Shown piece by piece: positions 1 through 51,520 of a DNA stretch of 51,520 bases. The stretch is from Bacteroidota bacterium (GTDB lineage: Bacteria; Bacteroidota; Bacteroidia; Chitinophagales; Chitinophagaceae), in assembly GCA_024640225.1 (NCBI GenBank), contig JAHEFK010000009.1:1-51520 (forward strand), read 5' to 3'. The notes under the pieces were generated by a model. It saw nothing but the letters and a program-made list of their open reading frames with translations. It was not told the DNA's origin and did no database searches. Within the stretch, counting starts at the first letter, position 1; every line of letters starts with the position of its first letter. The position numbers and the translations under genes are program-made.

Positions 1-75
1 CATAAAGATACTATTTCTCGTTTGCTCCGCCTTATTTTCATCAATTCTTCTTTAACTTTATCTACATTTTAAGTT

Positions 76-768
76 ATGGATAGCAACAACGTTAGTATTA
101 AAAATTGGTCTGATGAAGACCGTCCACGAGAGAAATTATTAAATAAGGGTATCAGTTATTTAAGCGATGCCGAATTACTTACCATTCTCATTGGAACGGG
201 CACAAAAAATAAATCCGCTTTAGATCTAGCTAATGAGATCATTAAATTAGTAAAAGGCAATTTACATGAACTAGGTCGCTTAAGTGTAAAACAGCTCATG
301 CAAATAAAAGGGATAGGATTAGCTAAAGCAATTACCATAGCTGCAGCCCTAGAAATGGGTAGGCGTAGACAATTGTCTGAGGCGCTCATAAAACCACAAT
401 TAATGAATAGTAGGCATTGTTTTGAGGTATTGCAGCCATTGATGAGTGATTTGTTGCAAGAAGCCTTTTATGTGCTTTTTTTGAATCATAATAACCGATT
501 AATGCATGCAAAGAAAATTAGCAATGGAAGCAGCACCGCAACGGTTGTAGATGTTAAATTAATTATGAAAGAAGCGCTTGATGCCAATGCTAATACTTTG
601 GTGATTAGTCATAATCACCCTTCGGGTAATTTGCAGCCCAGTGATGCCGATAAGGCATTAACCAATAAAATAAAAGAAGCGGCTGCTTTATTGGAAATAC
701 GATTGATTGATCATATTATAGTTGCCGGCACTTCTTATTTTAGTTTTGCAGACGAAGGCCTTCTTTAA
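76..768 (+). CDS. radC: RadC-family JAB/JAMM domain protein
   Basis: RadC (UPF0758) proteins are widespread; a role in DNA repair was proposed historically but their biochemical function is unsettled. The 230-residue length is normal. An N-terminal helix-hairpin-helix region (about residues 66-95, with IKGIG) precedes a JAMM metal site: Glu129, His179-x-His181 in SHNHPSGN, then Ser189-x-x-Asp192. This pattern predicts a zinc-dependent hydrolase fold in the cytoplasm. The ATG at 76 is the first in frame and the protein begins in the family's usual way. Its stop codon overlaps the stop of the convergent CoA-binding gene by 4 bases and no terminator lies between them. Family identity is secure; substrate unknown. 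Confidence 0.93.
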   Translation: MDSNNVSIKNWSDEDRPREKLLNKGISYLSDAELLTILIGTGTKNKSALDLANEIIKLVKGNLHELGRLSVKQLMQIKGIGLAKAITIAAALEMGRRRQLSEALIKPQLMNSRHCFEVLQPLMSDLLQEAFYVLFLNHNNRLMHAKKISNGSSTATVVDVKLIMKEALDANANTLVISHNHPSGNLQPSDADKALTNKIKEAAALLEIRLIDHIIVAGTSYFSFADEGLL

Positions 769-1130
769 TATTGGCCGGTAGAGAGCATTACTAATGTGCA
801 GGCATGTAAGCAGGTAATATTATGTGCAGCAGCTACTTGTTCTAATGCGGGGTTTTCGGTGCCTGGATTAAAGATGATACGTTTAGGATTTGCGGCAATA
901 ATCACATCTTTAAATAGTTCTTGTAAGCTAGGGTTGATATATAAAGTTATGGTGTCTATATCGCTCAATTGCGGAATGATTTTCAAGATAGGCGTATCTT
1001 CAATAAACCCTTCTCTATTACCAATGGCAATGACTTCATGATGGTGTGTAAGCAATAATCTTACAGCTTTATTAGAATAGCGTTCGGTATTTTCACTGGC
1101 ACCTAATACCATTGTTTTTTTTGATTTCAT
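765..1130 (-). CDS. CoA-binding (Rossmann-like) domain protein, YccU type
   Basis: A 121-residue protein consisting of one CoA_binding_2 domain. It opens with a beta strand and turn (MVLGASEN) like the nucleotide loop of these folds, and contains the family-type TLYINP and IIFNPGTEN stretches that follow the later strands. Such proteins resemble the CoA-binding domain of succinyl-CoA synthetase but lack the catalytic parts, and their role is unknown. The reading frame stays open upstream to 1181, but the ATG at 1130 places the first strand where the family has it; a second ATG lies six codons later. It is divergent from the gene starting at 1161, only 30 bases away, and converges on radC with a 4-base overlap. 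Confidence 0.82.
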   Translation of the reverse strand: MKSKKTMVLGASENTERYSNKAVRLLLTHHHEVIAIGNREGFIEDTPILKIIPQLSDIDTITLYINPSLQELFKDVIIAANPKRIIFNPGTENPALEQVAAAHNITCLHACTLVMLSTGQY

Positions 1131-1139
1131 TTGAATCTG

Positions 1140-1147
1140 TATATTTG
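1140..1147 (+). promoter_or_regulatory. Bacteroidota-type -7 box (TATATTTG)
   Basis: TATATTTG matches the Bacteroidota -7 consensus TAnnTTTG. A TTTG at 1120-1123 could act as a loose -33 element with 16 bases between. Its last base lies 13 bases before the ATG at 1161, so the leader would be short. It would drive the His-rich small protein and probably the TonB receptor behind it. Confidence 0.45.
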
Positions 1148-1160
1148 TAAAGTTACAATA

Positions 1161-1487
1161 ATGCAAAACAAAATAGTACATACCCTTTATAGTGCTGCCT
1201 TGGCATTGCTATTGATGATTTCATCAGTTGCTCCTGATTGGATTCATCAATTTTCAGGTCACCAAGACACGCAACACACCAATGAAATTGGTTTTCAATT
1301 TGAGAACCAACATCATCACTGTGCTTTTTTAACATTTGTACCCAGTGTCTTTATAAAAGTTGCAACAATTTATTTACCCTTTGTCAGCGATCATTTAATA
1401 GCTAATTATCAAATATATTCGAGTCAAGAACCTAATCGTTTCTTATTCCATGTTGGTTTATTAAGAGGGCCCCCAAGTAGCATATAA
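1161..1487 (+). CDS. small exported His-rich protein preceding a TonB receptor
   Basis: A 108-residue protein of no assigned family. The N-terminus is a hydrophobic segment (about residues 5-24) consistent with a signal peptide or anchor. A His-rich part follows (HQFSGHQ, HQDTQH, and HHHC around residue 52), then a second hydrophobic stretch and a C-terminal LLRGPPSSI tail. From memory, small Bacteroidota proteins with a His/Cys cluster and an RAPP/RGPP-like end often sit directly before TonB receptors, which suggests metal or heme handling in the periplasm; this is inference. The ATG at 1161 was preferred to an open frame from 1131 because the -7 box at 1140 lies inside that extension. The TonB receptor starts 32 bases after its stop. 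Confidence 0.6.
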   Translation: MQNKIVHTLYSAALALLLMISSVAPDWIHQFSGHQDTQHTNEIGFQFENQHHHCAFLTFVPSVFIKVATIYLPFVSDHLIANYQIYSSQEPNRFLFHVGLLRGPPSSI

Positions 1488-1519
1488 TTAATTCTATTTA
1501 TGACTACTAAAAATATTTT

Positions 1520-3937
1520 ATGAAACAAATACATTTGATTTGTTTCATTGTGTTATTTATATGCACCGTGAAACAAGGTAATGCACAAGCCCTAACTATT
1601 AGCGGAACAGTGCTTAATCATAATAAAAAACCCATTGATAACGCTATAGTTTTGCTCCAACCGCTCAATAAAGTTGCAGCAACAGATGCAAATGGTCATT
1701 TTTCCTTTTTAAATCTCTTAAGCGGTAAATACGCAATAAAAGTTATGGATGCGAATTTCCCTTCTATAACGTACAAGGATTTTACACTAGTAAGAGATAC
1801 CTTTTTTCGAGTTGTGTTAGAAGATAACATCATTGAACATCAAGAAATTATTGTTACGGGTACAAGTATTGCAAGCGAACGAAGAATGTCACCAACGCCC
1901 ATTCATGCTATCGGCTTGAAAGCTATGTTGGAGCAAAGTAGTCTTAATATAATTGATGCCATTTCAAAAGTGCCTGGTGTTAATCAAGTAACAACCGGAC
2001 CTTCGATTTCAAAACCAATTATTAGAGGATTAGGCTATAATCGAATTGTTACTTTGCAAGATGGTGTTCGACAAGAAGGGCAGCAATGGGGCGATGAACA
2101 TGGTATTGAAATTGATGAATATCATGTGCAAAGAGTAGAAGTACTAAAGATGCCGTCTTCCTTATCTTATGGGTCTGATGCATTGGGAGGCGTCATTAAT
2201 ATTTTAACCGAACCAACTCAATCGAAGGAGGGTATCAGCGGAACAATGCTTACGAATATACAAACCAACAATGGTTTATTTTCAACGCATGCTAATATTG
2301 ATTTTGCAAGAAAGGGTTTGCGAACAGGCTTTTATATTACGTCGAAGTCGGCACACGATTATAAAAATGCCTATGATGGATATGTTTGCAATAGCCGATT
2401 TGAAAATATTAATTTTGGCGGCCATCTTGGCATTGAAAAAAAATGGGGGTATTCCAAACTGTATTTTAGCTCATTTGCTCAAACCCTTGGATTAGTTGAA
2501 GGGGAGCGCGACGAACAGACAGGCGCTTTCATATATCCTGCTGTAGTTAATGGGCAAGATTCGTTCTTAACCTATGATAAAGCCCAACATAAAGAATATT
2601 CTTTTTTAGTGCCGAAGCAAATAATCATGCACAAAAAAATATCGTGGAATAATCAAATTGAATTGTCTAATAATGCGAAAATAAATGCAATTATAGCCTA
2701 CCAAAATAATCAACGAAAAGAATATGCAGCTGTTGCCGCACCTGATCAAGCAGATCTACATTTAACACTGCATACGCTTACGTCAACGCTATCTTATTTA
2801 TTACCTACCTATAAAGATTGGAATTTTAGTTTTGGTTGGAACGCTATGTATCAAAAAAATACAATTCAAGGGAATGATTTTTTGATTCCCAATTATACCA
2901 TACTAGACAATGGCGTATATGCTATGTTTCAAAGAAAAAAGGATAGGCTTTATGTTAGCGGAGGTCTCCGATTTGATACTAGGATTTTTAAAACAGCAGC
3001 TTTGTGGCTAGATTCTAATTTTACGATCACTCATAATCAGTCAAGCTTTTATTATCAAAAGTTTATCGAAACTCAACTTCACTATAGCAGGTTTACCGGC
3101 AGCTTTGGCTTGAGTTATAAAATTGATAAAGATTTTTATGGAAAAATAAATATTGCTAATGCTTTTAGATCTCCTAATATAGCCGAATTGTCAGCTAATG
3201 GCGTACATGAAGGCACTATTCGTTATGAATATGGTAGTGTGAATTTGAAACCAGAAAATGCCACACAATTAGATCTTGGCGTTGATTTCAAATCGAAACA
3301 CATCAATATACAAGCTAGTATTTTTACTAACCGAATTCAGAATTTTATTTACTTAAGCAAAATGTTAACTTCGTCTGGTGCCGATTCTATACCTGTATTT
3401 CAAAATGCCAATCGTTTTGTAGCTTACCAACATTTACAGCATTTAGCGCATTTATATGGTGCAGAATTGTATCTCGATGTGCATCCGCATCCTATCGATC
3501 AATTACATTTTGAGCTCACTACTTCTTATGTAAGAGCTATTGGAAAAACAGATAACGGTACTAATTTTGATCTTCCGCAAATTCCTCCATTTAGATCGCT
3601 TATTGCAACTAAATATGAATGGAAGCATTTAACTAAAAAAAAGCTGAACGCTTATTTAAAAGCAGAACTGGATTACAATAGTCCACAAAACAATTATTTG
3701 AATTTAAATAATTCCGAAACAGCAACGCCATCTTATTCTTTATTTAATTTATATGCTGGTATTGATTTGTTTGAACATACTAGTAAGCTTCTAATTGCAG
3801 CAACTAATATTTTTGATGTGGCGTATCAATCAAATTTGAACCGATTAAAGTATGCCGATCAAAATATAGTAACCGGCAGAATGGGTGTTTTTAATATGGG
3901 AAGAAATATTAGTTTTACCTTTGTTTATAATTTTTAA
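1520..3937 (+). CDS. TonB-dependent outer-membrane receptor with CarboxypepD_reg-like domain
   Basis: An 805-residue TonB-dependent receptor. Residues 1-22 form a signal peptide ending in GNAQ. A carboxypeptidase regulatory-like beta domain (about 25-110, beginning ISGTVLNHNKKP) precedes the plug (about 115-225), with EIIVTGTSIASERR as the TonB-box-proximal region and PIIRGLGYNRIVTLQDGVRQEG as the typical plug core. The rest is the barrel, ending in the aromatic FTFVYNF expected for BAM-dependent insertion. The plug DGVRQEGQQWGDEHG motif is like metal- or heme-type receptors rather than the SusC type, and no SusD follows. With the preceding His-rich protein, a metal or heme substrate is the best guess. 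It is 3 bases from the next gene, so probably an operon. Confidence 0.9.
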   Translation: MKQIHLICFIVLFICTVKQGNAQALTISGTVLNHNKKPIDNAIVLLQPLNKVAATDANGHFSFLNLLSGKYAIKVMDANFPSITYKDFTLVRDTFFRVVLEDNIIEHQEIIVTGTSIASERRMSPTPIHAIGLKAMLEQSSLNIIDAISKVPGVNQVTTGPSISKPIIRGLGYNRIVTLQDGVRQEGQQWGDEHGIEIDEYHVQRVEVLKMPSSLSYGSDALGGVINILTEPTQSKEGISGTMLTNIQTNNGLFSTHANIDFARKGLRTGFYITSKSAHDYKNAYDGYVCNSRFENINFGGHLGIEKKWGYSKLYFSSFAQTLGLVEGERDEQTGAFIYPAVVNGQDSFLTYDKAQHKEYSFLVPKQIIMHKKISWNNQIELSNNAKINAIIAYQNNQRKEYAAVAAPDQADLHLTLHTLTSTLSYLLPTYKDWNFSFGWNAMYQKNTIQGNDFLIPNYTILDNGVYAMFQRKKDRLYVSGGLRFDTRIFKTAALWLDSNFTITHNQSSFYYQKFIETQLHYSRFTGSFGLSYKIDKDFYGKINIANAFRSPNIAELSANGVHEGTIRYEYGSVNLKPENATQLDLGVDFKSKHINIQASIFTNRIQNFIYLSKMLTSSGADSIPVFQNANRFVAYQHLQHLAHLYGAELYLDVHPHPIDQLHFELTTSYVRAIGKTDNGTNFDLPQIPPFRSLIATKYEWKHLTKKKLNAYLKAELDYNSPQNNYLNLNNSETATPSYSLFNLYAGIDLFEHTSKLLIAATNIFDVAYQSNLNRLKYADQNIVTGRMGVFNMGRNISFTFVYNF

Positions 3938-3940
3938 TGT

Positions 3941-4369
3941 ATGCCTTGTATTTTATGGATTGAATCGCCCTTGCCATCTGCTGAATTGCTAGAGCGCACT
4001 GCCTTAAAACCGTGTAAAGTAATTGAAAAGGGGAGTATTGTTGATACTCAAGCTGGGACGCGTAGTTATGAGCAAACGCTAATTGGATTGGATGTAAGTT
4101 TGGCTGATTTTACAGAAATAAAACAACAAATTGATGATGCCCTTTCGTTCTTTGAAACTAATCAGGTTCAATTAGAACATATGTTTTCTTTGGATACCAT
4201 AAAAGCACGAATCGATTTTGGTTTTTATACCACTTTTGTAGATCAGAAAATTGTGGTACAACATGATTCTTTCCCGCATCAATTATTGTCTTATTTAGGA
4301 CACTTTAAAATTGATTTAGACTTGTCTCAATTTTGGTATGGAGGCAATCAAGATTTAGCTTCTATTTAG
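3941..4369 (+). CDS. small protein, possibly DUF4279-like
   Basis: A 142-residue soluble protein with no signal peptide. I do not recognise it firmly. Its layout resembles DUF4279: a short N-terminal strand, a segment like ELLERTALKP followed by a basic-Gly pair (EKGS), a central amphipathic helix (about residues 60-85), a strand IDFGFY and a C-terminal helix with LDLSQFWYG. That resemblance is by eye only. It starts 3 bases after the TonB receptor stop and is probably co-transcribed with it. Its last 8 bases overlap the end of the convergent M20 peptidase gene. Base usage is like its neighbours. Confidence 0.55.
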   Translation: MPCILWIESPLPSAELLERTALKPCKVIEKGSIVDTQAGTRSYEQTLIGLDVSLADFTEIKQQIDDALSFFETNQVQLEHMFSLDTIKARIDFGFYTTFVDQKIVVQHDSFPHQLLSYLGHFKIDLDLSQFWYGGNQDLASI

Positions 4370-5549
4370 TACGCAATGCATTAATAGCTATCCATGCCAT
4401 CATACCCATGCCTATTTCTAGTGCCTGTTCATCAATGTCAAAATGTGCATTGTGAACAGGAGCTAGGAATTTCTCATTATTGGTATTAGTGCCAATTCTA
4501 AAAAAGCAACCTGGCATATGTTGGGTGTAAAAACTAAAGTCTTCTCCGGCCATTCGTTTATCTAATTCTACTACTTGTTCTTTACCTATGTATTCACTAG
4601 CCCAGTTTCTAGCTTGCTCTGTTATTTTAGGATCATTAAATAAAGATGGGTAACCCTTTGGTATTTCAATTGTCGCAGTTGCACCATTTGCATCACAAAT
4701 GGCGTTTGTGATTTCATGAATCCATTTATGAGCTTCGGCGCGCCATGTTTCATCCATTGTTCGGAAAGTGCCTAAGATGTTAACTTCATCTGGAATAACA
4801 TTGGTAGCAAATCCACCTTCTATTTTCCCAAAGCTCAAAACAGAGGGTATTAATGGATTGCCTTTGCGAGATATAATTTGTTGTAAGGAAACGATTACCT
4901 GAGCTGCTATAGCTATAGGATCAATCGTTTGATGCGGTAACGCAGCATGTCCGCCCTTACCATGAATAGTGATGTAGATTTCATCGGCACTGGCCATGTA
5001 TTGTCCTGATCTAAATCCAACTTTCCCCACGGGTAAATGTGGGTATACATGCAATGCATAAATGGAATTAGGTTTAGGATTTTCTAATGCATGATCAGCA
5101 ATCATTAAGCTAGCCCCACCTGGATGTTTTTCTTCTCCTGGTTGAAATAATAATTTAATGGTGCCTTCCCAATTGTCTTTAGTTGCTTGAAGAATTTTGG
5201 CTGCGCCCAATAAGCATGCACTATGCACATCGTGGCCACAAGCATGCATTACTCCTTTATTTTTAGAAGCATAACTGCAATCGTTTGCTTCTAAGATCGG
5301 AAGGGCGTCCATATCCGCTCTTAAAGCTATACAGTTATGTTCTGGGTTCTTACCCTTAATGAGTGCAACAATGCCGGTGCCCGCTACTCCTGTTTTATGT
5401 TCAATGCCAAATTCTTTGAGTTTATTGGATATAAACTTTGCGGTTTCAAATTCTTGAAAAGATAATTCGGGATGGGCATGTATATGATGCCTAATAGCTT
5501 GTATTTCTGAAAAAAATTGTTGGGCTAATTGTTTGATTGTTGTTTGCAT
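4362..5549 (-). CDS. M20-family metallo-amidohydrolase (N-acyl amino acid / IAA-conjugate hydrolase type)
   Basis: A 395-residue cytoplasmic M20D peptidase/amidohydrolase that cleaves N-acyl bonds of small amino-acid conjugates with a di-metal centre. Ligands are visible: HACGHD (Cys104, His106), the catalytic/metal Glu pair in FQPGEE (139-140), His167 in ALHVYP, and a C-terminal VHNAHFD histidine. The dimerisation lid domain lies between about residues 180 and 300. Length is typical. No signal peptide is seen. It lies 29 bases downstream of deoC and probably ends the icd-deoC-M20 transcript. Natural substrate is not predictable; HipO and IAA-hydrolase annotations are equally possible. Confidence 0.9.
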   Translation of the reverse strand: MQTTIKQLAQQFFSEIQAIRHHIHAHPELSFQEFETAKFISNKLKEFGIEHKTGVAGTGIVALIKGKNPEHNCIALRADMDALPILEANDCSYASKNKGVMHACGHDVHSACLLGAAKILQATKDNWEGTIKLLFQPGEEKHPGGASLMIADHALENPKPNSIYALHVYPHLPVGKVGFRSGQYMASADEIYITIHGKGGHAALPHQTIDPIAIAAQVIVSLQQIISRKGNPLIPSVLSFGKIEGGFATNVIPDEVNILGTFRTMDETWRAEAHKWIHEITNAICDANGATATIEIPKGYPSLFNDPKITEQARNWASEYIGKEQVVELDKRMAGEDFSFYTQHMPGCFFRIGTNTNNEKFLAPVHNAHFDIDEQALEIGMGMMAWIAINALRTK

Positions 5550-5578
5550 ACATCCCTTTATTAAGTACTAAGTTAGTA

Positions 5579-6238
5579 TTAATTTTTAGATTCTTCAATG
5601 ATTTGTAGGCTAGCAGAACAGCCAATTCTATTGGCGCCTGCTGCAATCAATGCTTTGGCAAAGGCATAGTTGCGAATGCCACCAGATGCTTTTATTTGTA
5701 TGGATGCAGGGAGGCAGCTTTTTATGGTTATAATATCTTCGATGCTTGCGCCTTTAGATGCATATCCCGTTGAGGTTTTTATAAAATCAACATGTAAGTC
5801 GGCATATATTTTACAGCATGCAATGATCTCCTCATTAGTTAATTCACCGCTTTCGATAATGATTTTAACGATGCATTCATGTTGGTGTGCTAACTCAATG
5901 ATAGCTTGCGCCTCATCTCTAAGGAAGTCCCATTGCTTATTTTTAACGGCACAAATATTGTGCACCACATCTAGTTCTTTGGCTCCATGCGCAATGGCTT
6001 CTTGTACTTCAATTAATTTTGAAGCAGTGCTATTATATCCGAATGGGAATCCAATAACAGTAGCAATGACAACATTAGAATTCGCTAAACTTTCTTTTGC
6101 TAGTGCTATATAATTGCCACTAACGCATATTGCTTTTATATGATTTTGCATCGCTTCCTTGCATAGCTGGATAATGTCTTCCGACTTTGCTGTTGGTTTC
6201 AACAGGGTATGATCTATGTAGGAAGCGATGGGTAGCAT
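5579..6238 (-). CDS. deoC: deoxyribose-phosphate aldolase
   Basis: A class I aldolase of 219 residues that splits 2-deoxyribose 5-phosphate into glyceraldehyde 3-phosphate and acetaldehyde in deoxynucleoside catabolism. The Schiff-base lysine is Lys154 in DFIKTSTGY, the second active-site lysine is Lys183 in IKASGG, and the activating Asp is Asp90 in KELDVV. The N-terminal IDHTLLKP signature is intact. Its ATG shares one base with the icd stop (TAATG), so translation is probably coupled. The pairing with isocitrate dehydrogenase is not a pathway pairing. Confidence 0.95.
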   Translation of the reverse strand: MLPIASYIDHTLLKPTAKSEDIIQLCKEAMQNHIKAICVSGNYIALAKESLANSNVVIATVIGFPFGYNSTASKLIEVQEAIAHGAKELDVVHNICAVKNKQWDFLRDEAQAIIELAHQHECIVKIIIESGELTNEEIIACCKIYADLHVDFIKTSTGYASKGASIEDIITIKSCLPASIQIKASGGIRNYAFAKALIAAGANRIGCSASLQIIEESKN

Positions 6239-7503
6239 TATAAGTTCTTTATTAGTTCTTCTGCAAATTCACTTGTTTTTAAAAGTGTAGCGTCATGCAT
6301 AAGATTATAAAAATCTATAGTTACACGCTTTCTTTTAATAGTAGTTTTCAAGCTTTCTACGATGGCGTCTGCTGCTTCGTTCCAGCCCATGTATTCCAAC
6401 ATCATTACGCCACTTAATAATAAGGAAGAAGGATTCATGGTGTTGGTATTTGCAAATCGAGGCGCGGTACCATGAGTCGCTTCAAATACCGCATGGCCTG
6501 TTGTGTAATTGATATTGCCACCCGGTGCAATACCAATGCCGCCAACTGCAGCTGCGAGTGCATCGGAAATATAGTCACCATTCAAATTCAATGTAGCGAT
6601 TACACTAAAATCTTTTGGTGCTAATAAAATTTGTTGTAAGAAATTATCGGCAATACAATCATTGATAATGATTTTACCTTCTACGCTTGCTTTCTTAAGC
6701 GCAATATTTGCAGCTTCTTCATTCTGTGCAGCTTTTATTGCTTCCCATTCCATCCAAGTAAATACTTGTTCGCCAAACGCTTCTTTAGCAATTTCATAGC
6801 CCCAATTTTTAAATCCACCTTCTGTGAATTTCATGATATTACCTTTATGTACCAATGTTACACTAGGTTTCTTTTGTTCTATAGCATATTGAATTGCTGC
6901 TTTTATCAATCGTTGAGAACCTTCTTTAGAAACGGGCTTGATGCCTAGTGCCGTACTTTCTGGGAATCGAATTTGCTTGTCAACACCTAATTCTGTTTTG
7001 AGGAAGTGCATTAGTTTTTGTACTTCTTCACTGCCCATTTTAAATTCAATACCGGCATAGATATCTTCCGTGTTTTCTCTAAAGATAGTCATGTTTACAT
7101 CTTCTGGATGATGCACTGGAGAAGGAACTCCTTTAAACCAATTTACTGGTCTTAAGCAAACATATAAATCTAATTCTTGTCTCAACGCAACATTTAAAGA
7201 GCGAATACCACCACCAACTGGCGTTGTTAGGGGACCTTTAATAGAGATTAAATATTCTTTTGCTATATCAAGCGTAGCAGCAGGAAGCCACTCTCCTGTT
7301 TGGTTAAAAGCTTTTTCGCCTGCCAACATTTCTTTCCATTCTATTTTGCGCTCGCCTTTATATAATTTTTCAACTGCCGCATCTAGTACTTTTCTACTGG
7401 CACTCCACACGTCTGGACCAATGCCATCACCTTCAATAAACGGAATTATGGGCTGATTGGGAACTTGTAATTTTCCATTAGCCCCCATGGTAATTTTATT
7501 CAT
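6238..7503 (-). CDS. icd: isocitrate dehydrogenase, E. coli Icd type
   Basis: TCA-cycle decarboxylating isocitrate dehydrogenase, 421 residues, collinear with E. coli Icd. The substrate loop carries [13 protein letters not shown] with the phosphorylatable-type Ser102, and [11 protein letters not shown] and [13 protein letters not shown] are conserved. The C-terminal cofactor region is unusual: compared with E. coli Icd the positions equivalent to Lys344, Tyr345, Val351, Tyr391 and Arg395 are Arg349, Phe350, Met356, Ile396 and Asn400, so strict NADP use should not be assumed. It is the first gene of icd-deoC-M20 and has its own -7 box at 7529-7536. Confidence 0.94.
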
Positions 7504-7528
7504 ATTTATCTAAATTTAAAAATTTGTG

Positions 7529-7536
7529 CAAATTTA
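7529..7536 (-). promoter_or_regulatory. -7 box (TAAATTTG, minus strand) for icd
   Basis: Read on the minus strand this is TAAATTTG, fitting TAnnTTTG, ending 25 bases before the icd ATG. It lies in one arm of an 8-base inverted repeat (CTAAATTT at 7510-7517, AAATTTAG at 7530-7537). The region is very AT-rich, so both calls are tentative. Confidence 0.4.
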
Positions 7537-7589
7537 GAATAAATTGACCTTAATAGTGCATTAAAATAAAGGATTATAACTGATTTTCA

Positions 7590-8639
7590 TTACTTTTTTG
7601 CAATGGTAAATCCAAAGGTAGTGCCGATGCCTATCTTGCTTCTTACCGTAACAGTTTGACCATGTGCTTCAATAATATGTTTAACAATGGCCAAGCCAAG
7701 TCCGGTGCCGCCAATGGATCGGTTTCGGCTCTTGTCGGCTCTATAAAAGCGTTCAAAAATCCTTGGCAAATGCTCTTCGGGAATGCCAGGGCCGTTGTCA
7801 GTAACTTCAACAAGGATTGTTTTTTTATCTAATGCATACCAACCCAAGGTAACTATACCGTTTTCAGATCCATATTTTATAGCGTTTTCAATCAAGTTGA
7901 TTAAAACCTGTTTGTATTTGTTCTTGTCGCCGTCAACTACTACGTCCGTTTTGGTATCGGTTTTTATTTCTAAGCGTATGTTTTTTTCTTTTGCCTTTAA
8001 ACGAATTTCTTCAAACACATCCTGCACAATTTCTAGCAACTGAAAATGTTCTATAACCAACGGTATGCTGCCAGATTCTAATTTAGAAATTTCGTGTAAG
8101 TCATTCACGAGATGCACCAAGCGTTCAACGCTATTAGCTGCATTTTGTAAGAATTTTCTATTTACTTGTGGGTCTTCTAAGGCACCATTTAAAAGCGTGT
8201 CTATATAACCTTGGATATTGAAAATGGGGGTTCTAACTTCATGCGTTAGATTCATTAAAAACTCTTTTCTAAATTGTTCGTTTTTACGAAGTAATTCTAT
8301 TTCGTCTTTTTTTTCTACAGCCCAAAGCTCTACGTCTGATTTAACTTCTTCTATTGTTTTTTGTGGTAGTAAATGCTCATTGAAATATTGTTCTCTTTTA
8401 CTAGATTTGGTTTGATTGATGAGCTTATAGATTAGCTTTATTTTCTTAGCTATATAATTTTCTATTATAGCATTAACAACAAAGTATCCAATAAAACCAG
8501 AAATAGCCAATATGATAAGGGCTTTGGTGAGGGGTATTTCAAAAAACAAACAGCAAATAGCTATTACAATGCTTGAAATGACAACTGAAATGAAACTTAA
8601 TTGACTGGTTGAATAGTCTTTCTTATCAAAAAAATCCAT
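7590..8639 (-). CDS. membrane histidine kinase without extracytoplasmic sensor (PhoR/ResE-like core)
   Basis: A 349-residue sensor kinase. Two transmembrane helices (about 14-33 and 38-59) are separated by only a few residues, so there is essentially no periplasmic sensor. A linker helix (60-125) leads to the DHp domain with phospho-acceptor His133 (LTHEVRTP). The HATPase domain has the N box (Asn252 in INLIENAIKYG), G1 (DNGPGIP, 281-287), F box (FERFYR) and G2 (GGTGLGLAI, 310-318). It lies 17 bases after the response-regulator stop, and both are on the minus strand, so they form one operon. Signals would have to be sensed in the membrane, in the linker, or through a partner. Confidence 0.92.
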   Translation of the reverse strand: MDFFDKKDYSTSQLSFISVVISSIVIAICCLFFEIPLTKALIILAISGFIGYFVVNAIIENYIAKKIKLIYKLINQTKSSKREQYFNEHLLPQKTIEEVKSDVELWAVEKKDEIELLRKNEQFRKEFLMNLTHEVRTPIFNIQGYIDTLLNGALEDPQVNRKFLQNAANSVERLVHLVNDLHEISKLESGSIPLVIEHFQLLEIVQDVFEEIRLKAKEKNIRLEIKTDTKTDVVVDGDKNKYKQVLINLIENAIKYGSENGIVTLGWYALDKKTILVEVTDNGPGIPEEHLPRIFERFYRADKSRNRSIGGTGLGLAIVKHIIEAHGQTVTVRSKIGIGTTFGFTIAKK

Positions 8640-8656
8640 TCTTAAAGATAGTAGAT

Positions 8657-9343
8657 TTATTCTGGAACTTGAAATTTATATCCAACGCCTTTAACCGTAC
8701 TGATGAGATCAATGCCTACTTTTTGTCGTATTTTTCTAACATGTACATCAATGGTTCGGTCGCCAACAATGACATCGGTGCCCCAAACTTTTTGTAAGAT
8801 TTCATTACGCAAAAATACACGGCTGGGTTTAGATGCCAATAAACTAAGTAGCTCAAACTCTTTTTTTGCTAAAATAATTTGTTCTCCTTTGTATTTTACG
8901 GTAAACTGACTTCTGTTGATTTCTAAATCCCCAAATTCTTGTTTCTCATCAACTTTTTCTTTGCTGTTTCTTCTCAACGCACTATTGATTCTAGTGAGTA
9001 GCAATTCCATTTTTATCGGCTTCGCTATATAATCATCTGCGCCTAAGTTGAGGCCATCAATTTCTGATTTTTCATCAGATAGTGCAGTTAAAAAGATTAT
9101 AATAGTATTGGCAAATTGGGGCTTTAGTTTTAATTCTTTTAGTGTTTGTTTGCCATCTTTATTGGGCATCATCACATCTAAGAGAATTAAATTGGGTTTG
9201 AAATAAAGCGCTTTTGCTATGGCTTCGTTTCCATCGCAGGCTGTTTCTACTTCAAATCCCTTGCTGCGGAGGGTGTAGCTTATAAATTCAACGATATCTT
9301 GTTCGTCATCAACTACTAATATTCGATCGATTGAATTGCTCAT
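8657..9343 (-). CDS. OmpR/PhoB-family response regulator
   Basis: A 228-residue response regulator. The receiver domain (about 6-122) has the acidic pair Asp12-Asp13, phospho-acceptor Asp56 (LLDVMMP), Thr86 and Lys108. A winged-helix Trans_reg_C domain (about 140-226) follows, with the GDRTIDVHVRKIRQKV recognition helix and GVGYKF wing. I start it at the ATG at 9343; a GTG seven codons earlier (9364) overlaps the likely -7 box. It pairs with the kinase 17 bases downstream. Short direct repeats just upstream could be its own binding sites. Confidence 0.93.
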   Translation of the reverse strand: MSNSIDRILVVDDEQDIVEFISYTLRSKGFEVETACDGNEAIAKALYFKPNLILLDVMMPNKDGKQTLKELKLKPQFANTIIIFLTALSDEKSEIDGLNLGADDYIAKPIKMELLLTRINSALRRNSKEKVDEKQEFGDLEINRSQFTVKYKGEQIILAKKEFELLSLLASKPSRVFLRNEILQKVWGTDVIVGDRTIDVHVRKIRQKVGIDLISTVKGVGYKFQVPE

Positions 9344-9363
9344 TGTTGGTTTGTTATTATTCA

Positions 9364-9371
9364 CAAAATTA
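9364..9371 (-). promoter_or_regulatory. -7 box (TAATTTTG, minus strand) for the two-component operon
   Basis: On the minus strand the bases read TAATTTTG, a TAnnTTTG match, ending 20 bases before the ATG at 9343. A TTG complementary to 9393-9395 lies 21 bases upstream and could be the -33 element. This favours the ATG start over the GTG at 9364. Confidence 0.45.
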
Positions 9372-9381
9372 CATTCAATTG

Positions 9382-9422
9382 ATTGTTAATAGCAATTGTT
9401 TATATTATCTAATTGTTAATAG
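9382..9422. repeat. short direct repeats (ATTGTTAATAG) upstream of the response regulator
   Basis: ATTGTTAATAG occurs exactly at 9382-9392 and 9412-9422, starting 30 bases apart. A near copy (ATTGTTTATA, one mismatch in ten) begins at 9395. They straddle the presumed -33 element of the response-regulator promoter. OmpR/PhoB regulators bind tandem direct repeats with a period near 11 bases, so self-regulation is plausible. The AT-rich setting raises the chance of coincidence. Confidence 0.4.
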
Positions 9423-9434
9423 TTGATCGACTGT

Positions 9435-10370
9435 TTATTTTAAGTTGATGGAATTATATCCAATAACATCGCCTTCGTATAGAATGAAAATCTGATAGGC
9501 ACCTTTTTTGAATGCTTCAGCTTGTTTCCAATCTATCATGACGTCATTAATGGCTTCATTTGATTTTAAATTAATATTTTTTGTTAGCGTATATGCAATG
9601 GTTTCTCCTTTTTCATTGGTGGTTGCACCCGAACCGTTTTGAGCATTTGCGAGCACATTACCACTAGGGTCTTTAATCTGAATGAAAAGTTGTTTGTTGC
9701 CCGCACTCGCTATTTTGTTTTTATCAATATCAAAGTAAATTCTAATTTTATCTACTTTGCTAGCCTTTTTTGTTTCATAGCTTTTATTTATAATACTTAT
9801 GTCGGATAGAGGCAATAGTCGAATATTAGAAATTTGAAGTTGTTGTGCAATTCTAACCGTTTCTTTTAAGCTCTGATTTTCTTCATCACTCTTTTTTATT
9901 TTTTCGGTAAGGTCTTTTTTATCAATATGGAGATCTAGATTCTCTTTTTTTAAACTTGATATTTGATCCTCATAATTTCTAATCTCTGCATTGAAATTTT
10001 TAATTAATTCCATTGCTTTTGCTAATTGCGCTTTAGTTGCATTTTTATTACTAACTATTTTTTTGATTTCCTTTTTTAAGTGTTCTAATTCTGAATTTTT
10101 ATTAGTTATCACACTATCTAACTGCTTATTGTCGCTTATTAAATTATCTAGTCTGGCAAGGGCAGCATTATATTCGCTTTCAACTTGTTGTTTAGAGGAA
10201 TCTGTACTGATTAACAATAAGGCTTGTTGCTCTGTCTTCATGCCTAAGTCGTTACTTCTGAGATATAATACAATATTTGAAATAATCAGTAGTACAATGA
10301 TTACTATATATATCGTCTTGGTGTTTTTTGCACCTTTAGTGCTTGTTTCGTTAGTATTTGTTGGTATCAT
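9435..10370 (-). CDS. membrane-anchored coiled-coil protein
   Basis: A 311-residue protein of unknown function. A short polar N-terminus is followed by one transmembrane helix (about residues 20-40 of the ATG form), then a long heptad-like, Lys/Glu/Asn-rich coiled coil (about 45-180), and a C-terminal beta-rich domain of about 110 residues containing IRIYFDIDKNKIA, QIKDPSGNVLANA and YEGDVIGYNSINLK. I recall similar Bacteroidota proteins being labelled chromosome-partitioning or SMC-like merely because of the coiled coil; there is no ATPase motif. The ATG at 10370 was chosen over an upstream TTG at 10397. It is divergent from the exonuclease gene, with 49 bases between. Confidence 0.75.
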   Translation of the reverse strand: MIPTNTNETSTKGAKNTKTIYIVIIVLLIISNIVLYLRSNDLGMKTEQQALLLISTDSSKQQVESEYNAALARLDNLISDNKQLDSVITNKNSELEHLKKEIKKIVSNKNATKAQLAKAMELIKNFNAEIRNYEDQISSLKKENLDLHIDKKDLTEKIKKSDEENQSLKETVRIAQQLQISNIRLLPLSDISIINKSYETKKASKVDKIRIYFDIDKNKIASAGNKQLFIQIKDPSGNVLANAQNGSGATTNEKGETIAYTLTKNINLKSNEAINDVMIDWKQAEAFKKGAYQIFILYEGDVIGYNSINLK

Positions 10371-10419
10371 AAAAAATTGGTTATTTTTACTTATCAAATA
10401 TAGTTACAAAAACGTTGTT

Positions 10420-11142
10420 ATGGATCGTATTAAGAATATATTGTTTATTGATATAGAAACGGTTGCTGCTTCTATTGATTTTCAATCGTTATCGCCCGAA
10501 ATGAAAGCTCACTGGACTAATAAAGCAAGCTATTTTCCCACTTTTACTAACGATGACGCCAGTATTAGCTCCTTGTATGAACAAAAAGCGGGTATTTATG
10601 CTGAATTCGCTAAAATTGTATGCATCAGCATAGGGCGATTTTACAAAGAAGGTGATGAATGGAAATTTGTTGTTAAAACAATTGCTCAGCATGATGAGGA
10701 GTTGTTGCTTCAAGAATTTTTAGCGCTTGTATCCAAACGGCAGTCTATTTCACCTATTATTATTTTTTGTGGTCACAATATCAAAGAGTTCGACTTGCCC
10801 TTTATTTGTAGGCGTTTGTTAATAAATGGCTTAGAAATACCTGCGGCTCTTCAATTGAGCGGCAAAAAGCCTTGGGAGATAGTTCATATAGACACCTTAG
10901 AGTTATGGAAGTTTGGAGATTATAAACATTATATTTCCTTAGCATTATTAGCACATTTATTTGCAATTCCATCGCCAAAAGATGATATTTGTGGAAGTGA
11001 TGTTGCAAGGGTCTATTGGCATGAGAATGATTTACACAGAATTGCTACTTATTGCGCTAAAGATGTGTATACGGTAGCCCAGGTGTTTTTAAAATTAAAA
11101 GGTTTAGCATTAGATCCCATGCCGCCATTACTAGAAGTTTAA
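10420..11142 (+). CDS. PolB-type DEDD 3'-5' exonuclease domain protein
   Basis: A 240-residue stand-alone predicted 3'-5' exonuclease of the DNA_pol_B_exo2 type. Exo I is DIET (Asp11, Glu13), Exo II is in GHNIKEFDLP (Asp125), and Exo III is Tyr211-x-x-x-Asp215 (YCAKD), the DEDDy arrangement. No polymerase domain follows. The frame is open far upstream to 9991, but that stretch is antisense to the coiled-coil gene; ATG 10420 fits the family start, just before the first beta strand. It sits 6 bases before holA, so a link to replication or repair is reasonable. Confidence 0.87.
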   Translation: MDRIKNILFIDIETVAASIDFQSLSPEMKAHWTNKASYFPTFTNDDASISSLYEQKAGIYAEFAKIVCISIGRFYKEGDEWKFVVKTIAQHDEELLLQEFLALVSKRQSISPIIIFCGHNIKEFDLPFICRRLLINGLEIPAALQLSGKKPWEIVHIDTLELWKFGDYKHYISLALLAHLFAIPSPKDDICGSDVARVYWHENDLHRIATYCAKDVYTVAQVFLKLKGLALDPMPPLLEV

Positions 11143-11148
11143 ACAATT

Positions 11149-12102
11149 ATGACTGCTGATTTTCAAAAAATACTCAACGATTTCAATCAAAAAGATTTTG
11201 CACCTGTTTATTTTGTAGACGGGGAAGAGTCATATTATATCGATTTGGTTACCCATTTATTTAAAACTGCAATTCTTGCTCCGCACGATGCCGATTTTAA
11301 TTTAATTGAGCTTTATGGTCGTGAAGTGAATTGGGCAGATGTTGTTAATGCTTGCCGACGCTTTCCAATGTTTTCTGAAAAGCAAGTAGTTATCCTCCAT
11401 GATGCAGCTCAATTAAAGGAATTAGATAATCTTATCAGTTATCTCGAGAATCCTATGCCTAGTACTATTTTATTAATCGAGCATCGTTTTAAAAAAATAG
11501 ATGGTAGAAGTAAGATGAATAAAGTGGTTAAAGCTCGATCGGTTTATTTCACCTCTGAAAAGGTAAAGGATATCGAAATGCCAAAATGGATTCGTGAATT
11601 TGGTAAAACAAAAAACTGGACTATCGGGCAAGCGGAAGCAGAAACAATAGCTAGTTTTTTAGGCAATGATTTACAGAAAATAGCTAATGAGCTAGATAAA
11701 ATTAGATTGAATGCACCGGATGAAAAGCTACTCTCTGCTGAGTTGATAAAAAAATATATAGGAGCGTCTCGCGATTATAATATTTTTGATTTGCCAAATT
11801 TGGTAATGAGCAAAGACAAGGAGAAGTTGTATAGAATGACAAGTTATTTTATTAATAATCCTAAGTCGGCCCCTATGCCCTTGCTAATTGGAACTTTCTA
11901 TGGCACTTTTCATCGTCAATATTTAGGTTACTTCCAGCCTGTCAATGCTTATAACAAACCTAAAGTGCCCTTATACCAATTAGAAGAAGCTATTTTACTT
12001 TTAGCAGCATATAGTAGAAAAGCAGTAGGTATTAACGCCACCATTTCTGATGCAAGTTTAATAAAAGAATTGATAGGTAAATTAGAACTAATTTTTAATT
12101 AG
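11149..12102 (+). CDS. holA: DNA polymerase III delta subunit
   Basis: The 317-residue clamp-loader delta subunit, which opens the sliding clamp. The N-terminal AAA+-like domain has YFVDGEESYYID near residue 20 and the RRFPMFSEKQVVIL stretch typical of HolA. The middle domain includes LGNDLQKIANELDKI, and the C-terminal collar domain begins around 205 (ASRDYNIFDLPNLV). As usual for delta, no functional Walker A motif is present. Length is slightly under the family average. It is probably co-transcribed with the exonuclease 6 bases upstream, and its end overlaps the convergent ribF by 8 bases. Confidence 0.93.
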   Translation: MTADFQKILNDFNQKDFAPVYFVDGEESYYIDLVTHLFKTAILAPHDADFNLIELYGREVNWADVVNACRRFPMFSEKQVVILHDAAQLKELDNLISYLENPMPSTILLIEHRFKKIDGRSKMNKVVKARSVYFTSEKVKDIEMPKWIREFGKTKNWTIGQAEAETIASFLGNDLQKIANELDKIRLNAPDEKLLSAELIKKYIGASRDYNIFDLPNLVMSKDKEKLYRMTSYFINNPKSAPMPLLIGTFYGTFHRQYLGYFQPVNAYNKPKVPLYQLEEAILLLAAYSRKAVGINATISDASLIKELIGKLELIFN

Positions 12103-13033
12103 TATTTTTTAGCGCGTTTTTTGCTATGGCTGCATCTGTAGCTAATTGACTTTTTAGTGCATCTAAAGAGGCAAATTTTATTTCTGAACGAATAAAAGAA
12201 TACAACTCCAAACTAATTGTAAATCCATATATAGTGCGATCAAAATCAAAGATGTGCGCTTCAATTGTAATGTTGTTTCCTAAACTTACAGTTGGTCTAA
12301 TACCTATATTGATCATGCATTTTAATCGTTCTTGCGCTATGGTGAGATAACCACTGTACACACCTTGGTGGGGTATTAATTGCAGGGGGTCTGAAAGCTG
12401 AATATTAGCAGTAGGGTAGCCGATAGTTCTGCCTAGTTGATTTCCTTGCACCACTATACCTTCTAATTTATAATGCCGATGGGTCATTTCAAATGCAGTA
12501 TTTAAATCTCCTTCCGAAAGGGCTTTTCTCAATTTTGTAGAACTGATTGCAATATTATTTAATTGCGAAGCAGGAATTTCAATAAGTTGGAAAGGGTATT
12601 TTTCTTTATAGGATTTTAGTAAATCGATATTCCCTTTTCGATCATGTCCAAAATGATGATCGTAACCAATAATTATTGTGTGCGGATGAAATTGTTCCCA
12701 AATAAATTCTTCTACATATGCTTGTGCGCTGAGTGATGCAAAGGCTTTATGGAAGGGTACTACTACAACATGGTCTATGCCAGCCTGTAAAATATAATTT
12801 ATTTTTTGAGCTAATGGGGTTAGTAATAATACGCCTGAGTTGGGTTCTAAAAAATGTCTAGGGTGTGGGTCAAAAGTGATAACAATACTCGTACCCTGAA
12901 CACGCTCAGCCTCCTCTTTCATTTTATTAAATAATTGAACATGCCCTTGATGAACTCCATCAAAGGTACCCATGGTAATAATGGGATTGTCAAATATTGG
13001 TAGGGTGTTTTCGCCTATAGTATAAACTGCCAT
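12095..13033 (-). CDS. ribF: bifunctional riboflavin kinase / FAD synthetase
   Basis: A 312-residue enzyme converting riboflavin to FMN and then FAD. The N-terminal adenylyltransferase domain has GTFDGVHQGH (22-31, HxGH type), the ITFDPHPRHF motif and the ISSTKLRKAL motif near 165. The C-terminal kinase domain has GRTIGYPTANI and EAHIFDFDRTIYG. Both activities should be intact. It starts 1 base after the kynU stop, so the two genes share a transcript. No FMN riboswitch-like structure is seen upstream. Confidence 0.95.
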   Translation of the reverse strand: MAVYTIGENTLPIFDNPIITMGTFDGVHQGHVQLFNKMKEEAERVQGTSIVITFDPHPRHFLEPNSGVLLLTPLAQKINYILQAGIDHVVVVPFHKAFASLSAQAYVEEFIWEQFHPHTIIIGYDHHFGHDRKGNIDLLKSYKEKYPFQLIEIPASQLNNIAISSTKLRKALSEGDLNTAFEMTHRHYKLEGIVVQGNQLGRTIGYPTANIQLSDPLQLIPHQGVYSGYLTIAQERLKCMINIGIRPTVSLGNNITIEAHIFDFDRTIYGFTISLELYSFIRSEIKFASLDALKSQLATDAAIAKNALKNTN

Positions 13034-13034
13034 T

Positions 13035-14315
13035 TTAATTAGTACTTGCTACTTTATATTGCATAAGTAATTCATAAAATCGGAAACAATCTTCGTAACT
13101 ATTGTATAAAGGCACTGGCGCTATGCGAATGACATTGGGCTCTCTCCAATCTGCTATTACGCCATTTTTTTCTAAGTATTCAAACAATTGTTTGCCTTCG
13201 CTTTTAAATAAAAGAGATAGTTGACAGCCCCTTTCTTCATTATTTTTAGGGGTAATAATTTCAAAGGGTAAGTGGGTGCATAAATTAAGCAAGTACTCCA
13301 TATAGCCTGTCAGGTGTAGGCTTTTCTTTCTTAATAAGTCCACACTTGTTTTGTCGTAAATATCAAGAGATGCTCTGTGGGCAACCATATTAAATACAGG
13401 TGCATTACTCATTTGCCAACTCGCAGCACCTCTTTGAGGTACAAAGCCTTTTTGCATTTTAAATCTCGTTTGCTCATCATTGCCCCACCAACCTGCTAAT
13501 CGAAACGTTGCTGGATTGTTGCCATGTTTTTCATGCACAAAGATGCCGCCTACGCCACCCGGACCAGAGTTTAAATATTTGTAAGAACACCAGCAAGCAA
13601 AATCCACCTTCCAATCGTGTAGTGCTAAGGGTACATTGCCTACGGCATGCGCCAAATCGTAGCCAGCTAAAGCGCCAACTTGATGTGCCGCTGCAGTTAT
13701 AGATTGCATGTCGAAAAGCTGTCCAGTATAATAATTTACTCCACCTAAAAGCACGAGTGCTAATTCATTGCCTGTGGCATGAATGGTAGCAATAATATCT
13801 TCATGTCTTAAGGTATGTTCGCCTTCTCTAGGGTATAATTCAATGATCGCATCTTGTGGATTAAAATGATGCATTTTTACTTGTGTTTCAATAGCATACT
13901 GGTCAGAAGGAAATGCACCTGCTTCCATAATAATTTTGAAGCGTGTAGCAGTAGGTTTATAAAAAGAAATGAGTAATAGATGAAGATTTACTGTTAAGGT
14001 ATTACATGCTACTACCTCCTCTTTTTGTGCGCCAACAATTTTTGATAAACTTTCAGAAAATAAGTGATGATAATGCATCCAAGGATTGTTGGCTCTAAAA
14101 TGACCTTCTACCCCATAAGTTGCCCAGTCTTTCAATTCTTGTTGCATTAAATAAGCAGTGCTTTGAGGCTGAAGCCCCAAAGAATTGCCACAAAAATATA
14201 CGGCATCTTTACCTTCATGCTGGGGGAAAAGAAAGCGGCTTCTATAAGAGTTGAAAAAATCTATGGCATCTTGCTCTTGTGCAAATGCGCTATCATTGGT
14301 ATACGAATAATTCAT
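13035..14315 (-). CDS. kynU: kynureninase
   Basis: A PLP-dependent hydrolase of 426 residues that cleaves kynurenine to anthranilate and alanine (or 3-hydroxykynurenine to 3-hydroxyanthranilate). The PLP lysine is Lys246 in CSYKYLNSGPGG; the N-terminal YFCGNSLGLQP and the GYDLAHAVGNV stretch, whose Asp contacts PLP, are intact. The open frame begins at a TTG at 14342; the ATG at 14315 is preferred because a -7 box lies at 14327-14334. No other kynurenine-pathway gene is in the window. It is the first gene of kynU-ribF. Confidence 0.93.
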   Translation of the reverse strand: MNYSYTNDSAFAQEQDAIDFFNSYRSRFLFPQHEGKDAVYFCGNSLGLQPQSTAYLMQQELKDWATYGVEGHFRANNPWMHYHHLFSESLSKIVGAQKEEVVACNTLTVNLHLLLISFYKPTATRFKIIMEAGAFPSDQYAIETQVKMHHFNPQDAIIELYPREGEHTLRHEDIIATIHATGNELALVLLGGVNYYTGQLFDMQSITAAAHQVGALAGYDLAHAVGNVPLALHDWKVDFACWCSYKYLNSGPGGVGGIFVHEKHGNNPATFRLAGWWGNDEQTRFKMQKGFVPQRGAASWQMSNAPVFNMVAHRASLDIYDKTSVDLLRKKSLHLTGYMEYLLNLCTHLPFEIITPKNNEERGCQLSLLFKSEGKQLFEYLEKNGVIADWREPNVIRIAPVPLYNSYEDCFRFYELLMQYKVASTN

Positions 14316-14326
14316 AAGTAGGGCAT

Positions 14327-14334
14327 CAAATATA
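14327..14334 (-). promoter_or_regulatory. -7 box (TATATTTG, minus strand) for kynU-ribF
   Basis: Reads TATATTTG on the minus strand, ending 11 bases before the kynU ATG, so the leader would be very short. No clear -33 element was seen. Confidence 0.4.
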
Positions 14335-14412
14335 GGGTGCAAGATACTATGAATATTGAATTTTAAATAAATAATAACAAAGATTTTGAGTTTTGAATTG
14401 CGCTAGCTATCG

Positions 14413-14420
14413 TATCTTTG
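14413..14420 (+). promoter_or_regulatory. -7 box (TATCTTTG) with TTTG -33 for the lemA operon
   Basis: TATCTTTG at 14413-14420 matches TAnnTTTG, and a TTTG at 14392-14395 lies 17 bases upstream as a -33 element. The lemA ATG is 20 bases downstream. This is the best-formed promoter in the window. Confidence 0.55.
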
Positions 14421-14440
14421 TGCTGTTAAATTCAATTTAT

Positions 14441-15028
14441 ATGAAAAAGTTTATTCCAGTAGGTATTTTATTACTTATTCTATTTATGGGTGGTTGCTAT
14501 TCTTGTAATACACAAAGAAGTTTAGTAAACAAAGATGAAGCTGTTAAAAGCGCATGGGCTAATGTTCAAACCCAATACCAACGTAGAGCAGATTTGATAG
14601 ATAATCTAGTTGCCACTGTAAAAGGTGCAGCCAATTTCGAAAAGGAAACCTTAACAGCTGTTATTGAAGCTAGAGCAAGTGCTTCTAAAATTACAATGAA
14701 TGCTAATGATCTAACTCCAGAGAAATTACAACAATTTCAAGCATCTCAAGGTCAGTTAAGTCAAGCTTTAGGTCGTTTGATGGTGGTATCTGAGCAGTAT
14801 CCAGAATTAAAAGCCAACCAAAACTTCTTGGCTTTACAAGATGAAATTGCTGGTACTGAAAATCGTATTGCGTTCTCTAGAACCTCCTTTAACGATGCTG
14901 TACAAGCTTATAATATTACGGTGCGTACCTTCCCTAATAATATATTATCAGGTATGTTTGGTTTTCAAACAAAAGGTATGTTTGAAGCAGAAGCAGGAGC
15001 ACAAAAAGCACCAAAAGTTCAGTTCTAG
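14441..15028 (+). CDS. lemA: LemA family protein
   Basis: A 195-residue LemA-family membrane protein of unclear function. An N-terminal hydrophobic segment (4-18) ends in FMGGC (Cys19), so it could be a lipoprotein, although Met at -3 is not ideal for a lipobox; otherwise it is a signal anchor. The helical LemA core follows, with NKDEAVKSAWANVQTQYQRRADLI and the C-terminal AYNITVRTFPNN motif typical of the family. The ATG at 14441 lies 20 bases after a good -7 box; an upstream in-frame start at 14393 would precede that promoter. It is followed by two TPM-domain genes at 3-base and zero-base spacing, a recurrent trio in Bacteroidota. Confidence 0.93.
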   Translation: MKKFIPVGILLLILFMGGCYSCNTQRSLVNKDEAVKSAWANVQTQYQRRADLIDNLVATVKGAANFEKETLTAVIEARASASKITMNANDLTPEKLQQFQASQGQLSQALGRLMVVSEQYPELKANQNFLALQDEIAGTENRIAFSRTSFNDAVQAYNITVRTFPNNILSGMFGFQTKGMFEAEAGAQKAPKVQF

Positions 15029-15031
15029 TTT

Positions 15032-15487
15032 ATGTTCTTTAAGAAAAAAAAACATCCTTTTAGTCAAAGCGAGATTGCTTTGATAGAAACGCATCTAAAA
15101 AAAGCGGAGCTTACCAGTTCTTGTGAGCTCCGCATTTTTATGGAGCAGGAATGTTTTGTTGATGAGCCTTTAGTTAGAGCTAAAGATGTATTTGCAGAGT
15201 TGCAAATGCAGGCTACGCAAGAACGTAATGCTCTGTTGCTATACATAGCTATAAAATCAAAGAAATTTGCCATTTTAGGCGATGAAGCTATTTATGAAAA
15301 AGCGGGCGGTGCCTCTTTTTGGCAAACGGCTGCTACTGGTTTTATAAAAGATGTAAAGTCAATCGACCTAACGCGCGCTATTGTAAATTGTATAGATACA
15401 CTCAGTATCCCTATGCAAAAGCATTTCCCGGCTAATGCATTTAGCAATGATAATGAATTAGCTGACGAAATCGTATTTGGAAAATAA
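15032..15487 (+). CDS. TPM-domain protein (cytoplasmic face)
   Basis: A 151-residue protein with a TPM/YgcG-like domain. The start is basic (FFKKKKHPF) without a signal peptide, then a helix-strand pattern (TSSCELRIFMEQ, ALLLYIAIKSKKFAILGDEAIYEK) that matches the TPM fold through its IxGDxxIxxK segment. It is translated 3 bases after lemA and abuts the next TPM gene (TAAATG). Function is unknown; the pairing with LemA and a second, exported TPM protein suggests a membrane-associated complex. Confidence 0.8.
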   Translation: MFFKKKKHPFSQSEIALIETHLKKAELTSSCELRIFMEQECFVDEPLVRAKDVFAELQMQATQERNALLLYIAIKSKKFAILGDEAIYEKAGGASFWQTAATGFIKDVKSIDLTRAIVNCIDTLSIPMQKHFPANAFSNDNELADEIVFGK

Positions 15488-16237
15488 ATGAAAGCACTAC
15501 AATTTTTAACCCTATTTTTTATTTGCTGTTTTAGTATTACTACGCATGCAGCAGATAGCGATTTTCCAAATCCTCCGAATCCACCTCGTTTAGTTAACGA
15601 TTTTTCGTCCATTCTATCAGATGCAGAAATGCAGCTTTTAGAAGATAGTGTTGAAGCTATAGAAAAAAGAACTTCTAATCAGATTACGATCGTAATTATT
15701 AAAAGTACAGGTCCATACGAAATTGCTGACTATGCTACTCAATTAGGAAACAAATGGGGAGTGGGCGTTAAAGGCAGGGAGAATGGAATTTTATTGTTGG
15801 TAGCTATTGAAGATAGAAAAATAACCATTGCAACGGGTAGGGGCTTAGAAGGTGCATTAACCGATGCTATGTGTGGGAGAATTATTAGAAATGAAATAAA
15901 GCCTGCATTCAAGCAAGGTCAATATTTAGATGGTTTGCTTCAAGCAGTGAGTGCATTAGATTTAGCAACTAGGGGAGAATATAAAGGCATAGACAAAAGA
16001 GAAGCTGAAAAACCTAGAGGCTTTTCCATAGGCTTAATCTTATTCATCTTATTAATCATTTTTATCCTGTCAAAAGGTAACAACAATAATAGAGGCGGAG
16101 GCATTACCCCCTTTTTAGGTGGTATGTTATTAGGCGGTGGCTTTGGTGGTGGTTCCAATAATAATTCCGACAGTGGCGGCTTTGGCGGCTTTGGTGGTGG
16201 TAGTTTTGGAGGCGGTGGTGCCAGCGGAAGTTGGTAA
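15488..16237 (+). CDS. exported TPM-domain protein with Gly-rich tail (YgcG-like)
   Basis: A 249-residue protein with a signal peptide (1-21, ending THAA), a periplasmic TPM domain (about 32-160, with LVNDFSSILSDAE, QITIVII, GILLLVAIEDRKITIATGRGLEG), a transmembrane helix (about 176-195) and a Gly/Asn/Ser-rich C-terminal tail of about 50 residues ending in SGSW. This architecture is typical of YgcG proteins. The TPM fold has been reported as a phosphatase-like domain in plants and as a protein-quality-control factor elsewhere; the bacterial role is open. It ends the lemA operon 6 bases short of the convergent ABC ATPase gene. Confidence 0.88.
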   Translation: MKALQFLTLFFICCFSITTHAADSDFPNPPNPPRLVNDFSSILSDAEMQLLEDSVEAIEKRTSNQITIVIIKSTGPYEIADYATQLGNKWGVGVKGRENGILLLVAIEDRKITIATGRGLEGALTDAMCGRIIRNEIKPAFKQGQYLDGLLQAVSALDLATRGEYKGIDKREAEKPRGFSIGLILFILLIIFILSKGNNNNRGGGITPFLGGMLLGGGFGGGSNNNSDSGGFGGFGGGSFGGGGASGSW

Positions 16238-16243
16238 AGATGT

Positions 16244-16852
16244 TTAAGCTAACACAATTTGTTGTTTGCAAAAACTATACTCATTCACATCATTAGAAGC
16301 AACAATAATGGTTCTGTTATTTTGATAGGTTGCTATCCATTCTTGATACTGTGCTATTCCATGTTTGTCTAAATTACTACAGGGTTCGTCTAATAATAGT
16401 AATGGAGCGTCTGTAAAAATTGCTTGCGCCAATTTAACGCGTTGTTTCATCCCGCTTGAAAAATCACCAACCAATTTTGATTGAACATTTTTCATGTCAA
16501 GTATGGAAATAATTTCCTCAACACGCAATTGATTAATACTTTTCTTAAAACTAAAATGAAATGTTAGCAATTCGCTTAGTGTAAATTCTTCTATTAATTG
16601 CATGCCAACTGCCGCATAGCTAAGCATGCTGTAAATAGCATTTGGTTCAATTTGTTCTTGTTGATGGGTGTACGTAATAGTGCCTTTTGTTGCTGATTGC
16701 ATGGATGCTATAATGCGGAGTAAGCTTGATTTTCCGCTGCCATTATTTCCAAGAATAGCTAAGGAACTACCATCTTGAATTTCCAAAGTAAGATCTTTGA
16801 AAATCCAGTTTTGTTGATAACGTTTAGAAATATTATTAAGACAGATCTTCAT
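16244..16852 (-). CDS. ABC transporter ATP-binding protein lacking the switch histidine
   Basis: A 202-residue ABC ATPase with no permease nearby. Walker A is GNNGSGKS (35-42), Walker B is LLLLDE (151-156), and the signature motif is FSSGMKQR (131-138), a variant of LSGGQ. At the H-loop the usual His is replaced by Asn187 (VASND). Its start overlaps lpxA by 17 bases, so it is translated from the lipid A transcript. CcmA-like annotations would be based on size only. A role in envelope or LPS transport is suggested by context alone. Confidence 0.85.
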   Translation of the reverse strand: MKICLNNISKRYQQNWIFKDLTLEIQDGSSLAILGNNGSGKSSLLRIIASMQSATKGTITYTHQQEQIEPNAIYSMLSYAAVGMQLIEEFTLSELLTFHFSFKKSINQLRVEEIISILDMKNVQSKLVGDFSSGMKQRVKLAQAIFTDAPLLLLDEPCSNLDKHGIAQYQEWIATYQNNRTIIVASNDVNEYSFCKQQIVLA

Positions 16853-17636
16853 TTTGGCGTCTCGTATAACCCTTCATGATACCTCTTCCTGTTTCTCTTA
16901 CAAAGGTGATGATTTCATCACGTTCGTCGGATACAGGTATTTCTGCTTCTATAATACTCAATGCTTTGGAAACATTGTATCCTTTTACAAATAAGATGCG
17001 ATAAATATCTAGAATATGGTTAATCTGCTCTAAGCTAAAGCCTCTTCTTTTTAAACCAACAGAATTTACACCCACATATGACAAGGGTTCGCGTGCCGCT
17101 TTTACGAATGGGGGAACATCTTTTCTAACTAGTGAACCGCCAGTTACAAAGGCATGAGAACCAATTCTAACAAATTGTTGAACTGCCGTTAATCCAGCTA
17201 AAATTACATAATCACCTACTTCGATATGACCAGCTAGGGTAGTATTATTGGAGAAAATACAATTATTACCTACAATGCAATCATGTGCAATGTGAGAGTA
17301 AGCCATAATTAAGCAATTGTTTCCAATTTTGGTATGTTGCTTGTCAACGGTACCTCTATTGATAGTTACGCACTCCCGAATGGTACAGTTGTCGCCGATA
17401 TAGGTATAGGTATCTTCGCCTTTAAATTTTAAATCTTGCGGAATGGCACTTATAACGGTGCCCGGAAAGATGTTGCAGTTTTTACCAATGCGTGCTCCTT
17501 CCATAATGGTAACATTGGAGCCAATCCAGGTGCCTTCGCCAATTTCAACATTGGCATGAACCGTAGAAAATGGATCAATCTTAACGTGCTGAGCAATTTT
17601 AGCTTCAGGGTGAATATAGGTTAATGGATGAATCAT
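16836..17636 (-). CDS. lpxA: acyl-ACP--UDP-N-acetylglucosamine O-acyltransferase
   Basis: First enzyme of lipid A synthesis: it transfers a 3-hydroxyacyl chain to UDP-GlcNAc. The 266 residues begin with left-handed beta-helix hexapeptide repeats (about 1-185), followed by the C-terminal helical domain. The catalytic His is His118 in SHIAHDC. The ATG overlaps the lpxC/fabZ stop by 4 bases (ATGA), indicating translational coupling. The 3' end overlaps the ABC ATPase by 17 bases. Confidence 0.96.
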   Translation of the reverse strand: MIHPLTYIHPEAKIAQHVKIDPFSTVHANVEIGEGTWIGSNVTIMEGARIGKNCNIFPGTVISAIPQDLKFKGEDTYTYIGDNCTIRECVTINRGTVDKQHTKIGNNCLIMAYSHIAHDCIVGNNCIFSNNTTLAGHIEVGDYVILAGLTAVQQFVRIGSHAFVTGGSLVRKDVPPFVKAAREPLSYVGVNSVGLKRRGFSLEQINHILDIYRILFVKGYNVSKALSIIEAEIPVSDERDEIITFVRETGRGIMKGYTRRQNEDLS

Positions 17637-19042
17637 GGTTTTTCTTTTCTAATTATTTGAGCTACTAATTCAGCTTCGGTTACTAATTTATTACCTACAT
17701 AAGCAGTTCCTTTCATTTCGCAAATACCTCTGCGAATAGGACTCATTAATTCTAATTTTAAAATTAAAGTATCACCAGGAATTACTTTTTGTTTGAATTT
17801 TGCCTTGTCTATTTTTAAGAAATAAGTATCGAAATTTTGTGGATCTTCAATATTGTTGAGTGCTAAAATACCGCCCACTTGCGCCATGGCTTCTAATTGC
17901 AAAACACCTGGCATTACTGGGTTTTGTGGGAAGTGACCTTGGAAGAAGGGTTCGTTAAAAGTAACATTTTTAATACCTACCACATGCTTATCACTTAGCT
18001 CAATGATTTTGTCAACCAATAAGAATGGGAATTTATGAGGTAACACTTTTTCAATTCTGTTAATGTCATAAATTGGAGCTTGCATAGGATCATACACAGG
18101 TACATCCGACAAGTGTTTATTTTGTTTGATGTATTGTTTGATTTTCTTTGCAAATTCTACATTAGATGCATGGCCAGGTCGAGAAGCAATGATATGGCCT
18201 TTGAATGCATGGCCAACTAATGCTAAGTCGCCTACCACATCTAATAATTTATGACGAGCTGGTTCGTTGGGATATCGAAGTTGAATATTATTTAATATGC
18301 CTTCACTTTTAACTTCTATTTTTTGCTTATTAAATACTTTCGCTAAATGAGCTAATTGAGCATCTTCAACAACTTTGTCAACTACTACAATGGCATTATT
18401 TAAATCGCCTCCTTTAATTAAGTTGTTTTCTAATAAATATTCTAACTCATGCAAAAAACAAAACGTTCGGCATGGACCAATTTCATTTTTAAATTCACCT
18501 AAATTTTTAAGGGTAGCATGTTGCGTTCCCAATACAGGCGAATTAAAATCGATGAGTGTGGTGATTGCATAATCATTGGAGGGTATCAATAGCATATCTA
18601 CATTCTTCACCGGATCATAATAATGAATATTCGTATCTATACTGTAAACGATTCTGGTAGCTTCTTGCTCTTGAATGCCAGCGCTTTCAATGGCCTCAAT
18701 AAATTCGCGCGCACTACCATCTAAAATAGGTATTTCTGGCCCGTCTAATTCTATTAATACATTGTCTATTTGTAATCCTACTAAGGCAGATAATACATGT
18801 TCTACGGTGCTTACGCGCGCACCATTATGCTCTATTGTTGTGCCTCTTGAGGTATCAACTACAAGATCAGCATCTGCTTTAACAACTGGTTGTTCCGGTA
18901 AATCGATTCTTTGGAAACGAATACCATAGCCCGGATTTGCTGGTTTCATCGTAATAGTTACATGACTACCTGTATGGAGTCCAACACCATGTAAGCTTAC
19001 CGGAGATTTTAATGTTTGTTGATTCGATGATTTTGTTTGCAC
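17633..19042 (-). CDS. lpxC-fabZ: bifunctional LpxC deacetylase / FabZ dehydratase fusion
   Basis: A 469-residue fusion characteristic of Bacteroidota and relatives. The LpxC part (about 1-305) removes acetate from UDP-3-O-acyl-GlcNAc: Glu81 base, zinc ligands His82, His264 and Asp268, and His291. The FabZ part (about 325-469) dehydrates 3-hydroxyacyl-ACP: His370 in GHFPQNPVMPG and Glu384. The start is a GTG at 19042: no in-frame ATG exists before Met32, which lies inside the first LpxC strand region, so GTG is the credible start. The gap to the lpxD stop is 19 bases. It is the second gene of lpxD-lpxC/fabZ-lpxA-ABC. Confidence 0.96.
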   Translation of the reverse strand: MQTKSSNQQTLKSPVSLHGVGLHTGSHVTITMKPANPGYGIRFQRIDLPEQPVVKADADLVVDTSRGTTIEHNGARVSTVEHVLSALVGLQIDNVLIELDGPEIPILDGSAREFIEAIESAGIQEQEATRIVYSIDTNIHYYDPVKNVDMLLIPSNDYAITTLIDFNSPVLGTQHATLKNLGEFKNEIGPCRTFCFLHELEYLLENNLIKGGDLNNAIVVVDKVVEDAQLAHLAKVFNKQKIEVKSEGILNNIQLRYPNEPARHKLLDVVGDLALVGHAFKGHIIASRPGHASNVEFAKKIKQYIKQNKHLSDVPVYDPMQAPIYDINRIEKVLPHKFPFLLVDKIIELSDKHVVGIKNVTFNEPFFQGHFPQNPVMPGVLQLEAMAQVGGILALNNIEDPQNFDTYFLKIDKAKFKQKVIPGDTLILKLELMSPIRRGICEMKGTAYVGNKLVTEAELVAQIIRKEKP

Positions 19043-19061
19043 AAAGTATAATTTAATTTTT

Positions 19062-20117
19062 TTATGAATTATTGAATTGGTTTTTTAGTGCAGCTAATTG
19101 CTGTTCTAATTCCAAAATGCGTTTTTGTAAATCAGGTAGATTTCTAAATATAGCCTGACTTTTTAAAGATGCCTTATAGTCAAAGGCAGGTGTTTCATTC
19201 ACTGATGTGTTAGGTGTAGTTATAGATTTCGTGATACCACTTTGTGCGCCAACTTTAGTGCCATTGGCAGTGTGTATATGCCCTACAACACCTACTTGTC
19301 CACCAATCATATTGTGTTTACCTATTTTAGTACTTCCAGAAATTCCAGATTGTGCAGCTATAACGGTATTTTCTCCAATTTCTACATTGTGGGCAATTTG
19401 TATGAGGTTGTCTAGTTTTACACCTTTTTTAATAATGGTAGATCCCATTGTAGCTCTATCAATAGTTGTGTTGGCACCTATTTCTACATCATCTTCAATA
19501 ATCACATTGCCAATTTGGGGTACTTTTTTAAAACTGCCATCTTTTTGCGGTGCAAAGCCAAATCCATCTCCACCTATTACGGTTCCTGAGTGAATAGTAA
19601 CACGCGCACCAACGGAGCAATCGTCGTATATTTTTACACTAGCAAATAATTTTGTTTCTTCATTGATAACTACATTGTCTCCAATATAACAACCGGGATA
19701 GATTTTTACATTGTCGCCAATAAGTACATTGTCGCCAATATAGGTAAAGGAGCCTACATAGACATTTTTACCAATGGAGGCACTTTTGCTAATGTAAGAG
19801 GGTTGTTCAATGCCTTTTTTACCAGCATTGGATTGTATTTCGTTGTATTTTTCAAGAAGATAAGCGAAGCTGCTATAGGCATCTTTTACTCTAATTAAAG
19901 TAGCCTTTACAGGTTGTTTTAATTCGTAATCTTCATTAATGATTATTATTGAAGCATCTGTAGAGTATAGGTATTCTTCGTATTTTGGATTGGCAACAAA
20001 ACTTAAACTGCCGGCTTTCGCCTCTTCAATTTTTGCAACTTGATTAATCTTGGCTTCTGGTTCGCCAACCAATTTTCCCTTAAGTAAGGTTGCTATTTGA
20101 AGTGCAGTGAATTGCAT
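19062..20117 (-). CDS. lpxD: UDP-3-O-acylglucosamine N-acyltransferase
   Basis: The 351-residue third enzyme of lipid A synthesis. It has an N-terminal uridine-binding domain (about 1-100), a long left-handed beta helix of hexapeptide repeats (about 100-310) and a C-terminal helix ([20 protein letters not shown]) that resembles a trimeric coiled coil. The catalytic His lies in the [12 protein letters not shown] motif. It is the first lpx gene here and has a candidate promoter at 20158-20165, inside a dyad. Confidence 0.96.
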
Positions 20118-20135
20118 GAAATAAATTTATAGTAT

Positions 20136-20174
20136 CTAATTTAGTTTTCGCCGTATACAAAGATACTAAATTAG
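20136..20174. promoter_or_regulatory. inverted repeat around the lpxD promoter
   Basis: CTAATTTAGT (20136-20145) and ACTAAATTAG (20165-20174) are perfect 10-base inverted arms, 19 bases apart. The upstream arm touches the -7 box and the other lies in the leader. This is either an operator or AT-rich coincidence. Confidence 0.35.
20158..20165 (-). promoter_or_regulatory. -7 box (TATCTTTG, minus strand) for the lpx operon
   Basis: Reads TATCTTTG on the minus strand, a TAnnTTTG match identical to the boxes at 14413 and 23758. It lies 40 bases before the lpxD ATG, between the HD gene stop and lpxD. A clear -33 element is not obvious. Confidence 0.45.
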
Positions 20175-20182
20175 TTCAATTG

Positions 20183-21388
20183 TTAAGGCAATGTGTAACA
20201 AAGGTATCTTTTTGTGATTGGCTTTGATAAGGTGTCATTTATCAAGGCGTGCTCTACACTAGAAAGGTCTTGAACGAGGCCGTTTTTTTGCAAAATCAGT
20301 ATGTTTTCATCCGTAGCATCGTAGGTGTTATTGCTTGTTAATCCATCAAATACAAAATAATCAATATGGTTGGCTAATGAAGGATGTGCAGCTAGGAAGC
20401 GTTCTTTGTATTGTTCGATTGAATTAACTTCTGATAACGACAATAGCTGCACTTTGTATAACGTTCTTTGTAATAGCATATTACATAAGCGACTCAAAAC
20501 CTCATCGTTATGAGATTGCCATACTTTGATAGCCGATTGAATATCAGTATCATCCAAACTGCAAAATAATTCTAGGGAAACGGCTTGTATGTCATCTTTT
20601 TTGTGGTAGAGTAAGGCACTTAAGGAAGGACTAGCAAATAACGCTACCTTGTTTTTTGCTAATTCTTTAGCTCGTTTTAAAATGTTTATTAATAGTTTCT
20701 CTGCTCCTAAAACTGTTTTATGTAAATATACTTGCCAATACATGAGGCGTCTAGCTACAATAAACTTCTCAATAGAATGAATACCTTTTTCCTCCACTAC
20801 TATTTTGTCGTCTACTACATTAAGCATGTGTAGGATACGGTCATAACCGATTACCCCTTCAGAAACTCCAGAAAAAAAGCTGTCCCTATTCAAATAGTCA
20901 AGACGATCTACATCGAGTTGACTCGACACTAATTGATGAAGAAATTTTTTAGAGTAAGAGTCTTTATAAATAGCAATAGCCGTTGTTAGTTGTCCATCCC
21001 ATTGTAGATTAAATGCTTCCATGATTTGGATGGATAATTGCTCGTGAGTGATACCATCAAGCAGCGTAAACTCTAAGGCGTGCGAGAAAGGACCATGACC
21101 TATGTCATGCAAAAGTATCGCAATTTGAGTGCCAACAAATTCTTCTTCTGATATAGCAATGCCTTTGCTTTTAAGAACAGTAAGCGCTTTGGTAATCAAA
21201 TGACATGCCCCTAAAGAGTGCTGAAATCTTGTATGTATAGCTCCGGGATATACAATTGGAGCCATACCCATTTGTTTGATGTACCGTAGTCGTTGAAACC
21301 AAGGGTGCTCAATTATGCGTAATAATAACGGATGTTGAAATTGTATAAATCCATATACTGGATCATTAATAATTTTTCCTTGCTGCAT
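20183..21388 (-). CDS. HD-domain phosphohydrolase (dGTPase/YwfO-like superfamily)
   Basis: A 401-residue metal-dependent HD phosphohydrolase. The metal site is visible as His57 (RFQHSLG), His94-Asp95 (LLHDIGHGPFSH) and a later Asp in VDRLDYLNRD near residue 180. This layout is shared by dGTPase-like and SAMHD1-like proteins; the nucleotide substrate is not predictable. Its ATG directly abuts the PBP1A stop (no intervening base), so it is transcribed with PBP1A, and lpxD follows after 65 bases. From memory this HD gene often precedes lpxD in Bacteroidota. Confidence 0.88.
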   Translation of the reverse strand: MQQGKIINDPVYGFIQFQHPLLLRIIEHPWFQRLRYIKQMGMAPIVYPGAIHTRFQHSLGACHLITKALTVLKSKGIAISEEEFVGTQIAILLHDIGHGPFSHALEFTLLDGITHEQLSIQIMEAFNLQWDGQLTTAIAIYKDSYSKKFLHQLVSSQLDVDRLDYLNRDSFFSGVSEGVIGYDRILHMLNVVDDKIVVEEKGIHSIEKFIVARRLMYWQVYLHKTVLGAEKLLINILKRAKELAKNKVALFASPSLSALLYHKKDDIQAVSLELFCSLDDTDIQSAIKVWQSHNDEVLSRLCNMLLQRTLYKVQLLSLSEVNSIEQYKERFLAAHPSLANHIDYFVFDGLTSNNTYDATDENILILQKNGLVQDLSSVEHALINDTLSKPITKRYLCYTLP

Positions 21389-23629
21389 CTAGGGTTGAGT
21401 TTCTGCTTCTGGTGTCACTTCTTCGATTATATCTCCAGATGTTTTGTCAATTGGAACCGTTTGAACACTTGTAGTATCGTTAGGATCTACAATTGTATTG
21501 GCATTATAACCCGAGCAATCTGAGAATGGCACAGGTGCTTTAAATCTTACATCTTGTTTGATTTCTAATGAGCGATCATTAAATACTTTATGAAAGAAGT
21601 TGATCCAAATTGGAAGTGCAGCAGCAGATCCTTGTCCTTGCGCTTCGCTATTAAATCGCAAAAAACGATCATCACAACCTACCCATGTTCCTGCAAGTAA
21701 TTGAGGGGTATAGCCTATAAACCAAGCGTCTGCTTGTTTATTAGTTGTACCCGTTTTACCTGCGATATCACCATAAAGACCATATCTGCGAATGCGTTGT
21801 GCCGTACCTCTATCTACTACGCCTTGCATCATGCGTACCATTTTAAAGGCAGTTTGTGGGCTAATAATTTCTTTTTGTTTAGGCGCAAATGTTTTTAGAA
21901 GATTACCGTTTTTATCTTCAATTCTGCTAATAAAAAAAGGTTCTGTATTAATACCCGCAGCTGGGAACATGGTATAGGCTTGTAGCATCTCGTAAAGTGA
22001 AATGGCAGAAACGCCTAATGCTACAGAAGGGTATGGGTCCATTTCACTTTCAATACCACATTTTTTAGCAAAATCAACAAAGGGCTCTATGCCTACTTGA
22101 TTCAATAAAAATAAGGCTGCATTATTAATAGAAAGGGCTAAGGCAGTAGCCATTGGCAAAGAGCCTGTTTTAGATCCTCCAGCATTATAGGCTGTTTTTG
22201 CGCCGGAAAATTGCTGTGCTCCCGTAGAAAGAGTGCCACAAGGAGAAAATCCTTTATCTACGGCTAAGCAATAAAGAAGCGGTTTTATAGTAGAACCAAC
22301 TTGTCTTTTTGTGTTTTTATTGACGTGGTCGTATTGGAAGTAATCGTGATTAATACCACCTACCCAAGCTTTTACTTCACCTGTAAAAGGATCCATAGCC
22401 ATAAAGCCAGCTTGTAAAAACATTTTCGTGTATTTGATTGAATCCATCGGACTCATTACGGTATCAATGGAATGATTCTTATTCCATGCAAATACCGTCA
22501 TTTTAATTTTTGTGTTGAAAATCTTAGAAATTTCCTCTTCATCTTTATCCGAATCTTTGAGTGCTTGATAACGATCCGATTGTTTCATGGCTTTATCTAA
22601 GGCATCTTGATGGTTTTTCCAAATCCCACCATCTTTATAATTGGCTTGTGCGAAAAATGATTTTTGTAAATTAGTTAAATGCTGTTCCACTGCTTGTTCT
22701 GCATATAATTGCATACGCAAATCGATGGTTGTGTAAATTTTTAATCCATCTCTGTATAAATTATAACTACTACCGTCAGATTTTTTTAATTCTTTACAAA
22801 TAGCTTTTAACTCTTGTTCTAAAATTTGTCTAAAATAAGGTGCAGAACCTTTGTGATAGTCAATTTTATGGTAATTTAGTTTGATAGGGAATTGACTTAA
22901 TTTATCGGCTTCTTCTTGCTTTATGAAATTGTATTTTACCATTTGGTTTAATACTACATTTCTTCTATCGAATGCTTTAGCAGGGTTTCTTCTCGGATTG
23001 TAAAGGGTATTGCCTTTAAGCATGCCAATCAAAACAGCTGCTTCGTCTAAGCTAAGTTTGTCGGGCGTTTTACTGAAAAAGGTTAGCGATGCATTTTTTA
23101 TGCCATAAACATTGTCGCCAAAAGGTACGGTATTTAAATAAAGGGTAAGAATTTCATTTTTTGTAAGATTGCGTTCTAGTTTAACGGCTAATACCCACTC
23201 CCTAAGTTTTACAAAGGGCATGGTGAAGATATTACTTTTTTGTCGTGGGAATAAGTTCTTAGCTAATTGCTGGGTAATCGTACTTCCACCACCTTTTTTA
23301 CCTAAGAAAATAGCAACCCGCAACAACGCTCTACCATCAATGCCAGAATGTTCAAAAAAGCGTTCGTCTTCGGTTGCTAATAACGCATTAAATACGTAGG
23401 GAGCTATATCTTTATACTCACTATTAGATCGGTCTTGAACAAAATAACGCCCTAAAACACTACCATCCGTAGCAATTACTTCAGAGGATAGCGATGCGCT
23501 TGGGTTTTCTAATTCAGATAGCGTTGGCATATCACCAATAATGCCGAAGTAAAATCCAATGGTTAAAAGGACAAAGAAACCGAAACTATATAAAAATACT
23601 TTCCAAAGGGTAACAACGGATTTTTTCAT
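21389..23629 (-). CDS. mrcA: class A penicillin-binding protein (PBP1A type)
   Basis: A 746-residue bifunctional peptidoglycan synthase. A single N-terminal transmembrane helix (about 9-27) is followed by the GT51 glycosyltransferase domain (about 55-230; catalytic Glu in ATEDERFFEHSGID; GGSTITQQLAKN) and the transpeptidase domain with SxxK (VGSTIKPLLY), SxN (SINNA) and KTG (GKTGTTNKQADAWF). The C-terminal tail is acidic and Pro/Thr-rich. All catalytic motifs are intact. It heads a minus-strand transcript that continues directly into the HD phosphohydrolase gene. Confidence 0.95.
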   Translation of the reverse strand: MKKSVVTLWKVFLYSFGFFVLLTIGFYFGIIGDMPTLSELENPSASLSSEVIATDGSVLGRYFVQDRSNSEYKDIAPYVFNALLATEDERFFEHSGIDGRALLRVAIFLGKKGGGSTITQQLAKNLFPRQKSNIFTMPFVKLREWVLAVKLERNLTKNEILTLYLNTVPFGDNVYGIKNASLTFFSKTPDKLSLDEAAVLIGMLKGNTLYNPRRNPAKAFDRRNVVLNQMVKYNFIKQEEADKLSQFPIKLNYHKIDYHKGSAPYFRQILEQELKAICKELKKSDGSSYNLYRDGLKIYTTIDLRMQLYAEQAVEQHLTNLQKSFFAQANYKDGGIWKNHQDALDKAMKQSDRYQALKDSDKDEEEISKIFNTKIKMTVFAWNKNHSIDTVMSPMDSIKYTKMFLQAGFMAMDPFTGEVKAWVGGINHDYFQYDHVNKNTKRQVGSTIKPLLYCLAVDKGFSPCGTLSTGAQQFSGAKTAYNAGGSKTGSLPMATALALSINNAALFLLNQVGIEPFVDFAKKCGIESEMDPYPSVALGVSAISLYEMLQAYTMFPAAGINTEPFFISRIEDKNGNLLKTFAPKQKEIISPQTAFKMVRMMQGVVDRGTAQRIRRYGLYGDIAGKTGTTNKQADAWFIGYTPQLLAGTWVGCDDRFLRFNSEAQGQGSAAALPIWINFFHKVFNDRSLEIKQDVRFKAPVPFSDCSGYNANTIVDPNDTTSVQTVPIDKTSGDIIEEVTPEAETQP

Positions 23630-23757
23630 GCAATGCTGGAGATGATTAAGAATGCTAATTTACAAACAATTACAATTTAATTATAAAATTAAGCTACAAT
23701 TCTAAAAATACTTTAAATTATATGTGAAGGGAAGGCCATTCAATTCCTTTTATCTTT

Positions 23758-23765
23758 TATCTTTG
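23758..23765 (+). promoter_or_regulatory. -7 box (TATCTTTG) for hydroxyacyl-CoA dehydrogenase
   Basis: TATCTTTG ends 25 bases before the ATG at 23791. It lies in the 161-base gap between the divergent PBP1A and dehydrogenase genes. No clear -33 TTTG was found. Confidence 0.45.
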
Positions 23766-23790
23766 CGAACTAATTAAACCAAGAAAACCT

Positions 23791-24687
23791 ATGCATACAA
23801 TTAAAAATATAGCAGTAATCGGTGCCGGACAAATGGGGAATGGCATAGTGCATGTTTTTGCACAACAAGGATACAACGTTACCATGATTGATGTTCAGGA
23901 AGCTGCATTGACAAAAGCCTTGGCTACTATTCAAAAAAATATGGAACGTCAAGTGGCAAAAGGTACCTTGACTGAAGAGCAACTAAAAAGTGCTTTAGGA
24001 AATATACGTGTACAAACCGATTTGGCAACAGGTGTAAGCAATGCTGATTTAGTAGTAGAAGCCGCAACCGAAAATGTAGATTTGAAATTAAAGATTTTTG
24101 CAGATTTAGATGTGCATGCGCCAGCGGCTTGCATATTGGCTACCAATACTTCTTCTATTTCCATTACCAAGATTGCAGCGGCAACAAAACGCCCGCAATC
24201 AGTAATTGGAATGCATTTTATGAATCCTGTTCCGGTTATGAAATTGGTAGAAATTATTAATGGCTATGCAACGGATGCTACTGTTACAGCAACTATTGTA
24301 GCCTTATCTACAGCTATTCAAAAAATCCCTTGCGTAGTAAATGATTATCCCGGGTTTATAGCCAATAGAATTTTAATGCCGATGATTAATGAAGCAATTA
24401 TAGCCCTTCAAGAAGGGGTAGCAGGAGTAGCCGCTATCGATTCTATTATGAAATTAGGTATGGCGCATCCTATGGGGCCTTTACAATTAGCTGATTTTAT
24501 TGGATTAGATACTTGTTTGTCTATTTTAAAAGTATTGCATGCGGGTTACGGAAATCCCAAATATGCACCTTCTACATTACTTGTTAACATGGTACAGGCA
24601 GGTAAGTTAGGAGTGAAGTCTGGAGAGGGTTTTTATACCTATACGCCAGGATCTAAAGAATTGATTGTGAGTGCATCATTTAAATAA
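23791..24687 (+). CDS. hbd: 3-hydroxyacyl-CoA (3-hydroxybutyryl-CoA) dehydrogenase
   Basis: A 298-residue NAD(P)-dependent dehydrogenase interconverting 3-hydroxyacyl-CoA and 3-oxoacyl-CoA. The N-terminal Rossmann motif GAGQMGNG (9-16), the NTSSISIT and GMHFMNPVPVM stretches with the catalytic His, and the C-terminal helical domain (LGMAHPMGPLQLADFIGLD) are intact. The stand-alone form without an enoyl-CoA hydratase domain suits short-chain substrates. It is monocistronic, ending in a strong hairpin terminator. Confidence 0.93.
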   Translation: MHTIKNIAVIGAGQMGNGIVHVFAQQGYNVTMIDVQEAALTKALATIQKNMERQVAKGTLTEEQLKSALGNIRVQTDLATGVSNADLVVEAATENVDLKLKIFADLDVHAPAACILATNTSSISITKIAAATKRPQSVIGMHFMNPVPVMKLVEIINGYATDATVTATIVALSTAIQKIPCVVNDYPGFIANRILMPMINEAIIALQEGVAGVAAIDSIMKLGMAHPMGPLQLADFIGLDTCLSILKVLHAGYGNPKYAPSTLLVNMVQAGKLGVKSGEGFYTYTPGSKELIVSASFK

Positions 24688-24705
24688 TTTTAGTAATAAT
24701 AATAT

Positions 24706-24735
24706 AAAAAAGGACTGCGTTAGCAGTCCTTTTTT
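24706..24735 (+). terminator. rho-independent terminator after hbd
   Basis: Perfect stem AGGACTGC (24711-24718) / GCAGTCCT (24723-24730) with loop GTTA, extended by flanking A and T runs to 13 pairs and followed by T residues. Confidence 0.85.
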
Positions 24736-24835
24736 GTTAAGATTTTGTTTTTTTTATAAATAATTGCTATCTTGAAAACTTAATTTATGCTTCATAAAAG
24801 CATTTGAAATAACCAATACATTAAACCAATAAAAA

Positions 24836-27800
24836 ATGAAAAGAATTTTATTCTCTTTTATTATCCTTTGCTTTGCAATAAATCCATCTTTTGCTCAGTA
24901 TTGTATTCCTTCCTATACAGCAGGTAGCTGTGGAAGCTCTACCAATACAGGTGTTGCGGATTATATCGATGGCGTTGTAACAACTGGAGGAACCGTTAAT
25001 ATCAACAATACCGGTACCGCTTGTTGTGGTTTAGCAAATAACTACATTTATTACTCCACCATGGGGCATACAGGAGTTCAAAATACAGTAGTAGGTTATA
25101 CCTTGTACAATACGCCTTATTGGTCTGAGTATCAATATATTTGGGTAGATTGGAATCAAGATGGTGACTTTTTAGATCCAGGGGAAGATGTTAGAAATCC
25201 TACCGTGTCTACTCCTTCAGGAGGTAGTGTTACGGGTACTTTCACCATTCCATTAACAGCTACTCCAGGCACTACCCGCATGAGAGTTAGAAATATTTAT
25301 GCAACAGTAGGTGGTAATCCTTGCACCACTTATACTTTTGGAGAGTGTGAAGATTATAACTTTACGGTTGTTGCTGCAATTCCTTGTTCGGGTATTCCAA
25401 CTGCCGGAACTGCCAATTCCACTTCACCTTCAGTTTGTCCTACAGCTACGTTCACTTTATCACTTACAGGTTCTACTCTTGCATCTGGTATTACCTATCA
25501 ATGGCAATATTCTGCAGCAGGCGCAAATACTTGGTTTAATTTGACAAATGGTGTTATTAGCAATGCACAATTTACCAATGCAACTGTTGCTGGGGCAACT
25601 GCTCTTTCATGCACTATAACGGGTCAAGTTGCAGCAACAGATTATCGATGTGTGGTTACATGTGCTAACTCATCTAGCACCGCTCCTTCTACCGTTGTTG
25701 CGGTAGCATCCAGTTCTTTCTTAAATTGTTATTGTAATTCGACTTCGACTTCTACGCTTTATCAAGACATTACCAATTTCACCTTATCAACGATAAATAA
25801 TAATACTTCTTGTAATACTATAGCACCTGGTCTAAATAGTAATGCAGGAATGTACTCTAACTTTATTTCAAGTGTAGCTGCTGCAAATGTTACGCAGACC
25901 TATTCCTATCCTTTGTCAATAACGATTTCTAATTGTTATACATTGACGAATGTGAACATCACTAAAGTTTACATAGATTACAATCATAATGGCACATTAA
26001 CGGATCCGGGTGAAGAAGTATATGTTTCTCCAACTACTTATTTAGGAGGTCATACCGAAACAGGTAGCATAACAATACCTGCAGCTGCGTTAACCGGAAA
26101 TACTTTAATGCGTGTTGTTAATACCTCTACAAGTAATTTTGCTGCGGTTACGCCTTGCGGCACCTATACGTATGGTGAAACAGAAGATTATGTAATTAAT
26201 ATTAGTGCACCCGTGCCTTGTACAGGAGCGCCAACTCCTGCTGTCATTGCTGGTCCAGCTAGCGCTTGCACAGGTGCTGCATTTACTTTGTCATCAACAG
26301 GTGCATCAACTGCCTTTGGCGTTTCGCATCAATGGCAATCTTCACCAAACTGTACAACAGGACCATGGACAAATATTACGGGTGCTACCAATACTACATT
26401 AGTAGTTGCTGCGGGTATTACAACAGCTACCTGTTACCGTTTAGTTTCTACTTGTAGTTATTCTAATTTATCATCTAATTCCAACACGGTTTCAGTATCA
26501 CTTACTCCACCTACATCTTGTTTTTGTGTGCCAACGTACGCAGTTGGTGGCGGCGGTGATATTATTGCAAATGTGGCTATTGGAACCTGGAATAATAATA
26601 CTACGTCTAATGGAAATCCATCTCCGTATTATGTAAATTATGTTCCTCAACAACCAACTCCGATTGCTATTCCAAATGTGGCAGCATCTACAACTTTCAA
26701 TCTAGTTATTAGCTTTGGTTCTGATGTTAATCAATTCTCAGGAGCGTGGGTAGATTGGAATCATGATGGTCTTTTTGCTACTACTGAATATTTTACAACC
26801 GGTACTAATGCAGGCGCTTATGGTTCTGTAACAATTCCGATCCCTGTTCCTACAACTGCATTGCCAGGAAATACTCGATTGAGAATTAGAGGTGGAGATG
26901 ATCAACCTATGACTGCTGCGCAAGCTTGTGGACCGAGCAATTCTATGTTTGGTGAAGCAGAAGATTATTTTATTAATGTGGTTCCGCCACCACCCGTGCC
27001 AACCATTACAGGTAATAGTAATATTTGTCAAGGTAGTTCTTTAATACTTACAGCAAGTTCATCTGTTGCAGGTGCAGCATTCGCATGGACAGGTCCAAAT
27101 GGATTTACGGCTACAACAGCAGCAATTACAATTCCTAATTTTCAAACGGTAAATGCGGGTGTTTATACCGTAACTGTTACGGTTGCTGGATTGTCAAATT
27201 CGAATTCCGTTTCAGTTGCTTGTTTGCCTATTCCAATCAACACCATTACAGCATCAGGTCCTTTAACCTTTTGTCAAGGTAATTTTATTTCACTTTCTGT
27301 TCCTGCTTCAACTGGAGCATCTTACACATGGGTTCAAAATGGTTCTCCAATTGTTGGACTTAACTCAAATATTTTAAATGTAGCTACATCTGGCACCTAT
27401 AATGTTGATATTACGGGTTCTAATGGTTGTACTATTTCATCTGTTATTTCAACGGTAGTTGTAAATCCACTTCCTAATGCAGTTTTAACGCCTGCTGGAC
27501 CAACATCTGTATGTAAACCACTAACTGTTCCTATGTCTGTTTCAACAGGATCTGGATACGCTTATGTATGGAAAAAGAATGGTGTGAATATTACCGGTGC
27601 TACGTCGGCTACATATAATGCAGCACAATCTGCTACTTATTCCGTTGTGGTAACAGATGTAAATGGATGTACTGCTACTTCCAATAATAGTGTTGTGAAT
27701 ATAGATACTACATTAACGGGTATTACCTTGTCTGGACCAACATCATTCTGTACTGGTTTTGTAACTATGCAGGCTACAACAAATCCTAATTATACTTATC

Positions 27801-29872
27801 AATGGATTAATAATGGATCTATAGTTGCTGGTCAAACAAGTTCTTCTTATACAGTAGGTAATGCGGTATTGTCTGCCGTTAATATTTCAAATGTTTATGT
27901 AAAAGTTACTAATACGCTTACCGGATGTGTAGATTCCTCTGTAAATACAGTGGTTACCGTAGGGGTGGCACCTCCAGCTTCTATAAGTCAACCCGATACA
28001 GTTAATGCTTGCGCAGGTATTCCTTATACATTAAATGCCAACGCTGGTCCAGGATTAACTTATGAGTGGTATTTAAATGGAACTTTAATTCCAGGTGCTA
28101 CTTCGGCAAATTATATTCCTACTGCCACAGGTTCTTATCAAGTTAGAGTATATTCAAGTCCTTCTTGTTATGGCCTCTCTAATAGTGTGTATTTTATTAT
28201 AAACGCGTTGCCTCCAGCAACGATTACTTCTACTAGTGGTAGCTTTGCTGTTTGTCAATTAGATACCCTAACAATGAATGCTAATACGGGTTTAGGTTAT
28301 ACTTATCAATGGAAGATAAACGGATCGGCAATCGCAGGTGCTAGTGCGGCTACCTTTAAAACAGGCAGTGCAGGTAACTATTCGGTGATTGTTACGAGTA
28401 TCTATGGTTGTCCAAAAGAATCTAATCCAGTTGCTGTTATAGTAAATCCGTTGCCAACGGCATCGGTTACGCCTACAGCTGCGCAAAATTTATGTACAGG
28501 TACTTCCGGTACTTTATATGCTAATACGGGTGCTAATTTATCTTATCAATGGAAATTGAATAATGCAAATTTAGTAGGTCAAACAAATGCAACGATTACT
28601 TCCAACTTAGGAGGTAACTATACCGTTCAAGTTACCAATACGATAACAGGTTGTAATAATACATCTACGCCACCGGTGGCATTTATATTAAAACCAATTC
28701 CGGTAGCAGTAGCAACACCATTAACTGGTACCTCTTTCTGTCAAGGTAATAGCACCGTAATTTCTGCAACTTCTACTTTCGGAAATACCTATCAGTGGTA
28801 TATGAATGGTAATATTATTCCAGGTGCTACAGCGGCTACTTATTCCGCGTCTCAAGCAGGTTCTTATACCGTGCTTATTCAACGTGATGGCTGTACGAAT
28901 ACATCCAATGCAATTGTTACTTCTGTTTTACCTTATATTAATCCAGTAGCAGTTGCAATAGGCAATACGCAAATTTGTAATGGGGATTCTGTGACCCTTT
29001 ATACCCAAGCGGGAACCAACTATAGCTATCAATGGTATAGAAATGGAACAATAATAGCAGGTGCAACAAATGCTGTTTACAAAGCAGCATTGCCTGGTGC
29101 ATACGCTGTTGCTGTGTCATATAACGGGTTGTGTAGTCAAACTTCAAATGCTATTCAAATAAATGTTGCTCCTGCTATCAATGCAAATTTAGCAAGTCCT
29201 TATACCGGGCCAATTGTTAGATTCTGTCCAAACACAATCAATAAATTGGAAGTTCAAGTACAGGCGCCTAATATGACGTATCAATGGTATTATAATGGCT
29301 ATACGTTGCCTGGTGCTATAGGGCCAAGCTTGTATATCACTCAAGCAGGTTCTTACTACGTTAGATTAACTAATAATATAGGTTGCTCTGCAAATTCAAT
29401 AATTGCAAATGTCAGCTACTTTGTTCCTGCAAATCCAATAATTACTCAAAATGGATTGACATTAGGTACAAGCACATATGCTACGTATCAATGGTACTTA
29501 AATGGGGTAGCTATACCTGGTGCAACAACGCAATTTATTTCGATTAATGAAGATGGAGATTACCAAGTAGAAGTTAAAGATGCTAATGGTTGCTATGTTA
29601 AATCAGTTCCGTTTAAAACACCTGCCTTAAGTGTTGGTGCTGTTTACAGTTCTGTTTTAATTAATGTATATCCAAATCCTTTTAATGAGGAAATCAAAAT
29701 TGAAGCTTCTAAGAAAGTGCAAGTTTCAATTGTAGATATCACAGGAAAAGTAGTAGTGCCAATAACTTCAGAAACTACTATTGTTACCTCGCAATTAGCT
29801 TCTGGTCTATACTTTATGAGGATTTATACAGAAGATGGAAGTTTGATTGAAACAAGAAAATTAAATAAATAA
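24836..29872 (+). CDS. giant secreted GEVED/Ig-like repeat protein with T9SS type A sorting domain
   Basis: A 1678-residue surface or secreted protein. Residues 1-20 form a signal peptide (SFAQ). Three GEVED domains follow, with the motifs GECEDY (about 172), GETEDY (about 446) and GEAEDY (about 705), each preceded by an Asp/Asn-rich calcium-like loop (DWNQDGDF, DYNHNGTL, DWNHDGLF). About eleven Ig/PKD-like repeats run from about 722 to 1595. The last 75 residues are a T9SS type A sorting domain (NVYPNPFNEEI, ITGKVV, SGLYFMRIY). It is Thr/Ser/Asn-rich with regularly placed Cys pairs. Adhesion is likely, by analogy. A weak promoter (TTTG 24744-24747, TATCTTGA 24768-24775) and a 6-base hairpin (24787-24803) lie in front; a terminator follows. 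Confidence 0.9.
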   Translation: MKRILFSFIILCFAINPSFAQYCIPSYTAGSCGSSTNTGVADYIDGVVTTGGTVNINNTGTACCGLANNYIYYSTMGHTGVQNTVVGYTLYNTPYWSEYQYIWVDWNQDGDFLDPGEDVRNPTVSTPSGGSVTGTFTIPLTATPGTTRMRVRNIYATVGGNPCTTYTFGECEDYNFTVVAAIPCSGIPTAGTANSTSPSVCPTATFTLSLTGSTLASGITYQWQYSAAGANTWFNLTNGVISNAQFTNATVAGATALSCTITGQVAATDYRCVVTCANSSSTAPSTVVAVASSSFLNCYCNSTSTSTLYQDITNFTLSTINNNTSCNTIAPGLNSNAGMYSNFISSVAAANVTQTYSYPLSITISNCYTLTNVNITKVYIDYNHNGTLTDPGEEVYVSPTTYLGGHTETGSITIPAAALTGNTLMRVVNTSTSNFAAVTPCGTYTYGETEDYVINISAPVPCTGAPTPAVIAGPASACTGAAFTLSSTGASTAFGVSHQWQSSPNCTTGPWTNITGATNTTLVVAAGITTATCYRLVSTCSYSNLSSNSNTVSVSLTPPTSCFCVPTYAVGGGGDIIANVAIGTWNNNTTSNGNPSPYYVNYVPQQPTPIAIPNVAASTTFNLVISFGSDVNQFSGAWVDWNHDGLFATTEYFTTGTNAGAYGSVTIPIPVPTTALPGNTRLRIRGGDDQPMTAAQACGPSNSMFGEAEDYFINVVPPPPVPTITGNSNICQGSSLILTASSSVAGAAFAWTGPNGFTATTAAITIPNFQTVNAGVYTVTVTVAGLSNSNSVSVACLPIPINTITASGPLTFCQGNFISLSVPASTGASYTWVQNGSPIVGLNSNILNVATSGTYNVDITGSNGCTISSVISTVVVNPLPNAVLTPAGPTSVCKPLTVPMSVSTGSGYAYVWKKNGVNITGATSATYNAAQSATYSVVVTDVNGCTATSNNSVVNIDTTLTGITLSGPTSFCTGFVTMQATTNPNYTYQWINNGSIVAGQTSSSYTVGNAVLSAVNISNVYVKVTNTLTGCVDSSVNTVVTVGVAPPASISQPDTVNACAGIPYTLNANAGPGLTYEWYLNGTLIPGATSANYIPTATGSYQVRVYSSPSCYGLSNSVYFIINALPPATITSTSGSFAVCQLDTLTMNANTGLGYTYQWKINGSAIAGASAATFKTGSAGNYSVIVTSIYGCPKESNPVAVIVNPLPTASVTPTAAQNLCTGTSGTLYANTGANLSYQWKLNNANLVGQTNATITSNLGGNYTVQVTNTITGCNNTSTPPVAFILKPIPVAVATPLTGTSFCQGNSTVISATSTFGNTYQWYMNGNIIPGATAATYSASQAGSYTVLIQRDGCTNTSNAIVTSVLPYINPVAVAIGNTQICNGDSVTLYTQAGTNYSYQWYRNGTIIAGATNAVYKAALPGAYAVAVSYNGLCSQTSNAIQINVAPAINANLASPYTGPIVRFCPNTINKLEVQVQAPNMTYQWYYNGYTLPGAIGPSLYITQAGSYYVRLTNNIGCSANSIIANVSYFVPANPIITQNGLTLGTSTYATYQWYLNGVAIPGATTQFISINEDGDYQVEVKDANGCYVKSVPFKTPALSVGAVYSSVLINVYPNPFNEEIKIEASKKVQVSIVDITGKVVVPITSETTIVTSQLASGLYFMRIYTEDGSLIETRKLNK
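27000..29620 (+). repeat. array of about eleven Ig/PKD-like repeats within the GEVED protein
   Basis: Repeats of about 80-90 residues, each with an early Cys (CxGxxVxL), a central YxWxxNGxxIxGAT and a terminal GxYxVxVTxxxGC. The 9-mer TATCAATGG, coding for YQW, recurs at about 25497, 27797, 28305, 28543, 29027, 29279 and 29487, one of these lying before the array. Copies have diverged at DNA level, so the array is old rather than a fresh expansion. Confidence 0.8.
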
Positions 29873-29887
29873 TAAATTATTAATTTG

Positions 29888-29915
29888 AAAAGCGGGGTAG
29901 TTTAACCCCGCTTTT
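29888..29915 (+). terminator. rho-independent terminator after the GEVED gene
   Basis: Stem AGCGGGGT (29891-29898) / ACCCCGCT (29905-29912), loop of six bases, extended by A and T runs, then T residues to 29918. Confidence 0.85.
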
Positions 29916-29994
29916 TTTATTTAACGACCGTATAACATTTTTAAAAATAATCATATCAAAAAAAACAAATAATTTTATAAAAAATTCTATACCC

Positions 29995-30873
29995 ATGAAA
30001 AAAATAGCCCTTATATGTAGTCTGTCTGTAGTGAGTCTTAGTTCTTGTATTATAGTGCATGTGCCAGTAGCTATGCCGCACGCTGAAGACTCTTCTTTTA
30101 GTATGATCGACCCGCACGATACTTTAAAATCGCATGTCAATTGTTCGCATGGAGGATTTCATTTTGTTAGCGTTTTGCCATCGGGCCAATATGCGCGTAT
30201 AGCACCCAAAATGGGCTTTGGTTTTGATGTGGAAGGGTATTCTAAAAACCTAACGCCGAAGCATAAAATGGCTACTTATTTAGGTGGTGATTTAATGGTT
30301 GCTTGGAAAGATAAAACCGATAAAACATTCGTAGACGTAGTAGGCTATCCTATGAAAGGGCATACCTATTTAGAAAACACGTTAGTTGCTACACATTTTA
30401 ATGCCCGTTTTGAGCTCAATAAAAAGAAATTTAGACCTTATATCTTAGGTTCTTTGGGCTGGTTAGGTTTTAGTACTGATCAGATGTTGAATGTAAACAA
30501 TAGAACTAATTCTACCAATTCAATTATGATGGGTACCTTCAATAAGAGTGTTAATTTAGGTTTTAGATATTTCATTGAAAAACAGGTAGCATTAGATGTT
30601 AGAGTTGGATTTAATATGCCTACAAAAACAAGTTTGAGTGATATTCAAACAGCTATTTATGATTCAGTAAGTACTCAATACATTACACAAGACATTTCAA
30701 TGAATCCTTCCTTTTTTTCAATTAAAGTCGGCTTGTTATTTTGTTTTGGGAAAAGCAAGTCAACTTCTAATAATACGTATTATCATAGTTCTACTTATTA
30801 CCCATCTAATACTAACACGCCTTCATATAGTACTCCAAAAATAAGACCTGCAACACCAATAATGAGAAATTAA
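29995..30873 (+). CDS. putative outer-membrane beta-barrel-like lipoprotein
   Basis: A 292-residue protein without a recognised family. The N-terminus is a signal peptide with lipobox LSSC (Cys18). The body alternates hydrophobic and polar residues with recurring aromatic-Gly turns (PKMGFGFDVEGY, YLGGDLMVAW, LGSLGWLGF, VNLGFRYFI, DVRVGFNMP, IKVGLLFCFG), as in small outer-membrane barrels of the OmpA/OmpW-like type. The last 40 residues are a Ser/Thr/Tyr/Pro-rich tail. It may be a lipidated barrel or a lipoprotein with a barrel-like sandwich. It is monocistronic, flanked by terminators. Confidence 0.65.
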   Translation: MKKIALICSLSVVSLSSCIIVHVPVAMPHAEDSSFSMIDPHDTLKSHVNCSHGGFHFVSVLPSGQYARIAPKMGFGFDVEGYSKNLTPKHKMATYLGGDLMVAWKDKTDKTFVDVVGYPMKGHTYLENTLVATHFNARFELNKKKFRPYILGSLGWLGFSTDQMLNVNNRTNSTNSIMMGTFNKSVNLGFRYFIEKQVALDVRVGFNMPTKTSLSDIQTAIYDSVSTQYITQDISMNPSFFSIKVGLLFCFGKSKSTSNNTYYHSSTYYPSNTNTPSYSTPKIRPATPIMRN

Positions 30874-30890
30874 ACGTATAAGTAATGAAT

Positions 30891-30924
30891 AAAAAAAAGA
30901 TGGACATAGTCCATCTTTTTTTTT
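30891..30924. terminator. bidirectional hairpin terminator
   Basis: GATGGAC (30899-30905), loop ATA, GTCCATC (30909-30915), lengthened by an A8 run before it and a T9 run after it. It ends the lipoprotein transcript and, being symmetric, can also work on the minus strand. Confidence 0.8.
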
Positions 30925-30992
30925 ATTAGCGCATATTTCTTTGAAGCGGTTTTGGTTATAAAGTATGCATAAAACAATCAAATAAACTATAT

Positions 30993-31027
30993 AAAAAAAG
31001 GTGGAAGCAACGCTTCCACCTTTTTTT
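30993..31027. terminator. bidirectional hairpin terminator after the Oar-like receptor
   Basis: GGTGGAAGC (31000-31008), loop AAC, GCTTCCACC (31012-31020), with A7 before and T7 after. On the minus strand it lies just after the receptor stop at 31046. Confidence 0.8.
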
Positions 31028-31045
31028 GTTTATAAGCAATGAGCA

Positions 31046-34000
31046 TTAGAAAGAATAACGTAATCCTAATTGTAATCCCCATACAGATGAGTTGGTATAT
31101 GCGTTTCTAAATGTAGAAGTTGGCAATACACTCATACCGGTAGCTCTGTCAACAGTAGTGTTTAGTTGATACGTTGCAGTACCTGTAGTTGCATTTACAG
31201 TTGGTTTAAGTAATGCGCCATTGTTGATGTTCAACTCTTGGTAAATACCCCAATTTTTATTGATTAAATTTAACGCATTCAACACGTCAGCACTAAATTG
31301 AATAGTATGTTTTTTACCATTAACTTGAATGTTGAAATCTTGAAGTAAACGTAAGTCTAAACGATGATACCAAGGATATTTAGCACCATTTTTATCAGCA
31401 ATACCACCTTTGTGTGTGCTTAAGTAGTTGTCTTGATCCATATATTTTTGGAATGCTTCCATTTGATCTTGTTTGCTGAATAAAACAACACCACTTGTGT
31501 TTGTAATATCCGTAAACGTTAAATCAGAAGCTTTATTTGGAACATAGATTAAGTCAGCATTAGAATTGTCGCCATTAATATCTGCTGAATAAATATAAGA
31601 GAATCTACCTTGTGTAGCACCTTCATAGAATGCAGAAATAGTAGTAGAGGTTAATTTATTCCAATTGATTTTTTTAGAGATACTAGCAATAATTCTGTGT
31701 GGAACACAATATTGAGAAATACCCAATACTTGAGCATTTGGAGTAGAAGCATTCGCTACAGATTGCCATGCAGATATTGCACGAGAACCAGGATTGTTGC
31801 TCACGTCTGATACACTTGAACCTGTATAAGCTGCCATTACATAAACGCCATTCGCAAAATTCTTTTGAATTTGAGTAGTGAATATAAAGCCTTCACCTTT
31901 GTTAGTATTAGACAATACGGTAACGTTATCAGTAGCTGTATTGAATTTACGAACAGTTGAGCTTGCATAGTATGGACGAGTTGAATTACCTTCCGTTAAT
32001 ACTCTTGTAGTATTATTTAAGTTAGCATCAAATTGGAATATGGCATTGATATCTTTGTTATAGATTGCTTCTAAAGTTAAGATATAGTTGTTTTTCAATT
32101 TGATATCAGTCGCTACATTTAAACGGATGATTTGTGGCATTTTGAAATTAGGATCTACTAATGCTAAACCAGATGTAGGTAATAATCTTCCTGGTGTTGT
32201 TGGGAACCAAGTTGGGTTATTAGTTTTAATTTGGTTTACATCAGCTACCAATGGAATGCTATTTAAACGAGTAGTGTCGGTAATAGTTACGAGGCTTAAT
32301 AAGGTTCCTGTACTACCTGGTTGGTTTGTAAACCAAACGAAAGGAACACGACCACTGAATGCTCCTACACCGCCACGAACTTGTAAGCTTCTGTCTCCAT
32401 TAACATCCCAGTTAAATCCAAGTCTTGGATTGATGGTTGCTGGAGTAGTAGGCCACATGCCAGATTTGTAGGTTGTTGGTTTGCCATCCATGTTTAATAA
32501 TCTTAGCGTATCTACAAATGGATTGTTGGTGATTTCGTTTTTGTAGAAAGGTTTGTCGATACGAACCCCTGCAGTTAACACTAAACGATCAGTAACATTT
32601 ACTTTGTCTTGGATATAAGCACTACCCATACCAATGTTTAATTTTACATATGGATCTTGGCCATCATTTGCATAGCAATAAGAGAATGCTAATGGGCGTT
32701 TGCCAGCTAAGAAATCAGCTGTAGAATTATATTGATAGTATCCTGTTCCAGCACCATTCAAGAAGCTGTTTCCAAAAGTCATATAGTCATAAGCAATACC
32801 AGCTACAATAGTGTGTTTGCCAGTTTTATAGGTTAAATTGTCGATGAAAGTACCTACTGTATTTTTTACATCATTTTTGTATGTAAATAATTCATAACCT
32901 GCACTGATATAGTTTGCACCACTTTTTAAGATATCAATGAAAGGGAAGATATCACTGTTAGAAGTACGTTGGTCGCGAATTTCAGTATAAGTAGCTAATA
33001 ATTGATTGCTTAATTTACTTCCGAATTTAGAATTCAATTCAGCAGCTAGGTTTTTAACGGTGTTTTTAAATCCATAGTTTGAATTGTCATACGTTAAAGC
33101 GGTATTAGAAATACGGTTGTTTGAACGACGTGTTACGCCAGAAGGAACAGATGTACCGTTAACCGATTGATTGTTTTCTGATGTTACCGTATTGAAACTG
33201 ATATTAAATTTGTGATTCTTGTTGATGTTATAATCTAAACGAACTAATGCTTTCGTATTTCTAGATCCCCATTCTTCTGCATAACCTTGGTAAGCGCCGG
33301 TATTATAACCGTAGTTGTTTTTCAAGAAATTAGAAACAGCAATTAAATCAGTTTCTAAAACAGAAGTTTGGTTAGGATTACCAGTTGCTGTTCCAGGATT
33401 AGCAATTTGAGGAATTTGAGGAGTGATTGTTGATTCTTTTTCGAAGTTCACGAAATAGAATAATTTGTTTTTCTTGATAGCACCACCTAATCTAAAACCA
33501 GTAATTTTCTTAGTAGAAGCTAATGGATCTGGTAATGTGTAATCTGCTATTTTTTTACCATTATAATTTTGGTTACGGTAGAAGCCATATACTGATCCAG
33601 TTAGGGTATTGTTACCACTTCTTGTTACTGCATTAATATTAGCACCCGTAAAGTTGCTTTGGCGAATATCATAAGGAGCAATATTTACTTGAATTTCTTC
33701 AATCGCATCTAAAGAGATTGGTTGCGCATCACCACCTGGTAAATTGCTTGAAGAAACACCAAAGTTGTTGTTGAAGTTAGCACCATTGATTTGGATATTG
33801 TTATAACGACCATCTCTACCACCAAATGAGTTACCGCCACCACCTTGAGGAGTTAAACGTGTAAAGTCATTGATAGAACGACTGATAGTAGGTAAAGTAG
33901 AAATTTGACCTAATCCAATGTTTGTTGATGCACCTGTACGTTGGTTATTTAAAATTGGATTGCGACTTGTAGTTTTTACCGTTACATTTCCAAGCTCTTT

Positions 34001-34336
34001 TCCACCATCTGCCATACGAGCATTTAAGCGATAGGCTTCGCCTAACGTAATGTAGATGTTGTCGAATACTTGTGTCTCATATCCAATGTAAGAAATTTCA
34101 ACCTTGTACGGACCGCCAATGCGAAGACCATCTAAGTCAAAACTACCATTGTCTTGGGAACTAGTTCCGTATACAGAACCGGAAGGCAAATGCGTTGCTT
34201 TTACTGATGCACCAGGAAGACCTACGTTTTTTTGGTCTTTAACCATACCGGTCAAATTACCAGAGGTAACCTGTGCAAAAGCTTGCAAACTTACAAAGGC
34301 TATAAGCATAGCCAAAATGCTGATTTTTTTAAGCAT
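31046..34336 (-). CDS. Oar-like TonB-dependent outer-membrane receptor
   Basis: A 1096-residue receptor of the Oar/TonB-dependent type. The signal peptide (1-21, QAFAQ) precedes a carboxypeptidase regulatory-like domain (about 25-110; LTGMVKDQKNVGLPGASV). The plug (about 130-260) contains GGRDGRYNNIQINGANFNN and SLDAIEEIQV, typical of Oar proteins. A large barrel ends with SVWGLQLGLRYSF. Oar of Myxococcus is needed for outer-membrane protein or signal export; in Bacteroidota such proteins are abundant and their ligands are unknown. It is monocistronic and ends at the hairpin at 30993. Confidence 0.92.
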   Translation of the reverse strand: MLKKISILAMLIAFVSLQAFAQVTSGNLTGMVKDQKNVGLPGASVKATHLPSGSVYGTSSQDNGSFDLDGLRIGGPYKVEISYIGYETQVFDNIYITLGEAYRLNARMADGGKELGNVTVKTTSRNPILNNQRTGASTNIGLGQISTLPTISRSINDFTRLTPQGGGGNSFGGRDGRYNNIQINGANFNNNFGVSSSNLPGGDAQPISLDAIEEIQVNIAPYDIRQSNFTGANINAVTRSGNNTLTGSVYGFYRNQNYNGKKIADYTLPDPLASTKKITGFRLGGAIKKNKLFYFVNFEKESTITPQIPQIANPGTATGNPNQTSVLETDLIAVSNFLKNNYGYNTGAYQGYAEEWGSRNTKALVRLDYNINKNHKFNISFNTVTSENNQSVNGTSVPSGVTRRSNNRISNTALTYDNSNYGFKNTVKNLAAELNSKFGSKLSNQLLATYTEIRDQRTSNSDIFPFIDILKSGANYISAGYELFTYKNDVKNTVGTFIDNLTYKTGKHTIVAGIAYDYMTFGNSFLNGAGTGYYQYNSTADFLAGKRPLAFSYCYANDGQDPYVKLNIGMGSAYIQDKVNVTDRLVLTAGVRIDKPFYKNEITNNPFVDTLRLLNMDGKPTTYKSGMWPTTPATINPRLGFNWDVNGDRSLQVRGGVGAFSGRVPFVWFTNQPGSTGTLLSLVTITDTTRLNSIPLVADVNQIKTNNPTWFPTTPGRLLPTSGLALVDPNFKMPQIIRLNVATDIKLKNNYILTLEAIYNKDINAIFQFDANLNNTTRVLTEGNSTRPYYASSTVRKFNTATDNVTVLSNTNKGEGFIFTTQIQKNFANGVYVMAAYTGSSVSDVSNNPGSRAISAWQSVANASTPNAQVLGISQYCVPHRIIASISKKINWNKLTSTTISAFYEGATQGRFSYIYSADINGDNSNADLIYVPNKASDLTFTDITNTSGVVLFSKQDQMEAFQKYMDQDNYLSTHKGGIADKNGAKYPWYHRLDLRLLQDFNIQVNGKKHTIQFSADVLNALNLINKNWGIYQELNINNGALLKPTVNATTGTATYQLNTTVDRATGMSVLPTSTFRNAYTNSSVWGLQLGLRYSF

Positions 34337-34527
34337 AAATTAGAGTTTAGTTTGGGTGCAAAATTCGCTATTTTTTTTAACAAATCCATGTCTTCCCCTT
34401 AACTTTATTGTAACTTAATAGTAATTTAATGTGGATATATTGTTATTATTTTAATTTATTGAGGATAATCATATTTTGTTTGATGTTATAACCATGAAAA
34501 TCAATTACTTTTATACAAAATATTAGT

Positions 34528-35928
34528 ATGCATATTAGTTTTCATGGTGCTGCCCAAACCGTTACGGGGTCTAAACATATTTTACATTTAAATAATGGAA
34601 GGAAAATACTGCTAGACTGTGGTATGTTTCAAGGATTAGGTAAGGATACGTTAAGGTTAAATCAAGAATGGGGTTTTGAGCCATCCTCAATTTCAATGGT
34701 GCTTTTAAGTCACGCTCATATTGATCATTCAGGCTTATTACCAAAATTGGTTAAAGACGGCTTCCGGGGTAAAATCTACTGCACACCCGCTACTTTAGAT
34801 TTAGTAAAAATAATGCTAACTGATAGTGCGCATATTCAAGAGAATGATGTAAAGCATATTAATAAGCGTCGATTAAGAGATGAGCGCCCTTTGGTATCAC
34901 CGCTATATACTATTGAAGATGCAGAAAAAGTATTCGAGTATTTGGTGCCCTTAAAATATGATGAAAAACTACAAATTGACGATCAAATTGCGATTCTATT
35001 TTCTGATGGTGGCCATATTCTAGGAAGCGCTGCTATCAATATAGAAATAAAGGAGGATGCACACACTAGATCCATTTGTTTTAGTGGCGATGTTGGTCGG
35101 TACAGAGATATGATATTGAGAGCACCTGAGCGCTTTCCACAAGCAGACACTATTATTATGGAGGCTACGTATGGAAATAAACTGCACGAAGAGCATGTGC
35201 CATCAGTAGAGCGATTTCTAGATATTCTAACAACAACCTGTATTAAGAAAAAAGGTAAATTAATTATACCTGCTTTTAGTATAGGAAGAACTCAAGAGTT
35301 ATTGTATTTACTCAATCGGCTGGAGCTAGAGCATAGATTGCCGGATTTAGATTACTTTGTAGATAGTCCTTTGTCTATTCATGCTACTGAAATTATTAAG
35401 CAACACCCAGAATGTTTTAATACTCATGTTCAAGAATTATTGAAAAAAGATGATGATGTATTTGGGTTTAAAGGTTTGCATTTAATTGAGAAAGCTGAAG
35501 ATTCTATTCGCTTGAATGATTATGAAGGTCCTTGTGTGATTATATCTGCTTCTGGTATGGCTGAGGCCGGGAGGATCAAACATCATATAGCACATACTAT
35601 TGAGTCAACTAAAAATACTATTTTAATTGTAGGTTTTAGCGAGTCGCACTCACTAGCAGGAAAATTAAAATTACATCCGAAAGAAGTAAAGATATTCGGG
35701 GAGCCCTATCAAGTCAATGCAGCCATTGAAACTATCGATTCTATGAGTGCGCATGGTGATTATGAAGATTTATTGAAATGGTTGTCTTGCCAAGACATTA
35801 ATAAAGTTGACCGTTTTTTCTTAGTGCATGGTGAATATGAAAATCAGTTGGCAATGCAAAAACGATTACAACAAAAAGGATTTAAAAATGTACTCATACC
35901 TAAAATGCATGAACAGTTTAAATTATAA
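34528..35928 (+). CDS. MBL-fold beta-CASP RNA-processing-type metallohydrolase
   Basis: A 466-residue predicted exonuclease of the beta-lactamase fold, related to the CPSF-73/YSH1 group. Zinc motif HAHIDH (62-67) follows the LLDCGMFQG strand. Further motifs are DGGHILGSA, FSGDVG, a beta-CASP insert (about 200-350), and a C-terminal FxVHGExE (FFLVHGEYENQLAM). This is the predicted architecture of an RNA endo/exonuclease, but bacterial members are mostly uncharacterised. It is monocistronic, ending at a hairpin shared with kup. Confidence 0.9.
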   Translation: MHISFHGAAQTVTGSKHILHLNNGRKILLDCGMFQGLGKDTLRLNQEWGFEPSSISMVLLSHAHIDHSGLLPKLVKDGFRGKIYCTPATLDLVKIMLTDSAHIQENDVKHINKRRLRDERPLVSPLYTIEDAEKVFEYLVPLKYDEKLQIDDQIAILFSDGGHILGSAAINIEIKEDAHTRSICFSGDVGRYRDMILRAPERFPQADTIIMEATYGNKLHEEHVPSVERFLDILTTTCIKKKGKLIIPAFSIGRTQELLYLLNRLELEHRLPDLDYFVDSPLSIHATEIIKQHPECFNTHVQELLKKDDDVFGFKGLHLIEKAEDSIRLNDYEGPCVIISASGMAEAGRIKHHIAHTIESTKNTILIVGFSESHSLAGKLKLHPKEVKIFGEPYQVNAAIETIDSMSAHGDYEDLLKWLSCQDINKVDRFFLVHGEYENQLAMQKRLQQKGFKNVLIPKMHEQFKL

Positions 35929-35958
35929 AAAAGAGGCTCCATTTGGAGCCTCTTTTTT
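35927..35958. terminator. bidirectional terminator shared by MBL gene and kup
   Basis: AAGAGGCTCC (35931-35940), loop ATTT, GGAGCCTCTT (35945-35954), with A and T runs on either side. Its ends overlap both stop codons (35926-35928 on plus, 35957-35959 on minus), so the two convergent genes share it. Confidence 0.85.
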
Positions 35959-37939
35959 AATAAGAGCTTTTAAGATGATTTCGTTTGTCGTATACTCTTT
36001 TTAATCTTTTTTCTGGAGCTGCAGAAAGTAAGAGTGGGTATTTCTCAACAGTTACTTCAGAAGAGTCTAAGCCAAATCCTCGCTCTTCGGAAAGTGACGA
36101 TTTTTTTAATATAAAATAAGCACGCATAATTAAGCGCTCTAAAAGCGGTAGTGCATTATCTCTAGATAGTATTTTTTCAATAACTATAAAGCGAAAATCA
36201 CCAACTATTTTGTTTTTTCCTAAAGAATCGTATCTGCTCGTCACATTCACTTCTTTGTTTTTCATCATGTCTTCAACTACTTGTTTAAACATTGATTGTA
36301 TGCGATGTTCTACTCTAAAACCAAGTCTAAATTCTACACGAATAATTTCATTCGGAATAATAGTTTGCACAATATATTCGGTAGTGTAAGGATCATCTAA
36401 AACATCAACATGCACAAACCAATAAATATCAGCTCGTTTAGGCATATTATGGAAAATGGAGAACATAATTTTATGTTCAATTTCTTTTTTATTATTTGCA
36501 CTTGTTAAGTAAACAAGATGCGTAGCGTATTTTGGTATACTCTTGTCTAAACTTAATTCTTGCATGAGTATTTCATAGTCATCAACTTTTACAAACTCTA
36601 CATATCGATTTTTAATTTTTCTTGCCTTATACCAAACATACATACATAAAAATAACAAGCCGCCCATAATTACAGTTACATAACCGCCATGGCTAAACTT
36701 AATAATATTTGCTACTAAGAAACTCAATTCAATACTCAAGAAAACGCTCAAATAGATTAAAATAGTAACTCTATTAATTCTTCGAATAAACAAGAAATAA
36801 GAAAATAAAAGAGAAGTCATAATCATGCAAGCAGTAATGGCTAAGCCATAGGCTGCATCCATATTAGCTGATTTCTGAAAATAAAGCGTGATGCCAACGC
36901 AGCCTACAAATAAAAGGGTATTGATACCTGGAATGTATAATTGACCTCTTTCGTCGGTCGGGTAATTCACTTTCATTTTAGGCCATAAATTCATTTTGAT
37001 TGCCTCGCTGATTAACGTAAAGGAACCAGATATTAAAGCTTGACTGGCAATTATGGCAGCCATAGTTGCAATAATGATTCCAGGAATTAAAAACCAATGG
37101 GGTACCAATTCGAAGAAAGGATTTTTAATAGAAGCATCCCATGTTTGACCTTTTAATGTTAGCAAGTAGGCACCTTGTCCTAGGTAGTTAATCAATAAGG
37201 TTGTTTTTACAAAAGCCCAAGATACTCTGATATTGCCTTTGCCTACGTGACCTAGGTCGGAATAGAGGGCTTCTGCTCCAGTAGTGCATAAAAAGACCGC
37301 CCCCAATAACCAAAAACCTTGGTGGTAGTGGGTAAGTAAACGAAAGGCATAGTAAGGGTTGAATGCTTTTAAAATGCTAATGTCATCCGTAATGTGAAAA
37401 AGACCTAAAGCAGCAAGCATAAAAAACCAAATGGTCATAATTGGACCAAATGCTTTTCCAATATAGGAGGTGCCAAATTGTTGAAAGAAAAACAATAGGG
37501 AGATAATTATAATACCAATGCCCACCAAACTTCCTTCACTGATTTCGCTCAATGCAGGAATGTTTCTCAATCCTTCTACTGCAGAAATAACAGAGATAGG
37601 AGGTGTAATCATACCATCGGCTAATAATGCGGCTCCTCCTATCATGGCTAAAAAAACGGGCCATGGTGCGTGTCTTCTCACCAATGCAAACAAGGAGAAG
37701 ATACCTCCTTCGCCATTATTATCGGCACGCAGGGTAAGCATCACATATTTAATGGTGGTTTGTAAGGTAAGTGTCCAAATGATACACGACAAGGCTCCAA
37801 TAATAAGTTCGTCACTTATTACTTTGTTGTTGCATATTGCATTGAATACATAAAGTGGGGATGTTCCGATGTCTCCAAATACAATGCCCAAGGCAATTAG
37901 AGAGCCAGCAAGGGAAGCTTTGTGTAAGTGTTTAGCCAC
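35957..37939 (-). CDS. kup: KUP-family potassium uptake protein
   Basis: A 660-residue potassium importer, probably with K+/H+ symport, in the inner membrane. The N-terminal signature FGDIGTSPLYVF (about 21-32) and about twelve transmembrane helices fill residues 14-430. The cytoplasmic C-terminal domain (about 440-660) lacks other motifs. The start is a GTG at 37939, followed by GCT AAA; no ATG occurs nearby in frame upstream. A TAnnTTTG box lies at 37968-37975. It is 77 bases downstream of dusB. Confidence 0.94.
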   Translation of the reverse strand: MAKHLHKASLAGSLIALGIVFGDIGTSPLYVFNAICNNKVISDELIIGALSCIIWTLTLQTTIKYVMLTLRADNNGEGGIFSLFALVRRHAPWPVFLAMIGGAALLADGMITPPISVISAVEGLRNIPALSEISEGSLVGIGIIIISLLFFFQQFGTSYIGKAFGPIMTIWFFMLAALGLFHITDDISILKAFNPYYAFRLLTHYHQGFWLLGAVFLCTTGAEALYSDLGHVGKGNIRVSWAFVKTTLLINYLGQGAYLLTLKGQTWDASIKNPFFELVPHWFLIPGIIIATMAAIIASQALISGSFTLISEAIKMNLWPKMKVNYPTDERGQLYIPGINTLLFVGCVGITLYFQKSANMDAAYGLAITACMIMTSLLFSYFLFIRRINRVTILIYLSVFLSIELSFLVANIIKFSHGGYVTVIMGGLLFLCMYVWYKARKIKNRYVEFVKVDDYEILMQELSLDKSIPKYATHLVYLTSANNKKEIEHKIMFSIFHNMPKRADIYWFVHVDVLDDPYTTEYIVQTIIPNEIIRVEFRLGFRVEHRIQSMFKQVVEDMMKNKEVNVTSRYDSLGKNKIVGDFRFIVIEKILSRDNALPLLERLIMRAYFILKKSSLSEERGFGLDSSEVTVEKYPLLLSAAPEKRLKRVYDKRNHLKSSY

Positions 37940-37967
37940 AAAAAAGGGTATTAAAAATAATGAAAAA

Positions 37968-37975
37968 CAAATTTA
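37968..37975 (-). promoter_or_regulatory. -7 box (TAAATTTG, minus strand) for kup
   Basis: Reads TAAATTTG on the minus strand, 28 bases before the GTG start. A TTG (37991-37993, complement) lies 15 bases upstream, closer than usual for a -33 element. A near-palindrome (CTATTTACAAATAG) sits at 37984-37997. Confidence 0.35.
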
Positions 37976-38016
37976 ATAGGTTTCTATTTACAAATAGCTT
38001 TTTATCCTTAAAATAT

Positions 38017-39003
38017 TTATGATGCCTCCATATGGATGGCTATTAGCTCTTCCAAAATATCGAAAAGCTCATTGCGGTCTAGGCTGTTTACCAAGCGAGC
38101 TCTAAATTCTTTAATGTTGGGGAATCCTTTTAGGTAATTTGCATAATGACGGCGCATTTCTAAAATGCCTAATCGTTCTCCTTTCCATGCCATAGATCCT
38201 TCTAGATGCTTTTTACAAGCAGCTACGCGTTCCTCAATGCTGGGCGCTGCTAAGTGCTCACCTGTTTTTATAAAGTGCTTAATTTCTCTAAAAATCCAAG
38301 GGTAACCAATAGCTGCTCTGCCAATCATTACACCATCTACACCATAACGATTTTTATAGGCTAATGCTTTTTCAGGCGTGTCGATGTCGCCATTGCCGAA
38401 AATTGGAATATGAATGCGTGGATTATTTTTCACTTTGGCTATCAACGACCAATCGGCCTCTCCTTTATACATTTGCATGCGGGTTCTGCCATGTATACTT
38501 AATGCTTGTATGCCCACATCCTGTAAGCGTTCCGCTACTTCTTCTATGTTTAAACTATTATTATCCCAACCTAAACGTGTTTTTACGGTAACGGGCAAAT
38601 CTGTTGCATTAACTACTGCTTTGGTTAGCCTAACCATTAAATCAATGTCCTTTAAAACACCTGCTCCGGCTCCTTTGCAAACCACTTTTTTTACGGGGCA
38701 ACCAAAATTGATATCTACCAAATCGGGTTTTGTAACGGATACAATTTTAGATGATAATGCCATAGCTTCTTCATCTCCACCGAATATCTGAATGCCAATA
38801 GGGCGCTCATAATCAAAAATATCTAGCTTCTGTCTGCTTTTTATAGCATCCCTAATGAGTCCCTCTGATGAAATGAATTCGGTATACATCAAATCGGCTC
38901 CCTGTTCTTTGCACAAGGCTCTAAATGGAGGATCGCTTACATCTTCCATAGGTGCCAACAATAAAGGAAATGTTGGTAAGTTTATAGGGCCAATTTTTAC
39001 CAT
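38017..39003 (-). CDS. dusB: tRNA-dihydrouridine synthase
   Basis: The 328-residue FMN-dependent enzyme that reduces uridines in the tRNA D-loop. It has the TIM-barrel motif LLLAPMEDVSDPPFR, the catalytic Cys102 in INFGCPVKKV, the lysine in TVKTRLGW, the His in ALSIHGRTRMQ, and the FMN-phosphate motif GNGDI. The C-terminal domain is helical. Start ATG at 39003 is only 7 bases from the -7 box, so the transcript is nearly leaderless. Confidence 0.93.
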   Translation of the reverse strand: MVKIGPINLPTFPLLLAPMEDVSDPPFRALCKEQGADLMYTEFISSEGLIRDAIKSRQKLDIFDYERPIGIQIFGGDEEAMALSSKIVSVTKPDLVDINFGCPVKKVVCKGAGAGVLKDIDLMVRLTKAVVNATDLPVTVKTRLGWDNNSLNIEEVAERLQDVGIQALSIHGRTRMQMYKGEADWSLIAKVKNNPRIHIPIFGNGDIDTPEKALAYKNRYGVDGVMIGRAAIGYPWIFREIKHFIKTGEHLAAPSIEERVAACKKHLEGSMAWKGERLGILEMRRHYANYLKGFPNIKEFRARLVNSLDRNELFDILEELIAIHMEAS

Positions 39004-39010
39004 TGCGACG

Positions 39011-39018
39011 CAAAATTA
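39011..39018 (-). promoter_or_regulatory. -7 box (TAATTTTG, minus strand) for dusB
   Basis: Reads TAATTTTG on the minus strand, leaving 7 bases before the ATG at 39003. If transcription starts about seven bases from the box centre, the leader is only a few bases long. Confidence 0.4.
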
Positions 39019-39124
39019 GTTTAGATTAACTAGATAATCGAATTTATTTTACTTGATAAAATTAACGAATATTAAAACAAACATTCGTTTCCGATTTGTA
39101 CCTTTACGTATTAAAATTAAAAAG

Positions 39125-40756
39125 ATGAACAACGCTTATTTTTATTATCTAGAACCAAAAAATGAAACGGTACTTAATTACGCGCCTAATAGTGCAGAAA
39201 GAGCAGCTTTAAAAGAAGCTATTACACAATTAAAAAGTAAGCAAATCGACATTCCTATGTACATAGGTGCTGAAAAAGTTTTTACAAATCATAAAATACA
39301 AATACACCCACCACACGAAACGAGTCATGTTTTAGGCTGTTTTAATATGGGAGAAGAGCAGCATGTGCATGATGCTATAAATGCTGCTTTGGCTGCAAGA
39401 TCACAATGGGCTGCTATGTCATGGGAACATAGAGCGGGTATATTTATGCGTGCAGCAGAATTGTTGGCAACTAAATACCGCTTTAAAATGAATGCAGCTA
39501 CTATGCTAGGACAAAGTAAAAATGCATTTCAAGCAGAAATTGACGCCGCTTGCGAGCTGATTGATTTCTTACGTTTCAATGTTCATTTTTTATCTAAAAT
39601 TTATCAAGAACAACCCATTTCTCCAGTAGGTTTTAATAACAGAATGGAGTATCGACCATTAGAAGGATTTGTCTTAGCGGTAACGCCATTCAACTTTACA
39701 GCTATTGGTGCTAATTTAGCTTGCGCTCCGGCGATGTGTGGTAATGTAATCGTTTGGAAACCATCTGATGCTCAAATTTATTCTGCTCAAGTCTTCATGG
39801 AAATTATGAAAGAAGCTGGATTGCCAGATGGTGTTATAAATGTTATATACACCGATGGCCCTAAAACAGGTGAAATATGTTTCGCACATCCAGATTTTTC
39901 TGGTATTCACTTTACGGGTTCAACTGGGGTGTTTCAGCAAATGTGGAATGCCATTGGTACCAATATTCATAAGTATAAAACCTATCCAAGAATTGTAGGC
40001 GAAACCGGGGGTAAGGATTTTGTATTGGCACATAAAAGTGCACTGCCAGATGCTGTAACGGCTAATTTAATTAGAGGCGCTTTTGAATATCAAGGCCAAA
40101 AATGCTCGGCAGCTTCAAGAGCTTATTTGCCTTCTAATTTAGCACCTGAGATTTTAGCTTCGTTAGTAGCGCAAACGAAAGAATTGAAAATGGGTGTAGT
40201 AGATGATTTTACTAATTTTGTAAATGCAGTCATTAATGAGCGTTCTTTTGATAAAATTGCAGCTTATGTAGAGCGTGCAAAACAATCTAAAGAAGCAGAA
40301 ATTATTGTAGGGGGTAATTATAACAAAGAGAAAGGATGGTTTATAGAGCCTACTATCATACTCACAACCAACCCGTTCTATGAAACCATGTGTGAAGAAT
40401 TGTTTGGTCCGGTATTAACCATTTATGTATACCCCGAAAATGATTTCGAAGCAATTTTACATACTGTAGATACCACAAGTGCCTATGCGCTTACAGGTGC
40501 TATCTTCTCTCAAGATCGATATGCATTAGAAATGGCAACTAATAAATTAGTAAATAGCGCAGGTAATTTTTATATTAATGATAAACCAACCGGTGCTGTG
40601 GTTGGTCAGCAACCATTTGGTGGTGCAAGAGCTTCGGGCACCAATGATAAAGCAGGATCTATGTTGAATATGTTACGTTGGCTGAGCCCGCGTACCATAA
40701 AAGAAACATTGGTACCCGTTACCAATTATCAATATCCATTTCATCAGGCTGATTAA
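39125..40756 (+). CDS. pruA: 1-pyrroline-5-carboxylate / L-glutamate gamma-semialdehyde dehydrogenase
   Basis: A 543-residue aldehyde dehydrogenase that oxidises glutamate semialdehyde to glutamate, the second step of proline breakdown. Glu293 (VGETGGKDF) and the nucleophile Cys327 (GQKCSAASR) are intact, and the NAD domain has AVTPFNFTAIGANL and HFTGSTGVF. It is the stand-alone form without PRODH. The open frame extends to 39053 upstream, but ATG 39125 gives the familiar family N-terminus. Likely co-transcribed with the BI-1 gene 30 bases on. Confidence 0.93.
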   Translation: MNNAYFYYLEPKNETVLNYAPNSAERAALKEAITQLKSKQIDIPMYIGAEKVFTNHKIQIHPPHETSHVLGCFNMGEEQHVHDAINAALAARSQWAAMSWEHRAGIFMRAAELLATKYRFKMNAATMLGQSKNAFQAEIDAACELIDFLRFNVHFLSKIYQEQPISPVGFNNRMEYRPLEGFVLAVTPFNFTAIGANLACAPAMCGNVIVWKPSDAQIYSAQVFMEIMKEAGLPDGVINVIYTDGPKTGEICFAHPDFSGIHFTGSTGVFQQMWNAIGTNIHKYKTYPRIVGETGGKDFVLAHKSALPDAVTANLIRGAFEYQGQKCSAASRAYLPSNLAPEILASLVAQTKELKMGVVDDFTNFVNAVINERSFDKIAAYVERAKQSKEAEIIVGGNYNKEKGWFIEPTIILTTNPFYETMCEELFGPVLTIYVYPENDFEAILHTVDTTSAYALTGAIFSQDRYALEMATNKLVNSAGNFYINDKPTGAVVGQQPFGGARASGTNDKAGSMLNMLRWLSPRTIKETLVPVTNYQYPFHQAD

Positions 40757-40786
40757 TTTTTTTACTAACTTTAATAAAACATTTTT

Positions 40787-41518
40787 ATGGAACAATTTTC
40801 AAATTACACAGTAGAAGGAACTCAGTTGGGTTCTAAGAACATTGCAAAATCTTTTATGTCCAATGTTTTTTCTTGGATGTTTGTTGCCTTAGCAGTTTCT
40901 ACTGCTTTTGCCTACGCATTTAGCAGCAACGAAATGCTATTGAGCTATTTAATTGGCGAGCGTGGACTAACAGGGCTGGGCAAAATAACCATGTTTGCAC
41001 CATTGATTTTTGTATTGGTAATGTCTTTTGGTTTCGCTAGATTATCGGCGCCAGTACTTACTTTGTTGTTTATTGCTTATGCTGCTATTACGGGCATTAG
41101 CTTTAGCTTTATCTTGTTGGTTTACACACAAGGTTCGGTAATTACTTGTTTCGCTGCGGCGGCATCTATGTTTGGTATCATGGCAATAATGGGCTATACT
41201 ACTAAACAAGATCTTACCTCTTTCGGACGAATTTTAACGATGGGTTTAATCGGTATCGTAATTGCCTCATTAATCAATATGTTCATGGGTAATGCTACAA
41301 TCGATTATATTATCAGCATAGTTGGCGTTGCTGTATTTACAGGACTTACTGCATATGATGTACAAAAATTAAAAAATATTGGTGCGGGAATCGGTGCAGA
41401 AGGCATAAGCGATAATGACGTTAAGAAGTTATCTATTTTTGGTGCGCTTACTTTGTATTTAGATTTCATCAACCTATTTTTAATGTTGTTACGTCTATTT
41501 GGAAGCAAAAGAGACTAA
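40787..41518 (+). CDS. Bax inhibitor-1/YccA family membrane protein
   Basis: A 243-residue integral inner-membrane protein with seven predicted helices. It resembles BI-1/YccA/YbhL proteins: the conserved ending with LTAYDVQKLKNI, then LYLDFINLFLMLLRLFG. Bacterial relatives modulate FtsH or act as calcium leak channels; which applies here is unknown. It is 30 bases after pruA and ends at a long hairpin. Confidence 0.92.
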   Translation: MEQFSNYTVEGTQLGSKNIAKSFMSNVFSWMFVALAVSTAFAYAFSSNEMLLSYLIGERGLTGLGKITMFAPLIFVLVMSFGFARLSAPVLTLLFIAYAAITGISFSFILLVYTQGSVITCFAAAASMFGIMAIMGYTTKQDLTSFGRILTMGLIGIVIASLINMFMGNATIDYIISIVGVAVFTGLTAYDVQKLKNIGAGIGAEGISDNDVKKLSIFGALTLYLDFINLFLMLLRLFGSKRD

Positions 41519-41540
41519 TTACTACATTTCTAAATTTTAA

Positions 41541-41578
41541 TATGGCTTACTCTGACAGGAGTAAGCCATATTTCTTTT
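41541..41578 (+). terminator. hairpin terminator after BI-1
   Basis: A 12-base stem, TATGGCTTACTC (41541-41552) / GAGTAAGCCATA (41559-41570), with loop TGACAG, then TTTCTTTT. Confidence 0.85.
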
Positions 41579-41612
41579 TATTGCGATTGAATATGTATTT
41601 TTACATTCTATT

Positions 41613-42614
41613 ATGGCCATCATACTTGCAATTGAATCTTCCTGCGATGATACCGGCGCTTCTATAATCAAAGATGGCGTGGTATTGAGTAACGTTATTG
41701 CTACGCAATTAGAGCATAGCAAATACGGAGGTGTCATCCCAGAATTGGCATCTCGTGCTCATATGGATGCTATGTTGCCGGTGGTAACAGCAGCAATTGA
41801 AAAAGCAGGAATAGCAATGCCACAAATAGAAGCAGTTGCTTTTACGCAAGCTCCCGGACTTATTGGTTCTTTAATGGTAGGCGCTTGTTTCGCAAAATCC
41901 TTTGCACAAGCAAGATCTTTACCATTAATTGCAGTGCATCATATGCAAGCGCATGTAATGGCTCATTTTATAGAGGATCCAAAGCCTAGTTTCCCCTTTT
42001 TATGTTTAACCGTTTCGGGAGGGCATACGCAATTGGTGCTCTGCGATTCGCCTTTGCAAATGCGCGTAATTGGAGAAACTATAGACGATGCTGCTGGTGA
42101 AGCCTTTGATAAAACAGCTAAAATGTTGGGCTTGAAATATCCGGGCGGTCCAATCATAGATAACTTAGCAGCTAAAGGAAACCCGCAGGCTTTTGTTTTT
42201 CCTAAAAGTAATATGCCAGACTATAATTTTAGTTTTAGTGGCTTGAAAACAAATATTCTTTATTTTATTCAAAAACAACAAAAGCTCAATCCTGCCTTTG
42301 TAGAAGAGCATTTGAATGACATCTGTGCTTCTGTGCAATATACTATCATCGAATCCCTATTGTTGAAATTGAAAAAGGCTGCTACAGACTTCCATGTAAG
42401 TCAAATTGGTATCGCAGGTGGCGTGTCGGCCAACAAAGGATTGCGCACTGCATTTGATGCATTAGGGAAGCAATTGAATTGGACAACCTATATTCCTTCT
42501 TTCGAATATTGCACCGACAATGCGGCCATGATCGCAATAGTAGCCCATTATAAATTCGAAGCAAAAGATTTTGTTGATTACAATATTGTTCCTTCACCCC
42601 GCGCTACTTGGTAA
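41613..42614 (+). CDS. tsaD: tRNA N6-threonylcarbamoyladenosine (t6A) transferase subunit
   Basis: The 333-residue ASKHA-fold protein that transfers threonylcarbamoyl to A37 of ANN-decoding tRNAs with TsaB/TsaE. IESSCDDTG at the N-terminus, metal ligands His110 and His114 (HHMQAH), GGHTQLV, the GGVSANKGLR nucleotide motif and the CTDNAAM end are all present. It is one base overlapped with the next gene (TAATG), and heads a tight run of eight genes on the plus strand. Confidence 0.96.
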   Translation: MAIILAIESSCDDTGASIIKDGVVLSNVIATQLEHSKYGGVIPELASRAHMDAMLPVVTAAIEKAGIAMPQIEAVAFTQAPGLIGSLMVGACFAKSFAQARSLPLIAVHHMQAHVMAHFIEDPKPSFPFLCLTVSGGHTQLVLCDSPLQMRVIGETIDDAAGEAFDKTAKMLGLKYPGGPIIDNLAAKGNPQAFVFPKSNMPDYNFSFSGLKTNILYFIQKQQKLNPAFVEEHLNDICASVQYTIIESLLLKLKKAATDFHVSQIGIAGGVSANKGLRTAFDALGKQLNWTTYIPSFEYCTDNAAMIAIVAHYKFEAKDFVDYNIVPSPRATW

Positions 42615-43324
42615 TGAGTAATACTTATTTTCAATTCAAACAATTTACAATTCATCAGGGCGAATGTGCTATGAAAGTAAGTACCGATGCTTGTATACAA
42701 GGTGCTTGGGCGCAGGTGCCGAGTGGTTGCAAGCGTATTTTAGATGTAGGTTGTGGTACGGGCTTGCTAGCCTTAATGCTGGCGCAGCGATTTTCTAATT
42801 GTATTATAGACGCAATAGAAATAGACGAACGTGCAGCTGCTCAAGCAAAACGAAATGTAGCGGAGAGTATCTTTGCAAAGCAAATAAGTATTTTACATGC
42901 CGATGCTCTTTCATATTCTTTTGAGCATACGTATGATTTTATAATTTGCAATCCTCCTTTTTTTAGCAACAGTCTAAAAGGTCCAAATAACAATAGAAAT
43001 CTTGCTCGACATCAACAGGAATTAACCTTATCAACGTTATTTACCTTGTTTCAAAAAAACACTTCCTCAACAGCTCAAGTATGTATACTTTTGCCAGTTG
43101 ATGAATTTGCTACTTTCGAGCACATTGCAAGCACTCATAATTGGTTTGTAAATAAAAAATTATTTATAAAGCCAATGGATTCAAAAACGGCAAATAGAGT
43201 AGTCGCTATTTGCTCTTCTGTTAACACTGATTGCGACCAACATGAATTAGTTATTTATAACGCAGCGCATGCATATACACCACTATGCAAAGAGTTATTA
43301 GCGCCCTATTATCTTCATCTTTAA
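42614..43324 (+). CDS. trmN6: tRNA1(Val) (adenine-37-N6)-methyltransferase-like (TrmN6/YfiC)
   Basis: A 236-residue class I SAM-dependent methyltransferase. Motif I is LDVGCGTGLLALML, the acidic SAM ligand lies in DAIEIDERA, and the catalytic motif is NPPFF, matching N6-adenine RNA methyltransferases. The YfiC group has the KVSTDACIQGAWA start seen here. I begin at the ATG at 42614, which shares its A with the tsaD stop; the frame can be read from a TTG at 42608. tRNA or rRNA target cannot be told from sequence. Confidence 0.85.
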   Translation: MSNTYFQFKQFTIHQGECAMKVSTDACIQGAWAQVPSGCKRILDVGCGTGLLALMLAQRFSNCIIDAIEIDERAAAQAKRNVAESIFAKQISILHADALSYSFEHTYDFIICNPPFFSNSLKGPNNNRNLARHQQELTLSTLFTLFQKNTSSTAQVCILLPVDEFATFEHIASTHNWFVNKKLFIKPMDSKTANRVVAICSSVNTDCDQHELVIYNAAHAYTPLCKELLAPYYLHL

Positions 43325-43374
43325 GTGTAGTCCTTTTTATTTTTTGTATAATATGTTGTAAGTTTACGCATACC

Positions 43375-44043
43375 ATGAAATTCCCATTTTTAATAGTTTC
43401 TTTCGTATTGGGCTTGTTTTTAACAAGTGTAGTTAGTTATGCGCAGAATAAAACAACTAAGAGAGAAAATTCATCACTTACTGATACCTTATGGAATCAG
43501 TTTGATAAATCGGGTAATAAGCACGGCAATTGGTTTTTAAAATCAAATGCAGAAAGGGGAGAGGAGTATTCAACCTCCTATGGTTTTTACAATCATGGCA
43601 TGAAAGAAGGACAATGGTATGTTCTAGATGAAATGAATGAGCTATTAAGAATTGAAAATTATAAAAATAATTTACTTGATGGTGAAAATAAATTTTATGA
43701 ACAAGGTTATTTAGTTTGTATTGGTCATTATCGAAGCGTAAGTACAAAATATAAGTATGATACTATAAAAGTTGAAGATCCCATAAGCGGTAAAATAAAA
43801 CAGGTTGTTGTGCCAGCTGAAAAAGGCACCACTAAGCATGGCACCTGGGAGTTTTTTGATGCACCAAGTGGGGATCTATTAAAAATAGAAGAGTGGCAAG
43901 TGGATGATCGAATTTTTGTGAAAACCTATGATCGTAATAAAGAGGATACGGCCTTTGTGAATGCTCGAATAAGAAGATTGCCACATGTAAAGAATAATTA
44001 TTTTAAGCCACCTCCAAATAAACGCTTTTTACTTTTAAACTAA
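43375..44043 (+). CDS. exported MORN/YwqK-like repeat protein
   Basis: A 222-residue secreted protein. A signal peptide (1-22) is followed by MORN-like repeats: GNKHGNWF, GMKEGQWYVLDEMNELLRIENYKNNLLDGENKFYE, and KHGTWEFFDAPSGDLLKIEEW. These fit the YwqK family sometimes called antitoxin, but no toxin gene is adjacent and the protein is exported, so that label would be misleading. The start at 43285 would overlap trmN6 and is rejected. Confidence 0.72.
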   Translation: MKFPFLIVSFVLGLFLTSVVSYAQNKTTKRENSSLTDTLWNQFDKSGNKHGNWFLKSNAERGEEYSTSYGFYNHGMKEGQWYVLDEMNELLRIENYKNNLLDGENKFYEQGYLVCIGHYRSVSTKYKYDTIKVEDPISGKIKQVVVPAEKGTTKHGTWEFFDAPSGDLLKIEEWQVDDRIFVKTYDRNKEDTAFVNARIRRLPHVKNNYFKPPPNKRFLLLN

Positions 44044-44048
44044 GTTAT

Positions 44049-45005
44049 ATGACACTCCCATTAGATGCTAAATTTAGTATGTTCGAAAATCGAATTAAAA
44101 AAGTATGGAAGCATATTGCTAAAGTAGCCCATAAGCAAGGTATTGTCTGCTTTAGATTTTATGATCATGATTTGCCAGAATTCCCTTTTCGTATGGAATG
44201 GTATGATGGAGCCGTTTATGTTTCAGAATATAAAAGAAAGCATGGCATGGAAGATGAAGAACATGCTGAATGGGTGGCGCAATGTAAATCTGTTATTGCT
44301 CAAGTGCTGTCAATAGATGTTGAATTAATTTTTATGAAAGAGCGTAGACGACTCAATCATAAAGATGCGCAATATGAAAAAGAAGCGAGTAGTAAAATCG
44401 AGCGTATTGTGAAAGAGCAAGGATTAAGTTTTATCATTAACCTTTCTGATTATTTAGATACAGGTTTGTTTTTGGATCATCGTATTACGAGAGCGTATGT
44501 TAGAGACCTAGTGAAAGGCAAACGAGTGTTGAACTTATTCTGTTATACCGGTTCGTTTTCTGTTTATGCCGCTGCAGGGGGGGCTGATTTAATTACATCC
44601 GTAGATTTGTCGAATACCTATATCAATTGGACTAAAAGAAACTTACAATACAATAAATTGTATAGCGCTGATAAACATATGTTGGTACAAGATGATGTAA
44701 TGGAATGGTTGAAAGCCGCACCTAAAGATTATTTCGACTTTGTAATAGTAGATCCACCAACGTTTAGTAATAGTAAGCGCATGCAAGATGTCTTCGATGT
44801 ACAGCGAGACCATGTAGCACTTTTAAAATTGGTGTTAAGAACCACTAAAGTGGACGGAACTATTATTTTTAGTAATAATTTTAAAAATTTCGTTCTAGAC
44901 GAAGCTGCAATTCCAGCTTTTAAAATAAAAGATATTACCAAATTTACCACTCCTTTTGATTTTGTTGGTAAATTGCATAGGCATTGTTTTGAAATAACGA
45001 AATAA
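44049..45005 (+). CDS. RlmK-like 23S rRNA SAM-dependent methyltransferase
   Basis: A 318-residue class I methyltransferase. Its C-terminal two thirds (about 130-318) read like the RlmK half of E. coli RlmKL, which makes m7G2069 in 23S rRNA: GLFLDHR, LNLFCYTGSFSVYAAAGGA, VDLSNTYINW, VDPPTFSNSKRMQDVFDVQRDH and FSNN. The fused RlmL half and a PUA domain are absent. The first third resembles the N-terminal extension of the RlmK half (FRFYDHDLPEFPF). It lies 5 bases after the MORN gene and 11 before the ABC ATPase. Confidence 0.85.
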   Translation: MTLPLDAKFSMFENRIKKVWKHIAKVAHKQGIVCFRFYDHDLPEFPFRMEWYDGAVYVSEYKRKHGMEDEEHAEWVAQCKSVIAQVLSIDVELIFMKERRRLNHKDAQYEKEASSKIERIVKEQGLSFIINLSDYLDTGLFLDHRITRAYVRDLVKGKRVLNLFCYTGSFSVYAAAGGADLITSVDLSNTYINWTKRNLQYNKLYSADKHMLVQDDVMEWLKAAPKDYFDFVIVDPPTFSNSKRMQDVFDVQRDHVALLKLVLRTTKVDGTIIFSNNFKNFVLDEAAIPAFKIKDITKFTTPFDFVGKLHRHCFEITK

Positions 45006-45016
45006 ACTAGTTTTTA

Positions 45017-45775
45017 ATGAATAAGATAATTGAAGTTCAGCAATTAGTAAAAAAATACGACAACTTTACGGCGGTTAATGCTATTAGTTTCCATGTTAAT
45101 GAAGGGGAAATATTTGGGCTTTTAGGTCCGAATGGCGCAGGGAAAACTACAACCTTAGAAATTATCGAAACCCTAAGATCTAAAACATCAGGGTCTGTGC
45201 AGGTGTGCGGCTTTGATTTAGATAAAGATCCTATTAAAATTAAAGAAGTAATTGGTGTGCAATTGCAAGCAGCTGGTTATTATCCAAATTTGAATTTAAC
45301 GCAACTAATTGAGTTATTTGCTGGGTTGTACAATAAGCAAATTGACGCTTTAGAGTTATTGAATAAAGTTCAATTGACAGAAAAAGCAAAGGCGAAATAT
45401 AAAGAGTTGTCGGGTGGGCAGAAGCAACGATTTTCTATTGCGACAACACTTATCAATAATCCTAAAGTTATATTTTTAGATGAACCAACGACAGGCTTGG
45501 ATCCGCAAGCAAGAAGAAATTTGTGGGATCTTATTTTAAGCCTCCGTTCTACAGGTACTACTATCGTTTTAACTACACATTATATGGATGAAGCAGAAGT
45601 TTTATGTGATCGTGTAGCAATTGTAGATGCTGGAGTGATAAGTAAAATTGATACGCCATCTAATTTAATTGATCAATTATTAGCCACGGGTTTTGAAAAG
45701 CCACTTCCAGTGAAGCAAGCAAGTCTAGAAGATGTTTTTATAAATCTGACAGGCAAAGCCTTACGAGAAGAATAA
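45017..45775 (+). CDS. ABC transporter ATP-binding protein, DrrA/export type
   Basis: A 252-residue ATPase. Walker A is GPNGAGKT (37-44), the signature LSGGQ (131-135), Walker B VIFLDE (151-156) and the H-loop His188. The end SLEDVFINLTGKALREE is typical of ABC-2 drug or polymer export ATPases. A partner ABC-2 permease normally sits next to it, but the next gene is a hydrolase only 13 bases away, so the partner must be elsewhere. Confidence 0.92.
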   Translation: MNKIIEVQQLVKKYDNFTAVNAISFHVNEGEIFGLLGPNGAGKTTTLEIIETLRSKTSGSVQVCGFDLDKDPIKIKEVIGVQLQAAGYYPNLNLTQLIELFAGLYNKQIDALELLNKVQLTEKAKAKYKELSGGQKQRFSIATTLINNPKVIFLDEPTTGLDPQARRNLWDLILSLRSTGTTIVLTTHYMDEAEVLCDRVAIVDAGVISKIDTPSNLIDQLLATGFEKPLPVKQASLEDVFINLTGKALREE

Positions 45776-45788
45776 GTATACTTTCTAT

Positions 45789-46607
45789 ATGCATACCGTT
45801 ATAACTTATTCTGTTGCTGTCCTTGATACGGAAATACATTTCTATGTAAGAGGTAATGGTCCTCGTTATTTAGTATGTTTTTATGGGTATGGTCAAAATG
45901 CAACAGTGTTCGATGCATTAGCGGTACACCTTAAAGACACTTATACACTTCTTATTGTTGATCTTCCATTCCATGGCGCTAATAAACAAAAAGAGGGATT
46001 TGAATGGACGACTTATCATACAAATGCTCTAATTGCTTATTTTAAACAGCAATACCATTTTCAAACGTATGCGCTTATGGCCTATAGTATAGGGGCGAGA
46101 ATAGCCTTGTCTATATTTGAGCAAGATATACAGTCTGTAGAAAAATTATATTTATTAGCCCCAGATGGTATTTTTAATAGTCGTTTTTTTAAGTTTATTA
46201 CAGGTAATAGATTAGGGAAGGTACTCATGAATGTATTCATTCATTTCCCTCATGTTGTGCTCGGTATCATTCACTTGTTGTCATTTTTCAATATTATTGA
46301 TAGTGCTAGTAAGCGTTTGTATTTAACTACAACGCATTCAACCTTAAAAAGAAGAAGGTTGTCGAATTTCTGGAATAGTGTTCATCGTCTTGGGTTTTCA
46401 GATCCATTAAAGACGTATTTATTAACAGCAGCTCAAACGCAAAAAAAGATCGTTTTAGCTTATGGAGATCATGATCCTATTATTAATAAAAAGCACTTGT
46501 TACATACATTGAAACCATTTGCATCGATTCAAGTACATGCCCTGCCATGTGGTCATAATGTATTTAATGCTCAAGTTTTTCCGTTGATTTTAAATAAGCT
46601 TTTTTAG
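45789..46607 (+). CDS. alpha/beta hydrolase
   Basis: A 272-residue cytoplasmic alpha/beta hydrolase fold. The nucleophile is Ser100 in AYSIG, where the first Gly of the usual GxSxG is Ala. An oxyanion-type GYGQN loop, the acidic residue in LAYGDHDPI and the His in LPCGHNVF complete a plausible triad. A lid of helices spans about 125-200. Substrate unknown. It sits between the export ATPase and GT2 genes and overlaps neither. Confidence 0.85.
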   Translation: MHTVITYSVAVLDTEIHFYVRGNGPRYLVCFYGYGQNATVFDALAVHLKDTYTLLIVDLPFHGANKQKEGFEWTTYHTNALIAYFKQQYHFQTYALMAYSIGARIALSIFEQDIQSVEKLYLLAPDGIFNSRFFKFITGNRLGKVLMNVFIHFPHVVLGIIHLLSFFNIIDSASKRLYLTTTHSTLKRRRLSNFWNSVHRLGFSDPLKTYLLTAAQTQKKIVLAYGDHDPIINKKHLLHTLKPFASIQVHALPCGHNVFNAQVFPLILNKLF

Positions 46608-46609
46608 GA

Positions 46610-47734
46610 ATGTATGTACTGTTAATTTCTTTTGGATGTATATATTTAGTTGCATTTGCTATACTTAGTTATGGTTTTAAAAGAATGCAGGTGCCTATTA
46701 TTCCTGCCGAGTATCAAGCTGCAATAAAATTTTCTATAATAGTGCCGGCTCGTAATGAGGAGGAAAATATTGAAAAGCTGATTCATTCTTTTAATCAATT
46801 AAAGTACCCAAATGGTTTCTTCGAATTAATTATTGTAGATGATTTTTCAGAGGATACTACCGTTAATAAAATTTTACCCTATTGTTCGAGTTCAGTTCGT
46901 CTTTTACAGTTAAGTAATTTGGAGGAGCAATCGTTGAAAAATAAAAAAAGAGCCTTGCACGAGGGCATACAAATTGCGCATCATGAATTTATTATCACTA
47001 CCGATGCAGATTGTGTATTTAATAAGCATTGGTTGCAAACCATTGCTTTTTTTATAGAAAGAGATCGTGCTAGAATGGCCATTGCGCCAGTAGTATTTAC
47101 TAATGATGGTAGCTCTTTAGCTGCCTTTCAGTCCTTAGATTTTATGATGATGCAGGCTGTGGGTATTTCATTATTTGCTTTAGGATCAGCATCAATGAAT
47201 AATGGGGCTAATTTTATCTTTGAGAAAAAATTATTTTTTGAATTACATGGTTTTGATGGGGTTGCCAATATTGCATCAGGTGATGACTTTTTGTTTTTAA
47301 ATAAATATAGAAAAACTCCCAACCCTCAAATTAGTTATGTGTTTCATCCCGATGCTATAGTGCATACATTGCCGCAACCAAGTATTGGCGCCTTTTTCCA
47401 ACAACGCATTCGATGGGCTTCTAAAATGGGTAACTATAAGAATGTACTATTGACCAGTACCCTGATTTTTATTTTCTTATTTAATGTAATTAGTCTTTGG
47501 TTAATAGGCATGATGTTTTTACAGGCATCCTATGTGCTAATCTGCATGGCATTCCTGGGACTCAAGATTTTTTCTGAATCTTTATTGCTAAATAAAGCAA
47601 AGCAATTTTTCAATTTTGATAAAGCATATAGTACCTTGATTTGCTTTCAATTTCCTCATATAATCTATATGGTAAGTGCTGCCTTGTTTTCTAAATTGAA
47701 AACATACGAATGGAAAGGGCGAATCTTACGTTAA
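46610..47734 (+). CDS. membrane glycosyltransferase family 2
   Basis: A 374-residue processive-type GT2 enzyme. One N-terminal helix (1-22), the GT-A domain (about 40-260) with SIIVPARNEEENI, IIVDDFSED, TTDADCVF (DxD) and GDDFLFL, then QQRIRWASK, which is the QxxRW motif, and C-terminal helices near 285-305, 310-330 and 345-365. It is likely to make a cell-surface glycan or glycolipid. Starts 2 bases after the hydrolase; its end overlaps the convergent methyltransferase by 4 bases. Confidence 0.9.
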   Translation: MYVLLISFGCIYLVAFAILSYGFKRMQVPIIPAEYQAAIKFSIIVPARNEEENIEKLIHSFNQLKYPNGFFELIIVDDFSEDTTVNKILPYCSSSVRLLQLSNLEEQSLKNKKRALHEGIQIAHHEFIITTDADCVFNKHWLQTIAFFIERDRARMAIAPVVFTNDGSSLAAFQSLDFMMMQAVGISLFALGSASMNNGANFIFEKKLFFELHGFDGVANIASGDDFLFLNKYRKTPNPQISYVFHPDAIVHTLPQPSIGAFFQQRIRWASKMGNYKNVLLTSTLIFIFLFNVISLWLIGMMFLQASYVLICMAFLGLKIFSESLLLNKAKQFFNFDKAYSTLICFQFPHIIYMVSAALFSKLKTYEWKGRILR

Positions 47735-48435
47735 GCTAAAAGTAAAAATACGCATGGCACTTTGCCAATTTCAATAGGATTGTTTTTCCAGTCAGCTACC
47801 TTTTTAGTTTTTATATAGCTATCCTTAGCGCTTACATTTTTAGCAACGCATAATTTTGTGCTTGGCGCAAGTTGTTTTAATAGATCTGCCATTAATTGAT
47901 CGTTCCTGTAAGGTGTTTCAATTATAATTTGGGTAAGATTTTCTTTTTTGGATTGTTGTTCTAGGGCTATAATGTTTTCTCTTCTTAAAGGATGTTTCAA
48001 GGCTATGTATCCGTGAAAGGCAAATTTTTGTCCATTTAATCCAGAGGCCATAAGGGCCAAAAACAGCGAGCTTGGTCCAGTTAGTGGCAATACTTTTGCA
48101 TTGTGATCATGGGCTAGCATTACTAAGTCAGATCCGGGATCAGCAATACCAGGGCAACCTGCTTCACTCATAATGCCTATGGTTCTACCTTCCTTAAGCC
48201 AGTCCTTAAATGTTTTGTAATCTATACCATTGTGTTTGTCAATTTCAATGAAATGACAAGCGTCAATGTCTATTGATTTATCTACACTTTTTAGAAAGCG
48301 CCTAGCTGTTCTGAGGTTTTCGACAAAGAAGTATTTTATTGTGGGTACAATTTTGATTAATTCTGTTGACAAGGTTTCGTTAGCATCTTTTGCAACAGGA
48401 ATAGGGATTAAGTATAAAGTAGCTTTATTGTTCAT
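47731..48435 (-). CDS. tetrapyrrole-methylase-type SAM methyltransferase (RsmI-like)
   Basis: A 234-residue protein of the tetrapyrrole methylase fold, close to RsmI, which 2'-O-methylates C1402 of 16S rRNA. SEAGCPGIADPGSDLV and PLTGPSSLFLALMASGLNGQKFAFHGYI are the characteristic motifs. It starts LYLIPIPVAKD, not the LYLVATPIGNLxD of classic RsmI, so it may be the shorter paralogue seen in Bacteroidota. The ATG at 48435 is used; an in-frame start at 48462 would lie inside the hairpin at 48451. Confidence 0.85.
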   Translation of the reverse strand: MNNKATLYLIPIPVAKDANETLSTELIKIVPTIKYFFVENLRTARRFLKSVDKSIDIDACHFIEIDKHNGIDYKTFKDWLKEGRTIGIMSEAGCPGIADPGSDLVMLAHDHNAKVLPLTGPSSLFLALMASGLNGQKFAFHGYIALKHPLRRENIIALEQQSKKENLTQIIIETPYRNDQLMADLLKQLAPSTKLCVAKNVSAKDSYIKTKKVADWKNNPIEIGKVPCVFLLLA

Positions 48436-48450
48436 TGGAGATAAAATAAA

Positions 48451-48474
48451 AATAGCCGGCAAAAACCGGCTATT
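48451..48474 (-). terminator. hairpin terminator after PorP/SprF gene
   Basis: AATAGCCGG (48451-48459) / CCGGCTATT (48466-48474) with a six-base loop; on the minus strand it is followed by TTTATTTTAT. It lies 15 bases before the downstream methyltransferase ATG. Confidence 0.75.
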
Positions 48475-48492
48475 TGTTTGAAATGCTTTTTA

Positions 48493-49530
48493 TTAAAATT
48501 TAGGACAAGTAAAATTGTAGTGTGGTCTTGGATCTCTTTTGTTGATGCAACCATTGTATATTAATGAAAGTTCAACGCCACCAGCTCCATTGGTTGCGGG
48601 TGCAAAGCTTGAAGTGTTTACATCATAGCTAAATCCAATTTTCATTTTTGTAAATTCCAAACCGATGTAAGGGATGATCGCATCATCATAACGGTACCAG
48701 CCACCCATGTATAATACCGTATTTCTGGTGTATTCATCATGTCCTGGATTTAAAATAAAACCAGTAGCAGCACCTAATACAACTTCTGTAGCAGAAGCTT
48801 GCGATTGATACAATGCACTTACATACAATAACATGTTGTCGTTTAAGTTGATCGAAGAACCAGCATAAGCTGAAATACGTTGGTGGATTTTATGACCAAC
48901 ACCTGCTAAGAAGTTCTCTGTAGGTTCCGTTAAATGATACATAGAAGCACCCGCATAAGCAGTTGCATAATCATTAATTTTACCTGAATACATTAAACCA
49001 ACATTAAAATCAGGATAAGTCAAATCGCCTGTTGGTGGTACTTCACCAGATGGCAAGTTAGTTAATCCAGTATTCGGATCGAATTGATTTTCAAATATTA
49101 ATTTATTGAAATTAATTTTCTTTTGAACGATATAACCTTGTACACCAAAAGAGATGGTGTGGTTTTTGTAATATCCTAATGATTTGTGGTAAGCCAAAGA
49201 AATACCGGTAGTCATATTGGTTAACGCACCGGTTCCTGATTGGTCGTACAATACAATCATACCCACGCCAAGCGCATCACCTTCTGGTAAAGAATTCTTT
49301 AGTGTAGCGATGTCAAATGATACGGTACCAGTGGTATATGGAGTATTGGAAACAGTAGCCCATTGTGTTCTGTAATTAGCTCCAAAACGCAAATCGCATT
49401 GCGTTAAACCCGTTAATGCTGGATTTAAAGTTAAAGGAGACGTAAAATATTGAGAAAAGTGCACATCTTGAGCAAATGAATTGCTAAAGCATGCCGCAAA
49501 TAAGCTTAGTCCTACTAGTATTTTTTTCAT
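48493..49530 (-). CDS. PorP/SprF-family type IX secretion system membrane protein
   Basis: A 345-residue outer-membrane protein of the PorP/SprF family. A signal peptide (1-20, NSFAQ) is followed by the family start DVHFSQYFTSPLTLNPALTGL, then alternating beta strands with aromatic ends and a Cys-containing tail (FTCPKF). SprF-type proteins help individual T9SS clients reach the surface or bind motility proteins. No SprB-like or type B CTD client is adjacent. It is monocistronic. Confidence 0.92.
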   Translation of the reverse strand: MKKILVGLSLFAACFSNSFAQDVHFSQYFTSPLTLNPALTGLTQCDLRFGANYRTQWATVSNTPYTTGTVSFDIATLKNSLPEGDALGVGMIVLYDQSGTGALTNMTTGISLAYHKSLGYYKNHTISFGVQGYIVQKKINFNKLIFENQFDPNTGLTNLPSGEVPPTGDLTYPDFNVGLMYSGKINDYATAYAGASMYHLTEPTENFLAGVGHKIHQRISAYAGSSINLNDNMLLYVSALYQSQASATEVVLGAATGFILNPGHDEYTRNTVLYMGGWYRYDDAIIPYIGLEFTKMKIGFSYDVNTSSFAPATNGAGGVELSLIYNGCINKRDPRPHYNFTCPKF

Positions 49531-49627
49531 TAAATATAATTTATATTATAAGTAGCCAATTATAAGTTAGCAATTTAGAACAAGTTTTTCTAATAAACAA
49601 GACATTATCCTGTTTTTTTCAGTTGGG

Positions 49628-50275
49628 TTAGTTTTGAAGTTTTTCTCCAAAGCACAAATCTCCTGCATCTCCTAGGCCTGGTAAGATATAACTTTTGTCG
49701 TTAAGCCCAGGATCTATGGCGCCCACCCAAATATGAGCATTGGGAAGGCTATTGTGAACAAAATCAATGCCTTGTTGGCTTGCGATGACACTTACAATAT
49801 GCAGCTCACTAGGCGTGCCATTGGCTAAAAGACTGGGAATGGCCTTTATAAAGGAAGCTCCTGTTGCTAGCATAGGATCGGCAATAATAAGGGGTCTGCC
49901 ATTTAAATTAGGTGCTGTAACATAGGATTGTTCAATATGAAAGCCCTGTTCGACGTGTTTTCGGTATGCGGCTACAAAAGAACTGTCTGCTTTATCTAGG
50001 TAATTCATCAATCCTTGAAATAAAGGAATCCCTGCACGTAAAATAGTGGCTACAACGGGTTGTTGTTGTAGGGTATAGCTTGTGGTTGTCGCAAGCGGTG
50101 TGTTGATTGCTATAGGTTGATAGGAGAAAGTTTTGCTGATTTCGTAAGCAGCTACCTCTCCAATTCGCTCTATATTTCTTCTAAAGCGCATTCTGTCTTG
50201 CTGAATAGCGACATCTCTTAATTCATTAATCCAGATTTGCACCAAAGAATGAGCTTCACTTAATTGATGTATCAT
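49628..50275 (-). CDS. upp: uracil phosphoribosyltransferase
   Basis: The 215-residue salvage enzyme making UMP from uracil and PRPP. The PRPP loop is in LIIADPMLATGASFIKAI, the base-binding flexible loop is at GAIDPGLNDKSYILPGLGDAGD, and the AGIPLFQGL segment fits Upp. It is divergent from uppS across a 180-base gap. Complete. Confidence 0.95.
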   Translation of the reverse strand: MIHQLSEAHSLVQIWINELRDVAIQQDRMRFRRNIERIGEVAAYEISKTFSYQPIAINTPLATTTSYTLQQQPVVATILRAGIPLFQGLMNYLDKADSSFVAAYRKHVEQGFHIEQSYVTAPNLNGRPLIIADPMLATGASFIKAIPSLLANGTPSELHIVSVIASQQGIDFVHNSLPNAHIWVGAIDPGLNDKSYILPGLGDAGDLCFGEKLQN

Positions 50276-50411
50276 GATACCGAGTGTTTAAATAACCCTG
50301 TAAAAGTATATTTTTATTTTTTAATAAAAGGGCATCTTAACTGATTTATCCTTTTGCCGTTAAAATACCGTTAAACTAAATAAATAAGTAGCAATACCAC
50401 AAGCATACGCC

Positions 50412-50419
50412 TATTTTTG
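50412..50419 (+). promoter_or_regulatory. -7 box (TATTTTTG) for uppS-bamA
   Basis: TATTTTTG fits TAnnTTTG and ends 36 bases before the uppS ATG. A -33 TTTG is not clearly placed. No other structure was seen in the 50276-50455 gap. Confidence 0.4.
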
Positions 50420-50455
50420 TAACTTCGCAACTCATTATTTAATTTAATATTAATT

Positions 50456-51229
50456 ATGACTCCGACAATGGAATCTATTGATTATGCAAAACTACCTCAA
50501 CACATTGCCATCATTATGGATGGAAATGGCCGTTGGGCTAAAGAGCGTAACAAAGATCGAGTATATGGCCATCATGAAGGGGTATTAAGTGTAAGAGAAA
50601 TCGTAAATGTTAGTGCGGAAATTGGTATTCAATACTTAACGCTCTATGCATTTTCTACGGAGAACTGGAATAGACCTAAGGAAGAAGTAGATGCCTTGAT
50701 GGAGCTATTAGTTAATACCATAAGAAAAGAGGTTAATGATTTAAATAAAAATAATATTCGGCTTTGTGTAATTGGAGATATGGGAAGTTTGCCCATGAAG
50801 TGTCAAATTGAAATGAAAGAAGCCATTGACCTTACAGCAACAAATACAGGCTTGACCCTTATTTTAGCATTGAGTTATAGTGCAAAATGGGAGCTGGTAG
50901 AGGCGATCAAGAAGATTGCAACAGCAGTGAAAAGTGATCAGTTGAACGTGGAGGCAATTAACGATGCGTTGATCAGTGCTCATTTATCAACGGCTGCCTT
51001 TCCAGATCCAGAATTAATGATTAGAACGAGCGGAGAACATAGAATTAGTAATTTCCTTCTGTTTCAATTAGCCTATGCGGAATTGTATTTTACAAGTACC
51101 CATTGGCCAGATTTTAGAAGAGAGCAATTTCTACAAGCGATAGGTGATTATCAAAATAGAGAACGCCGCTTTGGTAAAACAAGTGAGCAAATACAAACGA
51201 ACTTAACAAATGTTGATGAATCTAATTAA
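50456..51229 (+). CDS. uppS: isoprenyl transferase (undecaprenyl diphosphate synthase)
   Basis: The 257-residue cis-prenyltransferase that makes the C55 lipid carrier for peptidoglycan and surface glycans. The catalytic Asp lies in IIMDGNGRWAK, with YLTLYAFSTENW, and ELMIRTSGEHRISNFLLFQLAY near the end. A second in-frame ATG lies at 50468. It overlaps bamA by 14 bases, so the two are translationally linked. Confidence 0.95.
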   Translation: MTPTMESIDYAKLPQHIAIIMDGNGRWAKERNKDRVYGHHEGVLSVREIVNVSAEIGIQYLTLYAFSTENWNRPKEEVDALMELLVNTIRKEVNDLNKNNIRLCVIGDMGSLPMKCQIEMKEAIDLTATNTGLTLILALSYSAKWELVEAIKKIATAVKSDQLNVEAINDALISAHLSTAAFPDPELMIRTSGEHRISNFLLFQLAYAELYFTSTHWPDFRREQFLQAIGDYQNRERRFGKTSEQIQTNLTNVDESN

Positions 51230-51520
51230 GAAAAATAGTTGTTTATTACTATTGGCATTATTGTCTTGCCCTTCGCTTTTTGCCCAAGGCTTAGGAACTA
51301 AAGCAGCATTGTCTTCTGCTGCCAATAATGAGCCAGCAGCACCCATGGAATATACCATTGGTGGTGTAGCTATTAAAGGTGTGCGCTACTTGGACGAAGA
51401 ATTGTTAATTGCAGTTGCCGGTTTAGAAGTGGGCACAAAAATCAAGTTGTCTAACGATGAATTGATTAGTAAAGCCATTAGAAATTTATGGAAACAAGAT
51501 TTATTTGCTGATGTTAAAAT
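51216..51520 (+). CDS. bamA: BamA/Omp85 outer-membrane assembly factor, N-terminal part (runs off window)
   Basis: The first 101 codons of a gene cut by the window edge. A signal peptide (about 1-23, PSLFAQ) is followed by the start of a POTRA domain (YTIGGVAIKGVRYLDEELLIAVAGL, GTKIKLSNDELISKAIRNLWKQDLFADVKI). The ATG at 51216 overlaps uppS. An uppS-bamA order is common in Bacteroidota, which supports the call. BamA inserts outer-membrane barrels, such as the receptors in this window. Confidence 0.85.
   Translation, partial: MNLIKKNSCLLLLALLSCPSLFAQGLGTKAALSSAANNEPAAPMEYTIGGVAIKGVRYLDEELLIAVAGLEVGTKIKLSNDELISKAIRNLWKQDLFADVK

Follow-up and report, generated by a model that had tools for sequence, protein, structure and literature searches.

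Isocitrate dehydrogenase (IDH) is a textbook case of cofactor-specificity evolution. The locus described here, in a window of 51,520 nucleotides from a Bacteroidota bacterium (the whole stretch of DNA that was analysed), raises the question of which cofactor is used by an IDH in which most of the residues that hold NADP in Escherichia coli have been replaced. Residues are numbered as in E. coli unless the window enzyme is named, a prime marks the partner subunit, and the literature is cited by PMC number on the basis of the part of each article's text that was available.

The enzyme and its pocket

The gene and the codons of interest are as follows.

6238 to 7503, minus strand: icd, type I isocitrate dehydrogenase, 421 aa, TAA stop (single open reading frame)
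6619 to 6621, minus strand: Ala295 codon, equivalent to E. coli Arg292', the pocket residue from the partner subunit (alignment)
6457 to 6459, minus strand: Arg349 codon, equivalent to E. coli Lys344 (alignment)
6454 to 6456, minus strand: Phe350 codon, equivalent to E. coli Tyr345 (alignment)
6445 to 6447, minus strand: Thr353 codon, equivalent to E. coli Gln348, diagnostic of the clade (clade alignment)
6439 to 6441, minus strand: Thr355 codon, equivalent to E. coli Lys350, charge lost, diagnostic of the clade (clade alignment)
6436 to 6438, minus strand: Met356 codon, equivalent to E. coli Val351 (alignment)
6316 to 6318, minus strand: Ile396 codon, equivalent to E. coli Tyr391 (alignment)
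6307 to 6309, minus strand: Tyr399 codon, equivalent to E. coli Glu394, aromatic (Tyr, His or Phe) in 111/111 clade members (clade alignment)
6304 to 6306, minus strand: Asn400 codon, equivalent to E. coli Arg395 (alignment)

The 421-residue product scores above the curated cut-offs of the NCBIfam models TIGR00183 (639 against 567 bits) and PRK07006 (682 against 490 bits). NCBIfam calls these enzymes NADP-dependent, a family name that is no test of cofactor specificity, and metabolic models may inherit the label, which may be wrong. The closest solved structures are those of the Bacillus subtilis enzyme (1hqs), which aligns end to end (69% identity, 417 columns, E 7.6e-196), of the Acidithiobacillus thiooxidans enzyme (2d4v) and of E. 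coli IDH (62% identity over 401 columns). The eleven residues which we take to form the isocitrate, metal and catalytic sites (S113, N115, R119, R129, R153, Y160, K230, N232, D283, D307 and D311) are all kept in the window enzyme and across the clade (96 loci examined, with gaps at three of these sites in one partial row). To judge from its sequence, the protein is a type I enzyme with normal isocitrate chemistry. In its genome (1.85 Mb, 96.5% complete) a search for relatives of the type I enzyme matched only the enzyme itself.

The genes icd and deoC overlap, the stop codon of the first running into the start codon of the second (TAATG at 6240-6236). Downstream and on the same strand as the IDH gene, deoC (5579-6238 in the window) is found in 27 of 80 related loci with flanks of at most 3 kb, in eight of them 3 bases past the end of the IDH match; the pair is conserved, and the metabolic reason for it is not obvious. 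Elsewhere in the window, a large GEVED/Por-secretion-tail protein (24836-29872) is followed downstream by an open frame of 292 aa with no Pfam match (29995-30873), and an Rfam scan of the window gave zero matches above the gathering scores.

Five pocket substitutions had been proposed by a sequence-only reading, and alignment confirmed them: R349, F350, M356, I396 and N400 stand opposite E. coli K344, Y345, V351, Y391 and R395, in a C-terminal stretch that is ungapped. The loss of NADP contacts is in fact larger than that reading had noted, as Ala295 in place of Arg292' had been overlooked and positions 348, 350 and 394 are changed too. Compared with the E. coli and B. subtilis enzymes, the window IDH is alike in length, in its catalytic and metal residues and in most cofactor contacts, whereas R292', K344, Y345, V351, Y391 and R395 are all changed, 344 conservatively.

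The E. coli enzyme bonds the 2'-phosphate through the hydroxyl groups of Tyr345 and Tyr391 and through Arg395, the closed form of ApIDH through the equivalents of Tyr345, Gln288', Arg292' and Lys344 (PMC6313988); R292 from the partner subunit is among the listed NADP contacts (PMC8623467) and is Arg296' in ApIDH (PMC6313988). Of these ligands, the variant enzyme, as we call the form with the pocket of the window IDH, retains Gln288 and the charge at 344, as Arg or Lys. Complete conservation in prokaryotic NADP-IDHs is ascribed to Lys344, Tyr345 and Arg395 (PMC6313988); at these three positions, and at Arg292' and Tyr391 of the E. coli enzyme, the window IDH has Arg, Phe, Asn, Ala and Ile. The triplet Asp344-Ile345-Ala351 is common to known NAD-IDHs (PMC3590139, PMC5397045), and here the window enzyme has Arg, Phe and Met. 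The alignment with characterised NAD and NADP enzymes, which had been suggested as a check, thus places it with neither residue set, and the variant, being without both, fits neither rule. The NAD enzyme of A. thiooxidans is also type I and also without Tyr391 and Arg395, but it has Asp344-Ile345-Ala351 and keeps Arg292 where the window IDH has Arg-Phe-Met and Ala.

Conservation and origin of the altered pocket

An alignment was made of 281 unique full-length type I sequences, of which 111 are variant, 167 are canonical Bacteroidota sequences and three are of another kind; they came from the best 80 of 582 relatives from a contig scan, from whole-genome searches and from fetched genes. Among the 111 variant sequences position 292 is Ala (97), Ser (8) or Asn (6), 344 is Arg (93), Lys (16) or Gln (2), and 345 and 351 are Phe and Met throughout; 391 is Ile (95) or Val (16), 394 is Tyr (101), His (7) or Phe (3), and 395 is Asn (84), Lys (23) or Gln (4). 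The counts in the canonical set (n = 167) are R292 166, K344 166, Y345 166, V351 164, Y391 164 and R395 166. All 111 variant members have lost R292, Y345, V351, Y391 and R395 together, and the changes at 292, 391 and 395 accompany F345/M351 without exception in these sequences, which were sorted on 345 and 351. Drift or a sequence error in one genome has a negligible chance of being the explanation, as a set shared by 111 of 111 unique full-length sequences, with F345 and M351 invariant, is neither chance nor sequencing error.

The eight columns out of 389 that diverge most between the variant and canonical sets are 391, 351, 292, 350, 348, 395, 345 and 394. All eight fall in the NADP-binding loop, in the 390-397 helix or at 292, which are described as NADP-binding (PMC8623467). 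The two sets were sorted by their letters at 344, 345 and 351, so that these columns are circular in the ranking; with 345 and 351 left out, three of the four remaining named contacts are among the eight diagnostic columns of 387 (P 2e-5). Position 344 ranks only 13th, because the basic charge is retained. Eleven other cofactor contacts (K100, L103, T105, N232, Q287, Q288, E336, H339, G340, A342 and N352) are invariant in 111/111 variant members, and since these and the substrate, metal and catalytic sites are intact, it is largely the part of the pocket around the adenosine-2'-phosphate that has changed.

The distribution of the variant was followed in three draws of genomes. In the order draw a type I enzyme was found in 126 of 198 genomes, with sites read in 125 of the 126, some of them partial (the contig of G162 is without the C-terminal part). 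All 14 of the 126 that belong to the window's family (f1, presumably Chitinophagaceae) carry the variant; of the 112 genomes from other families, 111 are readable at 344-351, and 110 of these have Lys-Tyr-Val and one Lys-Phe-Val. This last sequence (L155, genome G085) lies outside the clade and has an intermediate-looking pocket, with Cys292, Lys344, Phe345, Val351, Phe391 and Arg395. The family draw yielded the full variant enzyme in 36 of 147 genomes (36/36 read) and fragments in two further genomes, so that the variant is absent from some family members. The phylum draw (392 genomes) gave 145 with a match, and 70 of these had their sites read; in this subset of 70 the variant occurs outside f1 in only two genomes, both from one genus of family f22 (L251, L254).

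Two observations concern individual records. In a relative of 2.1 Mb (G232:C10) the variant IDH finds its closest counterpart in L249, which covers only residues 287-421 of the query, contains an in-frame TAA and has altered invariant residues (DPAPHF for GTAPRF); the gene looks decayed. The labels of L002, L020 and L041 look wrong: a record with 99% identity is named Chitinophaga pinensis, and the others are in Azovibrio and Phycisphaerales MAGs.

The tree was computed from 67 sequences (24 variant and 37 canonical rows among them) with the ten pocket columns removed and E. coli as outgroup; it includes L254 and omits L109, L305, L306, L309, the query itself (L001) and L002-L081. A preliminary tree of 103 rows had contained L109, a protein of ~490 aa with a branch length of 10, and other long rows. 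Variant sequences are monophyletic (ultrafast bootstrap 100, SH-aLRT 96, 100% of 200 bootstrap trees), those of f22 branch first within the clade, and the clade is nested among canonical Lys-Tyr-Val sequences. A monophyletic clade among canonical NADP-type enzymes means that the pocket change is derived, and the simplest reading of the tree is one change from an NADP-type ancestor, retained since. A second altered pocket was seen in the three aligned sequences of another kind (L268 in G630, L277 in G627 and L278 in G532), with Asn344-Ile345-Val351, Met or Ile for R292, Pro, His or Asn at 391 and Arg395 kept; they are monophyletic (100/99), and their placement next to the NAD enzyme of A. thiooxidans is less well supported (91/96).

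We tentatively propose, at somewhat less than even odds, that a canonical NADP-specific IDH lost its NADP specificity once, in a lineage now found in what appears to be part of Chitinophagaceae, by about nine coordinated pocket changes (292, 344, 345, 348, 350, 351, 391, 394 and 395) and without the Asp344 route. If true, type I IDHs would recognise their nucleotide in three ways of separate evolutionary origin, the third running opposite to the classic direction from NAD to NADP. The kind of enzyme is known; what appears to be new, from the sequences compared here, is the conserved, derived and unusual cofactor pocket. This natural and conserved pocket, from an NADP-type ancestor, departs from the published NADP rule and yet does not follow the NAD one, which makes it a case for judging if three residues (344/345/351) are too narrow a rule for prediction.

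Cofactor preference of the variant

The reading that we prefer, with a probability of roughly 0.5, is that NAD+ and NADP+ are both used, with a relaxed or dual specificity that is possibly tilted towards NAD. On the evidence of the alignment and the tree, the 2'-phosphate pocket was rebuilt once, in a gene clade of part of the presumed Chitinophagaceae and one other family, from Arg292'/Lys344/Tyr345/Val351/Tyr391/Arg395 to small/basic/Phe/Met/Ile or Val/Asn, Lys or Gln, with a new aromatic residue at 394. With most 2'-phosphate ligands gone, the basic residue at 344 kept and no repelling Asp, the window IDH would discriminate weakly, and NAD+ would be a physiological cofactor beside NADP+. 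The combination of a basic 344 and a hydrophobic, non-Tyr 345 is present as Arg349-Phe350 and has two characterised precedents only. The enzyme of Umbonibacter marinipuiceus (UmIDH; Arg345-Leu346-Val352 in its own numbering, Arg-Leu-Val) is dual, with a kcat/Km 2.3-fold higher for NADP+ (PMC10380307); compared at 344/345/351 only, it shares the Arg at 344 and a non-Tyr hydrophobic 345 and differs in having Leu and Val for Phe and Met. That of Methylobacillus flagellatus (MfIDH; Lys340-Ile341-Ala347, Lys-Ile-Ala) is dual as well, at 182 U/mg with NAD+ and 63 U/mg with NADP+ (PMC5397045); over the same three positions it shares a basic 344, a hydrophobic 345 and a non-Val 351, and differs in having Ile and Ala for Phe and Met. 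That both were measured as dual suggests a relaxed, dual specificity for the variant. In the available text of the open-licence literature, we found no kinetics for a Chitinophagaceae IDH or for this clade.

The sequence-only reading had taken the loss of Tyr391 and Arg395 as a sign of NAD or dual use. The sign holds in so far as most 2'-phosphate ligands are gone throughout the clade, and the change of the E. coli enzyme to NAD use, a seven-fold one, also hit 344, 345, 351, 391 and 395 (PMC6313988). Loss of Tyr391 by itself is a weak argument and was rejected as a cofactor sign, since Gln or Pro occupies this position in NADP enzymes of archaea (PMC6313988, PMC8623467). Of its two alternatives dual use appears the more plausible; plain NAD use fits poorly with a pocket that has no Asp344 and keeps the basic residue.

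This basic residue is also a point against the dual reading. A positive charge at Arg349 had been noted earlier, and a basic 344 in 109 of 111 clade members argues that the 2'-phosphate still matters. The enzyme might then be still NADP-specific, with other ligands holding the 2'-phosphate, for example Arg/Lys344, Tyr/His394, Asn/Lys/Gln395 and Arg386; we consider this unlikely, if a serious contender. The aromatic 394 in 111/111, Lys395 in 23/111 and Arg386 in 81/111 would suit it, and other ligand sets do exist, as the subfamily II NADP-IDH of yeast has Arg-His at the places of 344/345 (PMC6313988). Against it stand the loss of Arg292' and of two residues called completely conserved in prokaryotic NADP-IDHs, Tyr345 and Arg395, the incomplete conservation of Arg386 in the clade and the dual use of both precedents with a basic 344 and a hydrophobic 345.

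Gene content bears on the same choice. Of the 36 variant genomes 13 have glucose-6-phosphate dehydrogenase (G6PDH), which was found in 66 of the 95 family-draw genomes with class A, an IDH of ~490 aa that is taken up below (P 0.0007 by genome; 9/22 against 44/65 by genus, P 0.04, the only kinship check on the gene-presence counts), and in 28 of 112 canonical-IDH genomes. In this low frequency the variant genomes resemble NADP-IDH genomes, as if their IDH still made NADPH, which favours retained NADP specificity and counts against the dual reading. The same holds for G270, a variant genome of 98% completeness with the Lys395 form, in which G6PDH, the transhydrogenase subunit PntB and malic enzyme were searched for and none was found. 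PntB is present in 30/36 variant and 70/95 class A genomes, a difference that is not clear; six variant genomes are without both G6PDH and PntB, and a malic-enzyme domain is present in 20 of the 23 that lack G6PDH, five of those six among them. The window's genome has PntB and a malic-enzyme domain, while a search of it (96.5% complete) found neither G6PDH nor isocitrate lyase; the membrane transhydrogenase and the malic-enzyme-type protein are further possible sources of its NADPH.

Isocitrate lyase leans the other way. None of the 36 variant genomes has it above the cut-off (five have weak sub-cut-off matches in frames of ~300 aa), and the 14 variant genomes of the order draw are likewise without it; among the 112 canonical-IDH genomes of that draw 36 exceed the cut-off, or 42 if a longer sub-cut-off type is counted. 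As NADP-IDH has been tied to NADPH demand during growth on acetate (PMC3590139), its absence leans towards NAD. Within the family it was rejected as a proxy for NADP-IDH, since it is rare family-wide (4/95 class A genomes, 5/147 overall), and variant and non-variant genomes cannot be told apart by it. The gene co-occurrence is mixed, as dual use would give, and proves nothing.

Other isocitrate dehydrogenases of the family

Two classes of ~490-aa IDH were found in the family draw. Class A (like L098) is assigned in 95 of the 147 genomes, 80 of these assignments being made from the search row alone, and it is nearly exclusive with the variant (36 genomes); 14 genomes were sorted into neither group. 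All 15 class A enzymes read from these genomes, which are without the variant, have Asp344-Ile345. Among the matches listed (to about E 9e-20), a class A row occurs in one variant genome only (G254), the weakest class A row being at 1.6e-20. The near-exclusivity, together with the absence of isocitrate lyase above the cut-off, would suit an NAD-specific variant, that is, a reversal from an NADP-specific ancestor in the role that the Asp344 enzyme has in other genera of the family. We regard this as unlikely, given that the Asp344 of known NAD-IDHs (PMC3590139) is absent, that the basic 344 is conserved and the G6PDH complement weak, and that the near-exclusivity is qualified by the many search-row assignments and by further IDH matches at E 1e-15 in 14 of the 36 variant genomes. 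Five of those matches were read, one being class A (G254) and four class B. Class B is thus a second IDH in at least four of the 36 variant genomes (G016, G081, G279 and G283; two Asp-Ile, two Arg-Arg), which blurs the gene-presence counts given above for the preferred dual reading and its rivals alike. The view that the ~490-aa IDHs all have Asp344 and exclude the variant was dropped, as there are two classes and exclusivity is claimed for class A only.

Class A, the most frequent IDH of the family draw, has Asp344-Ile345 in 16/16 of the loci read (L095-L107, L330-L332). L098 is barely above the cut-off of NCBIfam PRK09222, a model named NADP-dependent, and the Thermus thermophilus structure 2d1c has Lys-Tyr at 344-345; from these residues, the class A enzymes probably use NAD in spite of their NADP label. 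Two class B proteins (L108, L109) exceed the cut-offs of both PRK09222 and TIGR02924. Among the class B loci (L108, L109 and L321-L329), the 11 read have Asp-Ile (5), Arg-Arg (4), Lys-Met (1) or Thr-Ile (1) at 344-345, and these flips look as if cofactor preference had switched naturally more than once.
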